In this document: in pieces, positions 1 to 56,282 of the stretch | How positions within the stretch are numbered: position 1 is the stretch's first letter | How the letters are laid out: each line of letters begins with the position of its first letter | Assembly: GCA_012517875.1 (NCBI GenBank) | Contig: JAAYUB010000022.1 | Location: forward strand, 1-56,282 | Direction of reading: 5' to 3' | Origin: Acidobacteriota bacterium | Lineage (GTDB): Bacteria > Acidobacteriota > JAAYUB01 | Length of the DNA: 56,282 nucleotides | Made by a program: the position numbers and the translations under genes | The notes under the pieces: generated by a model | What the model saw: the letters and a program-made list of their open reading frames with translations, nothing else | What the model was told of the DNA's origin: nothing | Databases searched by the model: none

Positions 1-14
1 AGGGAGGCTGAATA

Positions 15-93
15 TGGCGGGGTTGACGAGACTCGAACTCGCGACCTTCGGCGTGACAGGCCGACGTTCTAACCAACTGAACTACAACCCCGC
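15..93 (-). tRNA. tRNA-Asp (GTC)
   Basis: Read on the minus strand this folds as a cloverleaf. The acceptor starts GCGGGGT and pairs with ACCCCGC, the T-arm reads GAGTTCGAGTCTC, and the anticodon loop CTGTCAC gives anticodon GTC, which decodes Asp. The 3' CCA is encoded (positions 15-17). It lies 28 bases downstream of tRNA-Val on the same strand and is probably cotranscribed with it. Confidence 0.95.
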
Positions 94-121
94 GTGCTTT
101 AAAGACCCGTGATCCGTTTCC

Positions 122-197
122 TGGTGGGCGGTACAGGGCTCGAACCTGTGACCTCCGGCTTGTAAAACCGATGCTCTCCCAGCTGAGCTAACCGCCC
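122..197 (-). tRNA. tRNA-Val (TAC)
   Basis: Minus-strand cloverleaf with acceptor GGGCGGT/ACCGCCC, D-arm TTAGCTCAGCTGGGAGAGC, anticodon loop TTTACAA giving TAC (Val), T-loop GGTTCGAGCC and an encoded CCA. A near-consensus promoter lies just upstream at 212-240. Confidence 0.96.
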
Positions 198-211
198 CGG
201 AAGAAGGCATA

Positions 212-240
212 TTTATAGCCGAGCCCTCCAAATGTGTCAA
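212..240 (-). promoter_or_regulatory. Promoter of the tRNA-Val/tRNA-Asp pair
   Basis: On the minus strand TTGACA (240-235) is followed after exactly 17 bases by TATAAA (217-212). The predicted transcription start falls about 7 bases before the tRNA-Val 5' end at 197. This is a standard sigma-70 type promoter by consensus matching. Confidence 0.8.
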
Positions 241-273
241 GGAGAATTTCGGAAATCCGCATCGAACGTGGGC

Positions 274-1437
274 TCAGTGTTCCAGGCGGAGGGTCAGCCA
301 CAGATTGCCCAACCCCAGAGCCAGCGCGGCGAGGAACACGGCCGGATAGCCGGAGGCGTCCCAGAGGAACCCGCCAAGGAACGGCACGATCATGGACACC
401 GCGTGATCCAACGTCAGCCCCATGGACAGGGTGGGCGCGATTTCCCGCTTGTCCGCGGCGATTTTGTTCAGGTAGGTGATCCGGGCGATCCGGGTGGCGA
501 ACATCAGGCTGTCGAGCACGAACAATCCGTACAACAGATGGATGTTCGCCGAGAGGGCGAACCCCAGGCAGATGGCCGCCATCGCCACGCCGTCGACCAC
601 CAGCACGGCGCGCTCGCCGAACCGATCCACCGCCAGACCGAAGTACTGGCGGAACACCACGCCGCCCACCGCCGCCGCCATGACCAGCAGGGCGATGGTC
701 TGGGGCGGCGTGTGGAACACGCTCACCAGCACCCACGGGCTGAACGTGAGGAAGAGCTGCTTGCGGGCGCCCCAGAAAATATTGAGGAGATAGAACCGGG
801 TGTACCGCTTCTTCAGCACGAACCGGCGGTGGTTGCCGCCGCCGTCGCCGGGCAGGCGCAGCCGGCTGAAGGCCACGGCCGCCAGAATCGCCGTGGCGGC
901 GGCCAGCGTGTAGACACCCGGGTAGCGAACGCCCAGCCGGTCCATTAACAGCCAGACGGCCGCGGTGCCCAAGATCATGGACAGGTTCCGCGCACCGGTG
1001 AGCTGTCCCAGCCGCCGACCGGCCCGGTTCGCCTCGGCCAGCTTCAGGCCGATGGTGGCTTCGGCGGTGATGAACAGGTGGTCCCCGAGGCTCCATAGCA
1101 TCATCCAGAAGATCATGAGGGACAGCGTGGGGGACAGGTACCCGAGGCCCAGGATGCCGACCCCGGTCGTCAGTCCCACCAGCACGGCCCACAACCGGAG
1201 TGAGAACGCGGCGAGGGCGCCGGTGACGAAGATCATGGCGAAGCCGGGCAGCTCCCGCGGGAATTCGATCAGGCCGCGGGCCGAGGCGCTGACGTGGAAC
1301 GAGTCGAAGAGGTAATTGTTGAAGGTGGCGGTGAGAATGCCGTTGTTGATTCCCAGCAGCAGGGCGCCGACCAGAAACACCCGCAGGCTCGGACTGGACT
1401 CCCGCCATCGGTTGCGGTATCGGGTCAGGATGCGCAC
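274..1437 (-). CDS. MFS transporter
   Basis: A 387-residue hydrophobic protein with about twelve predicted membrane segments, starting with one around residues 20-42, and small loops rich in Arg between helices, as in the major facilitator superfamily. The substrate cannot be assigned. The GTG start at 1437 is preferred because AAGGAG lies four bases upstream; an in-frame ATG at 1509 has no recognisable ribosome binding site and would add a basic 24-residue extension. The gene is transcribed divergently from the PIG-L deacetylase and ends 76 bases from tRNA-Val. Family assignment is from the pattern of helices and charged loops and is fairly secure; function is open. Confidence 0.8.
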   Translation of the reverse strand: MRILTRYRNRWRESSPSLRVFLVGALLLGINNGILTATFNNYLFDSFHVSASARGLIEFPRELPGFAMIFVTGALAAFSLRLWAVLVGLTTGVGILGLGYLSPTLSLMIFWMMLWSLGDHLFITAEATIGLKLAEANRAGRRLGQLTGARNLSMILGTAAVWLLMDRLGVRYPGVYTLAAATAILAAVAFSRLRLPGDGGGNHRRFVLKKRYTRFYLLNIFWGARKQLFLTFSPWVLVSVFHTPPQTIALLVMAAAVGGVVFRQYFGLAVDRFGERAVLVVDGVAMAAICLGFALSANIHLLYGLFVLDSLMFATRIARITYLNKIAADKREIAPTLSMGLTLDHAVSMIVPFLGGFLWDASGYPAVFLAALALGLGNLWLTLRLEH

Positions 1438-1679
1438 GAAACTCCTTCTCACTTTCCCGGCCGTCCGCACATCCGTCAAATTGAGGCAACGCCGGCGGCG
1501 AACCGTCATCCAACAGGACTGTCGTCATCGCCGGTCGGGTGTCGCGGCCGGTCAAATAACAGTTGAACACCAGACCGCCTTCATCGTACAAACATCAATC
1601 GGCGACGGACGATCCGGAGATGACCGCCCATTATGGCACCGGCGCCGTCGAATGCAACCACTTTCCCAAGGGAGTTCAC

Positions 1680-4193
1680 ATGACGCTCCGCCCCTGCCCT
1701 GCTCGCCGCTCCTGTTCCAGGCTGCTGCGGGCTCTGGTCGTGATCTTCGCCACCGCGCTAGGCATGCTCCACGCTCCCGCCATCCCGCCGCCGCCTCCGC
1801 GGGACGCCGCCGCCCTGCAGCTCACCCTGGACCGGCTGACGGTGCTGGGCAGCATCCTGTATGTGGCGCCCCACCCCGACGATGAAAACACCGCCCTGCT
1901 GGCGTACATGGCGCGCGGGCGAAAGGTCCGCGCGGCGTACCTGTCGCTGACCCGCGGCGGCGGCGGCCAGAACCTCATCGGCACCGAGCAGGGACCGCTC
2001 CTGGCCGCTGTCCGCACCCAGGAGTTGCTGGCAGCCCGCCGCATTGACGGGGCCGAGCAGTTCTTCACGCGGGCGCGGGATTTCGGCTACTCCAAGACGC
2101 CCGAGGAGAGCCTGGCCATCTGGGGCCGCGAGGCCGTGCTGGGCGACGTGGTCTGGGTGATCCGCCGATTCCAACCCGACGTGATCGTCACCCGCTTCCC
2201 GTCCACCGGCGAGACGCACGGCCACCATACCGCCTCGGCCATCCTGGCCCTGGACGCCTTCCATGCCGCCGCCGACCCGGCGCGCTTCCCGGAGCAACTC
2301 CAGTGGGTCAAGCCGTGGCAGGCGCGCCGGATTTTCTGGAACGCCTGGCGGCCGCCGTCTGATCGCACGTTCGATGCCACCGGTCTCATTCAGCTCAATC
2401 CCGGCGCCTACGATCCGCTGTTCGGCGAATCGTTCGCCGAGACCGCCGCCCGCAGCCGTTCCATGCACAAAACCCAGGGATTCGGCGTGCTGGCCCGCCG
2501 CGGCGCGTACACCGACTACTTCAAGTTGCTGGCCGGGGAGCCGGCCGCCGCCGACCTGTTCGAGGGCATCGACACCACCTGGGCCCGGGTGCCGGGCGGC
2601 GATGCGGTCGGCCGGTTGCTCAGCGAAGCGGCCGCCCGCTTCAATCCCCGCCGGCCCAGTGACGTGCTGCCGCTCCTCCTGCAGGCCTGGGAGGCGCTGG
2701 CAGCGCTGGACCATCCATGGGCGGCGGTGAAACGCGAGGAGCTGAGGGACGCCATCCGCGACTGCGCCGGGCTTTGGCTGGAGGCGATCGCCGAAACGGA
2801 CACGGCCGCGCCGGGCGAAACCATCAAGGTGTCTGTCACCGCCATCAACCGGTCGGGGGCACGGGTCACCTGGACGTCCGTGACCGCCGCCGGCAAGACG
2901 GAGACGCGCGACACCGTCCTGGCCGCCGATCAACCCGACACGCGGCAACTCGCCGTGACCATACCGCCGGACGCAGCCGTCTCCCAACCGTACTGGCTGC
3001 TCCAGGAGCCCGAGCGGGGCGTCTATCGCGACAACGACCCGTCGCGGCGGGGGCTGGCCGAAAATCCGCCGGCGCTCGAGGTCGTCTTCTATTTGACGTT
3101 TGGGAACACGGTCATCGATTTTCCCGTGCCCGTGCGCTACCGCTGGCGCGACGCGGTGGAGGGCGAGCAGTACCGGCCGTTCATCATCCAGCCGCCCGTC
3201 ATGATCCGCTCGGTGGACCGGGTGGAGATGTTCGCCGACAACCGGCCCCGCGACATCCGCTTCACTGTCGTCGCCGGACGGCCCGGAGTCAGGGGTACGG
3301 TCACCGCCGTCGTCCCCGACGGCTGGCAGGTGGAACCGGCCGAACAGCCGTTCGCGCTGGAGCGGAAGTCGGACGAGAGCGCCTTGTCCGTCCGCGTGAC
3401 TCCGCCTGCCGGCGCCGGCACGGCGGTGCTGGATCTGGCCGCGGTGACCGATGGCGGCACCTATCGTCAGGGCCTGCAGCAGCTGGCCTATCCGCACATC
3501 CCCACCCAGACCCTGTTCCCGCCCGCTCACCTGCACCTGGTGCGGCTGGACCTGCGGCGCGACGGCCGCCGGATCGGCTACATCATGGGTGCCGGCGACG
3601 ACGTGCCCGACTGCCTGCGGCAGATCGGCTACACGGTGGATCTGCTCTCGGACGAGGCGCTCGAATCGGGCGATTTGGCGGCGTACGACGCCATCGTAGC
3701 CGGGGTTCGGGCCTACAACACGCGGTCGCGGCTGGCCACGCTGGCGGGCCGCTTGGCCGACTACGTCGCCGCCGGCGGCACACTCGTCGTCCAGTACGCC
3801 ACCGACCGCGGCCTCGTGGCGGACCCCGTGGGTCCTCTCCCGCTCACGCTCACCCGGAACCGCGTCACCGACGAGGAATCGCCGGTCATGTTCCTCCTCC
3901 CGGAGCATCCCGTCCTGAACACCCCCAACCGGATCACCGCGGCGGACTTCGCCGGCTGGGAGCAGGAGCGCGGCCTCTACTTCGCCGGGGAGCGGGACCC
4001 GCGATTCGCCGCGCCGCTGGCCATGCACGACCCGGGCGAAACGCCCATGGACGGCGGGCTTGTCGTGGTCCGGCACGGCCGGGGCCATTTCGTCTACACC
4101 GGACTGGCCTTCTTCCGGCAGCTCCCAGCGGGCGTCCCCGGCGCGTACCGCCTCTTCGTGAATCTGCTCTCGCTGGAGGCCGCCGATGAGTGA
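1680..4193 (+). CDS. Exported PIG-L family deacetylase, large multidomain form
   Basis: This is an 837-residue protein beginning with an Arg-rich signal peptide (hydrophobic core about residues 16-32). An LmbE/PIG-L N-acetyl-sugar deacetylase domain follows. The zinc motif PHPDDE is at residues 64-69 and the second metal motif HGHH at 180-183, with a glycine-rich loop near 92-97. The middle third is beta-rich, like the NEW3/Ig-like modules of large acidobacterial PIG-L proteins. The C-terminal third (about 640-837) resembles a glutamine-amidotransferase-like fold. It probably removes acetyl groups from an amino sugar in the periplasm. The ATG at 1680 is chosen because AGGGAG lies upstream and the signal peptide starts there. 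It overlaps the next small gene by eight bases. Confidence 0.85.
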   Translation: MTLRPCPARRSCSRLLRALVVIFATALGMLHAPAIPPPPPRDAAALQLTLDRLTVLGSILYVAPHPDDENTALLAYMARGRKVRAAYLSLTRGGGGQNLIGTEQGPLLAAVRTQELLAARRIDGAEQFFTRARDFGYSKTPEESLAIWGREAVLGDVVWVIRRFQPDVIVTRFPSTGETHGHHTASAILALDAFHAAADPARFPEQLQWVKPWQARRIFWNAWRPPSDRTFDATGLIQLNPGAYDPLFGESFAETAARSRSMHKTQGFGVLARRGAYTDYFKLLAGEPAAADLFEGIDTTWARVPGGDAVGRLLSEAAARFNPRRPSDVLPLLLQAWEALAALDHPWAAVKREELRDAIRDCAGLWLEAIAETDTAAPGETIKVSVTAINRSGARVTWTSVTAAGKTETRDTVLAADQPDTRQLAVTIPPDAAVSQPYWLLQEPERGVYRDNDPSRRGLAENPPALEVVFYLTFGNTVIDFPVPVRYRWRDAVEGEQYRPFIIQPPVMIRSVDRVEMFADNRPRDIRFTVVAGRPGVRGTVTAVVPDGWQVEPAEQPFALERKSDESALSVRVTPPAGAGTAVLDLAAVTDGGTYRQGLQQLAYPHIPTQTLFPPAHLHLVRLDLRRDGRRIGYIMGAGDDVPDCLRQIGYTVDLLSDEALESGDLAAYDAIVAGVRAYNTRSRLATLAGRLADYVAAGGTLVVQYATDRGLVADPVGPLPLTLTRNRVTDEESPVMFLLPEHPVLNTPNRITAADFAGWEQERGLYFAGERDPRFAAPLAMHDPGETPMDGGLVVVRHGRGHFVYTGLAFFRQLPAGVPGAYRLFVNLLSLEAADE

Positions 4194-4335
4194 TCCCGCC
4201 ACCCGACGCGGGCCGGAGCCGCTCGAGGAGCCGCCGCCGTTCTTCGGGACGTGGCGACGCTTCTACCTCGTGGTGGCGGGCAACCTGCTGGGCTGGATCG
4301 TGCTGTTCTACCTTTTCCAGCGGTGGTTCTCATGA
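4186..4335 (+). CDS. Small single-helix membrane protein upstream of symporter
   Basis: A 49-residue reading frame: a soluble, Pro/Glu/Arg-rich N-terminus of about 24 residues, then one hydrophobic helix (about residues 27-46) ending in an aromatic/basic tail. It starts inside the 3' end of the PIG-L gene and its stop overlaps the symporter start as ATGA, so it is translationally coupled on both sides. Position and size recall small accessory subunits of sodium:solute symporters, but I cannot name a family. The exact double overlap argues that it is really translated. Confidence 0.65.
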   Translation: MSDPATRRGPEPLEEPPPFFGTWRRFYLVVAGNLLGWIVLFYLFQRWFS

Positions 4336-6050
4336 CGCTCCTGGACTGGCTGGTGCTGGGCGGCACTCTGGCCTTCATCACCGGTTTCGGCATCTACAAG
4401 GGCCGCCAGGCGAACAGCCTCCAGGAGTACTTATTGGCGGGCCGCCGCATGCGTTGGTACTCGGTCACCCTGGCCATCATGGCCACCCAGGCCAGTGCCA
4501 TCACCTTCCTCTCCACCCCCGGCCAGGGGTACGCCGACGGCATGCGGTTCGTCCAGATGTACCTCGGCCTGCCGCTGGCCATGATCGGCATCGCCGCGGT
4601 GGCAGTTCCCATCTACCACCGGCTGAAAATCCTCACCCCCTACGAATACCTCGAGCAGCGGTTTGATACCAAAACCCGGCTGCTGACGGCGTTCCTCTTC
4701 CTGCTTCAGCGCGGCCTGGCCACGGGCCTGACGATCTATGCGCCGTCGCTGGTGCTGTCGGTGCTGCTCGGCTGGAACCTGTCGCTGACCATCCTGGTCA
4801 TGGGCGGGCTCATGATCACCTACACCGTCACCGGCGGCGCCCGGGCGGTGAGCCGCACCCAGCCGCAACAGGCGGCGGTGATTTTTCTGGGCATGACCGC
4901 CGCCTTCGTGGTTCTGGTGTGGCGGCTGCCGCACGACGTCTCCACAACAGGCGTGCTGCAACTGGCCGGTCACCTCGGGCGGCTCAATCCGATCGACTGG
5001 ACTTTCGACTTGCAGAACCGCTACAACATTTGGTCAGGTCTGATCGGCGGGTTCTTCCTGGCATTGTCCTACTTCGGAACGGATCACTCGCAGGTGCAGC
5101 GCTACCTCACCGGCCGGTCGGTGGCCGAGAGCCGCACCGGCCTGCTCACGAACGGCCTGCTGAAGGTACCCATGCAGTTCGCCATCCTGCTGCTGGGCGC
5201 GCTGCTCTTCGTGTTCTACCAGTTCAATCCGGCCCCGCTCTTCTTCAACCCTGTGGAAACCGCCAAGGTGGTGGCGAGCGAGCGGCGGGCCGAATGGCTG
5301 GAACTGGAGGGGCGGCACCAGCGACTGCTCGAGGAAAGGAAGCAGCGGGCGCAGGAACTGGCCCGGATCATTGATGATGGGCCGGCGGATTCCGACGCAA
5401 AGGCCCGGCAGGCGCTGGCGGCAGCCGACCGGGCCGTGGACCAGACTCGCACCGCCGCCGCGCGGCTCATCCAAGAGGTGGATCCGACGGCGAACACCAA
5501 CGACGTGAACTACGTGTTCCTGACGTTCGTGCTCCACTACCTGCCGGCCGGGCTGGTGGGCCTGATCCTGGCGGTGGTGTTCTCCGCCTCGATGTCGTCC
5601 ACCTCGGGCGAACTGGCGGCGCTGTCCGCCGTCACCGTCGTGGACGGCTACCGCCGGCTCACCAGGGGCGCCGTCGGGGAACGCCGCGAGGTGGCTGTGT
5701 CGCGGCTGGCCACCCTCGCCTGGGGTGCCTTCGCCATGTTCTTCGCCGAGTACGCCGGCCGCCTGGGCACACTGGTGGAGGCCGTCAACATTCTCGGCTC
5801 TCTCTTCTACGGCACCATCCTGGGCATTTTTCTCGTGGCGTTTTTCGCCAAGCGCGTGCGCGGCAATGCGGTATTTATCGCCGCGCTGGTCGCCGAAGCG
5901 GCGGTAATCGCCTGCTGGCTGTGCACTCCCGTCTCGTTCCTCTGGTACAACGTGGTGGGTTGCATCATGGTCATCGGGCTCGCCCTGTTGTTCCATTCTG
6001 TTGAAAGATACTTTCTATCGACGATTGGCCGCACCGGTCCTTGCAGTTGA
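4332..6050 (+). CDS. Sodium:solute symporter (SSS family)
   Basis: A 572-residue integral membrane protein. Early helices carry the GRRMRWYSVTLAIMATQASAITF region and the later AVVFSASMSSTSGELAALS segment, both typical of sodium:solute symporters such as PutP, PanF and SGLT-type carriers. An unusual charged insert of about 75 residues (roughly 310-385), rich in Glu, Arg, Ala and Gln and predicted coiled coil, interrupts two helices. The ATG at 4332 overlaps the stop of the preceding 49-residue gene. The substrate is unknown; linkage to a deacetylase suggests a sugar or sugar-derived acid, which is only inference. Confidence 0.88.
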   Translation: MTLLDWLVLGGTLAFITGFGIYKGRQANSLQEYLLAGRRMRWYSVTLAIMATQASAITFLSTPGQGYADGMRFVQMYLGLPLAMIGIAAVAVPIYHRLKILTPYEYLEQRFDTKTRLLTAFLFLLQRGLATGLTIYAPSLVLSVLLGWNLSLTILVMGGLMITYTVTGGARAVSRTQPQQAAVIFLGMTAAFVVLVWRLPHDVSTTGVLQLAGHLGRLNPIDWTFDLQNRYNIWSGLIGGFFLALSYFGTDHSQVQRYLTGRSVAESRTGLLTNGLLKVPMQFAILLLGALLFVFYQFNPAPLFFNPVETAKVVASERRAEWLELEGRHQRLLEERKQRAQELARIIDDGPADSDAKARQALAAADRAVDQTRTAAARLIQEVDPTANTNDVNYVFLTFVLHYLPAGLVGLILAVVFSASMSSTSGELAALSAVTVVDGYRRLTRGAVGERREVAVSRLATLAWGAFAMFFAEYAGRLGTLVEAVNILGSLFYGTILGIFLVAFFAKRVRGNAVFIAALVAEAAVIACWLCTPVSFLWYNVVGCIMVIGLALLFHSVERYFLSTIGRTGPCS

Positions 6051-6056
6051 TTCATG

Positions 6057-6085
6057 TTGACAATATCGTCATTTCCCAATATAAA
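6057..6085 (+). promoter_or_regulatory. Promoter of the glycine-rich small protein
   Basis: TTGACA at 6057-6062 and TATAAA at 6080-6085 are separated by 17 bases, directly downstream of the symporter stop. The predicted start is about 33 bases before the ATG at 6125. Confidence 0.75.
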
Positions 6086-6124
6086 TCATTCATCACTCTT
6101 AATTTCGTCGGCAAAGGAGGAAAG

Positions 6125-6412
6125 ATGGAACAGTGGCTGCCTCTGATCATTCAGCTGGTGAGCGGTGCGTTGGGCGGCAACCTGGCGGGAGCTTTGATGA
6201 AGAAGTTTTCTCTGGGCACCCTCGGCGATTCCATCGTCGGCATTCTGGGCGGCGGAATTGGCGGGTTCCTCCTCAAGTTGTTGGGGGTTGCGCTCTCGGG
6301 CGGGGCCGGTCTGGACCTTGGTTCCATTATCGGGAACATTGCGGCTGGCGGTGTCGGCGGCGGTGTCCTGATGGCCATCGTGGGACTCATCAAGAAGGCG
6401 CTGGCCAAGTAA
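6125..6412 (+). CDS. Glycine-rich hydrophobic 95-residue protein
   Basis: The protein has an N-terminal hydrophobic stretch, a GGNLAGALMKKFSLGTLG linker, then two long Gly/Ile/Leu-rich segments (about residues 38-58 and 63-90) containing repeated GGG and GxxxG patterns suited to tight helix packing in a membrane. The C-terminus is short and basic. AAAGGAGG lies close upstream of the ATG. It has its own near-consensus promoter and a terminator, so it appears to be a monocistronic gene with strong signals. I recognise it only as a conserved hypothetical type and assign no function. Confidence 0.8.
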   Translation: MEQWLPLIIQLVSGALGGNLAGALMKKFSLGTLGDSIVGILGGGIGGFLLKLLGVALSGGAGLDLGSIIGNIAAGGVGGGVLMAIVGLIKKALAK

Positions 6413-6484
6413 TCTCGGATCTCTCGGATCCGCCCGGCGCTGTTGCTGGAAGGATCCTGACAACATGCTGTCAAGATAATGAGA

Positions 6485-6512
6485 AGAGCCCCGGAATCGG
6501 GGCTCTTTGTTT
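6485..6512 (+). terminator. Rho-independent terminator
   Basis: A nine-base-pair stem (6485-6493 with 6498-6506) around a GAAT loop is followed by TTGTTT. It closes the 6125-6412 transcript and lies between convergent genes. Confidence 0.75.
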
Positions 6513-6545
6513 ATCGAATGACGGATCCCATCGGTCCTGCGGTTG

Positions 6546-7391
6546 CTATTTTTTCCACTCCGCCAGCAAGCCCTCCATCTCCTTCAGGTTGAAGGGGGGC
6601 TGTTCCATCTTGCGGCCCATCACCAGCGCTGTTTCCATGGTCGCCACGGCCTCGCCCTTCTGGCCTTGTTTAGCCAGAATGCGCGCCTTCGCCGCCAGGT
6701 TGTAGTAGGTTTCCTGAATCGCCACCGAGGTGTTGATCCACTTGAGCGCCTCATCGAGGTTGGTGTCATGGTCCAGGCAGAACATGGCCGCCCGATACGG
6801 CTCCGTCCAGTAGCGGGCCATGGTCTTGCGCGCCTGGTTCAGGAACTTGCCGGCGGTGTCCACGCTGAGTTTTACCGGAACGCCCACTTTTTCCCACTGG
6901 AGCATCAGGGTGGCGGAGTCCTCCTTGAGGTCAGCGAACACGAACTGCATCCACTCCGTATGCGCTACGATCACCGGCTTGACCTTCACGCGCAGGATGT
7001 CCTCCTCCTGCTTGTAGCCCATGGTGCCCCACATGGCGGTGTTCTTGTTGACGATGAATGTCCACTCGTCGGCGCCAGGGATGGTCGCCAGTGCATACGT
7101 GCCGGCCGCCAGCTCCTGCCCCTCCACCTTGACCGGATCGCTGATGGTCAGGAGAGTGGCCTCGTTGGCACCGGTGCGCCACACTTCGTTATAGGGGACC
7201 AGGCCGCCCCAGATCGTCCGCTCCTTGACGCCGGGGCGGCAATAGGTGACAGTCACGGTCGTAGTGCCGATGGTCTGAGTGACCACAGCTTTGGGACTGA
7301 CTCGGGGTATTTCCAAACCCTGGGCCTGAAGGGGGATCACTGCCAGCACCAACGCCAGCAGCACCATCGAAACGAGTTTAGCCATGTTCAT
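6546..7391 (-). CDS. Exported DUF2911 domain protein
   Basis: A 281-residue protein with a signal peptide ending near the AQG at residues 23-25, then a DUF2911 domain (about 30-175). Characteristic stretches are TVTYCRPGVKERTIWGGLVPYNEVWRTGANEAT split across residues 48-80 and the later AGTYALATIPG. A helical, TPR-like C-terminal tail follows (about 185-281). DUF2911 proteins are common in Acidobacteria and Bacteroidetes and their biochemical role is not established. AAGGAGG lies six bases upstream of the ATG at 7391. The gene is divergent from the PLP enzyme. Confidence 0.85.
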   Translation of the reverse strand: MNMAKLVSMVLLALVLAVIPLQAQGLEIPRVSPKAVVTQTIGTTTVTVTYCRPGVKERTIWGGLVPYNEVWRTGANEATLLTISDPVKVEGQELAAGTYALATIPGADEWTFIVNKNTAMWGTMGYKQEEDILRVKVKPVIVAHTEWMQFVFADLKEDSATLMLQWEKVGVPVKLSVDTAGKFLNQARKTMARYWTEPYRAAMFCLDHDTNLDEALKWINTSVAIQETYYNLAAKARILAKQGQKGEAVATMETALVMGRKMEQPPFNLKEMEGLLAEWKK

Positions 7392-7607
7392 GTTGCCTCC
7401 TTACAAATTTCGCCGGAGTTGCCGCAGGAGCGGTCAGACCGAGTGTGTGTCATCTGCCCCGTTGAGGCGTTCACTCGACCGCGGTGTTGGCTTCCTCCCG
7501 GATGTTGAACGTATTCTACCAGACCTCGGATTGGATTCATACCTCACCGAACGGTTTCAGGGAAGCGCCTGGCAGCGGCAATAAACCGGAAAATACCTGT
7601 TTATTGC

Positions 7608-7636
7608 TTGGCAGCCACACAGTGGGATGATACACT
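7608..7636 (+). promoter_or_regulatory. Probable promoter of the trans-sulfuration enzyme gene
   Basis: TTGGCA (7608-7613) and TACACT (7631-7636) are 17 bases apart and point toward the ATG at 7684. I looked for SAM or other methionine-type leader motifs in 7637-7683 and saw none. Confidence 0.5.
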
Positions 7637-7683
7637 GATTTTTTAATTCAGCCGGCTGCCCACCGGCAATCCCCGGAGGCGAC

Positions 7684-8868
7684 ATGGATTCCAATTCGAA
7701 GCACGGCTTCAGCACGTTGCAGGTCCACGGCGGCCATCACCAGGACTCGCTGGGTGCGGTGAACGTGCCCGTCTATCTAAGCTCCACCTTCGCCTTTAAA
7801 AATGCCGCCCACGGGGCTTCTCTGTTCGCCGGCGATTCGGACGGGTATATCTATACCCGGATCAGTAACCCCACCATCCGGGCCTTGGAGCGCGCCGTGG
7901 CCGAGATGGAAGGAGGCTTCGACGGCATCGCCACCAGCTCCGGGATGGGCGCCGTGTCCACCATCTACTTGGCGCTGCTGGACCAGGGGGCCCACGTGGT
8001 GAGCACGGCTTCGGTTTACGGCCCCTCGCGGCTGATCGTGGAAAAACACCTCAGCCGGTTCGGCGTGGCGGCAACTTTTGTCGACACGTCCGACACGAAC
8101 AAGGTCCGGCAGGCCTTCCGCCCCGAAACCCGCGTGTTGTACGTGGAAACGCCATCCAATCCCACCATGCAGGTTACCGATCTGGCCGCCATGTCGGAAT
8201 TGGCCCACGCTCACGGCGCCGTCCTGGTGGTGGATAACACCTTTGCCACCCCGTACCTGCAACGGCCGCTGGAACTCGGCGCCGATGTGGTCTTCCATTC
8301 GGTGACGAAGTTCCTCAACGGCCACGCCGACGTGGTGGGCGGCATCATCGTCACCCGAACCGAGGAGATGTATCGCCGGATCCGTCCCCTCATGGTGAAC
8401 TTCGGCTGCAACATGGACCCTCATCAGGCCTACCTGGTGCTGCGCGGTCTAAAAACCTTGTCGCTGCGCGTCGAGCGGTCCCAACACAACGCCATGCAGA
8501 TCGCCCGCTGGCTGGAGGGCAACCCCAAGGTAGCCTGGGTCAAGTATCTCGGCCTGGAATCCCATCCCCAGCATGAGCTGGTGAAACGGCAGATGCGGGG
8601 TTTCGGCTCCATGATCAGCTTCGAGCTCAAGGGCGGTTACGAGGCCGGCCGCCGGCTCATGGACAACGTCCGCCTCGCCATCCTGGCCGTCTCGCTGGGC
8701 GGGGTGGAGACTCTGATCCAGCATCCCGCTTCCATGACCCACGCGGGCATGTCCCGCGAATCGCGGCTTGCCGCCGACATCACCGACGGTCTGGTGCGGT
8801 ACTCCGTGGGCATCGAAGATGTCAAGGATCTGCAGGCCGATCTCGAACAGGCGATGGAAAAGGTGTAG
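7684..8868 (+). CDS. PLP-dependent trans-sulfuration enzyme (Cys/Met metabolism)
   Basis: A 394-residue enzyme of the cystathionine gamma-synthase / methionine gamma-lyase / O-acylhomoserine sulfhydrylase family. Family landmarks are Y58 and R60 in GYIYTRISNPT (phosphate binding across the dimer), SSGMGA at 85-90, VVDNTFATP at 182-190 and the PLP lysine K209 in HSVTKFLNGHADVVGG. The active-site tyrosine motif reads YGPSR at 112-116. Position 114 is proline, not the cysteine seen in classical methionine gamma-lyases, so the exact reaction is uncertain. The start has GGAGGCGAC upstream. A homoserine dehydrogenase gene lies 5 kb away. Confidence 0.9.
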   Translation: MDSNSKHGFSTLQVHGGHHQDSLGAVNVPVYLSSTFAFKNAAHGASLFAGDSDGYIYTRISNPTIRALERAVAEMEGGFDGIATSSGMGAVSTIYLALLDQGAHVVSTASVYGPSRLIVEKHLSRFGVAATFVDTSDTNKVRQAFRPETRVLYVETPSNPTMQVTDLAAMSELAHAHGAVLVVDNTFATPYLQRPLELGADVVFHSVTKFLNGHADVVGGIIVTRTEEMYRRIRPLMVNFGCNMDPHQAYLVLRGLKTLSLRVERSQHNAMQIARWLEGNPKVAWVKYLGLESHPQHELVKRQMRGFGSMISFELKGGYEAGRRLMDNVRLAILAVSLGGVETLIQHPASMTHAGMSRESRLAADITDGLVRYSVGIEDVKDLQADLEQAMEKV

Positions 8869-9172
8869 GTGCCGGGACGCAAGTTACAGGACCTAGGTCC
8901 TGGGTCCTGGGTACAGCACCTTAGGGATATACACCCTTGGTTTTGATTGTTCGTCGCGAACAGAACCGATTTTCAATGTGTCGGCTGGGGATTGTCCGAA
9001 TTGTGTAGGATCAACCGATGGTGATTCTCCGTCCATAAATAGAGCCCTCGTTTTCAGAACCCAGGTTCTCGGTCCCAGGTCCCAGACCCCAGATCCCAGA
9101 CCCCAGATCCCAGACCCCAGACCCCAGATCCCGGACCCCTGCTTCAACTCCCCTCACCCAACTTACGACTGC
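8869..9172. repeat. Repeat-rich spacer: CCTGGGT arrays in inverted arrangement
   Basis: The left edge (8885-8915) holds AGGACCTAGGTCCT followed by CCTGGGT repeats. The right edge (9057-9136) holds the complementary type, CCCAGGTCCCAG, running into a tandem array of a 14-base unit close to AGATCCCAGACCCC. The two arms enclose about 140 bases of ordinary sequence. No protein gene is supported here: the frames across it are low-complexity Gly/Ser/Trp translations of the repeat. Confidence 0.7.
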
Positions 9173-10564
9173 CTACACCGGGTAGTTGCCCGCCATGAGG
9201 GCTTCAACGTCTGCGACGGCTTTCGGGATGCGCCGTCCCAGCACCCGGGCGCTGTCCGCGGTGATCAGCACGTCATCCTCGATGCGGAATCCACCCAGAC
9301 CGAGGTACTTGTCCACCTGGTCGTAGTTGATGAACTCGGCGTGGCGCTTCTCGGCGCGCCACTGCTCCACCAGCGCCGGGATGAAATAGATTCCCGGCTC
9401 GATGGTGATGCAGTAGCCGGGCCGCAGCGGCCGGATCATCCGGAGGTAGCCCAGTCCGAACTGCTCGGAGCGCCGATTGTCGGGGCCGTAGCCCACAAGA
9501 TCGCCCAGATCCTCCATGTCGTGCACGTCGAGGCCCAGCATGTGGCCCAGGCCATGGGGGAAGAACAGGGCGTGGGCGCCGGCGGCCACCGCCTGCGGGA
9601 CGTCTCCCCGCATGAGTCCCACCGCCACCAGTCCGTCGGCGATCACGCGGGCCGCCTCCAGATGGACGTCGCGGAACGCCACGTCGGGCCGGCACATCCG
9701 GATGGCTCGTTCGTTGGCTGCGAGGACGATCTCGTAGATCTCGCGCTGCCGTGAATCGAACGTACCCGTGATGGGGAAGGTGCGGGTGATGTCGCTGGCA
9801 TAACCGGCGGTGGTCTCGGCACCGGTGTCCATCAGGACCATGCCGTGAGCGGGAATCTGGTTATGGTACGCGTGGTTGTGCAACACCTCGCCGTGGATGG
9901 TCACTATGGGGGGAAATGACAACGGCATCCCGCGGCTCATCGCCGCGTCGTGCATGGCCGCCATGACTTCAAACTCGGTGCGTCCCGGCGCGATGGTTCG
10001 CGCTGCCGCCGCGTACATGTGGAAGCTCACCTCGACCGCGCGTTCGATCTCGGCGACCTCCTCGTCGCCTTTTACCAGCCGCAGTTCCACAACGGCCCGC
10101 TTCAATGCCTCGCTGGCGTTCTGGCGGGTTTCCTGCGCGCTGAGGTGCAGCAGGCCGGCCAGCTTTAACAGATGGTCGCCACGATACGGCGGCAGGTAGT
10201 GCAGCGTCTGGGCGCCGCCCCGGAATGTGACGAGAAACTGCTCCAGTGAATTGATGTCTTCCACCCGGTGGATGCCCACCGTCTCGCCCAGTGATTCCAG
10301 CGACGGCAGCGGCCCGGTCCAGACGATATCGGCCACCGTCGGCTTGTAGCCGAACAGGATGTCCTCTTCCGGAGTCATGAGCAGGGCCATGTTGGGAATG
10401 GCGTGACCGGCGAAGTATAGGAAATGGCTGTTCTGGCGGTAGGGGTAGGGATTGTCCGCGTAATTGCGCGGCGCCTCGTCGTGGCCCAGGATCAGGATCC
10501 ACGAACCGTTCAGGAGCTGCCGCAGCGCGTTCCGGCGATTGGCGTACACCCGAGCGTCGAACAT
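9173..10564 (-). CDS. Xaa-Pro aminopeptidase (peptidase M24B)
   Basis: A 463-residue aminopeptidase P-type protein. The N-terminal creatinase-like domain includes the NYADNPYPYRQNSHFLYF region. In the pita-bread domain the metal ligands are visible: Asp in LMDTGAE and SDITRTF, His in HGLGHMLGLDVHD, Glu in ITIEPGIYF and Glu in FRIEDDV. It removes N-terminal residues that precede proline and is likely cytoplasmic because no signal peptide is present. The ATG at 10564 follows GGAGGAATC, which decides the start over an upstream in-frame codon at 10579. Length is normal for the family. Confidence 0.93.
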   Translation of the reverse strand: MFDARVYANRRNALRQLLNGSWILILGHDEAPRNYADNPYPYRQNSHFLYFAGHAIPNMALLMTPEEDILFGYKPTVADIVWTGPLPSLESLGETVGIHRVEDINSLEQFLVTFRGGAQTLHYLPPYRGDHLLKLAGLLHLSAQETRQNASEALKRAVVELRLVKGDEEVAEIERAVEVSFHMYAAAARTIAPGRTEFEVMAAMHDAAMSRGMPLSFPPIVTIHGEVLHNHAYHNQIPAHGMVLMDTGAETTAGYASDITRTFPITGTFDSRQREIYEIVLAANERAIRMCRPDVAFRDVHLEAARVIADGLVAVGLMRGDVPQAVAAGAHALFFPHGLGHMLGLDVHDMEDLGDLVGYGPDNRRSEQFGLGYLRMIRPLRPGYCITIEPGIYFIPALVEQWRAEKRHAEFINYDQVDKYLGLGGFRIEDDVLITADSARVLGRRIPKAVADVEALMAGNYPV

Positions 10565-10685
10565 GATTCCTCCAGGCAAAGGTTTCTAGTAAGATATACC
10601 AGATTCGAGCCGTTGTACAGCCCTCCAAGGCGCAACGCCCGAGCCTGGAGATGGTGACTGCCGATCTGATTGAGGTTTGTCAACG

Positions 10686-11174
10686 ATGCACCCTGCACCG
10701 AACGGAATCCGGGAAGAGGTGGAATCGTTCCTCCACGACTGCACCATCATGCATTTAGCCACGATGTCGGCTGTATACCCCTGGTGTGCATCGGTTTACT
10801 TCGCCCATCGCGGCCGGCGGTTCTATTTTTTCTCCAGCCCCGACTCCCGGCATGTGAGCCACCTGCAGGACGTTCCGCGGGCCGCCGGCTCGATCTCGGT
10901 GGACAATGCCGATTGGCTGATGATCCGAGGTGTGCAACTTTCGGGCACCGTCCGCCGGGTGGACGCCTCGGTCGAGAAAATCCAGGCCATTGGTCTATAC
11001 CTCACCAAATTCCCCCTGGTGGAGTCGTTCGTCGCTCGCCAGCACGGCGCCGGGCACCTGCCCGGCGGCCAGCTCGCTCACCTGTCCATGTACTGCCTCG
11101 ACGTCGACGTAGTCGTCTACACGGACAACCGCCGGGGCTTCGGATGGCGCACGGAGCTGCACCTCGACGATTGA
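10686..11174 (+). CDS. YhbP-like (UPF0306) FMN split-barrel protein
   Basis: A 162-residue protein of the pyridoxamine-phosphate-oxidase-like split barrel fold. The pattern of GVQLSGTVRRVD near the middle, the Lys/Phe-Pro segment, and the C-terminal VVYTDNRRGFGWRTELHLDD match the E. coli YhbP layout closely. Its function is not established; FMN or heme binding is typical of the fold. ATG at 10686 is used, with GAGG about ten bases upstream; a TTG three codons earlier is too close to that site. Confidence 0.78.
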   Translation: MHPAPNGIREEVESFLHDCTIMHLATMSAVYPWCASVYFAHRGRRFYFFSSPDSRHVSHLQDVPRAAGSISVDNADWLMIRGVQLSGTVRRVDASVEKIQAIGLYLTKFPLVESFVARQHGAGHLPGGQLAHLSMYCLDVDVVVYTDNRRGFGWRTELHLDD

Positions 11175-11462
11175 CGCACCGTCCCTCATTGAGTGCACTC
11201 ACCGCAGCCAACGTGACTCCGGAATCTGCATTGCGACTTCCTGACCGGCAAGTTACAGCGAATCAATCGTCAGATTGGCTCTTAAAAAATAATCCGGCCC
11301 GGAGGCCGGATCGGAAAAAATGGTTGGCGATTTGCATTATGACAGCACCCGAGATGTATGTCAAGAGAAAAGGTGTAAATTTGGTGTATATGATATAAGC
11401 CCATCTCAATCAGCAATATTGCGCATCCAAAATCCGCCGGGTGTTTACAAACCAGCTCCGCA
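11175..11462. other. Non-coding spacer with one hairpin
   Basis: No convincing gene is seen. An eight-base-pair hairpin with a CGGA loop lies at 11292-11311, flanked by A-runs on both sides. Read on the minus strand it is followed by TATTTTTT and would look like a terminator, but no minus-strand gene reaches it. Confidence 0.5.
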
Positions 11463-11491
11463 TTGCCATCGTTGGATGATTTCTGTAAAAT
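11463..11491 (+). promoter_or_regulatory. Promoter of the menaquinone gene cluster
   Basis: TTGCCA (11463-11468) and TAAAAT (11486-11491) are 17 bases apart. The predicted start, near 11498, is almost at the ATG at 11500, so the message may be leaderless or translation may begin at GTG 11527. Confidence 0.6.
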
Positions 11492-11499
11492 ACGTGTTT

Positions 11500-12099
11500 A
11501 TGCGTGGAACCGGAAAGACATTCATCGTGGCGATCACGGGAGCCAGCGGCTCCATCTACGGCTGGGACCTGCTCCAGCGGCTGGAGACAGCGACTGATGT
11601 GGCCCGAATCTTCCTGGTGGTCTCCAGGCCGGGACGCGATGTGTTCCGGATGGAAACCGGCCAGAGCCTGGCCGGGCCAGAAGACGCCGTGCGACTGGGA
11701 TTGTCCAAGGCGGTGTGGTTTGATGAGAGCGACTGGTTCGCGCCTATCGCCAGCGGTTCCTGCGCCACCGACGGCATGGTGATCGCGCCGTGCACCATGT
11801 CCACCCTGGGCGAGATTGCCGCCGGCACCGGCCGCAACCTGATCCATCGGGCGGCCGATGTCTGCCTGAAGGAGCGGCGCCCGCTGGTGCTCGTCCCCCG
11901 GGAAACACCGCTCAACATCATCCATTTGGAAAATATGCTCCGGGCGGCCCGGGCGGGCGCGATCATCCTCCCCGCCATGCCCGCGTTCTATTCACGCCCA
12001 CAGAGCATCGACGAGCTAGCGGGCACCGTTTCCGCCCGGGTCCTGGCCGTGTTGGGGTCGCCGCTGCCGGACAACCTGACCTGGACGGGTCAGCCGTGA
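11500..12099 (+). CDS. mqnM: UbiX-like flavin prenyltransferase (MqnM in futalosine pathway)
   Basis: A 199-residue flavoprotein of the UbiX/Pad1 family, with the N-terminal ITGASGSIYG nucleotide-binding loop (about residues 12-21), MVIAPCTMSTLGEIAAG in the middle and RPLVLVPRETPLN near 129-141, all family hallmarks. UbiX attaches a dimethylallyl group to FMN to make the prenyl-FMN cofactor of UbiD decarboxylases. Next to ubiA-like and mqnE genes, the likely role is maturation of the UbiD-type (MqnL) step of menaquinone synthesis. No ribosome binding site precedes the ATG; a GTG ten codons in is an alternative. The stop overlaps the next start as GTGA. Confidence 0.9.
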   Translation: MRGTGKTFIVAITGASGSIYGWDLLQRLETATDVARIFLVVSRPGRDVFRMETGQSLAGPEDAVRLGLSKAVWFDESDWFAPIASGSCATDGMVIAPCTMSTLGEIAAGTGRNLIHRAADVCLKERRPLVLVPRETPLNIIHLENMLRAARAGAIILPAMPAFYSRPQSIDELAGTVSARVLAVLGSPLPDNLTWTGQP

Positions 12100-12986
12100 T
12101 CACCGTCATCTTCAGGCAGCTCCGCCTGACTCTGGAGATGATCCGGATCGAGCACACCGTCTTTGCGCTCCCCTTCGCCTTCCTGGGTGCAGTGCTGGCC
12201 GAGCGCCGCTTCCCCGATGCCGTCACGTGCACCTGGATTCTGCTGGCCATGGTGGGCGCCCGCAGCGCCGCAATGGCGTTCAACCGGCTGGCGGACCTCC
12301 CCTTTGACCGCGAGAATCCGCGAACCAGCAACCGCGTGCTGCCGCAGGGGCGGGTCAGCCGGCGGTACGTGGTGGGCTTCATCATTTCCAGCGCCCTGCT
12401 CATGCTGCTGGCGGCCTACCTGCTGAATCCGCTCGCCTTCATCCTGGCGTTTCCCGCACTGCTGGTTATCCTGGGATATTCGCTGACCAAGCGCTTCACC
12501 TCGCTGACTCACGTCGTGCTCGGCTTCGCCCTGAGTATCGCTCCGGCCGGCGGCTGGATCGCGGTAACCGGCACCTTCGACCCCCGGATCCTGCTGCTGT
12601 CGGTGGTCGTGGTCACCTGGGTCGCCGGATTCGACATTCTCTACGCCTGCCAGGATGTCGGCTTCGACAGCCGGTTCGGGCTCTATTCCGTCCCGGTCCG
12701 CTTTGGGATCCGCCGGGCCCTGGCCATCAGCTTCCTGCTGCATCTCGGGACCATCCTCTCGCTGGGATTGATCATTTATGTCTTCCAACTGTCGTGGTTC
12801 AGCCTGGCGGGTTCCCTGTTCCTGGCCGGCATCCTCGTGTATGAACACCTGCTCCTGCGGCCGCAGGACCTGTCCCGGGTGAACACGGCGTTTTTCACCC
12901 TGAACGGCATCTTCAGCATCCTGCTGTTCGTCATCGTGCTGCTGGACATCTGGCTGTTCCGAACTCCCATCATCCCGATCCGCTGA
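12096..12986 (+). CDS. mqnP: UbiA-family prenyltransferase (MqnP)
   Basis: A 296-residue integral membrane prenyltransferase. The two Asp-rich motifs of the UbiA family are present: N63-x3-D67-x3-D71 in AFNRLADLPFD and D180-x6-D187-x3-D191 in DILYACQDVGFD. These bind the Mg-diphosphate of the polyprenyl donor. About eight membrane segments follow the usual pattern. In this cluster it most likely prenylates dihydroxynaphthoate (MqnP role) rather than 4-hydroxybenzoate. The GTG start overlaps the ubiX-like stop by three bases, so the two are translationally coupled. Confidence 0.88.
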   Translation: MITVIFRQLRLTLEMIRIEHTVFALPFAFLGAVLAERRFPDAVTCTWILLAMVGARSAAMAFNRLADLPFDRENPRTSNRVLPQGRVSRRYVVGFIISSALLMLLAAYLLNPLAFILAFPALLVILGYSLTKRFTSLTHVVLGFALSIAPAGGWIAVTGTFDPRILLLSVVVVTWVAGFDILYACQDVGFDSRFGLYSVPVRFGIRRALAISFLLHLGTILSLGLIIYVFQLSWFSLAGSLFLAGILVYEHLLLRPQDLSRVNTAFFTLNGIFSILLFVIVLLDIWLFRTPIIPIR

Positions 12987-12995
12987 GGCGACATC

Positions 12996-14093
12996 ATGCT
13001 GGACATCTCGGCCCGATCCCCGCTCGCAGACGTCGCCCGCAAGGTGCATGGCGGCGAGCGCCTCGATTTCGCCGACGGGGTGCGGCTTTACCGCAGCCAC
13101 GATCTGCTGACCATCGGCTACCTGGCCAATGTGGTCCGCGAACGGCTCAACGGAGACAGGGCCTACTACATTGTCAACCGCCACATCAACCATACGAACG
13201 TCTGCGTCAACGAATGCCGTTTCTGCGCCTACTACCGCCCGCCGGACCACCCCGAGGCGCACACGATGTCGCTGGACGAGATTTTCGCCATCGCCGAGGG
13301 GCACGCCCGCGAGGGCATCAGCGAGCTGCACATCGTCGGCGGCCTGAATCCCCGCCTGCCCTACAGCTATTACCTCGACATGCTTCGCGGACTGAAGGCC
13401 CGCCTCCCGGATGTCCACCTGCAGGCGTTCACCATGGTGGAGATCGACCACATCGCCGCGGTCGCCGGCAAGACGGTGCGAGACACACTGCTGGACCTTC
13501 AGGCGGCCGGGCTCGGTTCCATTCCGGGCGGGGGCGCCGAGGTGTTCTCACCCGGAGTCCGCGAGCAGCTCTGCGAGAAGAAAATCCCGGGAGCACGCTG
13601 GCTGGAAATCGCCCGCACCGCCCATGAGCTGGGCATCCGCAGCAACGCCACCATGCTGTACGGCCATGTGGAATCAGCCGAGGAGCGCGTGGAGCACCTC
13701 ATCCAGCTGCGCGACTTGCAGGACGAGACCGGCGGCTTTCTGGCGTTCATCCCCCTGGCCTTCCACCCTGAGAACACCCGCGTGGAACAGGGTGCCGGCA
13801 CCACCGGTTACGACGACCTGAAGAATCTGGCCGTGGCGCGGCTCATGCTGGACAACTTCCCCCACATCAAGGCGTTCTGGATCATGGTGGGACCCAAGAT
13901 CGCCCAGGTCTCACTCTCGTTCGGTGTGGACGACATCGACGGCACCGTGATCGAGGAGCGGATCACCCACAGCGCGGGCGCCCGAACGGCCCAGGGCATG
14001 ACCCGATCCGAGCTGGTGCATCTGATCCGGCAAGCTGGCCGGGTACCCGTGGAGCGGGACACGGTGTATAATGTCCGGAGTCAGAACGTCTGA
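12996..14093 (+). CDS. mqnE: Aminofutalosine synthase MqnE (radical SAM)
   Basis: A 365-residue radical SAM enzyme with the cluster motif C70-x3-C74-x2-C77 in NVCVNECRFCAYY. It then shows ELHIVGGLNPRLPY and PGGGAEVFSP, typical of the MqnC/MqnE/CofH group. MqnE joins the SAM-derived adenosyl radical to carboxyvinyl-oxybenzoate to make aminofutalosine. The N-terminus and the HPEAHTMSLDEI segment fit MqnE better than MqnC. It starts nine bases after the ubiA-like stop with GAGGC upstream, so it belongs to the same operon. Confidence 0.9.
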   Translation: MLDISARSPLADVARKVHGGERLDFADGVRLYRSHDLLTIGYLANVVRERLNGDRAYYIVNRHINHTNVCVNECRFCAYYRPPDHPEAHTMSLDEIFAIAEGHAREGISELHIVGGLNPRLPYSYYLDMLRGLKARLPDVHLQAFTMVEIDHIAAVAGKTVRDTLLDLQAAGLGSIPGGGAEVFSPGVREQLCEKKIPGARWLEIARTAHELGIRSNATMLYGHVESAEERVEHLIQLRDLQDETGGFLAFIPLAFHPENTRVEQGAGTTGYDDLKNLAVARLMLDNFPHIKAFWIMVGPKIAQVSLSFGVDDIDGTVIEERITHSAGARTAQGMTRSELVHLIRQAGRVPVERDTVYNVRSQNV

Positions 14094-14106
14094 CGAGGTG
14101 ACGCCA

Positions 14107-15147
14107 ATGGATGTCAAGATCGCGCTCATCGGAGCGGGCAATGTGGGCCAGGGCTTTCTGTCGGTCTTACGGAAGAAGCGGGAACAACTGGCCGTCCGGC
14201 ACGGCATCACCTTCCAGTTGGTCTCGGTGTGCGACCGCTCCCACGGCTCCGTCACCGCCTCGGCTGGCCTGAAGATCAGCGAGATTCTGCCCATCCTCGA
14301 GGACGGCCGCGGGCTCCTCGACTACCAGACGTCAGACCAGGCCTGTGTCAAGGGGCTGGACCCGCTGGCATGCCTGGAATTGAGCCAGGCTGATGTGGTG
14401 CTTGAGTGTACCCACTCCAACCTGCAGACCGGCGAGCCTGCCGCCGGCTATATCCGCCAGGCACTGGGGCTGCGCAAGCATGTGGTGTCCAGCAACAAGG
14501 GGCCGGCGGCGCTCAACTACCAGGAACTGCGCGACCTGGCCAAGACCAACTGCGTGCGCTACCTGTTCGGCGCCTCGGTGATGAACGGCACCCCGCTGGT
14601 GCCCCTCCTTCGCAATGCCTACCGTGCCGATGAGGTGCTGGAAATACGGGGCTTGCTCAACGTGACCACCAACTTCGTTCTGGCCCAGATGGAGAAGGAC
14701 AAGCCGGGCGAGGCTGCAATCCAGGAAGCCGTTGAAAACGGCTACTCCGAAGCCGACGTCGCCCTCGACCTGGAAGGGCACGACACCATGGCCAAACTGA
14801 TGATTCTGCTCAATGTGCTGAGCGATCGCCAGCAGCCGCTGGACCGGTTCATTCGGGAGGGGATCACAAACATCACCGTGCGGGACGTCCAGTCCGCCCG
14901 GGAAAAGAACATGCGCTACCGCATGATCGCCCATGCCGTGCGGGATGAGGATGGATCGTGGCGCGGCCAGGTCGGGCCGAACAAGATCGACGCACTCGAT
15001 CCGTTCTATCACGTGGTGGAAACGCAGAACGCGATCCAGTTCAAGTCAGAGACAGTCGGCGACATCTACCTGGAAGGCCCGGGCTCGGGCCGTCAGGAGG
15101 TGGGCTACTCGATGCTGCTGGATCTGTTGTCCATCTATGTGCCCTGA
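14107..15147 (+). CDS. Homoserine dehydrogenase
   Basis: A 346-residue NAD(P)-dependent homoserine dehydrogenase that reduces aspartate semialdehyde to homoserine. The Rossmann motif GAGNVG is at residues 9-14, followed by VVSSNKGPAALNYQEL with the catalytic-site lysine and by the substrate-domain stretches MNGTPLVPLLRN and LLNVTTNFVLAQM. There is no C-terminal ACT domain, so it is a short form. ATG at 14107 is preceded by GAGGTGACGCCA; the gene begins 13 bases after mqnE. It overlaps the convergent CPBP gene by 13 bases at its 3' end. Its presence behind menaquinone genes may be simple colocation. Confidence 0.9.
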   Translation: MDVKIALIGAGNVGQGFLSVLRKKREQLAVRHGITFQLVSVCDRSHGSVTASAGLKISEILPILEDGRGLLDYQTSDQACVKGLDPLACLELSQADVVLECTHSNLQTGEPAAGYIRQALGLRKHVVSSNKGPAALNYQELRDLAKTNCVRYLFGASVMNGTPLVPLLRNAYRADEVLEIRGLLNVTTNFVLAQMEKDKPGEAAIQEAVENGYSEADVALDLEGHDTMAKLMILLNVLSDRQQPLDRFIREGITNITVRDVQSAREKNMRYRMIAHAVRDEDGSWRGQVGPNKIDALDPFYHVVETQNAIQFKSETVGDIYLEGPGSGRQEVGYSMLLDLLSIYVP

Positions 15148-15704
15148 GCGGCGGGTGGGAAGCGGCCGCTGCGCCGGACCCAGACCGAGACCCCCAGATT
15201 GTGCATGATGTGCGTAGCCATCGCCGCGCCGAGCGATCCGGTCCAGGCGTACACCGACGCCAACACCAGCCCCATCACAAACGCCATGACACCGTAGGCG
15301 GCCAGCCGTCGCTGCATCAAAAAGTGCAGGAAGGCAAACAACGTCGTCGCCGGCAGGATGCCGATCAGCGGCTGCAGTGCCGCACGGAATAGTACTTCTT
15401 CGGCCGCGGACCCCACCACCGCCACGAACAGCCACGGCACCGGCGGCACCGCCGCCACCGCCAGGTATATTTCCGCATCCAGTCGCGCGCAAAGCCACGG
15501 CCATTGCTCATAGAGGAGGGCGCCGGTACCGGCTGTGAGAAGTCCCAGCAACGCCGCCAGCGCCAAGGTGTCGAGCGGCCCCGGCAAACCGGCCAGGTCG
15601 TCCACCAAAGACGGCCCGCGCACCCCGAAGGCGATCCCCGTCTGAATCGCCGCGAGCACTATGGTCCCCAGCAGCACGGCTTTGACGAGATCGCGGTTAT
15701 TCAT
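15135..15704 (-). CDS. CPBP-family intramembrane metalloprotease
   Basis: A 189-residue membrane protein with the three CPBP (type II CAAX protease, Abi) motifs: EEVLFR, the FAFLHF histidine helix and HIMHN near the C-terminus. These supply Glu and His residues of an intramembrane active site. In bacteria such proteins are linked to prenylated-protein processing or bacteriocin self-immunity; which applies here is unknown. The ATG at 15704 is chosen because the hydrophobic N-terminus follows; a GTG at 15743 is possible and neither has a clear ribosome binding site. Confidence 0.8.
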   Translation of the reverse strand: MNNRDLVKAVLLGTIVLAAIQTGIAFGVRGPSLVDDLAGLPGPLDTLALAALLGLLTAGTGALLYEQWPWLCARLDAEIYLAVAAVPPVPWLFVAVVGSAAEEVLFRAALQPLIGILPATTLFAFLHFLMQRRLAAYGVMAFVMGLVLASVYAWTGSLGAAMATHIMHNLGVSVWVRRSGRFPPAAQGT

Positions 15705-15743
15705 TTTTAATTCAACAAGATATAAGCGTGCATCAAAAATCAC

Positions 15744-15882
15744 TTTAACAGTTCAAATACGATGATTATCATTATATTTACGCTAAAAAGAAAGTATAAT
15801 CTAGGCATCTTACAAAGATAATACTTATAAATATCGTATATAAATAAATAAAAACACGCAGGATTCGTCGATGCCGACGCGA
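15744..15882. other. AT-rich intergenic patch
   Basis: This short spacer is strikingly AT-rich compared with its surroundings, with several TATAAT-like words on both strands but no convincing -35/-10 pair. It probably holds the promoter of the CPBP gene. No coding potential is seen. Confidence 0.4.
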
Positions 15883-16365
15883 TCAGCGCCCGAGCTCATC
15901 GAAGTTGTCGATCTCGGGTGGGTCAGTCTGACGCACCTGGATGCCCACGTCAGCCAGCATGTTTCGCATGGCGGGATATGGGTATAGATAGACGACTTCT
16001 GTTATGCCGGCGTTGATGATGAGGCGTTGGCAAAGGTCGCACGGAAAGAGGGTGGTGTACATGGCCGCCCCTTTCGTGGAGATGCCCTGGTAGGCGGCTT
16101 GCACGATGGCGTTGGCCTCGGAATGGGTGGCCGGGCAGAGGGAGTGCCCCTGGTTGCTGTCGATGCGCTCGGTATCCTTGATGCAGGGGCGGCAGAACTG
16201 GTGGGTGAAGCCCTTGGGCGGTCCGTTGTATCCGGTGGAGATGATGTGCCCGTCGCGGACGATCACGGTACCGATCTGATGGCGCACGCAGATGGACCGC
16301 GCCCCGGCGATCTTGGCCAACGCCATGAAATACTCGTCCCGGGTGAGCCGTTTGCGCTCAATCAC
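15883..16365 (-). CDS. dCMP deaminase / ComEB-like cytidine deaminase
   Basis: A 160-residue zinc deaminase. The catalytic site is H81-S-E83 in THSEANAIV, and P108-C109-x2-C112 in PCDLC completes the zinc site. An extra Cys/His-rich region around FCRPCIKD and HSLCPATH matches dCMP deaminases of the ComEB type. It converts dCMP to dUMP for thymidylate synthesis. The GTG start at 16365 has GGAGG upstream and overlaps the stop of the YVTN gene as GTGA, so the two are coupled. A link with folate enzymes (folD upstream) is sensible because thymidylate synthesis needs methylene-THF. Confidence 0.9.
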   Translation of the reverse strand: MIERKRLTRDEYFMALAKIAGARSICVRHQIGTVIVRDGHIISTGYNGPPKGFTHQFCRPCIKDTERIDSNQGHSLCPATHSEANAIVQAAYQGISTKGAAMYTTLFPCDLCQRLIINAGITEVVYLYPYPAMRNMLADVGIQVRQTDPPEIDNFDELGR

Positions 16366-17339
16366 GGTTGGCCGCCTCCAGAGGGCTTTGGGGCGGCGGC
16401 CGGCGCAGGCACCACCAGTACCTTCTCGTCCCCTTCGCAGGTGACGAGAATCCGGCTGGCATCGGCGGTGAACACCGCATCGACGGGACTCTTGCGGACG
16501 GGAATCCGCCGGACGGACGGTTCGCCGGCGATGTCGGCATCGAGCACCGCCACCTCGCCGGCGCGGTAGCAGGCCACCGCCACCCATTTCTCGTCGGGCG
16601 ACAGGCTGAAGCGGAAGGGACCCTCGGGCATGGGCACCTTGTGGAGCACCTGTCCGCGGCGCAGATCCCACACCCACAGATCGTTGGATCGCGAATGGGT
16701 GATGTAGAGCTTGCGGCCGTTGCGGCTGATCGCCAGCCCGTTGGGTCCGTCGCCCACCTTCAGGGTGTCGATCACCTTGTTCACATCCAGCGAGATCACC
16801 GACACCGTGCTCTCGGCGCTGTTGGCCACATACACCGTGTCCCCCGCCGGATTGACCGCCAGCGCCTGCGGCCGCAACCCCACCTTGACCGATTCGATCA
16901 CGCGCTGCTTCTGCAGGTCGAAGATGTCCAGGCGTCCCCACTTCCCCTTGCCGTAGTTGGCTATCAGGAGGTGGTAGCCATCCGGGGTCAGACACAGGTC
17001 GGTGGGGACATGCCCCACCTTAAACGTGTCCTCGAGCTCCAGAATCGGCAGCGTGAACGCCTTGACCAGCCCCGACTCCATGTTCGTGACGTACACCCGC
17101 CGCCCCGCCGGTTCGACGGCGATGCCCAGTGGGCCGTAGCCTCCGGGCACCTTCCGGATCTGCCGCATGGATTTCAGGCTGATCAGAGAGATCTCGTCGG
17201 AACCGAAGTTGGTCACCACCGCGTGTTCGCCGTCGGAGGTGAGACGGATGAAGTTGGGCGCCTGACCCACCTTGATTTCTGTGGCCGTCACGGCGGCGGC
17301 CATGAACAGGCATGCGGCCCAAATGATCGCGCGTTTCAT
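16362..17339 (-). CDS. Exported YVTN-type beta-propeller protein
   Basis: A 325-residue protein with a signal peptide (residues 1-20) and about seven propeller blades. Repeats of the type 'GxxPxxLAVxPxGxxVYVxN' are visible, for example RRVYVTNME, DTVYVANSAES and RKLYITHSRSN. Such proteins are usually periplasmic or surface scaffolds or binding proteins. The start ATG overlaps the folD stop (ATGA) and its own stop overlaps the deaminase start, so it sits inside a tightly coupled three-gene unit. The Pro/Ala-rich C-terminus looks flexible. No enzymatic residues can be named. Confidence 0.85.
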   Translation of the reverse strand: MKRAIIWAACLFMAAAVTATEIKVGQAPNFIRLTSDGEHAVVTNFGSDEISLISLKSMRQIRKVPGGYGPLGIAVEPAGRRVYVTNMESGLVKAFTLPILELEDTFKVGHVPTDLCLTPDGYHLLIANYGKGKWGRLDIFDLQKQRVIESVKVGLRPQALAVNPAGDTVYVANSAESTVSVISLDVNKVIDTLKVGDGPNGLAISRNGRKLYITHSRSNDLWVWDLRRGQVLHKVPMPEGPFRFSLSPDEKWVAVACYRAGEVAVLDADIAGEPSVRRIPVRKSPVDAVFTADASRILVTCEGDEKVLVVPAPAAAPKPSGGGQP

Positions 17340-18277
17340 TCGGGTGATGTCCTCTCCAGTTGGTTTCGACACGCCCGGAGCGTGTTGTCCATCAGCAGGG
17401 CGATGGTCAGCGGGCCCACCCCGCCCGGCACCGGCGTGATGGCCGCGGCCCGCGGGGCCGCCGAGGTCCATTCCACGTCACCCACCAGGGCCGTACCCTT
17501 CTTCTCGAAGGACCGCCAATGCTCGGGGCTGTCGCCGACGATCCGCCGCAGCTCGGCTGCGTCGGCCACCGCGTTGATGCCGACGTCCACCACCACGGCG
17601 CCCTCGGCCACGTGGCGGCCGGTGATCATGCCGGGTTTGCCCACTGCGGCGATCAGCACGTCCGCCTGGCGGCAAACCACCTCCAGATCGCGGGTCCTGG
17701 AATGGCAGAAGATCACCGTGGCATGGCGCTGCAGAAGCAGAATGCCCATGGGCTTGCCCACAATGTTGCTCCGCCCCACCACCACCGCGGTCCGGCCCGC
17801 CAGGTCCACGCCCGACTGGTCCAGCAGCACCATGATGCCGGCGGGCGTACATGGCACGAGGCGGGGGCGACCCAGGAGCAGGCGGCCCATGTTCTCCGGG
17901 TGGAAGCCGTCCACGTCCTTGGCCGGTAGAATCATCTCGGTGAGCGCGTCGGCCTCGCCGGCCAAAGCCGGCGGCAGGGGCAACTGCAGGAGGATGCCAT
18001 GGACGGTGTCGTCCTCGTTGAGTTCGCGGATGGCCGCCCGGATCCGGTCGGCGCCGCTATCGGCGGGCAACGGCACGTGCCGGGATTCCATGCCCAGCTC
18101 CTCGCAGGTCTTGACCTTCTTGCGCACGTACACCCGCGAAGCCGGGTCGTCGCCCACAAGCACCGTGGCCAGAGCGGGGGTCACGCCCCGCCGGTCGCGA
18201 AGCTCCCGCACCTGCGACTTGATGCGTTCGATGATTTCGTTGGCGATTCGCTGTCCGTCCAGGATGACCGGCGGCAT
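17336..18277 (-). CDS. folD: Methylene-THF dehydrogenase / methenyl-THF cyclohydrolase FolD
   Basis: A 313-residue bifunctional folate enzyme interconverting methylene-, methenyl- and formyl-THF. The catalytic Y50-x3-K54 (YVRKK) is present, as are QLPLPP, KDVDGFHPEN, the PCTPAG loop, the VVGRSNIVGKP dinucleotide-binding stretch and PVPGGVGPLT near the end. It is about 25 residues longer than E. coli FolD because of an insert before the last motif (around EHWRSFEKKG). It leads the folD - YVTN - dCMP deaminase unit. Confidence 0.95.
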   Translation of the reverse strand: MPPVILDGQRIANEIIERIKSQVRELRDRRGVTPALATVLVGDDPASRVYVRKKVKTCEELGMESRHVPLPADSGADRIRAAIRELNEDDTVHGILLQLPLPPALAGEADALTEMILPAKDVDGFHPENMGRLLLGRPRLVPCTPAGIMVLLDQSGVDLAGRTAVVVGRSNIVGKPMGILLLQRHATVIFCHSRTRDLEVVCRQADVLIAAVGKPGMITGRHVAEGAVVVDVGINAVADAAELRRIVGDSPEHWRSFEKKGTALVGDVEWTSAAPRAAAITPVPGGVGPLTIALLMDNTLRACRNQLERTSPE

Positions 18278-18493
18278 GATCGACCTCGTGTCTGGCAGTC
18301 CCGCCCATCTTAGCAGAGCCGTTATCCGATGACAACGATGCCCTGAAGGCGGAGGAGGTTTCGGTTGGCGAACGATCGGCGAAGGCTCCTCCCGACCGGT
18401 GCCCCTCGCCCTTCAGGCCGGGAGGTGTCCCGTCATCCGTGTGTTTGTCAGCCGCCGGCTCCGCGGACCGGGCAGAATCAGGACCTGCCCGCC

Positions 18494-19084
18494 CTAGAGT
18501 CTGGAGTTCACGAAGTCCCAGTTGATCAGCCGGTCGATAAACGCCGCCACATAGTCGGGCCGGCGGTTCTGGTAGTCCAAGTAATAGGCGTGCTCCCAGA
18601 CGTCCACGGTGAGCAAGGCGGTGCAGCCGTGCGCCAGCGGCGTGTCGGCGTTGGCGGTCTTGGTCACCGCCAGCTTGCCGTCGCGCAGCACCAGCCAGGC
18701 CCAGCCGCTGCCGAACTGGGTGGCGGCGGCGTTTTTGAACTCTTCGACGAATTTCTCATAACCGCCAAGGTCCGTGTCGATTTTCTTCGCGACGGCTCCG
18801 GTGGGCCGGCCGCCGCCGCCCGGCTTCATGCAGTTCCAGTAGAAGGTGTGGTTCCACACCTGGGCGGCGTTGTTGAAGACCCCCGCCTTGCCGCTGTCGC
18901 CGGCGACCTTGCGGATGATCGCCTCCAGGTCCAGAGTCTCCAGGTCGGTCCCCGCGATCAGCTTGTTGGTGTTGGCGACATAGGCGGCATGGTGCTTGCC
19001 ATGGTGGAATTCCAGCGTTCGCTCGCTGATGAAATCCGCCAGGGCGTTCTTCGGGTAAGGCAGCTCGGGAAGGACGACGGCCAT
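18494..19084 (-). CDS. sodB: Superoxide dismutase, iron type
   Basis: A 196-residue Fe/Mn-family superoxide dismutase. Metal ligands are H27, H79 (in NHTFYW), D161 and H165 (in DVWEHAYYLDY). The FNNAAQVWNHTFYW sequence places a glutamine (Q75) next to the active site as in iron enzymes; manganese forms usually carry the equivalent Gln/His elsewhere. No signal peptide, so cytoplasmic. GAGGAGG precedes the ATG. It follows the ispA-like gene by 74 bases on the same strand. Confidence 0.95.
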   Translation of the reverse strand: MAVVLPELPYPKNALADFISERTLEFHHGKHHAAYVANTNKLIAGTDLETLDLEAIIRKVAGDSGKAGVFNNAAQVWNHTFYWNCMKPGGGGRPTGAVAKKIDTDLGGYEKFVEEFKNAAATQFGSGWAWLVLRDGKLAVTKTANADTPLAHGCTALLTVDVWEHAYYLDYQNRRPDYVAAFIDRLINWDFVNSRL

Positions 19085-19158
19085 GATTACCTCCTCGCGA
19101 CAGATGATACGGACATCTAATCACACTCCCGGGGTGGACGTAAAGCACGTCCAGCGGC

Positions 19159-20064
19159 TCAGTGCGTCCGCTCCAGGACAAACACCGCCAGATCCCGCAG
19201 GAAGCCGGGGTCGGCGAGGCCTGGGCCGATTTCCGCCAGCACCGCCAAGGCGCGGTCCACGGTTTCGCGGGCCATCGCCCGACTTCGCTCCAGGCCGTGA
19301 ACGGCCGGAAACGTGAGCTTGGACTGGGCCGCGTCCTTGCCGGGCGTCTTGCCCAGTTCCTCGCGGGTGGCCGTGACGTCCAGCAGGTCGTCCGTGATCT
19401 GGAACGCCAGGCCCAGCGCCTCGCCGTACTCGGTGAGCCCGTCCAGAATGTCCCCGCCGGCGTCACCAAGGAGCGCCCCGCAGCGCACCGCACCGCGGAT
19501 CATGGCGCCGGTCTTCAGCCGGTGGATCTCACGAAGTCGTTCCGCATCGGGTGCGCCCGCGCTGGAGGCGACGTCCAGAACCTGCCCGGCGACCATCCCG
19601 TCGGGAGTACCGGCCGCCAGCGCCATCTCCTCGACCAGGCGGGCGCGCAGGGCGGCGAATTCCCCCCCCTGCGGGTGGCGCGCGAGCAGCCAGAAGGCGT
19701 AGGTCAGCAGAGCGTCGCCGGCCAGGATGGCTGTGGCCTCGCCGAACCTTTTATGGCTGGTGGGCTTGCCGCGGCGGAAATCGTCGTCATCCATGGCCGG
19801 CAGATCGTCATGGATGAGCGAGTAGGTATGGATGAGCTCCACGGCGCAGCCCGGAACGTGCCGCTCCGGGTGTCGGCAGCCCAGCGCCTCGGCCGTGGCG
19901 GCAACGAGCACGGCGCGAAGTCGCTTGCCGCCGGCGAACACGCTGTAGCGCATCGCCTCATGGATGACGGCCGGCGACTGCCCGGCCGGAGGCAGGAGGC
20001 GGTCCAGCCAGGCGTCCACCTCGCGCCGGGTGGCGTCCCATCGGTTCTGGAAGAGGGTGGCCAT
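19159..20064 (-). CDS. ispA: Polyprenyl synthetase (farnesyl diphosphate synthase-like)
   Basis: A 301-residue isoprenyl diphosphate synthase. The first Asp-rich motif is D86-D-x4-D92 in HDDLPAMDDDD and the second is DDLLD in QITDDLLDVT. GGKRLR near residues 45-50 and RRGKPTSH are also typical. It condenses DMAPP/GPP with IPP to give a C15 or C20 chain that can feed quinone and undecaprenyl synthesis. It follows xseB by 17 bases, the common xseA-xseB-ispA order of many bacteria. Confidence 0.92.
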   Translation of the reverse strand: MATLFQNRWDATRREVDAWLDRLLPPAGQSPAVIHEAMRYSVFAGGKRLRAVLVAATAEALGCRHPERHVPGCAVELIHTYSLIHDDLPAMDDDDFRRGKPTSHKRFGEATAILAGDALLTYAFWLLARHPQGGEFAALRARLVEEMALAAGTPDGMVAGQVLDVASSAGAPDAERLREIHRLKTGAMIRGAVRCGALLGDAGGDILDGLTEYGEALGLAFQITDDLLDVTATREELGKTPGKDAAQSKLTFPAVHGLERSRAMARETVDRALAVLAEIGPGLADPGFLRDLAVFVLERTH

Positions 20065-20081
20065 ATGGGCAGTCCTCGGTG

Positions 20082-20363
20082 TCAGAACGGCACGTCGTCG
20101 TCCTGACGCTTGTCCGCACCGGTGTCCGCGTCCTCGCCGCCGAAAGGCTCCCGCCGCATCTTGCCGTCGGCGCCCTTGAGCAGAACCTCGACCTTCTGTT
20201 CCGCTTCCTGAAGTTTCGCCGAGCAGGTCTCGGCCAGGGCCATGCCCTCCTCGAATACCTTGAGTGCCTCCTCCAAGGGCAGATTCCCCTCCTCGAGCGC
20301 CTTGACCTTACCCTCCAAGGCGGTCAGTGCCGACTCGAAATCCTTGAACTGCTTCTGCGCCAT
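20082..20363 (-). CDS. xseB: Exodeoxyribonuclease VII small subunit
   Basis: A 93-residue, mostly helical protein with the XseB pattern FEEAL..LE..V..LE.G.LPLEEAL..FE.GM.L, seen here as FESALTALEGKVKALEEG and LEEALKVFEEGM. It partners XseA in degrading single-stranded DNA. The ATG at 20363 has GGAGG upstream. The acidic, charged C-terminal 25 residues are longer than usual. Confidence 0.92.
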   Translation of the reverse strand: MAQKQFKDFESALTALEGKVKALEEGNLPLEEALKVFEEGMALAETCSAKLQEAEQKVEVLLKGADGKMRREPFGGEDADTGADKRQDDDVPF

Positions 20364-20386
20364 GGGCAATCCACCTCCGCGTCGTT

Positions 20387-21775
20387 TCAATCTTGCGTGC
20401 CGCCGTCATCGGGATCCGTTGCGTCCGGCCGCGACGTTTCGACGGCACACCCCAGCCGGCCGGCGCCCAGCAGCACGTTCACGCGACTGCCGGGCGGGGC
20501 CTGCTGCCACGTCCGCACGGGACGTCCGCCGGCGTCGAGGCACAGGGCGTACCCCCGCGCCAGCACCGAGCGGGGCCCCACCGCCTCCAGGCGCCGCCAC
20601 GCCAGGTCCAGCCGGCCGCGATGGGCCACCAGGATGGCCTGCATGCGCGCCGCGAGGCCGCGGCCCGCCAAGACGGTCCGGTGGGCGGTTTCGCGCAGCC
20701 GCTGGACGGGGCTTCGAGTCTCCAGCCGGCGCCGCGCGTCGGCCAGGCGCCGCTCGGCGCCGCCCAGCCGCTCCCGGATCCGTAACCGAAGTTGCACCGC
20801 CAGCTCATCCACCCGCTGGATGCGCGTGCCCACCAGGTGCGGCAGCGCTGTGACGCCGCGGCTCAGGAGCAGAACGCGCAGGCGGTGGCGCCGCTCGGCG
20901 ACGGCTTGTCGCAGCGTCACGGCCATAGCATGCCGGGCGGCGGCCACGCGGTCCCGCAGGTGTTCGGCGGCGGCGGCCACCAGCTCGGCGGCCGCCGACG
21001 GCGTGGGCGCCCGCAGGTCGGCGACGAAATCGGCGATGGTGAAATCCACCTCATGCCCCACGGCCGAGATCACCGGCACCCGGCACGCAGCGATGGCCCG
21101 CGCCACCGGTTCCGTGTTGAACGGCCAAAGATCCTCGAGGCTGCCGCCACCCCGTCCCACGATGAGCACATCCGCCGTTTCAGGATGCGCATCGAACCAA
21201 CGCAGCGCCTCGGCGATCTCATCGGCCGCCCCTTCCCCCTGCACCTTGACCGGGTACAACAGAACATGCACGGCGCTGTTCCGCCGCCGGAGAATGTGCA
21301 GGATGTCGCGCACCGCCGCGCCGGTGGCCGACGTCACCACGCCCACCCGCGCCGGGAACAACGGCAACCGGCGCTTGCGCGCCTCGTCGAACAGCCCCTC
21401 GGCGGCCAGCTTCTCCTTGAGCTGCTCGAAGGCACGCATGAGGTTGCCCAGGCCGAAGTCCACCATCTCCTCAACGATGATCTGGAGGTCACCGCGCGGT
21501 TCGTACATGGAGATGCGGCCGCGGGCGATCACCTCCATGCCGTTGCGCGGCGTGAACGGCACCCGGCGGTGCGAGCCGCGGAAGCAGACCGCCCGCAGCT
21601 GGGCGGCGGCATCCTTCAAGGAGAAATAGTAATGGCCTGACGACGGAATCGCGAAATTGGAAATTTCGCCCCGCACCCAGACCGCGGGGAAGGTGTCCTC
21701 CAGCGCGGCGCGAATGATGGCGGTCAGCTCGCTGACGGTGAGAATGCCCCGGTCGTCCAGCCCCTGCTCGCTCAT
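20387..21775 (-). CDS. xseA: Exodeoxyribonuclease VII large subunit
   Basis: A 462-residue XseA. The N-terminal OB domain contains VRGEISNF and SGHYYFSLKD. The catalytic domain contains VGVVTSATGAAVRDI, the GRGGGSLEDLWPFN loop and ISAVGHEVDFTIADFVADLRAPTPSAAAE. A long Arg/Leu-rich coiled-coil region follows, typical of the family. The start overlaps the folC stop as ATGA. It works with the adjacent xseB product on single-stranded DNA. Confidence 0.95.
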   Translation of the reverse strand: MSEQGLDDRGILTVSELTAIIRAALEDTFPAVWVRGEISNFAIPSSGHYYFSLKDAAAQLRAVCFRGSHRRVPFTPRNGMEVIARGRISMYEPRGDLQIIVEEMVDFGLGNLMRAFEQLKEKLAAEGLFDEARKRRLPLFPARVGVVTSATGAAVRDILHILRRRNSAVHVLLYPVKVQGEGAADEIAEALRWFDAHPETADVLIVGRGGGSLEDLWPFNTEPVARAIAACRVPVISAVGHEVDFTIADFVADLRAPTPSAAAELVAAAAEHLRDRVAAARHAMAVTLRQAVAERRHRLRVLLLSRGVTALPHLVGTRIQRVDELAVQLRLRIRERLGGAERRLADARRRLETRSPVQRLRETAHRTVLAGRGLAARMQAILVAHRGRLDLAWRRLEAVGPRSVLARGYALCLDAGGRPVRTWQQAPPGSRVNVLLGAGRLGCAVETSRPDATDPDDGGTQD

Positions 21776-23031
21776 CTCGCCCCCTCCTCCGCCACCCGCT
21801 GCTTGATTTCCGCCACCAGGTACAGCGAACCGGCCACGACCACATGGCCGTCGGGACCTGCCAGCTCCTGCGCCTCCCGCAGGGCCTTGCCGGGTTCCTC
21901 CCGGAAGCGCACGCCCGGATCGTCGAGCCACGCGGCGTAGTCGTCGGCGCCGGCGGCCCGGGGGGTCGGCGGTCGGGTCAGCACCAGGGCCGCCGCCGCC
22001 GGGCGGAGCAGCGCCAGCATGCCGTGCAGATCCTTGTCGCGCATGGCGCCGAACACCACCACCGGCCGCGGATCGAACCGGTCGATCTCCCGGACCAGCT
22101 CCCGGACCGCCGCCACATTGTGCGCACCGTCCACCACGACGGATGGTGCCTCGACCAGGCGCTCCATCCGGCCGGGCCACCCGCCGCAGGCGAGCCCCCG
22201 GCGGATGACCGCTTCGTCCAGTCGCCAGCCGAACGCACGCAACACCCGGCAGCAGGTCACGACCGTGGCGGCGTTATACCGCTGATAGGCCCCGTCCAGG
22301 CCCAGCCTCCAATCGCATTCCCCGGCGAACTCCGCCTCGTAGACGGGGCGGGCCGGCACCAGCGCTCCGCACCCGGCGACCAGGTCGTCCATCACCTCGT
22401 CGGCCCAGCCGTCCTGCGGGCCCAGCACGGCCGGGGCCGAACGCCGCAGCACGCCCATCTTCTCGCGGGCGATGGCCGTGATGGAATCGCCGAGAAACTG
22501 GCAATGATCCAGGCCCACCGACGTGATGACCGACAGCATCGGTGCGGCGACATTGACCGCGTCGAACCGGCCTCCCAGGCCCACCTCAAGGACATGGACA
22601 TCGGCCCGGGCTTCGCGGAACAGGCTGGCCGCCACGAAGGTCAACCACTCAAAGTACGTGGGCCGCCGGGGCAGCGCGCCGCCCAGCCTGTGGACCACCT
22701 CGCGGACAACGCAGGCGTGGCGGTAGACTGCGGCCGGGTCCGCCGGCGTCCCGTCCAGTCGAATCCGCTCGGTGAGATGCAACAGATGGGGCGAGGTGTA
22801 GAGCGCCGTCCGGTAACCCGCCGCTTGGAACACCTGGGCGAGCCACCAGGCGACGCTTCCCTTGCCGTTGGTGCCTGCGATCACCACCGCCGGCGCGAAC
22901 CGTTCCGGGAATAGGAGCTGGATCACCTGCTCCGCCACGGCCAGGTCGTAGCGCATCTCCGTCACTTCGCCACCGAGGCGGGCGAGGAACTCGGTGAAAT
23001 CAGCGTAGCTGTGCCAAACGGTCTCGGCCAT
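21772..23031 (-). CDS. folC: Folylpolyglutamate / dihydrofolate synthase FolC
   Basis: A 419-residue Mur-ligase-type enzyme adding glutamate to folates. The ATP loop GTNGKGS is at residues 53-59; LTERIRLDG and GLGGRFDAVN follow, and the DGAHN motif characteristic of FolC is visible as VVDGAHNVAAV. The start codon touches the accD stop (TGATG) and the stop overlaps xseA, giving translational coupling on both sides. accD-folC is a common bacterial pair. Confidence 0.94.
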   Translation of the reverse strand: MAETVWHSYADFTEFLARLGGEVTEMRYDLAVAEQVIQLLFPERFAPAVVIAGTNGKGSVAWWLAQVFQAAGYRTALYTSPHLLHLTERIRLDGTPADPAAVYRHACVVREVVHRLGGALPRRPTYFEWLTFVAASLFREARADVHVLEVGLGGRFDAVNVAAPMLSVITSVGLDHCQFLGDSITAIAREKMGVLRRSAPAVLGPQDGWADEVMDDLVAGCGALVPARPVYEAEFAGECDWRLGLDGAYQRYNAATVVTCCRVLRAFGWRLDEAVIRRGLACGGWPGRMERLVEAPSVVVDGAHNVAAVRELVREIDRFDPRPVVVFGAMRDKDLHGMLALLRPAAAALVLTRPPTPRAAGADDYAAWLDDPGVRFREEPGKALREAQELAGPDGHVVVAGSLYLVAEIKQRVAEEGAR

Positions 23032-23876
23032 CAGGATGTCAGGAAACGCAGGACCTTGATGAGGAAGTCGCGCAGCTGCCGGCGGTCCACAATCCGGTCC
23101 AGCATGCCGTGCTGGAGGAGGAACTCCGACCGCTGGAAACCGGCGGGCAGCTTCTGGCGGATGGTCTGCTCGATGACCCGGGGGCCGGCGAAACCGATGA
23201 GCGCCCCGGGTTCGGCGATATTCAGATCGCCCAGCATGGCGAACGACGCGGTGACGCCGCCCGTGGTGGGATCGGTTAGGATGCTCAGATACGGCAGGCC
23301 CGCATCGTCCAGGCGGGCGAGCGCGGCGCTGATCTTGGCCATCTGCATGAGCGACAGAATCCCTTCCATCATCCGGGCGCCGCCCGAAGCCGCCACCAGA
23401 ATCAGCGGTAGCCGTCGATCCAGCGCCTGATCAATGGCCCGAGCGATTTTCTCGCCCACCACCGAGCCCATGCTGCCGCCGATGAACCGGTAGTCGAGAG
23501 CCGCGACGACCACGTCCATTCCGCCCATCCGGCCCGTGGCGCAGCGGACGGCATCCCAAATCCCCGTCTTGCTGTACGTGTCCCGGAGACGTTCCGCGTA
23601 CGGCTTCTGATCGACGAACCGGAGCGGATCCGGCGAGCGCAGGTCGGGATCCATTTCCTCGAAAGTGCCGTCGTCGAAGAGCTGTTGTAAACGCTGCAGG
23701 GAATACACTTTCAGATGGTGGCCGCACTTGGGACAAACCATCCGGTTCTCTTCCAGATCCCGGATGAAATGGGTGACCCCGCAGCCGGGGCATTTTTGAA
23801 ACTGGCCTTCGGTGAGGACCCGTTGCGCTTCCGAGTCTGCCTTGCGGAATTTCGAGGCGCCGCTTCGCTCCGGCAC
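23031..23876 (-). CDS. accD: Acetyl-CoA carboxylase carboxyltransferase beta subunit
   Basis: A 281-residue AccD. The N-terminal zinc ribbon uses C29, C32, C48 and C51 (CPGCG and CPKCG). The crotonase-like carboxyltransferase core shows MGGMDVVVAALDYRFIGGSMGSVVG, ASGGARMMEG and DPTTGGVTASFA. It pairs with AccA, which is not in this window, in the first step of fatty acid synthesis. The start is GTG with GGAG about nine bases upstream. It heads the accD-folC-xseA-xseB-ispA run. Confidence 0.95.
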   Translation of the reverse strand: MPERSGASKFRKADSEAQRVLTEGQFQKCPGCGVTHFIRDLEENRMVCPKCGHHLKVYSLQRLQQLFDDGTFEEMDPDLRSPDPLRFVDQKPYAERLRDTYSKTGIWDAVRCATGRMGGMDVVVAALDYRFIGGSMGSVVGEKIARAIDQALDRRLPLILVAASGGARMMEGILSLMQMAKISAALARLDDAGLPYLSILTDPTTGGVTASFAMLGDLNIAEPGALIGFAGPRVIEQTIRQKLPAGFQRSEFLLQHGMLDRIVDRRQLRDFLIKVLRFLTS

Positions 23877-24042
23877 GTTGCGTCACTCCAAACCGAGCGT
23901 TGAAACGAGTGTCATCTTATCGGCTGCCTGAGGGCGAGTCAAGTGCCTTGGACGTCGGGGACGCCGCCATATCCATGAAAAGATTTGATTTTTTATTCAA
24001 CTCTGGTTAAATATAGCCAATGTTCATGTTCGGGAGGACGGT

Positions 24043-25332
24043 ATGATCTGTCCCTTCTGCCTGAAGGATTTCCCGGCAGGCTATTCCCAGTGTCCGCATT
24101 GCCTCGGTTCCATGGCCGGTAATCCCCTACCCGCCTACGCCGGCGTGTTCCGACGCTTCTTCGCCTTTTTCTTCGATGTGCTGATCATCGCCGTCCCGGC
24201 AACCGGCCTCTATTTCGGCCTGACTTTCGCGCTCGGATCAGAACAGCCGATGATCCCGCTGGCGGCCATGTCCGCAGTCTTAGGCCTGCTCGGGATCCTG
24301 CAGCTGGTGTTGCTGCTCACGTCCGGGCAGACGATCGGCAAGAAGATGCTCGGCGCCAAGATCGTCGGCAAGGATTTCGAGAAAGCGGGCGTGGGCAACA
24401 TTCTGATGCGTGAGATCATCGGTCGGATGGTCTGCGGTTTGACCGCCAGCATCGGCTATCTGATCATCTTGTTCAACCCCCAGCGGCGCGGTCTGCACGA
24501 CATGATCGGCGGCACGGTGGTCCTGCGCAAGCAGAAGGCGGCGGAGGTCCCGATCGCCGCGGCGCCCGCCCCCCAGCCCGCTTTCGAGGCAGCCCCTGCC
24601 CCGCCGCCGCCCACACCCGCAGCGCCGACTGCGGTGCCGATCGCGGCGCCGCCGGTGCCCGAGCCGGCCTTCCAGCCGCCTCCGCCGATGCCCGCAGCCC
24701 CCCCTGTTCCCGTGATGCCTCCCCCCGCCATGCCGGTGGCTCCGCCCGTTCCCGAACCGGTCAAAGCGCCCGAAGCACCGGCGGCGGTCGCCGAAGCGGG
24801 CAACTGTCCCGCCTGTCATTCTCCCATCGAAGATCCGAGCAGCAAGTTCTGCCTGGTGTGCGGATATCCGATTCAGGGCGGTATAAAGATCTACAACCAG
24901 TTCTGCCCCAATTGCAAGGCGCCGGTGCCCGAGGGGATGCCCACCTGCCCTTCCTGCAACCGGCTCATGGCAGAGGTGCCTCCGCCGGTGATCGCACCGC
25001 TGCCCCTCGAGGCGGCAGCCGAGGCCACGGTAGTCGTTTCGGCTCCCCAGATCATCTCGTACACCGCCGATGGACGTCAGGAAGTGTTCACCCTGCAGAT
25101 TCCCCTGACCAAGATCGGCCGCAACAAGGACAACCACATCCCGCTGCCGGGCGAGAAAGCGATCTCGGGGCATCACTGCGAAATTTACATGGAAGGGAAT
25201 CAGTTCTTCATCCGGGATCTCCAGAGCACCAACGGCGTGTACGTCAACAACCGGAAAGTGGAAACCAGTGTTCTGGCTGACGGCGACAAGATCAAGCTCG
25301 GCTTCAAGATCTTCCGCTTCAAACAAAGTTAG
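24043..25332 (+). CDS. Zinc-ribbon / RDD membrane / FHA domain protein
   Basis: A 429-residue protein of unusual architecture. Residues 1-22 form a zinc ribbon (C3, C6, C17, C20). About 28-170 is an RDD membrane domain with FRRFFAFFFDVLI, TIGKKMLGAKIV and RRGLHDMIGGTVVL landmarks. About 172-245 is a Pro/Ala-rich linker. Two more zinc ribbons follow (CPACH...CLVCG and CPNCK...CPSCN, about 249-310). The C-terminal 100 residues are an FHA domain with IGRNKDNHIPL, ISGHHCEI and STNGVYVNN, which reads phosphothreonine. It may be a membrane-anchored phospho-signalling scaffold. GGAGG precedes the ATG. No kinase lies adjacent. Confidence 0.9.
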   Translation: MICPFCLKDFPAGYSQCPHCLGSMAGNPLPAYAGVFRRFFAFFFDVLIIAVPATGLYFGLTFALGSEQPMIPLAAMSAVLGLLGILQLVLLLTSGQTIGKKMLGAKIVGKDFEKAGVGNILMREIIGRMVCGLTASIGYLIILFNPQRRGLHDMIGGTVVLRKQKAAEVPIAAAPAPQPAFEAAPAPPPPTPAAPTAVPIAAPPVPEPAFQPPPPMPAAPPVPVMPPPAMPVAPPVPEPVKAPEAPAAVAEAGNCPACHSPIEDPSSKFCLVCGYPIQGGIKIYNQFCPNCKAPVPEGMPTCPSCNRLMAEVPPPVIAPLPLEAAAEATVVVSAPQIISYTADGRQEVFTLQIPLTKIGRNKDNHIPLPGEKAISGHHCEIYMEGNQFFIRDLQSTNGVYVNNRKVETSVLADGDKIKLGFKIFRFKQS

Positions 25333-25600
25333 CGAGAACCCGCACCGCCAGACAACACGCGGCGTCGTCCGCACCGATGAGATGGCGTCGGTTTTGCCAC
25401 CCCCGCCATCTCCCGGCATTCAACCTCACCAGACCTTGCATTCTCAAGGCCGACTGCCCTGATCTGAGACAACCCGGCGGGCGATGCCCGGTCCTGCCGC
25501 ATGGTCGATCAGCCGGTATGAGTGAAAGAGGTGGCATCGGGTGTCCAATTTTCCCTGGTGTGCAAAGTCCGTTTTGAATCCAAACAGCGCACTGAACAAA
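25333..25600. other. Intergenic region without recognised gene
   Basis: Downstream of the FHA gene. I see no convincing reading frame, terminator or RNA motif. Regulatory elements of the octaheme cytochrome begin at 25601. Confidence 0.4.
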
Positions 25601-25614
25601 GTGATTTGCATCAC
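25601..25614 (+). promoter_or_regulatory. Crp/Fnr-like dyad operator
   Basis: A perfect inverted repeat GTGAT-TTGC-ATCAC; with one more base each side it reads AGTGA-N6-TCACA. This is the spacing of Crp/Fnr-family sites. Its centre is about 73 bases before the predicted start of the promoter at 25647-25674, a typical class I activator position. Confidence 0.55.
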
Positions 25615-25646
25615 AACAGAAAAATTGATGGACCCATAAATATGAG

Positions 25647-25674
25647 TTGACAGAATAAGACAACTATTGATAAT
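25647..25674 (+). promoter_or_regulatory. Promoter of the octaheme cytochrome gene
   Basis: TTGACA (25647-25652) and GATAAT (25669-25674) separated by 16 bases, in an AT-rich stretch. The predicted leader is about 150 bases. Confidence 0.65.
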
Positions 25675-25834
25675 TCTATAGTCACAGGTTTAGATTGTTA
25701 TGTTTGATTGTAAGGCTCATACATATTGTTTTTGCCGCTCTCGCTCCACATCATCCGGCACCGAAGCCAGCACCCCCTCGCGGCAACACCAGAGCATGTG
25801 CGTTGAGTTTTTTGATTATTGTAAAGGAGGTCTT

Positions 25835-27649
25835 ATGAGAAGATTCCTTCTGACGCTCCTCGTGGTCGCCTGTTTATTGCCGGGTTCCTCGGCATTGGCC
25901 AAGGAAGCCAATCCCGGCGGCCTCCAGCTGGCCGCGGCCCATGCGGGCCCGGGTGACATCGTTGTCCGGCTTCGCAATCACCTGATTGCCACGAACGGCA
26001 TCGAGGCGGCGTTCTCCGAACCGAGCTACGTTGGCTCGGAGTACTGCCTGTCATGCCACGGCGCCTTCTCGCCCGAGATGGATGAGTGGCACCACACCCT
26101 GCACGCATTTTTCATTCGCGAGCCGATGGGGATGTACAGCCTGCAACCGGGCCAGGGGATCATGGCCGATTACGACAAGAACGGGCAGGACGACTTCATG
26201 CAGGGCCTGGACTTCAATGCCATCACCGGTACCGCCCTGGACGCCGTTCAACCCAATGCGCCGATCCTGTCCTACGACGCAGCCGCGGACAGGTACTACA
26301 TCCAACTCGGACCCGGCGGGCTGAAACTCTGGGTGGTCGCCACACTGGGCGGCCACAGCGTGGGCAACGGTCAGCGCTTCATGTGCCGCGTGCCGGTTTC
26401 CGACGGCGACAAGCACACCGGCGGCTGGAGCCAAGCCATTTACTTCGGACCTCTGGCATGGAGCGGAACGACTTATAGCGCCAGCACCACGGCCTGGTAC
26501 ACCGGCAACACGCCCAAGTACGCGCCCGGTGTGACCGCAATCGACCTGGGCAATCCGGCCACCGGACTCCAGGGTCAGAACTACCTGAAGAACTGCGTGG
26601 GCTGCCACATGACCGGCGTCCGCCAGGCGTGGGTTGCCGAAAGCGGCGAGTACATCGTCAATCCCTACCCGGCCTCGCTCTACCAGGAGTTTAGCCCGAA
26701 TTATCCCGATCTGGATGGGGACGGCATCAAGGACCTGATCAACATCGGTTGCGAATCGTGCCACGGCCCCGGCTCCATGCACATTCTCAGCCGCGGCAAT
26801 CCAGAGCGGATTGTCAACCCCAGCAATATCCGGAACAACAAGGAGCGGTCGGCCGTGTGTCTCCAGTGCCACGTCCGGATTGCGTCCGCCCCGTCGAAAA
26901 AATGGGGCTTCACGTATGATGAAACCGCCAACACCGGTTACCGGATGCAGATCCCGGTGATCCCGCTGGACACCTACCAGGTGTCCACCGCAGCCAAGTG
27001 GCCGGACGGCTGGAACTATGCCTACGCCCGCATCGATTCGTACTTGAGCAGCGGCCACTACCAGGGCAGCCATGGCATCGCCTGCAGCGACTGCCACAAT
27101 GCCCACCGTGAAACCGCCAACCCGGCCCAGGTGCGCGACACCATGAACCACAGCGGCGTGAACGACATCCCGTCGCTCGTGGAAAACGACAGCTTCTGTC
27201 TGTCGTGCCACAACGCGCCCTACTCCTTCCCCACCATCACCGAGCAGATGGTCAAGGACTGGGACGCCAACTTCACGACGATCCGCGCCGCCATTGAAGA
27301 GCACACACATCACCCCTACGGCGCGGACCGCATCATGGGCCTGTCCAACTGCATCACCTGCCACATGGCGCCCAACCAGGGGCATTCCTTCATGCCGGCC
27401 CGTCCGGAGGACACCATCACCTATCGCACCGCCACCGGCTTCTACTCATCGGCGACGGGCAATGTGAACTCCTGCTCCTCCGCCTGCCACCGCGGGCTGG
27501 TGCGCATCTGGCAGGATGTGGAGGTCATCGCCGACTGGACCAACAACAAGTTCGGCACGCCCACCGAGATCGCGCTGGCCAACCACCTGGTGGAGTACTT
27601 CGGTCCCGGCGGACTCTGGTGGGACACCACCCCGGAAGCCGCCCACTAG
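25835..27649 (+). CDS. Exported octaheme c-type cytochrome
   Basis: A 604-residue protein with a signal peptide (hydrophobic core about residues 4-18). Seven CXXCH heme motifs are present: CLSCH (from residue 71), CVGCH, CESCH, CLQCH, CSDCH, CLSCH and CITCH. An eighth site is CSSACH at 547-552, a CX3CH variant. Several further His residues can serve as distal ligands. Two DxDxxG-type loops (DYDKNGQDD and DLDGDGIKD) look like calcium sites. It is probably a periplasmic or outer-membrane electron carrier or reductase; the substrate is unknown. AAAGGAGG precedes the ATG at 25835. It has its own promoter and terminator, so it is monocistronic. Confidence 0.9.
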   Translation: MRRFLLTLLVVACLLPGSSALAKEANPGGLQLAAAHAGPGDIVVRLRNHLIATNGIEAAFSEPSYVGSEYCLSCHGAFSPEMDEWHHTLHAFFIREPMGMYSLQPGQGIMADYDKNGQDDFMQGLDFNAITGTALDAVQPNAPILSYDAAADRYYIQLGPGGLKLWVVATLGGHSVGNGQRFMCRVPVSDGDKHTGGWSQAIYFGPLAWSGTTYSASTTAWYTGNTPKYAPGVTAIDLGNPATGLQGQNYLKNCVGCHMTGVRQAWVAESGEYIVNPYPASLYQEFSPNYPDLDGDGIKDLINIGCESCHGPGSMHILSRGNPERIVNPSNIRNNKERSAVCLQCHVRIASAPSKKWGFTYDETANTGYRMQIPVIPLDTYQVSTAAKWPDGWNYAYARIDSYLSSGHYQGSHGIACSDCHNAHRETANPAQVRDTMNHSGVNDIPSLVENDSFCLSCHNAPYSFPTITEQMVKDWDANFTTIRAAIEEHTHHPYGADRIMGLSNCITCHMAPNQGHSFMPARPEDTITYRTATGFYSSATGNVNSCSSACHRGLVRIWQDVEVIADWTNNKFGTPTEIALANHLVEYFGPGGLWWDTTPEAAH

Positions 27650-27674
27650 AACGAACCGTCACATCAACTGAGTG

Positions 27675-27709
27675 CAACGGGCTGCCCATCAGGGCAGCCC
27701 GTTGTTTTT
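27675..27709 (+). terminator. Rho-independent terminator of the octaheme cytochrome gene
   Basis: A perfect 13-base-pair stem (27675-27687 with 27692-27704) with an ATCA loop is followed by TTTTT. It lies 25 bases after the cytochrome stop. Confidence 0.92.
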
Positions 27710-27815
27710 AGCAGTCGGATTCTCGTCCTGCGACCGGACTTGATCACCCGCGTCCGAAGGCGGCCGAGCGACCGCGTGGCTCCATATCAGGATGCGCGTT
27801 CCGGTCGAGGTATGC

Positions 27816-28706
27816 TCATTGAATCAATTGCCCCGCTTTTAAGCTCTTGGCGATGGACGCCGCCAGCGCCTGTCGTTGCGTGGCGTCGCCGCCCGTGCTC
27901 CCCCAAACAAAGCGGCCCCGCCAGCCCAGTTGGATGTCCCCGTTGTACTTGTCACGAAACGCCTTGCCACCGGCATCGAGAGCTCCGGCCGGCGCGTTTC
28001 CCCCGAACGCAAAACGGGCCACCACGGCATGGGCGGATTCCGCGTCGCCGCAATCCATGACGAATCCTTGCAGATTCTGGCCTTTCAGCAAGTACTCTGC
28101 GATGTAGGCGCCACGGAGATACTGATATCCAAAAAAATTCTGGGCGATGTACTTTTCCGTGTGCGCCTTTCGCCCGGCCTCAGGCAACCGGCGGACCAGT
28201 TCCGGAAACCGGGCCGGCCCCGGAATCCTCTCGGCGACGGCCTTGCCGAACATGTCCAGCACCACCGGCCCCTCCTTCCCCGCGCCATCCACGGTGATCT
28301 TGACGTAGCAGTCTCCCTTGAAAAAATTCAGGGTGATGATATCGCCGTACCCTTCGGCGCCGATCGCCATGAAGAAACCGCTGGGGGGACGTTCCTGGCT
28401 GTAGATACCGAAGGCGTCGGCGGGTGACGCATGCTGGTAAATCTCCACGGTGGCGGTGGCGCCGCCTTTCCGCGAATAGTTCTGCACCGCCAGCATGCGG
28501 AAGTTGCAACTCAGATAGGATTCCGCCGCGCCGTTGATATATTTATAGAGCGATTCCGGCGCGTACAGCTCCACCTTGCCGCTGGGCTGCCAGCCGGCTG
28601 GAGCGGCCAGCCACTGCTCCGGACCCGCCGCCGATGCAGATTCGGCCAGGATTACGAAGGGAATCAGGGTGACAAGCAATGCGAATGACCATCGGAACCA
28701 AAGCAT
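27816..28706 (-). CDS. Exported DUF6599 family protein
   Basis: A 296-residue protein with a signal peptide (cleavage near ASAAGP, about residue 27). The stretch LYKYINGAAESYLSCNF and the later DAFGIYSQERP and GFFMAIGAEGYG are typical of DUF6599, an uncharacterised exported family common in Acidobacteria and Deltaproteobacteria. No catalytic residues can be named. The ATG at 28706 has GAGAGG five bases upstream; a GTG two codons earlier is too close to it. It is convergent with the octaheme cytochrome gene. Confidence 0.8.
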   Translation of the reverse strand: MLWFRWSFALLVTLIPFVILAESASAAGPEQWLAAPAGWQPSGKVELYAPESLYKYINGAAESYLSCNFRMLAVQNYSRKGGATATVEIYQHASPADAFGIYSQERPPSGFFMAIGAEGYGDIITLNFFKGDCYVKITVDGAGKEGPVVLDMFGKAVAERIPGPARFPELVRRLPEAGRKAHTEKYIAQNFFGYQYLRGAYIAEYLLKGQNLQGFVMDCGDAESAHAVVARFAFGGNAPAGALDAGGKAFRDKYNGDIQLGWRGRFVWGSTGGDATQRQALAASIAKSLKAGQLIQ

Positions 28707-28877
28707 GTTCACCTCTCGCTCATGCCAGCGGCATGCGTGGATTGTGCGCCGCGGATACGGACCGTCGGCCGGAGCGCTGCCGGTCCGTTTCGCCGGCTCG
28801 GCGCGTGCCCGGTCGGCGCGGCCCGAGATGTACCGTTATGATGCCGGCTCACGGGAAAAGTTTTCGGATCCCGCCGC

Positions 28878-30095
28878 TCATCCCAGCAGTTCACGCGGCG
28901 CGCCGCGCAGTCGGGCGATGTCCCGGACCCTTTCCCGTACCGGAAAACCCTTGACGCAGCGGACGTCGCACGTCGCACAGTCCGCGCACGGGTCGCCGGG
29001 CAGGTCCAGTTGCGCCAGCACGTCGTGGGCCAGACCGGGATTTCGATAACCATACGCGTACATGTAGCTCCGCATCAGATCGGGGATGGGCAGTGCCGCC
29101 GGGCACTGCGGTCGGCACCGGCCGCACTGCTGGCAATACAGTCCGGCCACACCCGGTTGCTCGTTGAGGTCCAGCCGTTCGGCGGGCGTCAGTTCCAGGC
29201 CGGCCATCACCTTCAGGTCAGTCTCAAGCTGGTCGAAGGTGGTGAAGCCGGGAATCGACGTGTGCACGCTCGGTTCCTGCAGAACCCACTTGAGTGCCGC
29301 CGTCATGTTGATGGGCAGGAGGCGTTCGCGGTCCCAGTAGACGCCGGCCTGGGTCTTCATGGCCACGATCCCCAGGCCCGCACCGGCCGCTTCGACAATG
29401 GCTTTACGCACCTCTTCCCGGTGGTCCTGGCGAAAGTTGTAGGCGGTGAGCACCACATCGTAGAAACCGCTATCCATGGCGGCGCGTAGGACTTCCGGCT
29501 CATTGGAGTGGGTGGAGACGCCGATGAAGCGGGCCTTGCCCGATTTCTTGATCCCGGCGGTTACCTCAAGCATGGTCTCGTCAAGCACCCCCGCCCGGCT
29601 GGACACGTTGTGCAGATACAGGATGTCCACGTAGTCCGTGGCCAGCCGGCGCAGGCTGATATCGAGCATTTCGAGGTAGCGCACCTTGCGCCGGGCGGCG
29701 TTGCCTTCTCCCGGCGGCGGGACCTTGGTAGCCACCACGACCGCGTCTCGTTTGAAGGCCTTCACCGCCTGCCCCACCATCTCCTCGTTGCGCCCATTCT
29801 GATAGCCGTGGGCGGTGTCCACGTGGTTGATGCCCGCGTTCAGCGCCGCTTCGACCAGGCGGGGGTTGTCGGCGTTCATCACGCCCATGCCCACAATGGA
29901 AACGGACAGCCCGGTTTTTCCGAGCGTTCGGGTCATCACCGGCCCTTTGGCCGGCGGAGCCGAAGCCGGTTCCGGCGATTGGGCAACCGGTTCCGGGGCG
30001 CGTCCGCAGGCCGCACCCAGCGCGATACCGGCCAAGCCGGCCAGACCCGCCTTCAGGAGCGTCCGCCGTTCCATGCTGTTGGACTCATCGCCCAT
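28878..30095 (-). CDS. Exported aldo/keto reductase with C-terminal 2[4Fe-4S] domain
   Basis: A 405-residue protein. The N-terminus carries ERRTLLKAGLAGLAGIALG, a Tat-like twin-arginine signal followed by GAAC, possibly a lipid-modified cysteine. The aldo/keto reductase barrel shows the catalytic Asp and Tyr in HVDTAHGYQNG, Lys in VVVATKVP and His in ILYLHNV. The C-terminal region has CQQCGRCRPQCP and CADCATCDVRC, two ferredoxin-type cluster motifs. It is probably a periplasmic redox enzyme accepting electrons through Fe-S clusters. GGAGGTGGCC precedes the ATG at 30095, which is preferred over an upstream codon at 30164. Confidence 0.88.
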   Translation of the reverse strand: MGDESNSMERRTLLKAGLAGLAGIALGAACGRAPEPVAQSPEPASAPPAKGPVMTRTLGKTGLSVSIVGMGVMNADNPRLVEAALNAGINHVDTAHGYQNGRNEEMVGQAVKAFKRDAVVVATKVPPPGEGNAARRKVRYLEMLDISLRRLATDYVDILYLHNVSSRAGVLDETMLEVTAGIKKSGKARFIGVSTHSNEPEVLRAAMDSGFYDVVLTAYNFRQDHREEVRKAIVEAAGAGLGIVAMKTQAGVYWDRERLLPINMTAALKWVLQEPSVHTSIPGFTTFDQLETDLKVMAGLELTPAERLDLNEQPGVAGLYCQQCGRCRPQCPAALPIPDLMRSYMYAYGYRNPGLAHDVLAQLDLPGDPCADCATCDVRCVKGFPVRERVRDIARLRGAPRELLG

Positions 30096-30700
30096 GGCCA
30101 CCTCCTGCAGATGTCGGCTGGATCTGAACGCTGGTATTGTACGGTTGCCGCCGGCGAAAAGCAACGCGGCGCTGCACCCGGAGTACGCCGCCCTGCTGAT
30201 GCGCGACTCGGGAACATCCCCCTTCTATGTCGTGGCGTCGGCATGCGGACCTCCCGTTTCTCCATCTCAGACCCCTGCGAACAGCAGTGCCCTGACCCTT
30301 CAGCGGACGTCGCACCCGGCTGCAGGAAAATTGATGACGCTGATCCGGGTGCTAGGAAAGCGGTGGCCATCACGGCATCGGGAACCAACTGGCTCCGGAA
30401 GCAGCCGCCAACGCCTGAAACGTCCTGGCTGCAGCAGGTCCAGGGTGGAATAGTTGTCCCCCGTCCGGTTGGACGCCGGCGGAACAAAAATCCTCCTGGC
30501 GCGCGGCCCGAAGCGGTCGGAGGAGCCGTACTTGCTAGAGGATCAGGACCTGCTGGCAGCGGGCACCGGCGCCCTGGCTCTCCGCTTGGACATACCGTCC
30601 GCTTCCGCGCAGACCCAGCCTTGGGCACCGGCTCTGCGCTGATCATCGTCCGGCTCAAAAACAACGGACATCATCGCCAGGCGGTGATACCCATGAATAT
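30096..30700. other. Unexplained 600-base region between reductase and tRNA-Leu
   Basis: Long open frames exist on both strands, but none has a ribosome binding site, a recognisable domain or plausible composition; they are rich in Arg, Ser and Pro as expected from reading GC-rich DNA out of frame. It could be a decayed gene or plain spacer. I see no integrase, direct repeat or RNA motif here. Confidence 0.4.
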
Positions 30701-30788
30701 TGGTGCCGATGGCCGGACTTGAACCGGCACGCCCCTCACAGGGCCAGGGATTTTAAGTCCCTTGTGTCTGCCATTCCACCACATCGGC
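30701..30788 (-). tRNA. tRNA-Leu (TAA)
   Basis: Minus-strand class II tRNA with a long variable arm. The acceptor is GCCGATG/CATCGGC, the anticodon loop CTTAAAA gives TAA (Leu), the T-loop is GGTTCAAGTCC and CCA is encoded at 30703-30701. It is the last of three tRNAs on this strand. Confidence 0.95.
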
Positions 30789-30796
30789 GATCGATC

Positions 30797-30827
30797 TTTC
30801 ACCACAGGCACAGAGAACATAAAGACA
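30797..30827 (+). repeat. Short dispersed repeat, copy 1 (CACCACAGGCACAGAG type)
   Basis: TTTCACCACAGGCACAGAGAA, then ATAAAGAC, is a copy of an A/C-rich motif that recurs inverted at 30915-30953 and directly at 32545-32583, always between genes. Confidence 0.5.
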
Positions 30828-30914
30828 AACAATGAGTTGCAGGCCATCACCAGCCCCGCAAGTCATCTTGTCGTTGGCAAGACCATTATAAAGAAACGAT
30901 GGCCTGGACACTAA

Positions 30915-30953
30915 AAATTCTTTGTGTTCGCTGTGAACTCTGTGGTGAGAAAA
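30915..30953 (-). repeat. Short dispersed repeat, copy 2 (inverted)
   Basis: TTTGTGTTCGCTGTGAACTC followed by TGTGGTGAG is the reverse-complement type of the motif at 30797-30827. The pair flanks about 90 bases between tRNA-Leu and tRNA-Cys. Confidence 0.5.
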
Positions 30954-30965
30954 GAGAGAAAAAAA

Positions 30966-31041
30966 TGGAGGCGGCGAGCGGACTCGAACCGCTGAATGGA
31001 GGTTTTGCAGACCTCTCCCTTAGCCTCTTGGGTACGCCGCC
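30966..31041 (-). tRNA. tRNA-Cys (GCA)
   Basis: Minus-strand cloverleaf: acceptor GGCGGCG/CGCCGCC with U73 discriminator as usual for Cys, anticodon stem GAGGT/ACCTC around CTGCAAA giving GCA, T-loop GGTTCGAGTCC and an encoded CCA. Confidence 0.95.
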
Positions 31042-31101
31042 TCAAAGAACCGGGGAGACAAAAAAGAGCCCATGCCGGGCTCTGGGGTCTTTGAAAAAAT
31101 C

Positions 31102-31176
<75 letters not shown>

Positions 31177-31190
31177 TCACCAAGGCGGGG

Positions 31191-31219
31191 ATTCTAACAA
31201 AGCCGGCCGGGGCTGTCAA
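31191..31219 (-). promoter_or_regulatory. Promoter of the tRNA Gly-Cys-Leu cluster
   Basis: On the minus strand TTGACA (31219-31214) and TAGAAT (31196-31191) are 17 bases apart. The predicted start is about 8 bases before the tRNA-Gly 5' end. Confidence 0.8.
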
Positions 31220-31266
31220 CACCAAATCTGCCCCAATCCGCCGCGCGGCGGCGGGGCCGCGATCGG

Positions 31267-32505
31267 TCAGGATCGGCGACCCAGCAGATCCAGCGCCACG
31301 CGGCAAACCAATTGGCAGAAATCCACCAGCTGGTTCACTTCAACATACTCGTTGGTCACGTGGAATGCCTCGTCGTCACCGGGGCCCCAGCCCACGGCGA
31401 TCACGCCGTGGACATTGAGCACCTTGGCGAACGTGCCGCCGCCCATTCCGAACACCTCGGGCCGGAATCCCAGAACCTCGCCGCACTGCCGCTGGATGGC
31501 GTGGACCACCGGATTGTCGGGATCCACCTGGTGCGGCTCCGTCCAGGCCTGAAACTCCAGTTTGAACTCCCCTTCCACGGCACGACAGCAGCCCGTGAGC
31601 TGGTCTTCCACCTGCTGTCGGGTCATGCCGGGCACGGTGCGGATGTCCAGGTAAGCCACACACTCGCCGGGCACGATGTTGGGTGCGGCGCCGCCGTGGA
31701 TCTCGCCCAGGTTGAGGGTGGGCGCGCCCAGCTGCGGGTGCACCGCATGCGCCAGATGCAATCCTTCGATGAGAGCCACCAGCCGGGCCATCCGGTAGAC
31801 GGCGTTAATGCCACGCTCAGGCGTGGAGCCATGGGCCTGACGACCGAACGCCGTGATCTTGACAACGGCGCGGCCCTTCTCGGCGATGTCGATCCGTTTC
31901 ATGTTCTCGCCGATATCCGGGATGATCGCCCAAGTGGGGTTGATCCGCCGCTCCTCCATCAGGAACCCGATCCCGAAATCCACGCCGTCCGGATCGGTGG
32001 CCTCTTCGTCAGACAGGGCGGCGATCTGAAGTTCGCCCGCCAGCGCGTCCTCGCCGACGGTCTCCTTCAGGATGCGCGCGGCCAGCAGGATGGCGGCCAG
32101 CGGGCCCTTGTTGTCCAGCACGCCGCGGCCAAAGACCTTGCCGTCGCGGACGGTGACCATGTACGGGTCCGAATCCCAGCCGTCGCCGGGCGGGACGATG
32201 TCCATGTGACCGGCCAGGAGCAGCCGCTGTCCCGTCCGGTCGCGGCCGAGCCGGCCGATCACGTTGGGCCGGCCCTCGTGCCGGGCGTGCACGTCGTAGC
32301 GGATGTCCCAGCGGTCGAACTCGCGGGTGACGATCTCCGCCACGCGGTATTCCTCGCCGCGGAACTCGAGGTACGGGTGTTCCGCGAGCTTTTCACTCAC
32401 GACGTTGACGGTGCGCTGCGCCACCATCTCCGCCAGCAGGTTCAGCATCTCCCGGGTGATCTGTTGCCGGTGCTGCTTGAAATAGTCTTGAATCGTCAGT
32501 CTCAT
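31267..32505 (-). CDS. M20 family metallopeptidase (ArgE/DapE type)
   Basis: A 412-residue zinc peptidase of the ArgE/DapE/carboxypeptidase G2 family. Motifs: H100-M-D102 in LLAGHMDIVPPGD, D131 in GRGVLDNKGPLA, the Glu pair in ALSDEEATD, HGSTPERGINA in the dimerisation domain, and the late GGGTFAKV with a C-terminal ligand region DDEAFHVTNEYV. It hydrolyses an acyl-amino acid or a small peptide; the substrate is not certain. GGGGAG precedes two adjacent ATG codons; the second (32505) has better spacing, 32508 is the alternative. Confidence 0.9.
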   Translation of the reverse strand: MRLTIQDYFKQHRQQITREMLNLLAEMVAQRTVNVVSEKLAEHPYLEFRGEEYRVAEIVTREFDRWDIRYDVHARHEGRPNVIGRLGRDRTGQRLLLAGHMDIVPPGDGWDSDPYMVTVRDGKVFGRGVLDNKGPLAAILLAARILKETVGEDALAGELQIAALSDEEATDPDGVDFGIGFLMEERRINPTWAIIPDIGENMKRIDIAEKGRAVVKITAFGRQAHGSTPERGINAVYRMARLVALIEGLHLAHAVHPQLGAPTLNLGEIHGGAAPNIVPGECVAYLDIRTVPGMTRQQVEDQLTGCCRAVEGEFKLEFQAWTEPHQVDPDNPVVHAIQRQCGEVLGFRPEVFGMGGGTFAKVLNVHGVIAVGWGPGDDEAFHVTNEYVEVNQLVDFCQLVCRVALDLLGRRS

Positions 32506-32544
32506 CATGCACTCCCCAACAGAAAGATTGCCGGATAAAGACAT

Positions 32545-32583
32545 ATTTCACCACACAGACACAAAAGACACAAAGGTTCTTTA
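32545..32583 (+). repeat. Short dispersed repeat, copy 3
   Basis: TTTCACCACACAGACACAAA followed by AGACACAAAG resembles the elements at 30797 and 30915. It lies in the spacer between the M20 peptidase and the NtrY-like kinase. Confidence 0.45.
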
Positions 32584-32623
32584 AGCCTCGGGCCAATCAA
32601 CCGCCCGCTGGCAGGATCGCCGG

Positions 32624-34858
32624 TCAGACTTCTTCGGGGGTGCGGAGGTGGGTGAATTCCACCACGAACCGGCAGCCATGGGGGTGGACGGGCTCGGCCT
32701 GAACAGCCGCCTCGTGGTCGTCCAGGATTTTTTTGACGATGGTCAGCCCCAGCCCCATGCCCTCCTTCTTCGTTGAGAAGTACGGCAGGAAGAGGTTCTC
32801 CCAATGTTCATCGGCGAGTCCACGGCCCTCGTCCTCGACGCTGAGGTGCACCCGGCGGCTCTCCTCCCGGTAGGCCGTGGCCACCGTGATCCGACCGTCG
32901 CCGCCTGCCTCGGCCACGGCGTCGGCGGCGTTGCGGAGCAGGTTGTTGATGACCAGCCGGATCAGTTCCCGGTCCAGATAGACCGGCGGCAGGCCGGGAT
33001 CCAAATCCGTCTCGACGCGTCGTTCCGGGTGGGCGACGCGGAAGGCCGCGGCCGCCTCTTCGACGAGCTGATTCAGGTTGACCGGCAGCAGCACCGGGTT
33101 GGGTAGACGGGCGAAGCGGCTGAACTCCTCCACCAAGTACTTCAGGTTGCCGGTCTCCGTCTGAACCGTGGCCAGCCCGTCGTCCAGGAGCTGGCGGAAA
33201 TGGCTCACGGAGTCGTTGCCCGGCAATGCGCCCGCGTCCTGAAGGCGACCGAACTGCTTGCGGATCCGCTCCACATACAGCTGGATGGGCGTCAGCGGAT
33301 TTTTGATCTCGTGGGCCAGCCGCTTGGCGACCTCCTGCCAGGCGGCCGCTTTCTCGGTCCGGATCAGGTCACTGACATCATCAAACACCACCACGTAGCC
33401 GCTCACCTGCCCATCGGCATCGCGCATGGCCGACGCGGTGACGGCGAAGTGCATGGTCCGCTTGCCGGTTTCGAAGGTGATCTCCCTGCTGACCCGCTGG
33501 TGGAACTCGGCCTCCTGGAGGAGCCGCTGCAGCTCGGGCATTTTCTCCGGCGGGATCACCTCGCGCAGATATGTGGCACCGTCCTGGACACGACGCTGCT
33601 TGAGCAGATGGCGCGTGGCGGAATTGGAGCTGGTGATCCGCAGATCGGTGTCCACTGAAACGACGCCCGTGGCCACGCTGTCCAGCACGGTCTGGATGAA
33701 CGTATTGCGCTCCGCCAACTCCCGGTTCATCCGGGTCAGCCCGGCGTTGGCCTGTTCGATGGCCTCCTGGCTGCGCGCCAGCTCGCCCATCATCCGATTG
33801 AACGATTGAACCAGCGTGCCGAACTCGTCGCTGGCGGCCCATTCGATGGGCCGGCTCCAGTCGCGCGCCGCCACCCGTTGAGATCCCGCGATCAAGGCCT
33901 CGACCGGTCCCGTGATCTGCTTGGAGATGTAGATTCCGAACCAGACGAAGGCGAACAGGAGGCTGATGCCCGCAAAGCTCACGATCAGGAGATACTGCCA
34001 GCGCAGCAGCTCCACCTGGTTTCTGAGCCGGAAGTATTCCTGGTACGCCTTGATGATCAGGTAGGACCGGTAGGCCACCGAGCCGGGGAGCGCTTTCAGG
34101 AAGACCAGGATGCCCCGGTCGTTCCACGGGCTCGGCGCAAAGCACACCACCACATCCCGGTCCGGATGGTTCTCCACGAAGTGGGCGATCTCGCCGGGAT
34201 GCACGTTCTGCACCACCAGTGCCGGATCCTTCAGGGTCACCGTCGGCTGGCCGCGGTCCGGCCGGGCAACGTCCTCGCGCAGCACCCGGCCCCGGGCGTC
34301 CAGCAGCAGCACGGCGTTCAACCGGCGGCGCTGGCGGAACGCGGTCACATCTTCCCAGGTGAGTGCACCGCGGACGGCTCTGCCTCGAAAGTCGGCCATT
34401 TCGCTGCGGACGTTGTCGATGGCAGTGATGTAATAGGAGCGGGCCAGTTCCTCCGAGTGCCGCAGGATCTCTTCGGCCGGCGCCGAGAACCACTGGCTGA
34501 TGCTCCGGTTGATCACGGTGTACGCCAGAAAGACAAACAGCCCCGTGGGCACGATGGCCAGCGCCAGAAACGCCAGCGTGAGCTTGGTCTTCACACTGGC
34601 GAACACCGTCCGTTCCCGCTTCTCGAAGAAGGTTTTGACCAGGTAACGGGCCAGCACCAGCACCAGCACGATGAGGAACAGCACGTTCATCACCGTGAGC
34701 ACGGCCAGCAGAATGGCCTGCAGGTTGAAGGTGGGGGATTCGATTCCGCCGCCGCCCAGCTGGTACTGGGTGTAGAGCAGCGCGGCCAGGGCCAGCAGGA
34801 TCCCCAGCGCCAGCAAGGTGATCTTCAGCTTGGTGAGCGGCCGCGACGCTTGCTTCAT
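32624..34858 (-). CDS. NtrY-like sensor histidine kinase
   Basis: A 744-residue membrane kinase. About four membrane segments (roughly 12-32, 45-70, 93-115 and a late one near 300-325) enclose a periplasmic sensor region. A HAMP domain (KQITGPVEALIAGS...DEFGTLVQSFNRMMGEL) and a PAS domain follow. The phosphorylated histidine is H516 in LAHEIKNPLTPIQLY, then the ATPase domain with NNLLRNAADAV, DEGRGL and KKEGMGLGLTIVKKI. This order is that of NtrY, which senses nitrogen or redox state in Proteobacteria. The start overlaps the DUF4390 stop (ATGA). No NtrX-type regulator gene follows. Confidence 0.92.
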   Translation of the reverse strand: MKQASRPLTKLKITLLALGILLALAALLYTQYQLGGGGIESPTFNLQAILLAVLTVMNVLFLIVLVLVLARYLVKTFFEKRERTVFASVKTKLTLAFLALAIVPTGLFVFLAYTVINRSISQWFSAPAEEILRHSEELARSYYITAIDNVRSEMADFRGRAVRGALTWEDVTAFRQRRRLNAVLLLDARGRVLREDVARPDRGQPTVTLKDPALVVQNVHPGEIAHFVENHPDRDVVVCFAPSPWNDRGILVFLKALPGSVAYRSYLIIKAYQEYFRLRNQVELLRWQYLLIVSFAGISLLFAFVWFGIYISKQITGPVEALIAGSQRVAARDWSRPIEWAASDEFGTLVQSFNRMMGELARSQEAIEQANAGLTRMNRELAERNTFIQTVLDSVATGVVSVDTDLRITSSNSATRHLLKQRRVQDGATYLREVIPPEKMPELQRLLQEAEFHQRVSREITFETGKRTMHFAVTASAMRDADGQVSGYVVVFDDVSDLIRTEKAAAWQEVAKRLAHEIKNPLTPIQLYVERIRKQFGRLQDAGALPGNDSVSHFRQLLDDGLATVQTETGNLKYLVEEFSRFARLPNPVLLPVNLNQLVEEAAAAFRVAHPERRVETDLDPGLPPVYLDRELIRLVINNLLRNAADAVAEAGGDGRITVATAYREESRRVHLSVEDEGRGLADEHWENLFLPYFSTKKEGMGLGLTIVKKILDDHEAAVQAEPVHPHGCRFVVEFTHLRTPEEV

Positions 34859-35391
34859 GGGCACCGGACCGGCTGGCGCTTCCACGGCGTGGCGGTTTCG
34901 ACCGGGACGACGAACAGCAGCTTCTTCCGCTGGAGCACCACCCGCGCCTGCACGTAGTCGCCCGGCTGGAGCGGGTCGGAGAACCTCAGGAGCAACGGCG
35001 GTTCGGCGACGGCCGCCAGCCACTCGACGGCATCATCCAGAGTGCCGAATATCCGGGCGGACGACTCCCGGCCTTCGGTCGTGGTTGATCCGAAAAACTG
35101 CCGGGTGCGGGGATCATAAGACAGCCGCTTGTCCACCGTCGCCTCGGCGCAGAACTCATCGAACCAGATGCTCCGTTCGCCGCGCAACTCGGCCTCGTAG
35201 CGGAAAATGACCGTCTCGCCGCCCTCCAGCAGCCGGCGGAGAGCGGTCGGGTCGACGTCCCGAATGCGGCACCGCAGCGCGACTGTCTGAGACTCGCATG
35301 CACAGCTCAGATTGACCAGCTCGCCCTGCTCGTCGAGCAATACGTTCAGCATGCTCCAGATGGAGAGCAGGACGACCAGCTGGATTCTCAT
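34855..35391 (-). CDS. DUF4390 domain protein
   Basis: A 178-residue protein with a short hydrophobic N-terminus that may be a signal or anchor, and a beta-rich body containing FRYEAELRGERSIWFDEFCAE, the typical DUF4390 core, and FSDPLQPGDYVQARVVLQ near the C-terminus. DUF4390 genes often sit immediately upstream of ntrY in Proteobacteria and here too the two overlap as ATGA. The family function is unknown. Its own start overlaps the amidohydrolase stop. Confidence 0.82.
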   Translation of the reverse strand: MRIQLVVLLSIWSMLNVLLDEQGELVNLSCACESQTVALRCRIRDVDPTALRRLLEGGETVIFRYEAELRGERSIWFDEFCAEATVDKRLSYDPRTRQFFGSTTTEGRESSARIFGTLDDAVEWLAAVAEPPLLLRFSDPLQPGDYVQARVVLQRKKLLFVVPVETATPWKRQPVRCP

Positions 35392-37076
35392 CGGTTCTCG
35401 GGCTCCTTTGGCGCCCGGCCGTCGTAGACGATCCGGCCGCCGACCATCGTCAGGAGCACCCGAGTCTTCAGGATGTCACTCTCCGGAACCCGCATCAGGT
35501 CCTGGTCGGTCACGGTGATGTCCGCCCACTTGCCGTTGGCCAGCACCCCTTTGTCCTTCTCCTGGAAAGCGGCGAACGCGCTCCACTCCGTCATGCCCCG
35601 CAGGGCCTGTTCCCGGGTCATCCGCTCCATGGGTGTCCAGCCCCCCGGCGGCTGGCCCGCTTTGTCCATGCGGGTGACTGCAGCGTAGAAGCCGAGCAGC
35701 GGATCGGGCGCCTCCACCGGAAAATCCGAACCGGTGGGGATCACCACACCCGTGCGGATCAGGGTCTGCCAGGTGTAGGCATAGCGGGCCCGCTCCGGTC
35801 CCAGGCGCCGGACCGCCCACGGCATATCGGATGTGCAATGGGTGGGTTGCATCGACGGGATCACGCCGAGCGCATGGAATCGCGGGATGTCGGCCATCGC
35901 CAGCACCTGCGCATGTTCCACCCGGAAGCGTCGTTCGCGGCCGTCGGGCAGTCCGGCCAGGACGCGCTGGTACACGTCCAGGATGGTCCGGTTGGCTCGG
36001 TCGCCGATGGCGTGGGTGCACGCCTGAAAGCCGTAGCGGGCGCACAGCCGAGCGATGCGTTCCAGGGTTTCAGTCGGATTGACCGGCAGGCCGCTGGTGT
36101 CGGGGCGGTCGGTGTATGGCGCCAGCAGCCAGGCGCCCCGGGAGCCCAGCGCACCATCGGCGTACATCTTCACCGCCCGGATCACCAGGCGGCCCGCGGC
36201 ATCCTGTGAGACGCCGGCGGCAAGCTGGCTCTCCAGCCACGCCTCATCACCCTCGAGCATGGCCCAGATCCGGATGGGCATCTGGTCCGCCTGCAACAGC
36301 GCCCGGTACTGCGCCAGCTCGGCGGACCCGACGCCGGCGTCGTGGACCTGGGTCAGCCCCACAGCGGCGCAGCGTTCCATTGCTCGCTTCAGACGGCGGC
36401 GGATATCCTCGGGCCGCGCCGCCGGGATTTTTGATTCGATCAGGTCGGACGCGCGGTCCACCAGAATCCCGGTGGGGCGCCCGGACTCGTCCACGAGGAT
36501 CTCGCCTCCGTCGACCGGTACAGCGCGCTCCCCCAGTCCGGCTATTTCCATGGCCCGTCGGTTGCACCAAATCGCGTGACCGTCCACCCGGGTCAGGGCC
36601 ACCGGATGATCGGGAGCGGCGGCAGTGAGACTGGCCTGGGTGGGAAATAGTTTCTCAGGCCACCGGTTCTGGTCCCAGCCGCGGCCCAGGATCCAATCGC
36701 CGGCCGGCGTGCCGGCGGCGGAACGCCGCACCAGCATCGCCACGTCGGCCTCGCTCGCGGCTCCGGTCAGGTCCAGAATCTCCATGGCCCGGCCCAGGCC
36801 ACCCACGTGCGCGTGGCCGTCAACGAAGCCCGGATAGGCTGTCGCGCCCGCCAGGTCCAGCACCACGGTCCGCGCGCCGGCCAGCGGCGCTATTTCCTCC
36901 CAGGAGCCGGTGGCCGCCACCCGGTCGCCGCGAATGGCCAGGGCGGTCACGACGGGGCGCGCCGCATCCAGCGTATAGATGACGCCGTTTTTCAGGATCC
37001 GGTCCGCCGGTTCATCGGCCATCGCGACGCTCCAGAGGAGGGTAAAAACACATAGCATCGCCGACCGTGTTTGCAT
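35388..37076 (-). CDS. Exported amidohydrolase (YtcJ type)
   Basis: A 562-residue metal-dependent hydrolase of the amidohydrolase-3 group, with a signal peptide (residues 1-20) and LKNGVIYTLDAARPVVTALAI at the start of the composite beta domain. The metal motif HxH is in VDGHAHVGG, further His residues in FRVEHAQVLA and THAIGDRANR, and PTGSDFPVEAPDP near the C-terminus. Substrates of this group are usually N-acyl or formamide compounds and cannot be specified. It is the first gene of an amidohydrolase - DUF4390 - ntrY unit. Confidence 0.9.
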   Translation of the reverse strand: MQTRSAMLCVFTLLWSVAMADEPADRILKNGVIYTLDAARPVVTALAIRGDRVAATGSWEEIAPLAGARTVVLDLAGATAYPGFVDGHAHVGGLGRAMEILDLTGAASEADVAMLVRRSAAGTPAGDWILGRGWDQNRWPEKLFPTQASLTAAAPDHPVALTRVDGHAIWCNRRAMEIAGLGERAVPVDGGEILVDESGRPTGILVDRASDLIESKIPAARPEDIRRRLKRAMERCAAVGLTQVHDAGVGSAELAQYRALLQADQMPIRIWAMLEGDEAWLESQLAAGVSQDAAGRLVIRAVKMYADGALGSRGAWLLAPYTDRPDTSGLPVNPTETLERIARLCARYGFQACTHAIGDRANRTILDVYQRVLAGLPDGRERRFRVEHAQVLAMADIPRFHALGVIPSMQPTHCTSDMPWAVRRLGPERARYAYTWQTLIRTGVVIPTGSDFPVEAPDPLLGFYAAVTRMDKAGQPPGGWTPMERMTREQALRGMTEWSAFAAFQEKDKGVLANGKWADITVTDQDLMRVPESDILKTRVLLTMVGGRIVYDGRAPKEPENR

Positions 37077-37081
37077 ATAAT
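37076..37081 (+). promoter_or_regulatory. Possible -10 element of the DnaC-like ATPase gene
   Basis: TATAAT is 47 bases upstream of the ATG at 37128, overlapping the divergent amidohydrolase start. No good -35 is seen. Confidence 0.3.
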
Positions 37082-37127
37082 AGCCTGCCTTAGAGGAAAT
37101 TCAGCGTCATTGTAGCCGAAAGCAAGG

Positions 37128-37964
37128 ATGCATTCAACGCCGATGCCCGACCGCGACGACTACCGATCACTGTTCGCCGAGTACTTTGACGCCCGCTGCC
37201 CGGACTGCCAGAATTCCCGCTGGGTGGTGGAAAACGGTGTCGCCCGCCGATGCCACTGTTTCACCGAAGAGCTGGCGGAACACCGCCTGGCGTTCGCCGG
37301 CATCCCCCCTTCCTACCAGCGATGCCGGCTGGACAATTTCATGCCCCAAAACGCCAAGCAGCGCGAGGCACTATCGTTCGTGGAGATGTTCATCACCTCG
37401 TTCCAGCGCGGTGAAGCGCTGGGCCGGGGACTGTTGATCCGCGGCCCGGTGGGCGTCGGCAAGACCCATCTGGCCGTGGCCGTCCTGCGCCGCCTCATCG
37501 AGCAGGGCTTCACCGGACGGTTCCAAAATTTCCTACATCTCATCGAGCAGATCCGGCAAAGCTTCGATGACAGCGGCGCCGACATCGAGGGGAAACTGTT
37601 CCGCCGGCTGAGCCGCTGCCAGGTGGTGCTGCTCGATGAACTGGGAGCCACCCGCCCCACCGAGTTCGTCTTCAACAAGCTGTACGACATCATCAATTTC
37701 TGTTTCGATCAGCGAATCTCGGTGCTGTTTACCACCAATTACTCGGACCATGCGGCCCGACCCGGCTGGTCGGCTCCCGCCGCCTCTCCGGCGACCGATT
37801 CCGAGGGGCGCCCGAAGACCGATCCGGCCGGTCCGGGCTCAGCCACGGCGTACACTCTGGCCGAGCGGATCACCCAGCGGCTTTACTCACGGATCATGGA
37901 GCGGTGCACCGACGTGGTGCTTCAGGGATCCGACTACCGCCTCCGGCACAAGGCCAAAAGCTGA
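37128..37964 (+). CDS. DnaC/IstB-like AAA+ ATPase with zinc motif
   Basis: A 278-residue ATPase. An N-terminal Cys cluster (C24-x2-C27, C42-x-C44) resembles a zinc site. Walker A is GPVGVGKTH (106-114) and Walker B is VVLLDELG (about 166-173), followed by a sensor-1 stretch VLFTTNYS. The C-terminus has an arginine-finger candidate in ERITQRLYSRIMERC, with an inserted Pro/Ala/Gly-rich loop of about 35 residues before it. This is the layout of helicase loaders (DnaC, DnaI) and IstB. No transposase lies next to it, so a replication-loading role is more likely than an IS helper. Confidence 0.85.
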   Translation: MHSTPMPDRDDYRSLFAEYFDARCPDCQNSRWVVENGVARRCHCFTEELAEHRLAFAGIPPSYQRCRLDNFMPQNAKQREALSFVEMFITSFQRGEALGRGLLIRGPVGVGKTHLAVAVLRRLIEQGFTGRFQNFLHLIEQIRQSFDDSGADIEGKLFRRLSRCQVVLLDELGATRPTEFVFNKLYDIINFCFDQRISVLFTTNYSDHAARPGWSAPAASPATDSEGRPKTDPAGPGSATAYTLAERITQRLYSRIMERCTDVVLQGSDYRLRHKAKS

Positions 37965-38031
37965 GAGCCGGCTCTCCTGGTCATGTTTCCGAAAAAAACT
38001 GGTGCGGAAATCTTGGCGTCGCCGCCGGTGT

Positions 38032-38796
38032 TCAGCCTTTGACCTCGATTTTGTCGAAGGTGAGCAGCACACGGGAATCGACCAGCTTGCCTTTGGTGAT
38101 CGCCGGAAACACGATGGATGAATCGATCATGTTCCGGACCTTGACGGCCGTCCCCGGATCGCCCCCGGAGATGGAGAGGATCTCCGCGCTGCCGTCGGAC
38201 CGAACATGGGTGAGCACGCCCAGGCGGTCGCCCTTCAGTTTCTGAAAATCGTTTTCCGCGAACATCTTGACCGTGACCGTGCTGATCCGGGGCTGATAGA
38301 CCTGGTCGGACGAAATCCGCTCGGGGGAAAAATCATATAGGTTTTGGAGATACTGGCGCTCCACGAGGTTCTCCGCCATGCCGTTGCCCGTGGAATCGTC
38401 CAGAAAGGCCTGCAGGTTCTCAAATCCCACCGGCGAATAGACCAGCAGCGAAATGGCCAGGAAGAACAGCACCGTGATGGGCACCGCGAGGAAAACCGTC
38501 CGCAAATGCTCGGCCATCGAGAACTCGAGCAAGCGGAATTGCAGGGTGGCAAACCAGTTGGATTGCAGGGGATGGGGTGCGAAATTGAGTTGGGAGTTCA
38601 GCGCGTAAGTGAGTCGGGCGGGAGCTGAAACAACCTGCAGACTCCGAACCATGTCACGGGCTTCGGTCATCCGGGCAAGGTACATGCGGCACGCGGCGCA
38701 GCGCGTCAGGTGACCGTTCAGATCCATTTCATCGGCGCTGGAAAGCTCACCGTCGATATATTCATGAACCAAAATCTTGTAGTTATCGCAATCCAT
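38032..38796 (-). CDS. Zinc anti-sigma factor with TonB-like C-terminus
   Basis: A 254-residue protein. The N-terminus has the zinc anti-sigma motif H29-x3-C33-x2-C36 in GHLTRCAAC. A single membrane helix lies at about 106-122 (LRTVFLAVPITVLFFLAISLLV). The periplasmic C-terminal region (about 165-254) has the beta-hairpin pattern VTHVRSDGSAEILSISGG and VRNMIDSSIVFPA, similar to TonB C-terminal domains. It overlaps the ECF sigma gene by 14 bases and probably holds that sigma factor at the membrane. Confidence 0.85.
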   Translation of the reverse strand: MDCDNYKILVHEYIDGELSSADEMDLNGHLTRCAACRMYLARMTEARDMVRSLQVVSAPARLTYALNSQLNFAPHPLQSNWFATLQFRLLEFSMAEHLRTVFLAVPITVLFFLAISLLVYSPVGFENLQAFLDDSTGNGMAENLVERQYLQNLYDFSPERISSDQVYQPRISTVTVKMFAENDFQKLKGDRLGVLTHVRSDGSAEILSISGGDPGTAVKVRNMIDSSIVFPAITKGKLVDSRVLLTFDKIEVKG

Positions 38797-39436
38797 ATGG
38801 ATACCCTGACAGACAGCTGTCCATCAAACTCCGCAGTTGCTCGCGCGCCCGGGCGATCCGGCTCTTGACCGTGCCCAAGGACAGCCCGAGACAGTTCCCG
38901 ATCTCCTCATAGGACATCGCCTCGATGTCCCGCAGCAACAGCACCATCCGGTATTTGAACGGCAGCCGGTCCAGACAGCGCTGCAGATTCTCCTGCGTTT
39001 CCCGCATGGCGCATGCCTGCTCCGGACTCGGCGCACCGCCGCTCAGGGACAGGTTGAGCCGGATCATCGCCGCATGGTTCAGATCGTGGAGCGAAACCGT
39101 TCTGCCGCGGCGCCGCACGCGCCACCAGCGTTGCCGGTTGGCCGCCTTGTTGGCCACGATCCGGTACAACCAGGTCTTCAATGATGACTCGCCGCGGAAC
39201 GTGTCCAGTTTCCGGTAGACGGTCATGAAAACATCCTGGGTCAAATCGAGGGCGTCGTCGAAATGACCCAGCAGGCGATAGGCCAAGTGGAAGATCATGT
39301 CGCGGTATTCGGCATAGACATCCTCGAAACGGCAGCACACGCGTGCTGCATCGCCCGCTACGAGTTCGGAGTCCGAATACGGCAGGACCAGCTTTGCTTC
39401 CGGGATGTCTTTCAACGTCAGATCCTGAGTAGCCAT
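38783..39436 (-). CDS. ECF (RpoE-like) RNA polymerase sigma factor
   Basis: A 217-residue sigma-70 family protein. Region 2 contains YRDMIFHLAYRLLGHFDDALDLTQDVF and the -10 binding TFRGESSLKTWLYRIVANKA. Region 4 contains LPFKYRMVLLLRDIEAMSYEEIGNCLG with the helix-turn-helix LSLGTVKSRIARAREQL. The first 30 residues are an extra N-terminal arm. Its gene overlaps that of the cognate zinc anti-sigma factor and is divergent from the decaheme cytochrome-porin genes. GGAG precedes the ATG. Confidence 0.93.
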   Translation of the reverse strand: MATQDLTLKDIPEAKLVLPYSDSELVAGDAARVCCRFEDVYAEYRDMIFHLAYRLLGHFDDALDLTQDVFMTVYRKLDTFRGESSLKTWLYRIVANKAANRQRWWRVRRRGRTVSLHDLNHAAMIRLNLSLSGGAPSPEQACAMRETQENLQRCLDRLPFKYRMVLLLRDIEAMSYEEIGNCLGLSLGTVKSRIARAREQLRSLMDSCLSGYPYGLR

Positions 39437-39531
39437 CGCCGGTTTCTCCCGAAGTCCTGATCAGTTAGACAACAGACCTCGGAAAAAGTTCCGCCCAGTT
39501 GGATTATAGCATACGTTCTCATGGTGAAATG

Positions 39532-39542
39532 TGTTGACAACA
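39532..39542 (+). promoter_or_regulatory. Dyad TGTTGACAACA overlapping a -35 element
   Basis: An 11-base perfect palindrome that contains the TTGACA of the predicted conduit promoter. A repressor here would block the -35. Confidence 0.4.
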
Positions 39543-39563
39543 TTTGTTCCAATTCTATATCAT
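39534..39563 (+). promoter_or_regulatory. Promoter of the decaheme cytochrome - porin operon
   Basis: TTGACA (39534-39539) and TATCAT (39558-39563) are 18 bases apart; TATATC at 16 bases is an alternative -10. The region is AT-rich. The leader to the ATG at 39734 is about 165 bases and contains an ATCAAC/GTTGAT inverted repeat (39562-39567 and 39588-39593). Confidence 0.6.
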
Positions 39564-39733
39564 CAACTTCAGATTATATATTAAGTGGTTGATAAATGAG
39601 CTTTTCCCTCAATTATTACCGTTGATCCATCGCCGTACTTTCCCGTGTGGAGAGTGCGAGTTCAATCCCCACACCGGCTGATCAATCCGATGATTTGAGT
39701 GTCTGTTTTTCTACCTCACATACAGGAGGCCTC

Positions 39734-40690
39734 ATGAAACGGTGTCTCGCGTTTCTCCTGCCGGCCTCCATCGTCCTGCTGATGGGCTTCGGCCTGGCGG
39801 CTGATGCCGCCAAGTCGTCTCCCACCGAGGAACTCCTCCCCGAAACGAGCCGCCAGTGCGCGAGTTGCCACGACGAGCTGTACAACCGCTTCGTGGCCGC
39901 CAACGCGCACGCCCGGCTGAAATCGTTCGAGTGGGGAACAGGCCTCGGTGGATGCGAAGCCTGCCATGGGAATGCTCAGAAGCACCTCGATTCGGGAGAG
40001 AAGACCGACATCTTCTCCTTCGGGGACGCGGACGAGGCGAAAACGAACGGGATGTGCATGACCTGTCACAAAACCGGCGAGTTTTCGCAATGGGCCCACG
40101 GCGCGCATGCCCGTAATGGACTGGCGTGCACCGAGTGTCACACCATCCACAAGGGCAAAGGACGCACGGCCGGCGACCAGATGGTGTTGTGCGGCAAGTG
40201 CCACGCCGACATCAACGCCAAAATGAACTACCCCTCGCACCACCCGGTGCGCGAGGGCAAGATGGGCTGCACCAGCTGCCACACGCCGCATGCCGGCGCC
40301 GTGATCGGTTCACTGAAGACCACCGAGCAGAAAAACGACCTGTGCCTCAAGTGCCACAGCCGCTACCAGGGTCCGTTCGTCTTCGAGCACGCGCCGGTCG
40401 TGGAAGACTGCACCATCTGCCATGCCCCGCACGGTGCGGCCGCCAACAACCTGTTGACGCAGAACGAACCGTTCCTCTGCCTGCAGTGCCACTCCGCCCA
40501 TTTCCACATGGCCCGGATCGGCGATTCGACCCCGCACAGCGGGCCGTCGGGTGACGCCTCCAACCGCTGGGGCGAGTCGGGCTGGATCCGCGCCTACGGC
40601 ACCAAGTGCACCCAGTGCCATTCCCAGGTCCACGGCTCTGATTTGCCGTCCCAGGGCGTCAGCAGCCATGGCCGCAGCCTGAGCCGGTAA
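39734..40690 (+). CDS. Decaheme c-type cytochrome (MtrA/DmsE type)
   Basis: A 318-residue exported protein with a signal peptide (hydrophobic core about 5-22) and ten CXXCH motifs: CASCH (from residue 42), CEACH, CMTCH, CTECH, CGKCH, CTSCH, CLKCH, CTICH, CLQCH and CTQCH. Number and spacing match the MtrA/DmsE decaheme family, which forms a heme wire inside an outer-membrane barrel. The following gene encodes such a barrel. AGGAGG precedes the ATG at 39734. It is divergent from the ECF sigma/anti-sigma pair. Confidence 0.94.
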   Translation: MKRCLAFLLPASIVLLMGFGLAADAAKSSPTEELLPETSRQCASCHDELYNRFVAANAHARLKSFEWGTGLGGCEACHGNAQKHLDSGEKTDIFSFGDADEAKTNGMCMTCHKTGEFSQWAHGAHARNGLACTECHTIHKGKGRTAGDQMVLCGKCHADINAKMNYPSHHPVREGKMGCTSCHTPHAGAVIGSLKTTEQKNDLCLKCHSRYQGPFVFEHAPVVEDCTICHAPHGAAANNLLTQNEPFLCLQCHSAHFHMARIGDSTPHSGPSGDASNRWGESGWIRAYGTKCTQCHSQVHGSDLPSQGVSSHGRSLSR

Positions 40691-40702
40691 AGGAGGCCGC
40701 AC

Positions 40703-42433
40703 ATGAAAAAGCATTTCACGCTGATCGCGCTCATCGTGGCGGTGCTGGCCGTCCCGGTTCTCGCCCAGGGCGGCGCCACGCGAACGGAGGGCAAGTTCGT
40801 CATCGGCATTGCCGGGGATGATCTGGACCGGTACATCGGCCGGGCCGCAGAGTACGAAATCGCCGACCAGGGCGTCCGCCCCTGGGTCAAAGCCTACCTG
40901 GAGCTGCTGAATCGCAACCTGTATCTCGAAATGGCCGCGGCGCACAGCGGCAATCCCGACGACCAGCTGTACCGGGTTCACGTGAACGCTGCCCGGGTCT
41001 GGGACAGCCGGTTCATCTACCGCCGGTTTCTGCACCGCCTGGACCACGATCCGCTCGCCAACATCGACACCACCCAGGTGGCCGGCCACCTCTACACGTA
41101 TGCCGATGACCTGGCGCCCGCCCACGATTACCGGATCACGCACAGCGAAATTGCGTTCCTGAACGAATTCAGGATTCCGCAGGCGGAATGGCTCTCGCTC
41201 CGGTTCGATTACACTCGTCAGCAACGCGAGGGCGCCCACCAGTCCACCCAGCTGAACCACTGTTCCTCCTGCCACGTCACGGGCCAGGTGCGGCCGGTGG
41301 ATGAAGCCCAGGACGACATTCAGTTCGGCATCGCCGTGGACACCGCCAAAGCCGGCGGATCCTACACGTTCCAGTACCGCCGGTTCAGCGATTCGGTTGG
41401 GTCCCTGCCCTACCTGTTCGACGAAGCGGTTCATCCCGGCACCCGGCTGGATGTCTTCACCAACCGGATCCTCTACGACCGCACGAACGGAGAGATCCCC
41501 GTCAGCCAGGTGCCCGACACCAATAAACTGCTCCATGCTCTCAAGGCGTATTACAACATCGATGATCGCAACACGGTCACCGGCGCTTTCCTCTATTCCG
41601 AAGTCGAGAACAAGACCAGCGATCTCAAAATCTACTCCCGCAATTACACCGGTCGCTATACCGGATCGCTCGGGCGCGGCGTCACCGTCAACGCCCGATT
41701 CCGGTACTCGAACATCGACAATGCCACGACCTTTGTGGAGCTTCCGGACCAGGTGGCCAATGCGGGACCGCAAGCAGGCCGAACGTACGCCGAGGCCTAT
41801 CCGACCTTCGGTGGGGCATCATTCACCCGCTACTCGGCCCAGTCACGGGAAAACACCGAATTCGATGCCGACCTGAGCGTGCCCCTGCCCGGCCGAAACC
41901 GTTTTGTGGCGGAATACGATTTCGAGGACTCCGCCCGGGACTACTTTGAGACCGGCTCCACCCGTGAGCATCAGCTGACCTTCACCTTCCGGACAGACCA
42001 CCGCCGGGAGCTGTCGGGCTGGGCCCGCTACCAGGCGTCCTTCATCGACAATCCCTTCGCCAACCGGAATGCTGCGGTGGAGGAGGTGCTCCAGCCGTTT
42101 TCGACTCCGGGCGCCGTACCGTTCCCGGGCGTCCAGTACTTCCAGTTGTACGCATCGCGGCAAGCCACGCTCACCAACCAGCCCGCCATGACCCACGACC
42201 TGAAACTCAACGGAACCTGGAAACCGATCCGGAACGGCGCGCTGAACGTGGCGTACAACCTCAAGCACGCGACCAACGACGAGCTGAATTTCTCGGACTG
42301 GTCTCAGACGGTCCACACCGTTGGTGCGGATGCCTGGTACTCCCCGGACGAGACAATCACCCTCAACGCCGGGATCCATTACACCGATTACGAGACGGAG
42401 TCGCTGTTCGTGCAACCCGTCTGGAATGGTTGA
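40703..42433 (+). CDS. MtrB/PioB-like outer-membrane barrel, part before in-frame UGA
   Basis: A 576-residue reading frame with a signal peptide (residues 1-21, AQGG) and many alternating beta-strands, such as HALKAYYNIDDRNTVTGAF and GVTVNARFRYSN, as in MtrB/PioB barrels that sheath a decaheme cytochrome. C187-S-S-C190-H191 is a heme-attachment motif inside the barrel protein. The frame stops at UGA (codon 577, 42431-42433), but the same frame continues to a normal barrel end (42434-42856). The full product would be about 717 residues, normal for the family. It starts 12 bases after the decaheme gene with AAAGGAGG upstream, so the two form an operon. Confidence 0.85.
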   Translation: MKKHFTLIALIVAVLAVPVLAQGGATRTEGKFVIGIAGDDLDRYIGRAAEYEIADQGVRPWVKAYLELLNRNLYLEMAAAHSGNPDDQLYRVHVNAARVWDSRFIYRRFLHRLDHDPLANIDTTQVAGHLYTYADDLAPAHDYRITHSEIAFLNEFRIPQAEWLSLRFDYTRQQREGAHQSTQLNHCSSCHVTGQVRPVDEAQDDIQFGIAVDTAKAGGSYTFQYRRFSDSVGSLPYLFDEAVHPGTRLDVFTNRILYDRTNGEIPVSQVPDTNKLLHALKAYYNIDDRNTVTGAFLYSEVENKTSDLKIYSRNYTGRYTGSLGRGVTVNARFRYSNIDNATTFVELPDQVANAGPQAGRTYAEAYPTFGGASFTRYSAQSRENTEFDADLSVPLPGRNRFVAEYDFEDSARDYFETGSTREHQLTFTFRTDHRRELSGWARYQASFIDNPFANRNAAVEEVLQPFSTPGAVPFPGVQYFQLYASRQATLTNQPAMTHDLKLNGTWKPIRNGALNVAYNLKHATNDELNFSDWSQTVHTVGADAWYSPDETITLNAGIHYTDYETESLFVQPVWNG

Positions 42434-42856
42434 GCGGCCGGCATCACGACGGGCCAGTTTGGCTCGTTATACGACCCGATGGATTACCACGGTCACGACA
42501 CCAACGCGTTTTTCACCGCCAATTTCATCCCCCGCGAACGCCTGCGCATCTACGCGGAGTTCGCCTTCAACCAGGTGGACGAAGGCCTCGACGGGATCTC
42601 GATCAACCTCGCCCAGGTGCCCGGCGTGCCACCGGGCAACCTGTTTGACTACAGCATCGACGAAACACTGGGCGATTACTCCCACGTCAACGTCCGCCAC
42701 ATCATGGGCAAGTACGGGTTTTCCTACGAGTTCGCCAACGGCATCTCGCTGCTGTCCTATCTCAAGCACGACAATTACAACGACAACACCCCATACCTGT
42801 TCGACGCGACTGGGACCGTGATCAGCCTGGTCGCCGGGCTCGGTTACCGATTCTGA
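42434..42856 (+). pseudogene. C-terminal part of the MtrB/PioB-like barrel after in-frame UGA
   Basis: 140 codons in the same frame as 40703-42433, starting AAGITTGQFGSLYDPMDYHG. The composition and strand pattern (RERLRIYAEFAFNQ, ISLLSYLKHDNY) continue the barrel, and it ends GLGYRF, with the C-terminal aromatic residue typical of outer-membrane proteins. An internal ATG at 42479 has no good ribosome binding site. The segment is either the tail of a gene broken by a nonsense change, read through, or whole in reality with a sequencing error. Confidence 0.8.
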
Positions 42857-42883
42857 TCCACGCGGACGACACATTCGTTCCGG

Positions 42884-42915
42884 GCCGCCGGCTGATTGCC
42901 GGCGGCTCTTTTTTT
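42884..42915 (+). terminator. Rho-independent terminator of the conduit operon
   Basis: A nine-base-pair GC-only stem (42884-42892 with 42898-42906), TGATT loop, followed by TCTTTTTTT. Confidence 0.9.
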
Positions 42916-42945
42916 CACCGGTTCCTGCGCCGCCGGGCTTTCCGG

Positions 42946-42974
42946 TTGCAACGAATCGCGTTTACTGATAAGAT
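42946..42974 (+). promoter_or_regulatory. Possible promoter of the RNase P RNA gene
   Basis: TTGCAA (42946-42951) and TAAGAT (42969-42974) are 17 bases apart. It would leave a leader of about 95 bases before the mature RNA. Confidence 0.35.
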
Positions 42975-43077
42975 TTACAAACAGATCGTGAGCATCCACA
43001 CCCCGTGCGGCATGCTGAAGGTGCCCCTAGGCCGAGAGACCGGCACGGGAGTGATCTTTGAATCATGAATCATGTAT

Positions 43078-43455
43078 TTCCGGAGCGGCGGCGGCAAACG
43101 CTCCCGCGCCCGACGCGGGAGAGGAAAGTCCGGACTCCACAGGGCGGTGCGCCTCCTAACGGGAGGGAGGGGCGACCCTACGGAAAGTGCAACAGAGAGC
43201 AGACCGCCGATGGCCCGCGTGGCTCAGGCAAGGGTGAAACGGTGGGGTAAGAGCCCACCAGGTCCGGTGGCGACACCGGACGCTTGGCAAACCCCGCACG
43301 GAGCAAGGCCGAATAGGAAGGCGCTTGATGCCGGCCCGGCCGATGCCTTCGGGTAGGCCGCACGAGCGCCGGGGGAACCCGGCGCCCAGAGGAATGTTTG
43401 CCCCGCGTCTCCGCGGAGAGGCGGAACAGAATCCGGCTTACAAGCCGCTCCGGAA
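43078..43455 (+). ncRNA. rnpB: RNase P RNA, bacterial type A
   Basis: The catalytic RNA that trims tRNA 5' ends. The P4 core GAGGAAAGTCCGGACTCCACAG is seen as two overlapping parts at 43121-43142 and its partner ACAGAATCCGGCTTA at 43428-43442. P1 is TTCCGGAGCGGC (43078-43089) pairing with GCCGCTCCGGAA (43444-43455), followed by TTTTT. Other conserved pieces include CAACAGAGAGCAGACCGCCGATG (split in two) and AAGGGTGAAACGGTGGGGTAAGAG. Boundaries are from P1. Confidence 0.95.
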
Positions 43456-43517
43456 TTTTTCTGAAGTTGAATCTTCGATCCGTCTAATGTTCAAACCAAA
43501 TACAAGGAGATAGCATC

Positions 43518-43919
43518 ATGGGCGAACCTGGTTTCTGGATGGGCGATGACGCCAAGAACACCCCGATTCCCGCGGACCGCGTGATCAAGGCGGACCCGGT
43601 GAACCGGCTGCTGGCCGCGCTGATCGACTGGGTCATCACCACAGCGGGCATGATTCTGTGCATCCTGCCCGGCATCGCGTACGCCTTGTGCAAGGACGCG
43701 CTCTACGACGGCCGGAGTTTCGGCAAGAAGGTCATGGGCCTGCAGGTCATCAATGCCCAAACACTGACTCCATGCAAGCTGATGGAATCGGTCATCCGCA
43801 ACGTCTCCCTGATGATCCCGATTTTCGGCCTCATCGACGCCGTGATGGTCTTCGTCGATCCGGACGGCTACCGGTTCGGTGACAAGTGGGCCACCACGCG
43901 GGTCATCGAGAACAAGTAG
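43518..43919 (+). CDS. RDD family membrane protein
   Basis: A 133-residue protein with RDD landmarks: NRLLAALIDWVITT in the first helix (Arg and Asp), DGRSFGKKVMGLQVIN in the middle and VDPDGYRFGDKWATTRVI at the end. Two membrane segments are predicted (about 30-55 and 92-110). RDD proteins are of unknown or transport-related function. AAGGAG precedes the ATG. It is followed by a second RDD-like gene after 33 bases. Confidence 0.82.
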   Translation: MGEPGFWMGDDAKNTPIPADRVIKADPVNRLLAALIDWVITTAGMILCILPGIAYALCKDALYDGRSFGKKVMGLQVINAQTLTPCKLMESVIRNVSLMIPIFGLIDAVMVFVDPDGYRFGDKWATTRVIENK

Positions 43920-43952
43920 GCGTCCCCGAATCCTGCACAGGAGGCATTGACC

Positions 43953-44462
43953 ATGACAGATGCGGAACTCCAAAAAAACCGATTCATCGCCCTGGCCATC
44001 GACATCGGCGCGATTTTCACGCTGGTCATCGTGATTGTGATCGTGGGCATCATCGGCAACATCATCTCCTCCATTCTGGGCAGCCTGGTCCAGATCGCCG
44101 GAGCCGCCATCCTGTGCGGCTTCATCCTGCTGCGCGACTTCATCGTCAAGGGCAACAGCATCGGCAAGCACCTGATGAAGATCAAGGTGGTGACCATGGC
44201 CGGCGGCCCCATCGAATTGATGCACTCGGTCAAGCGCAATCTGGTCTACTCACTGACTTCGCTCATCTGGCTGCTGACCAGCATCATCACACTGATCCCC
44301 TTCCTGGGCTGCATCGCGGGCGTCATCCTATCCTTGCTGCAGTTTGTGGTGGGGCTGGCCGTGCTGGCGTTCGCCGTCTGGGAAGCGATTACCATCACCA
44401 AGTCGCCGGAGGGCCTGCGCTGGAGTGACACGTTCGCCGGAACACGGGTCGTCCGCCAGTAA
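43953..44462 (+). CDS. RDD-like membrane protein
   Basis: A 169-residue protein with three to four hydrophobic helices. It resembles its neighbour: RFIALAIDIGAIF at the start, RDFIVKGNSIGKHLMKIKVV in the middle and DTFAGTRVV at the end. This looks like tandem duplication and divergence of RDD-type genes. AGGAGG precedes the ATG at 43953. It ends ten bases before the yidD start. Confidence 0.78.
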   Translation: MTDAELQKNRFIALAIDIGAIFTLVIVIVIVGIIGNIISSILGSLVQIAGAAILCGFILLRDFIVKGNSIGKHLMKIKVVTMAGGPIELMHSVKRNLVYSLTSLIWLLTSIITLIPFLGCIAGVILSLLQFVVGLAVLAFAVWEAITITKSPEGLRWSDTFAGTRVVRQ

Positions 44463-44472
44463 GCGCCGTCCG

Positions 44473-44778
44473 GTGCTGAAACTGGTCGGACTGCTCTTCG
44501 CTCTCTTCTGCCTTGCGGTGATCGCCGACGGTCTCCGATCGCCGCAGGCGCAGATCACCAGCCGCATTCTGGCGGGGGGGATCCAGGTTTACCAGGACCG
44601 GATATCCCCTCTGCTCCATTTCAACCACCGTCTGCAGTTTTGCCGTTTCACGCCCACCTGCAGCGAGTATATGCGGCAGGCGCTCCTGAAATACGGGCTC
44701 TTTCCCGGCCTGGCCAAGGGCACCTGGCGCATCATGCGGTGCAATCCCTGGAATCCGGGCGGCATCGACCCCCCCTGA
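44473..44778 (+). CDS. yidD: YidD membrane insertion efficiency factor
   Basis: A 101-residue protein. After a hydrophobic N-terminus (about 2-20) comes the YidD core: YQDRISPLL, CRFTPTCSEYMRQALLKYG and RIMRCNPWNPGGIDP, including the three conserved cysteines. YidD assists YidC-dependent insertion of inner-membrane proteins. It is normally in the rnpA-yidC region; here rnpB, not rnpA, is nearby. GTG at 44473 is chosen as the start. Confidence 0.9.
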   Translation: MLKLVGLLFALFCLAVIADGLRSPQAQITSRILAGGIQVYQDRISPLLHFNHRLQFCRFTPTCSEYMRQALLKYGLFPGLAKGTWRIMRCNPWNPGGIDPP

Positions 44779-44810
44779 ATTCCTGCCGGGCCCGGCACCG
44801 GCCGTCTCTC

Positions 44811-47123
44811 TCATTTTATCGCTGAGTTGTTCCGGCGGGATTCTGATTGGCCGAACAGCCACGCCAGATCGGCGGGCCGGCCGGCATATAACCGCGAGTA
44901 GTAGTTCCAGTTCCGGTAGATCGCCTTCACATAGTTGCGCGACTGGGCCATGGGGATGAGTTCCACGATCTCCGGCAGGCCGCATTTGGTCTCGTAGCGG
45001 CGGTTGACGGCGCGGATGCGGCGAGGGCCGCCGTTGTAGGCGGCCAGGGCCAGAGCCATCTTCCGGTCGAAATACCGGTACTGCTTGACGAGATAGCGGC
45101 AGCCCAGCTGCAGGTTGAACTCGGGCGTCTTGAGCCGGGACACGAGCTCGGCCGGATCGCCCCGAAAGCCCGCTTCCTCGGCGGCGGTTGCGGGCAGGAG
45201 TTGCATCAACCCGATGGCGTCGGACACCGAGCGCGCATCCTCCAGAAAGGCCGACTCCTGCCGGATCAGCGCCAGGGCCAGGTACGGATCGACTCCGGTG
45301 TCAGCCAGCTCCCGCTTCAAAATCTCTTCGTACCGCACGGGAAAAAGCATGTGCCAGCATTCCGGCGACGCATCCTCCACGCGCAGTGTGTACAGCTCTG
45401 AGCAGGCCCGATGGGCGTGCCAGATCAGGTCGTAGGTGCGCCCGTCCTCGGCCGCGAGACCGGCCAAGAGGGCGTGCAGCCATGGGTCGCGGAGCGTGCG
45501 GTTGGCGGTGTCGAGGCGCTGCACCGCCGGTTTCCGGAGTCCCGCAGCGAGGGCTTCCAGCACGAAAAACCGGTCGGGCGGCGACAGCATCTCCAGCGGC
45601 TGATCCGGCTCGGCAGCCCGGATGGGCGTGTACTTCTCCCGGAGCATGCGGGACCAGCCCTCGGCCGCATGGGCCGCGTCCGGGTCGGTCGGCGGCGGAC
45701 CGCCCCATCCCTGCCGGACGAGTTCCGCATAGTACGAGAAAGGGAAGACCTCCAGCAACGCCCTGTGCGCGGCATCGGCTTCGGCGATCTGCTTCATCCG
45801 CCGGGCGCAGACACCGTGCCAGTACAATCCGGCCAGCGCGAATTCGCGGCCGTCGTCCAACTCGACGGCGCGACGGAACAGAGCATCGGCCCGCGCCCAT
45901 TTTCTATGGAGATACTCGATCCAGGCCAGCTTCCAACTGGCTTCGGCGACATCCGGGCGCCGCTGGGACAGGCGGGCGATCTCGCCGTAGAGCCGGCGCA
46001 CGTCGTCGGTCCGGCCCGCCACCTCGGCGTCGAAGGCCGCCGGCTGCAGCAGCCGGATGTGCTCGTCCGACCGGGGTGCGCTCTGTCGAATCAGGGCCAG
46101 GTTCCGCTTGTATTCGTCGGTCCGGCCGAGTTTTTTGCCGGCCACCGCCAGGGCGTATGCACGCGCCAGCCGGTCGTCGGCCGCGCGGGGCTGGAAGCGC
46201 CGCAACAGTTCCCGCGCCTGCCGGTACTGTCCCGTCTGGAGCGCAGCCTCGCCGGCGGTGCGCCAGAACGGATCAGCGGCGGCTGTCGGCGCCTGGTTCG
46301 GCAGGTACCCCGCCAGGCAGGCCCAGGCGGCCCGGCCGCTGCCCCTGGCCAGAAACCCGCGGGCGATGCGGACGGCTTCCGGCGCCGCCAGCAGGCCGGG
46401 GAGGGGATCGCTCCCCTCGGCCTGCTTCAGTTCACCCAGAGCGGCCAGAAAGACGGCAGGATCGGGATCGGCCACGCGCAGGGCGGCGCGCCAGTGCGCC
46501 TTCGCCGCCTCCAGGCGGCCTTCCGCCAGGTCCAGTCGTCCCAGGGTGAAAAGGTGCCAGTCGGCACGGATGCCGGGGATGACGGACGGATCGGCCATGG
46601 TGAGCCAGCGCCGGACCTCCACAAGCCGCCCGTTCAAACGGTGCGACTCCACCACCTGCGACAGCAGCCGGAAATCGAGTGCGCCTGCGCGTTCCGGCGC
46701 ACTCAGCATCGTGTCCACCCGCCCCGAGAGCTGCGGATGGTTCCGGACGATTTCCAGCGCCGTTTCGAGGGCCAGGTCGGCCAGCGCGGTGTGGCGGAAC
46801 ACCGCCGGATCGTCGAGACAGCTCAGAGCGGCTTCCGGTTGGTCATCGGCCAGCATTCGTCCCAGGATCAGCCCGGCCAATCCTTCGAGGCGTCGGTTAC
46901 CCTCGGTCCGGTAGATCTGGAGCTGCGCCTGCCACCGGGTGACCCGCTGCTCCGGCGGCAGCACGTCGATGACGGCCCGATCCCGGGCCAGTCGTGCCAG
47001 GTCCGGTTGCTGCGCATACGGATCCGGGTCGGCTAACCACGGACAGGGCGCCGGCGTCGCGGCCAGCACGGAGGCGCAGCATGACGCGATGAGGAACGTG
47101 GCGATTGATGACTTGAAGCGCAA
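44811..47123 (-). CDS. Soluble lytic murein transglycosylase (Slt70 type)
   Basis: A 770-residue exported protein with a signal peptide (1-22), a long all-helical TPR-like superhelical region (about 60-580), and a C-terminal SLT domain. The catalytic Glu is E623 in ALIRQESAF, followed by DAIGLMQLLPATA, LQLGCRYL and ALAAYNGGPRRI. It cleaves peptidoglycan, forming 1,6-anhydro muropeptides. The best start is TTG at 47123, because the signal peptide begins there; there is no ATG. Confidence 0.92.
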   Translation of the reverse strand: MRFKSSIATFLIASCCASVLAATPAPCPWLADPDPYAQQPDLARLARDRAVIDVLPPEQRVTRWQAQLQIYRTEGNRRLEGLAGLILGRMLADDQPEAALSCLDDPAVFRHTALADLALETALEIVRNHPQLSGRVDTMLSAPERAGALDFRLLSQVVESHRLNGRLVEVRRWLTMADPSVIPGIRADWHLFTLGRLDLAEGRLEAAKAHWRAALRVADPDPAVFLAALGELKQAEGSDPLPGLLAAPEAVRIARGFLARGSGRAAWACLAGYLPNQAPTAAADPFWRTAGEAALQTGQYRQARELLRRFQPRAADDRLARAYALAVAGKKLGRTDEYKRNLALIRQSAPRSDEHIRLLQPAAFDAEVAGRTDDVRRLYGEIARLSQRRPDVAEASWKLAWIEYLHRKWARADALFRRAVELDDGREFALAGLYWHGVCARRMKQIAEADAAHRALLEVFPFSYYAELVRQGWGGPPPTDPDAAHAAEGWSRMLREKYTPIRAAEPDQPLEMLSPPDRFFVLEALAAGLRKPAVQRLDTANRTLRDPWLHALLAGLAAEDGRTYDLIWHAHRACSELYTLRVEDASPECWHMLFPVRYEEILKRELADTGVDPYLALALIRQESAFLEDARSVSDAIGLMQLLPATAAEEAGFRGDPAELVSRLKTPEFNLQLGCRYLVKQYRYFDRKMALALAAYNGGPRRIRAVNRRYETKCGLPEIVELIPMAQSRNYVKAIYRNWNYYSRLYAGRPADLAWLFGQSESRRNNSAIK

Positions 47124-47135
47124 CGCTGAATGACG

Positions 47136-48926
47136 CTACTGATTGACCGGTCCGGGGTAACCCTTGCCCAATTTGGTCGAGTCGCCCTCCGCCAGGATGC
47201 GGACCAGTTCTTCATGGAAGTAATCGATTTTCAAGCCGAGACTGCGCGGCACCCGCTTGTCGAACATCTCCCGGCTGCGGTCGATGTCCTTCTGCAGCCG
47301 CCGGTACAAGTCTTTTTCGATCCGGCCCTCGGTCACCGAGTCCTCGTTGTAGAGCTTGATCTCCGAGACCAGCAGGCGGGCAAACCGGCGGGCGTCGTTG
47401 TACTGTTTTTCCTCGTCGGGCGTTGACCACGGCTGCGCGCTCACCGGGGGCGTCGCCGGAATTTGTGGCGGAGTGACAACGGGCGCCGGCGTTTCGAAGC
47501 GGGGGGCAGCCGGGGTTTCCTCCAGAATCAACTCTTCCAGCGGATGTTCCTCAAGAACAATCTCCTCCGGCTCCTCGGCTCTCGGGGCGGCCGGGCCCGG
47601 CGTCATCTCCATGGATGGCGCATACCCCATATCCACGGGCTCTTCCAGGACGATCTCCTCGGGCTCCGCCTCAAACAGGGTGGGGATGACCGGCGCCGCA
47701 GCAGCCTCATCCACCACAATCTCCTCTTCACCCATGCTCTCGATCTTCATGACCTGGTCGATGAGTGTCGGTTCCTGTCCGAACACCGGAGTTCCAGGCG
47801 CGGCTGGCGGTTCCTCGAGCCGGATCTCGTACTCATCTGGTCCGGCGGCGATCCCCGCCAGATCGAGTTCGACGGCCTGCTCCTCCGCCGGGAATTCCCG
47901 GGTGACGGCCGCCGACTTGTCGGGGGCTGCGGGAATGTCCGCCGGCATGACCCGATCGGCCGCGGGCACAGCAGCGGGCGACTCCCACGTGGCGCGGTAC
48001 GTTTCAGCGACAGGCTCCGCCGCCGGTTCCGCGAGAAGTTCCTCCGCCGGCTCTTCGATTAGTTCCTCCACGGCCCCGGCGGTCTGTGGTGTTTTGGCTG
48101 TGGGCGGCTCATCGATCGCCGCCGGCGCCGCCGCCGCGTAGATCTCCTCTTCCGGTTCCGCAGCGACGGGGCCCGCGCCCGGCAGTCCCAGGCCCAGGCT
48201 TTTGCGCATGGCCAAGTTTTCCAGCCAGATGGCGGTGGTGGTCATGATGGTATCACCCGCCTGGATGGCTTCTGCGTCACCGACCCGGCACCCGTCGCCG
48301 TCAACGAACAGAACGGCGGCAACCGACCCGAAGAGAACCAGCGGGAAGAGGTGGAACTTGGCGGGTTTTTCAAAACCGTCGATATCCAGGTAACGGGCTC
48401 CGGGGGGAATGGTCTCGCGGGTGAACGTCCGCCCGCCGGTTTCCGTCAGCAGGGGGCCGATGACGGCGTCCGCGCCGGCGGCCGCGGAGAACGCCTTCAA
48501 TCCGTCTTCAACAAATGCCGGCGGGTACCCCCGGCCCTCCCAGCCGGACACCTGTCCCTGACGGACCAGCAGGATGAACGCACGGTCGGCGATCCTGGCT
48601 GTGGCATCCAGCACGGCTTCGAGGATCTGCTTCTGCTCGATGCCGCGGGTGATGCGGGCGATATCCGTCATCAACCCGCTATGCCATCGTGCGGCCGCTT
48701 CTTGCTCGGCGCGCAGCGGGATGAGCGTCTCCCGGATGTAATCCGCGAGCTCATCGCCGGTGATATGCGGGGTGATGCCCGCCGTCTGCCTCTCCAACTC
48801 CTCCAGGGTACCTTGCGCCTTGGCCTGCACGCTCTTCAGGCGATTCTGAATCGACTCCGTGTAGGTGTTGAGCATTTCCTGAAAATAAAAGGAGAGCTTT
48901 CGTTCCGGGTCGAGGAGCTGGCTCAT
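47136..48926 (-). CDS. GAF-domain protein with acidic repeats and conserved C-terminal domain
   Basis: A 596-residue cytoplasmic protein. Residues 1-70 are predicted coiled coil. About 85-245 resembles a GAF domain (ITRGIEQKQILEAVLDATARIADRAF through PLVLFGSVAAVLFVDG). A long acidic, Pro/Ala-rich linker follows (about 255-500) with repeats of the EEIVLEEP type. The C-terminal 90 residues are a separate helical domain with ARRFARLLVSEIKLYNE and DLYRRLQKDIDRSREMFDKR, seen in other hypothetical proteins of Acidobacteria and Deltaproteobacteria. Function is unknown; regulation is likely. AGGAG precedes the ATG at 48926. Confidence 0.78.
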   Translation of the reverse strand: MSQLLDPERKLSFYFQEMLNTYTESIQNRLKSVQAKAQGTLEELERQTAGITPHITGDELADYIRETLIPLRAEQEAAARWHSGLMTDIARITRGIEQKQILEAVLDATARIADRAFILLVRQGQVSGWEGRGYPPAFVEDGLKAFSAAAGADAVIGPLLTETGGRTFTRETIPPGARYLDIDGFEKPAKFHLFPLVLFGSVAAVLFVDGDGCRVGDAEAIQAGDTIMTTTAIWLENLAMRKSLGLGLPGAGPVAAEPEEEIYAAAAPAAIDEPPTAKTPQTAGAVEELIEEPAEELLAEPAAEPVAETYRATWESPAAVPAADRVMPADIPAAPDKSAAVTREFPAEEQAVELDLAGIAAGPDEYEIRLEEPPAAPGTPVFGQEPTLIDQVMKIESMGEEEIVVDEAAAAPVIPTLFEAEPEEIVLEEPVDMGYAPSMEMTPGPAAPRAEEPEEIVLEEHPLEELILEETPAAPRFETPAPVVTPPQIPATPPVSAQPWSTPDEEKQYNDARRFARLLVSEIKLYNEDSVTEGRIEKDLYRRLQKDIDRSREMFDKRVPRSLGLKIDYFHEELVRILAEGDSTKLGKGYPGPVNQ

Positions 48927-49049
48927 CGTTTCATCTCCTATCTGTGCCAACGGTATGACAAATCGGTCTTACGCCATCATAACCAAGCAGGAAAAGCCTG
49001 TCAATAATATAGAATCAAGCAAAACCGCCTGATGATCCCCGCCGACAGC

Positions 49050-51122
49050 CTAGTGCGCCGTGCGCGCCGCCGCGCGGGCGGCACGCAGCAGCGGCTCGGC
49101 CGTCAGGTCATTCCCGACGGCGCCACGCATCCAGTACCGGGGTGTCAGCGCCCCCTGGCGGCACATGCGCTCCATTTCCGCCCCCAGCGGCTTCCCGACC
49201 AGCGCCGATTCCACCTGGAAGTGGATCAGGTGGCCCAGCGCATAATCGGCCAGGTAGAGCGGATGGTAGACCATGTGCTGGTACACGGCCAGGATCGGAC
49301 AATCCCTCACGCGGAACACCGGCGCGTAGTACTCATTCCACACGTCTTTGGCCAGACGGAGAACTTCGGCCTGAAAGTCGGCGGCATCCGCCTCCGGGTG
49401 CGCGTACAGCCAGCGCCAGGCCCGCATCTCCACCAGCGACACACCGGCGATCTCGTAGGTGATCCAGAAGGTGTCGAGGGCCTCCATCTGCCGTGACGAT
49501 GCGTCCGGCTCGCCCAGCCCGAGAACCTGGAGGTCGCGGGCCTGGAACACGTAGGCGAAACACTCGGTGAACGCATTATTGGGCACGCCACTCATGGCGT
49601 AGTGTTCCACGCCCTCCAGAGAGAGCACCTGTTCCACATTGTGCCCGAATTCGTGCATGGCGATGTTGAAGCCCTTGTAATTCATCCCCCCGGGCGCCAC
49701 GCGGGTGCGCAGATGAGCCTTGTCGCCGCGCATCGACGCGCCCATGGCGTGCCCGATGCCTCGGGACGCGTCCACGGCGACGTGATTGGCGATGAACGCG
49801 GCCCGGTCGGGCGCAAAACCCAGTCGCTGCAGGATGGCGGGCAGATCGGCCTGGAAAGCCGCCACGGTGGGATAGCGCGCCCGGACGATGCGGTCCAGTT
49901 CCGCTTCCGGCTTCGCGGGCCCGCTTCGGAAACCGCCGTACCAGATATCGAAAGGCCTCAGTTCGCGACCCAGCCGGCGGGCGACGAGGCGGCCGATGTC
50001 CTGAGCCACCGGATCCCGCAGCACGGCCAGGAGCAGTTGCTCCACCTCGGCCTCGGGAATCTGCCGGTCAAGGTTGAATTTGCGGTCGATGGCCGTGGGG
50101 CTGAGCGGCATGTGGGCGTCCAGCCGTCGGGACGCATGGTACAGGTTGAGCCACTGCTGATAGCGCCGAGCCCCTTCCTGCGCGATCTCCAATTCCTTGA
50201 GGTTGCCGTCCACCGTTTCGAAGAGGCGGTTGGCGGCCGGATCCCAGGCGTAGCGCGCATCGTCAATCACCGACTGGGGGATGCTCCCGTCCACGATCCG
50301 CTCCAGAACCTTCGCCAGAAGCTCCTGGCGGATCAGGCCGTCGGGTTCGGCATACTGCGCCCGGATCTCGTCGCGGAGGTTCCAGTGGGTGACCAGCTTG
50401 CGGTCCTGCGCGAAGGGCCGCCGGTTCCCGTCCTGCAACAGGTTGCCGATGTGGATGTTGTAGGTCGCCACGTAATTGCCGGCCTCTGCGTGCGCCCGGC
50501 TCGACAGCTGGCTGACCTCGGCGGGGACCCGGGCAATGAACCAGTCGCCCAGGCGGGCCATGGCCCACTCCTCGCGGCTCCAGGTCTCTCCCAGCCGGTT
50601 CTTCTCGTCCAGGGTGTAGAACGGGAAATTCAGCATGACCACCTGGGCGATCCGAAGGCCGAACAGATCGTCGGCGAGATGCGCGGCCGGGGCATACTGC
50701 TGAAACAGGTAATCGATCGCCAGCGGCTGTCCGAGATCCAGTTCCAGCGGCTCCGACAAGCTGCGGCGGATCTGGTGGAACCGCCCGTGGATCAGCTCCA
50801 TGTTGTCCTGGATCCGGGCGAAGGTCTGCCGGCGAAGCTGCGGATCACCGAGGAACTGCTCCCGGCAAAAGCGTTCAAACTCCGCTTCCGGGCCGTCAGC
50901 CGGCGCCCACAGGAAGGCCAGTTGGCGTACTCCCCGCTCTGCCCGCTCCCGGACGCCCGTACCCCATCGCTCCGCGAGAGCGTCCACCGTGCGGAGTCGG
51001 CATTCGGCGGATATGGCAGGCACCGCCGGCGCCTCAGTGGCCGCCGCCGCGAGGACATGCCCGGCAGCCGGCGCGATGGCCGATAGCGCGAAAAATCCCC
51101 AAACGGCGCATGTGAGTCTCAT
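49050..51122 (-). CDS. Exported HEXXH metallopeptidase (M3-like)
   Basis: A 690-residue protein with a signal peptide (about 1-26). The zinc motif is H490-E-F-G-H494 in IAMHEFGHNVEQ, with a later Glu ligand in NNAFTECFAYVF. The long helical body is like M3/M2-type thimet oligopeptidases. The best guess is a periplasmic oligopeptidase, but I do not recognise a specific family. AGGAGGG precedes the ATG. Confidence 0.8.
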   Translation of the reverse strand: MRLTCAVWGFFALSAIAPAAGHVLAAAATEAPAVPAISAECRLRTVDALAERWGTGVRERAERGVRQLAFLWAPADGPEAEFERFCREQFLGDPQLRRQTFARIQDNMELIHGRFHQIRRSLSEPLELDLGQPLAIDYLFQQYAPAAHLADDLFGLRIAQVVMLNFPFYTLDEKNRLGETWSREEWAMARLGDWFIARVPAEVSQLSSRAHAEAGNYVATYNIHIGNLLQDGNRRPFAQDRKLVTHWNLRDEIRAQYAEPDGLIRQELLAKVLERIVDGSIPQSVIDDARYAWDPAANRLFETVDGNLKELEIAQEGARRYQQWLNLYHASRRLDAHMPLSPTAIDRKFNLDRQIPEAEVEQLLLAVLRDPVAQDIGRLVARRLGRELRPFDIWYGGFRSGPAKPEAELDRIVRARYPTVAAFQADLPAILQRLGFAPDRAAFIANHVAVDASRGIGHAMGASMRGDKAHLRTRVAPGGMNYKGFNIAMHEFGHNVEQVLSLEGVEHYAMSGVPNNAFTECFAYVFQARDLQVLGLGEPDASSRQMEALDTFWITYEIAGVSLVEMRAWRWLYAHPEADAADFQAEVLRLAKDVWNEYYAPVFRVRDCPILAVYQHMVYHPLYLADYALGHLIHFQVESALVGKPLGAEMERMCRQGALTPRYWMRGAVGNDLTAEPLLRAARAAARTAH

Positions 51123-51136
51123 GATGAAGGTCCCTC

Positions 51137-52156
51137 CTACTCACAATCCAGGCTCTCCAGCAGGCAGAGCGTCACCCGGGTCACCCGGAAGATGTTCGCC
51201 ACGGAAACGTTGTCCGGGATGTCACGCGGGGTGTGCCAGTAGCTGTTCCAGGGGCCGTATTCGAAATCGATCAGGTCAATGACCGGGATGCCCAGTTCGC
51301 GGAAGGGAATGTGGTCGTCGATGATGGCGTTGGATTCGCCCGCGGCGATCTCGGGCCAGCCCAGCCGGCGGCAGCACACCGCCAACAGCGACCATAACTC
51401 GGGCGAGGAATACCGGTCCCGGGTCAGCGCCAAGTCGCGGTCGCCGATCATGTCCAGCAGGATCATGGCCCGCACGCTCTGCGCCTCGTCGCTCCGTCGG
51501 ATGTTGTCGGCGTGCTGGCGGCTGCCGTACAGGCCGTCCGTCTCGGTGATCGATTCGCCGACCGATTCCTCGCCGTCGAAGAAGAGAAAGCGATAGGTGG
51601 CCCGGGCATCGGCACGCGCCGCGATCACCCGGGCGATCTCCAGGACGGCGGCGGTGCTCGAGCCCGAATCGTTGGCCCCGATGAAGTGGACACCGGGCAG
51701 TTCCTTGGTGTCGATATGGGTCGCCACGATGAGGATCCGCCGGGGATCTCCGGCTTTTTCGCCGATCACGTTGGCCATCTCGATGACACCCCGCGGCGTC
51801 GCCGCCCGGAACGACTCCCGGCGGACGCCCAGGCCGGCGCCTGTCAGTTCCTCGGCGATCAGGCGCCGGCAGGCTTCCAGGCGCTCGGAGCCGGCCGGAC
51901 GCGGCGCCAGGCGGATCATGGCGGCGAAATCCCGCTCCAGCCGGTGCATCTCCGCGGCGGTCTGCCATTCGCCGCCGGCGGCCGGTGCGGCCGCTGCGGC
52001 GGTGGGGGCCGGTTCGTCCGCCGCCGATCCGCCCGACACCCGTTCGGGTCCGCACCCGCCGGCCGCCGCCATCGCGAGAGACAGCCAAAGGAGTCCGCCG
52101 ATGCGCAAGACACGGCCTGCGCTCCCCCCGGCTTGACTAACCTTGAACCCATTCAT
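51137..52156 (-). CDS. M28 peptidase / glutaminyl-peptide cyclotransferase-like lipoprotein
   Basis: A 339-residue protein with a lipoprotein signal: the hydrophobic stretch ends AAAGGC, making C35 the likely lipidated residue. M28 metal motifs are present: HID in VATHIDTKE, D in GANDSGSSTA, EE in FFDGEESVG, D in LLDMIGDRD and H in IDDHIPFRE. The final YWHTPRD resembles glutaminyl cyclases, which make N-terminal pyroglutamate, so either activity is possible. It ends 14 bases before the metallopeptidase start. Confidence 0.87.
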   Translation of the reverse strand: MNGFKVSQAGGSAGRVLRIGGLLWLSLAMAAAGGCGPERVSGGSAADEPAPTAAAAAPAAGGEWQTAAEMHRLERDFAAMIRLAPRPAGSERLEACRRLIAEELTGAGLGVRRESFRAATPRGVIEMANVIGEKAGDPRRILIVATHIDTKELPGVHFIGANDSGSSTAAVLEIARVIAARADARATYRFLFFDGEESVGESITETDGLYGSRQHADNIRRSDEAQSVRAMILLDMIGDRDLALTRDRYSSPELWSLLAVCCRRLGWPEIAAGESNAIIDDHIPFRELGIPVIDLIDFEYGPWNSYWHTPRDIPDNVSVANIFRVTRVTLCLLESLDCE

Positions 52157-52161
52157 ATAAT
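52135..52161 (+). promoter_or_regulatory. Possible promoter of the VWFA-grpE genes
   Basis: TTGACT (52135-52140) and TATAAT (52156-52161) are only 15 bases apart, shorter than usual, and overlap the 5' end of the divergent M28 gene. Confidence 0.4.
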
Positions 52162-52226
52162 GAGGACTCTTTTATTGCGCCACGTCTTGGTTTTTCATTT
52201 TGAATCATCTTCCGGCTCGAGGCAAC

Positions 52227-53165
52227 ATGAAAATCTTCTCCCGGCTGGTGCTTGCGGCGACAGTGCTCACATTGGCGGGGGCCGCGTGGTCTCAGCAAGC
52301 GGTTCAGACGCCCGAGGGCCGCATCGCGGTCCGGGTGGAGATGGTCAACCTGCTGTGCAGCGTCCTCGATCGGCGGGGCAATTATGTGACGACCCTGCAG
52401 CAGGACGACTTCATCGTTTACGAGAACAACGCGCCGCAGAGGATCGAGAACTTCAGCGCCATGAGCGACCTGCCCCTGAGCATCGCGCTCCTCATCGACA
52501 CCAGCGCCTCGGTCGCCAACAAACTCAAGTTCGAACAGGACGCGGCCACCGAGTTTTTCGCCACCGTGCTGCGCCCCCAGGACAAGGCGCTCCTGGTGGA
52601 ATTCGACACCGGCGTCACGCTCATTCAGGATTTCACCAACGACACGAACCTGCTGGGCAAACAGCTGCGCACCCTGCGGGCCGCCGGCGGCACCTCGCTC
52701 TACGACGCCGTCCTGCTGGTGGCGGAAGAAAAGCTGGTGCCCGACCAGGGCGAGCGACGCAAAACCGTGATCGTCATCTCCGACGGCGAGGACACCGTCA
52801 GCAAGGTGACGTTTGAAGAGGCGCTTGAGATGGCTCAGCGGTCCGGCGCCACGGTGTTCGCCATTTCCACCAACAAGGGCGGGTATTTCGGCGTCAAGGG
52901 CAGTGACGAAGGAGACACCATTCTGGAACAGCTCACCTCGGCCACCGGCGGCAAGGCCTACTACCCGACCAAGATGGAGGACCTGAGCCTGGCGTTCCGG
53001 GAGATCAACCAGGAGCTGCGCAGCCAATACAGCATCAGTTACCGCTCCTCCAACCCGGCGCGTGACGGGACGTTCCGGGCGCTCCGCGTGGCAGTCAAGG
53101 GGAAAGATTTGCGCGTGCGCCACCGCAAGGGGTATTTCGCGCCCAAAAGCTCGGGCTCGGATTGA
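52227..53165 (+). CDS. Exported VWFA-related protein of acidobacterial type
   Basis: A 312-residue protein with a signal peptide (about 1-22). A von Willebrand A domain follows with the metal-ion site D91-T-S-A-S95 in LLIDTSASV, a Thr in GGTSLYDAV and VIVISDGEDTVSK. The N-terminal VEMVNLLCSVLDRRG and DDFIVYENN stretch is typical of the VWFA-related family expanded in Acidobacteria. The family function is not established; protein-protein contact through bound metal is likely. GAGGC precedes the ATG at 52227. Confidence 0.9.
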   Translation: MKIFSRLVLAATVLTLAGAAWSQQAVQTPEGRIAVRVEMVNLLCSVLDRRGNYVTTLQQDDFIVYENNAPQRIENFSAMSDLPLSIALLIDTSASVANKLKFEQDAATEFFATVLRPQDKALLVEFDTGVTLIQDFTNDTNLLGKQLRTLRAAGGTSLYDAVLLVAEEKLVPDQGERRKTVIVISDGEDTVSKVTFEEALEMAQRSGATVFAISTNKGGYFGVKGSDEGDTILEQLTSATGGKAYYPTKMEDLSLAFREINQELRSQYSISYRSSNPARDGTFRALRVAVKGKDLRVRHRKGYFAPKSSGSD

Positions 53166-53211
53166 CAGAAACCGAAGCACGTGCTATTAATCCATCACCA
53201 CAACGTTTGTG

Positions 53212-53937
53212 ATGGCCATGAGCAAAGAGGCCGAACAGCCCGATCAGCCCCGCACGCCGGACAGCCGTCGGGAGTCCTCCACCACCGGGTTCTCCACGAA
53301 CCGGGACTTGGAGCGCCTGTTTCAGGAAGCCGAGCAGACCATCGACAAGATCGTTCACGCCAAGCGGGAATCGCGCGAGGAGACGCTGGCGGTGCCATTG
53401 TTCGTCCCGGAAGCGGTGGTGACGCCGATCACCCCGCCGGCGGAGACCGAACCGGACGAAGCGGAGCTGCTGCGGCAGGAGTTGGAGCGGCTCAAACTCC
53501 GCTATCAGGAGCTTGAGACTGATTTCCAGAATTTTCGCAACCGGGTGGAGCGGGATGCGGAGAGCACCAACCTGAACACCCGGGCGGAGTTGTTGAAGGA
53601 CCTGCTGCAGATCATTGACATTCTGGAACTCGCCAGCAACACATTCAATTCGGAGAAATTTTCCCATTCCGTCGACAGTTACCGAAAGGGTTTCAACCTG
53701 CTGCATCGGCAGTTTCTGGATGTCTTTGACAAGATCGGGGTGCTCAAGATCCCCACCGAGGCACAGCCGTTCGACCCGCACCTGCACCAGGCCATCACCG
53801 CCGAGGAGCGAAGCGACCTCGAGGTCCAGACCAATCTGAAGGAATTGAAGGCTGGTTACGTGTACCATGGAATTCTGCTGCGGCCGGCCATGGTCAAGGT
53901 CGGCGTGCCCAAGCCGAAACCGAGCGGATCGCATTGA
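53212..53937 (+). CDS. grpE: Nucleotide exchange factor GrpE
   Basis: A 241-residue GrpE, co-chaperone that releases ADP from DnaK. The coiled coil is about 80-125 (ELLRQELERLKLRYQELE), followed by DFQNFRNRVERD and the beta domain with PFDPHLHQAI and VYHGILLRPAMVKV. The N-terminal 75 residues are an unusually long low-complexity extension. ATG 53212 is used; GTG 53209 and ATG 53218 are alternatives with no clear ribosome binding site. Confidence 0.93.
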   Translation: MAMSKEAEQPDQPRTPDSRRESSTTGFSTNRDLERLFQEAEQTIDKIVHAKRESREETLAVPLFVPEAVVTPITPPAETEPDEAELLRQELERLKLRYQELETDFQNFRNRVERDAESTNLNTRAELLKDLLQIIDILELASNTFNSEKFSHSVDSYRKGFNLLHRQFLDVFDKIGVLKIPTEAQPFDPHLHQAITAEERSDLEVQTNLKELKAGYVYHGILLRPAMVKVGVPKPKPSGSH

Positions 53938-53948
53938 TCGGTAAATAT

Positions 53949-53976
53949 TTGTCGTAAATCAGGTTTTGTGTATAAT
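53949..53976 (+). promoter_or_regulatory. Promoter of dnaK
   Basis: TTGTCG (53949-53954) and a perfect TATAAT (53971-53976), 16 bases apart, lie just before dnaK. No CIRCE inverted repeat is seen. Confidence 0.6.
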
Positions 53977-54010
53977 AACGGCTAATTTCTGATCGGCTGA
54001 CGAGGACCAT

Positions 54011-55918
54011 ATGGCAAAAGTGATCGGGATTGACCTCGGGACCACCAACTCGTGCGTCGCAGTCGTCGAAGGCGGCAACAGCCAGATCATCGCAAACAGC
54101 CTGGGCGGCCGAACCACCCCGTCCATTGTCGCCTTCACTGACAAGAACGAGCGGCTGGTGGGCCAGATTGCCAAGCGCCAGGCCATCACCAACGCCGCCA
54201 ACACCATATATGCGGTGAAGCGCCTCATCGGGCGCAAATTCAACTCACCCGAAGTCACACGGGCCCGGGACCACCTGCCCTACCAGCTGGTGCCGGCGAC
54301 CAACGGCGACGTCCGGCTCAAGATCCGCGACAAGCAGTACTCGCCGCAGGAAATTTCAGCCATGATCCTCCAGTTCCTGAAACAGTGCGCCGAGGAGTTC
54401 ATCGGCTCCAAGGACATCGAAGCGGTCATCACGGTGCCCGCCTATTTCGACGACTCCCAGCGCCAGGCGACGAAGGACGCCGGCGAGATCGCCGGACTGA
54501 AAGTCAAGCGGATCATCAATGAGCCCACGGCGGCCGCGCTGGCGTACGGCCTCGGCAAGAACAAGAACGAGAAAGTGGCCGTCTACGACCTGGGCGGCGG
54601 CACCTTCGATATCTCCATCCTGGAAATCAACGAAGGGGTGTTCGAAGTGCTGTCCACCTGCGGGGACAGTTTCCTCGGCGGCGAAGACTTCGACCAGCGC
54701 ATCACGGACTGGATCATCCACGAATTCCAGGAGGAGACCGGGATCGATCTGCGCAACGATATCCTGGCCTTGCAGCGCCTGAAGGAGGCGGCCGAAAAGG
54801 CCAAGTGCGAGCTGTCGTCGGTCACTGAGACCGCCGTCTCCCTGCCGTTCATCGCCGCCGACGAGTCGGGCCCGAAGCACTTCGACCGGACACTCACCCG
54901 CCCGCAGCTCGAGGAGATGGTCAAGGATCTCGTGGATCGGACGCTGGAGCCGTGCGAGAAGGCGCTGTACGACGCAAAGCTCAACGTTGCCGACATCGAC
55001 AAGATCATCCTGGTGGGCGGACAGACCCGCACGCCTAAAATTCGCCAGGTCGTTTCGGAATTCTTCAAGAAGCAGGCGAGTACCGAGATCAACCCCGACG
55101 AGGTGGTGGCGGTGGGCGCGGCGCTCCAGGGCGGCGTGCTGCAGGGTGACGTGAAAGACATTGTCCTGCTCGATGTCATCCCGCTCTCGCTGGGCGTGGA
55201 AACCCATGGCGGGTTGTTCACCAAGATCATCGATCGCAACTCCACCATCCCGCTGAAAAAGACGCTCCCGTTCACCACGGTGGCCGACAACCAGACGATC
55301 GTCGAAGTCCACGTCCTGCAGGGCGAGCGGGACCTGGCCGAATTCAACCGCTCCCTCGCCAAATTCGAACTGGTGGGCATCGCCCCGGCCCCGCGGGGCG
55401 TGCCGCAGATCGACGTGGCCTTCGAGGTGGACTCCAACGGCATCCTGCACGTGTCGGCCAAGGATCAGAAATCGGGCAAGGTGCAGGAGATCCGCGTGAC
55501 GCCGTCTTCCGGCTTGTCGCAGGACGAGGTCCTGCGCATGAAGGAGGAGGCCAAATTCTTCTCCCAGAAAGACCTGGAACGCAAGGAGCAGCGGCTGGCG
55601 CTCAACCGGCTTGACGGCCTGATCAAGAATGTGCAGCGTTCTTACAATGAATACGGCTACCTGCTGAGCCCGGACAAGTCCAACAGCGTAAAAAACACCC
55701 TGAACGAGTCGACCAAGATTCTGAATCAGCTGGATCTGCCCCTGGCTTCAATCGAGAGCACCTACCAGGAGCTGGAGAAGGCGGGCATGGAGATCACCAA
55801 CGCCATGCTGGCCTCGCCGGGCGTCGGCTACGCCGACGGCGACCAAGACAGTCAGACCAAGATGGAGCAGTTGCTCCGCGAAGCGATGCAGCAGCCGCAG
55901 AAGAAGGACGAGCCCTGA
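54011..55918 (+). CDS. dnaK: Chaperone DnaK
   Basis: A 635-residue Hsp70. The nucleotide-binding domain begins [17 protein letters not shown] and contains [26 protein letters not shown] and [11 protein letters not shown]. The substrate-binding domain carries [14 protein letters not shown] and [12 protein letters not shown]. The C-terminal helical lid ends in a charged tail without the classical EEVD-type ending, as usual in bacteria. It works with the adjacent grpE and dnaJ products. Confidence 0.98.
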
Positions 55919-55954
55919 CGCGCTGTCGCCGACCGCCGTCTCCCCTGCCGGTCC

Positions 55955-55983
55955 TTGAGGCCCGGCCCCACTTCCACTATAAT
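55955..55983 (+). promoter_or_regulatory. Promoter of dnaJ
   Basis: TTGAGG (55955-55960) and TATAAT (55978-55983) are 17 bases apart, between dnaK and dnaJ. Confidence 0.6.
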
Positions 55984-56026
55984 GACCGCTCTCGCGGCCT
56001 GACGCCGCCGACCCTGGAGGAATGAC

Positions 56027-56282
56027 TTGGCCAAGCGCGACTACTACGAAGTCCTGGAAGTGTATCGCTCCGCGTCACTGGACGAGATCAAGAAAGCCTA
56101 TCGGAAGATGGCGCTCAAGCACCATCCGGATAAAAACCCGAACGACCCCGCTGCGGAGGAGAAATTCAAGGAGGCGGCGGAGGCCTACAGCGTCCTGAGC
56201 AATGCGGAAAAACGCGCCCAGTACGACCGCTTCGGGCATGCGGGCGTGTCCGGCTCGCCCTTCGAGGGCGGCTTCGACACGG
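56027..56282 (+). CDS. dnaJ: Chaperone DnaJ, 5' part
   Basis: The first 85 codons of a DnaJ co-chaperone; the gene runs past the window end. The J domain is complete: DYYEVLEV, the HPD motif in [10 protein letters not shown], and YDRFGHAG leading into the Gly/Phe linker. The start is TTG at 56027 with GGAGG six bases upstream, the only codon that fits the ribosome binding site. Confidence 0.95.

Follow-up and report, generated by a model that had tools for sequence, protein, structure and literature searches.

In a contig of an Acidobacteriota bacterium (JAAYUB010000022.1; the whole stretch of 56,282 nucleotides that was analysed is called the window here), a reading frame on the + strand starts with ATG at position 40703 and meets an in-frame TGA at 42431-42433, its codon 577, after which another 140 codons (578-717) stay open up to the terminal TGA stop at 42854-42856, directly behind a GLGYRF end. 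This raises the question whether the internal UGA breaks the gene, ends it or is decoded as an amino acid. The original prediction, made from the sequence alone, had located the codon, the 140 codons behind it and the GLGYRF end exactly, and had left the choice between a nonsense change, a sequencing error, a recent pseudogene and read-through of UGA. Of these options, read-through is the one that holds, the UGA being almost certainly decoded as selenocysteine (Sec). As we read it, the gene (40703..42856, +) would encode a selenoprotein of 717 residues with Sec at position 577, which belongs to the GSU2204 family and is an MtrB/PioB-like outer-membrane barrel. A probable signal peptide covers about residues 1-22 (40703..40768, +), where the hydrophobic N-terminus MKKHFTLIALIVAVLAVPVLAQ is modelled as a helix at residues 2-20.

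The codon was followed through relatives in two surveys. Used as query against 60 related genomes, the read-through protein had a match in eight of them, and all seven full-length matches, the window gene included, contain a single internal TGA as their sole internal stop; down to about 24% identity, these TGAs share one alignment column. The context of the UGA column is G-U-(A/G)-(A/G). In a survey of the phylum, 396 genomes were compared with the family model NF041027, and 32 matches exceeded its cut-off; 31 of them reach the UGA column, where 29 carry TGA, two (in genomes G368 and G128) carry the cysteine codon TGC and nothing else is found. The 29 UGA members come from many genera and independent assemblies. 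Inspection of homologues at codon 577, a check that the original prediction had named, was thus decisive, and the question of chance is settled because the column is conserved. Moreover, selection is equally strong on both sides of the UGA, with a dN/dS of 0.118 before and 0.122 after it when the window gene is compared with that of its congener G002. A nonsense mutation, a sequencing error or a recent pseudogene, as a broken frame in a draft assembly of 182 contigs might suggest, is therefore ruled out with virtually no room left, since the column is conserved across genera and omega is 0.12 on each side. Comparison can in this way resolve an apparent stop codon in a single raw sequence. Genome-wide recoding of UGA, already dismissed in the original prediction, is likewise unsupported, as TGA also serves as the terminal stop of this very gene and the genome has a dedicated tRNA-Sec system.

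Two of the relatives deserve separate mention. One is decayed (L061; G355:C51:15500-19500): it has an internal TAA and CSTCQ in place of the CXXCH motif discussed below, and retains the UGA at the Sec column of its remaining part. The other (L017, JAKQQT010000375.1) stems from a record labelled Armatimonadota and is nearly identical to the copy of an acidobacterial congener (L018); the label may reflect a bin misclassification.

The genes for decoding UGA as Sec were found in the bacterium's own genome, all four of selC, selA, selB and selD being present: a tRNA-Sec with anticodon TCA (UCA; 79 bits), SelA (474 bits), SelB (320 bits, its gene lying at a contig edge and cut by the contig end) and SelD (372 bits). 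The presence of the first three, which had been named beforehand as the genes to look for, was the second decisive result. The selD gene (L054; G000:C121:30705-31628) has an in-frame TGA of its own, and SelD itself is therefore probably a selenoprotein too. SelB exceeded the cut-off in all ten other UGA genomes tested, and tRNA-Sec did so in 23 of the 29 UGA genomes. In the remaining six, which are drafts and all contain SelB, no tRNA-Sec was matched under Infernal's stricter filters; a looser rerun gave borderline scores in two and still no match in four. In the two Cys genomes, searches for SelB and for tRNA-Sec found neither in either genome. From these gene searches, loss of the Sec machinery appears to accompany the replacement of UGA by a cysteine codon.

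Downstream of the UGA, a putative bacterial SECIS hairpin of 9 bp with G.U pairs was identified at 42448..42468 (+) by folding and covariation. Its loop, GUU at 42457-42459, lies at a UGA-to-loop spacing of 23 nt, the 39-nt stretch folds at -13.3 kcal/mol, and the hairpin satisfies all bSECIS constraints given in PMC13188914. The original prediction had pointed instead to a weak GGCC/GGCC stem at about 42435-42454 and had judged it unlike a standard selenocysteine element, a remark that was mistaken; this stem is an irrelevant structure, and the conserved, covarying hairpin takes its place. In a set of 22 distinct UGA sequences, 92.9% of the cells are paired; shuffles reach 79.1% and slid registers 26-49%. 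Covariation amounts to 0.308 compared to 0.085 in shuffles (0 of 500), with 19 double changes. Compared with synonymous recodings, the hairpin is stabler in UGA forms (n=27, mean z -1.56) and not in the two Cys forms (z +0.58 and -0.22). Taken by itself, the window hairpin is modestly stabler than shuffles, with z -0.99 and -1.81 in two foldings, so that the case for this candidate element is carried by the family, the window sequence alone offering a modest one. Five members, or six when G365 is counted, have a different and unrelated hairpin sequence (e.g. CUCCGAC-GGU-GUCGGAG) at nearly identical spacing, the loop again starting with G.

A different way of translating the whole frame would be a regulated stop, partially read through by one of the usual tRNAs (that for Trp or for Cys) and yielding short and long barrels. 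UGA is generally a leaky stop, which makes such a scheme conceivable, but it sits badly with the conservation and covariation of a SECIS-type hairpin and with the exchange of UGA for Cys where the Sec machinery is lost; in the model, moreover, the truncated form would be without barrel strands 22-26. We regard it as highly improbable. From the combined comparisons we infer, with near certainty, that this is an intact gene for a bacterial selenoprotein, its UGA being read as Sec. In this process, SelB together with Sec-tRNA(Sec, UCA) would bind the hairpin 23 nt past the UGA, and selenocysteine would be inserted at position 577 during translation.

NF041027 (NCBIfam; 'GSU2204 family CXXCH-containing (seleno)protein', after Geobacter sulfurreducens GSU2204) matches the barrel with 528 bits at a cut-off of 350, residues 10-576 aligning to model positions 3-580, and the model stops immediately before the Sec codon. 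Both traits of the family, the CXXCH motif and a Sec or Cys after the modelled part, are present in the barrel as CSSCH 187-191 and UGA 577. The match is a full-model one, and the window copy, which comes from an acidobacterial metagenome-assembled genome, shows no difference in kind from the family. The GSU2204 family is treated as a selenoprotein family in a 2026 review (PMC13188914), and the same GSU2204-type barrels are listed among selenoproteins, as MtrB/PioB family, in a 2022 review (PMC9312934). The selenoprotein status of the family is thus already known, and the window gene adds an intact member; in the literature, which catalogues the family as selenoproteins, we found no paper on the role of its selenium. 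ExtKL, a multiheme selenocytochrome of Geobacter, is likewise a selenoprotein, encoded as part of a cluster for electron transfer (PMC5877670, PMC13188914), but it is a cytochrome of family NF040886, whereas the window protein is a barrel of a different family. The original description as an MtrB/PioB-like barrel is borne out by a match to Pfam PF11854 (MtrB_PioB) and by the fold comparison given below. With 23 bits compared to a cut-off of 240, the barrel falls outside the strict MtrB/PioB subfamily TIGR03509, yet it is MtrB-like by fold and by PF11854.

Directly upstream of the barrel gene, at 39647..40690 (+), lies the gene of a decaheme c-type cytochrome with ten CXXCH motifs. It exceeds the cut-offs of both NF041028, the 'GSU2203 family decaheme c-type cytochrome' (365.9 bits, cut-off 325), and TIGR03508 (224 bits, cut-off 192), and is DmsE/MtrA-like; its likeness to the GSU2203 family (OmcK, a relative of DmsE/MtrA) is one at sequence level. 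The cytochrome and barrel genes probably form one operon. An ORF with multiple CXXCH motifs is found just upstream of the barrel in all relatives for which upstream sequence is available, and in G. sulfurreducens the transcripts of GSU2203 (OmcK) and of GSU2204 increase jointly with hematite or magnetite (PMC4070692).

An AlphaFold2 model of the barrel, built on 29 relatives, has a pLDDT of 85.9 and 26 barrel strands as counted from the strand listing. Among solved structures, MtrB (6r2q chain B; E 8.4e-24, TM 0.65/0.71) matches it best. Searching PDB sequences with the family profile gave no match, MtrB being reached by fold comparison only. With MtrB of Shewanella MtrCAB, the barrel has in common 26 antiparallel strands, a helix between strands 1 and 2 and a decaheme cytochrome as partner; it differs in sequence, at about 12% identity, and in having a CXXCH and a Sec of its own. 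The CXXCH, a c-type heme-binding motif (CSSCH, residues 187-191; 41261..41275, +), caps, in the model, the hairpin formed by strands 7 and 8 (residues 161-186 and 190-213), and Sec577 (42431..42433, +) caps the one formed by strands 21 and 22 (residues 552-577 and 580-611). C187, C190 and H191 are invariant in 29 sequences and so, in the alignment of 29 sequences in which Sec is read as Cys, is the Sec column. In the model, both sites occupy the tips of similarly long hairpins on one face. In MtrB (PMC7198977), the tight turns face the periplasm and the long loops the outside, where the loop joining strands 1 and 2 carries a small helix. The model repeats this arrangement: its turns are tight on one side and its loops long on the opposite one, and a short helix links strands 1 and 2. 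This would place the CXXCH and Sec577 hairpins on the outer face. Heme would be attached to the CXXCH of the barrel, as the motif suggests.

Gene pairing and fold together suggest that barrel and decaheme cytochrome form a complex carrying electrons: the product would be a 26-strand MtrB-type outer-membrane barrel sheathing the cytochrome encoded upstream, the two acting as a wire across the outer membrane. Beside the window pair, no MtrC-like outer cytochrome is encoded, and no downstream ORF with at least two CXXCH motifs was found in the available flanks, which in most relatives span about 1 kb. On this basis, namely an MtrB-like model, invariant CXXCH and Sec at tips of the extracellular type and no multi-CXXCH ORF downstream, we propose a barrel that sheathes the decaheme cytochrome and has a heme and a selenium site of its own at the outer mouth. 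Sec577 and the CXXCH heme motif, on two long outer-face loops, would then probably make up a terminal redox site or act as its gate. A more specific version, which we put forward only tentatively and rate as rather unlikely, is that the barrel's own surface heme and Sec577 act jointly as this site at the outer mouth of the wire, possibly with selenium as heme ligand or gate, and so replace the separate MtrC of Shewanella.

The strongest alternative accepts the selenoprotein but gives Sec577 a structural or a selenium- or sulfur-sensing role, with no terminal redox site near a heme. In its favour are three distant paralogues below the NF041027 cut-off, L056 (G123), L057 (G061) and L058 (G153), which keep the CXXCH and have neither Sec nor Cys, the Sec column being Lys or Ile. 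These weaken the notion that Sec and CXXCH are always paired, and because of them Sec seems dispensable in some CXXCH-bearing proteins; across the relatives compared, the heme motif is more widely retained than Sec. The geometry also leaves room for this alternative, as strands 7-8 and 21-22 are almost opposite in a barrel of 26 strands and the two hairpin tips may therefore be far apart. Within the subfamily, however, Sec and CXXCH are both invariant, Sec is otherwise replaced by Cys only, and the model has both residues at similarly long hairpin tips on one face. A structural or sensing role is a serious candidate, which we place somewhat under an even chance. The redox site proposed above has the merit of being testable: a Sec and a heme motif on what would be the outer face of an MtrB-type barrel suggest that selenium chemistry may take place where a transmembrane wire releases its electrons.

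Some further features of these loci were noted. The paralogues L056, L057 and L058 adjoin other multiheme ORFs. In the window, a second multiheme ORF with seven CXXCH motifs lies at 25694-27646 (+) and is weakly GSU2203/DmsE-like (55 bits compared to the cut-off of 325). At 38032-39436 (-), divergent from the cytochrome-barrel pair, lie the genes of an ECF-type sigma factor and of an anti-sigma-like protein with a zinc finger, which might regulate the pair. Directly downstream of the selenoprotein gene, at 43081-43456 (+), lies a class A RNase P RNA (284.6 bits).
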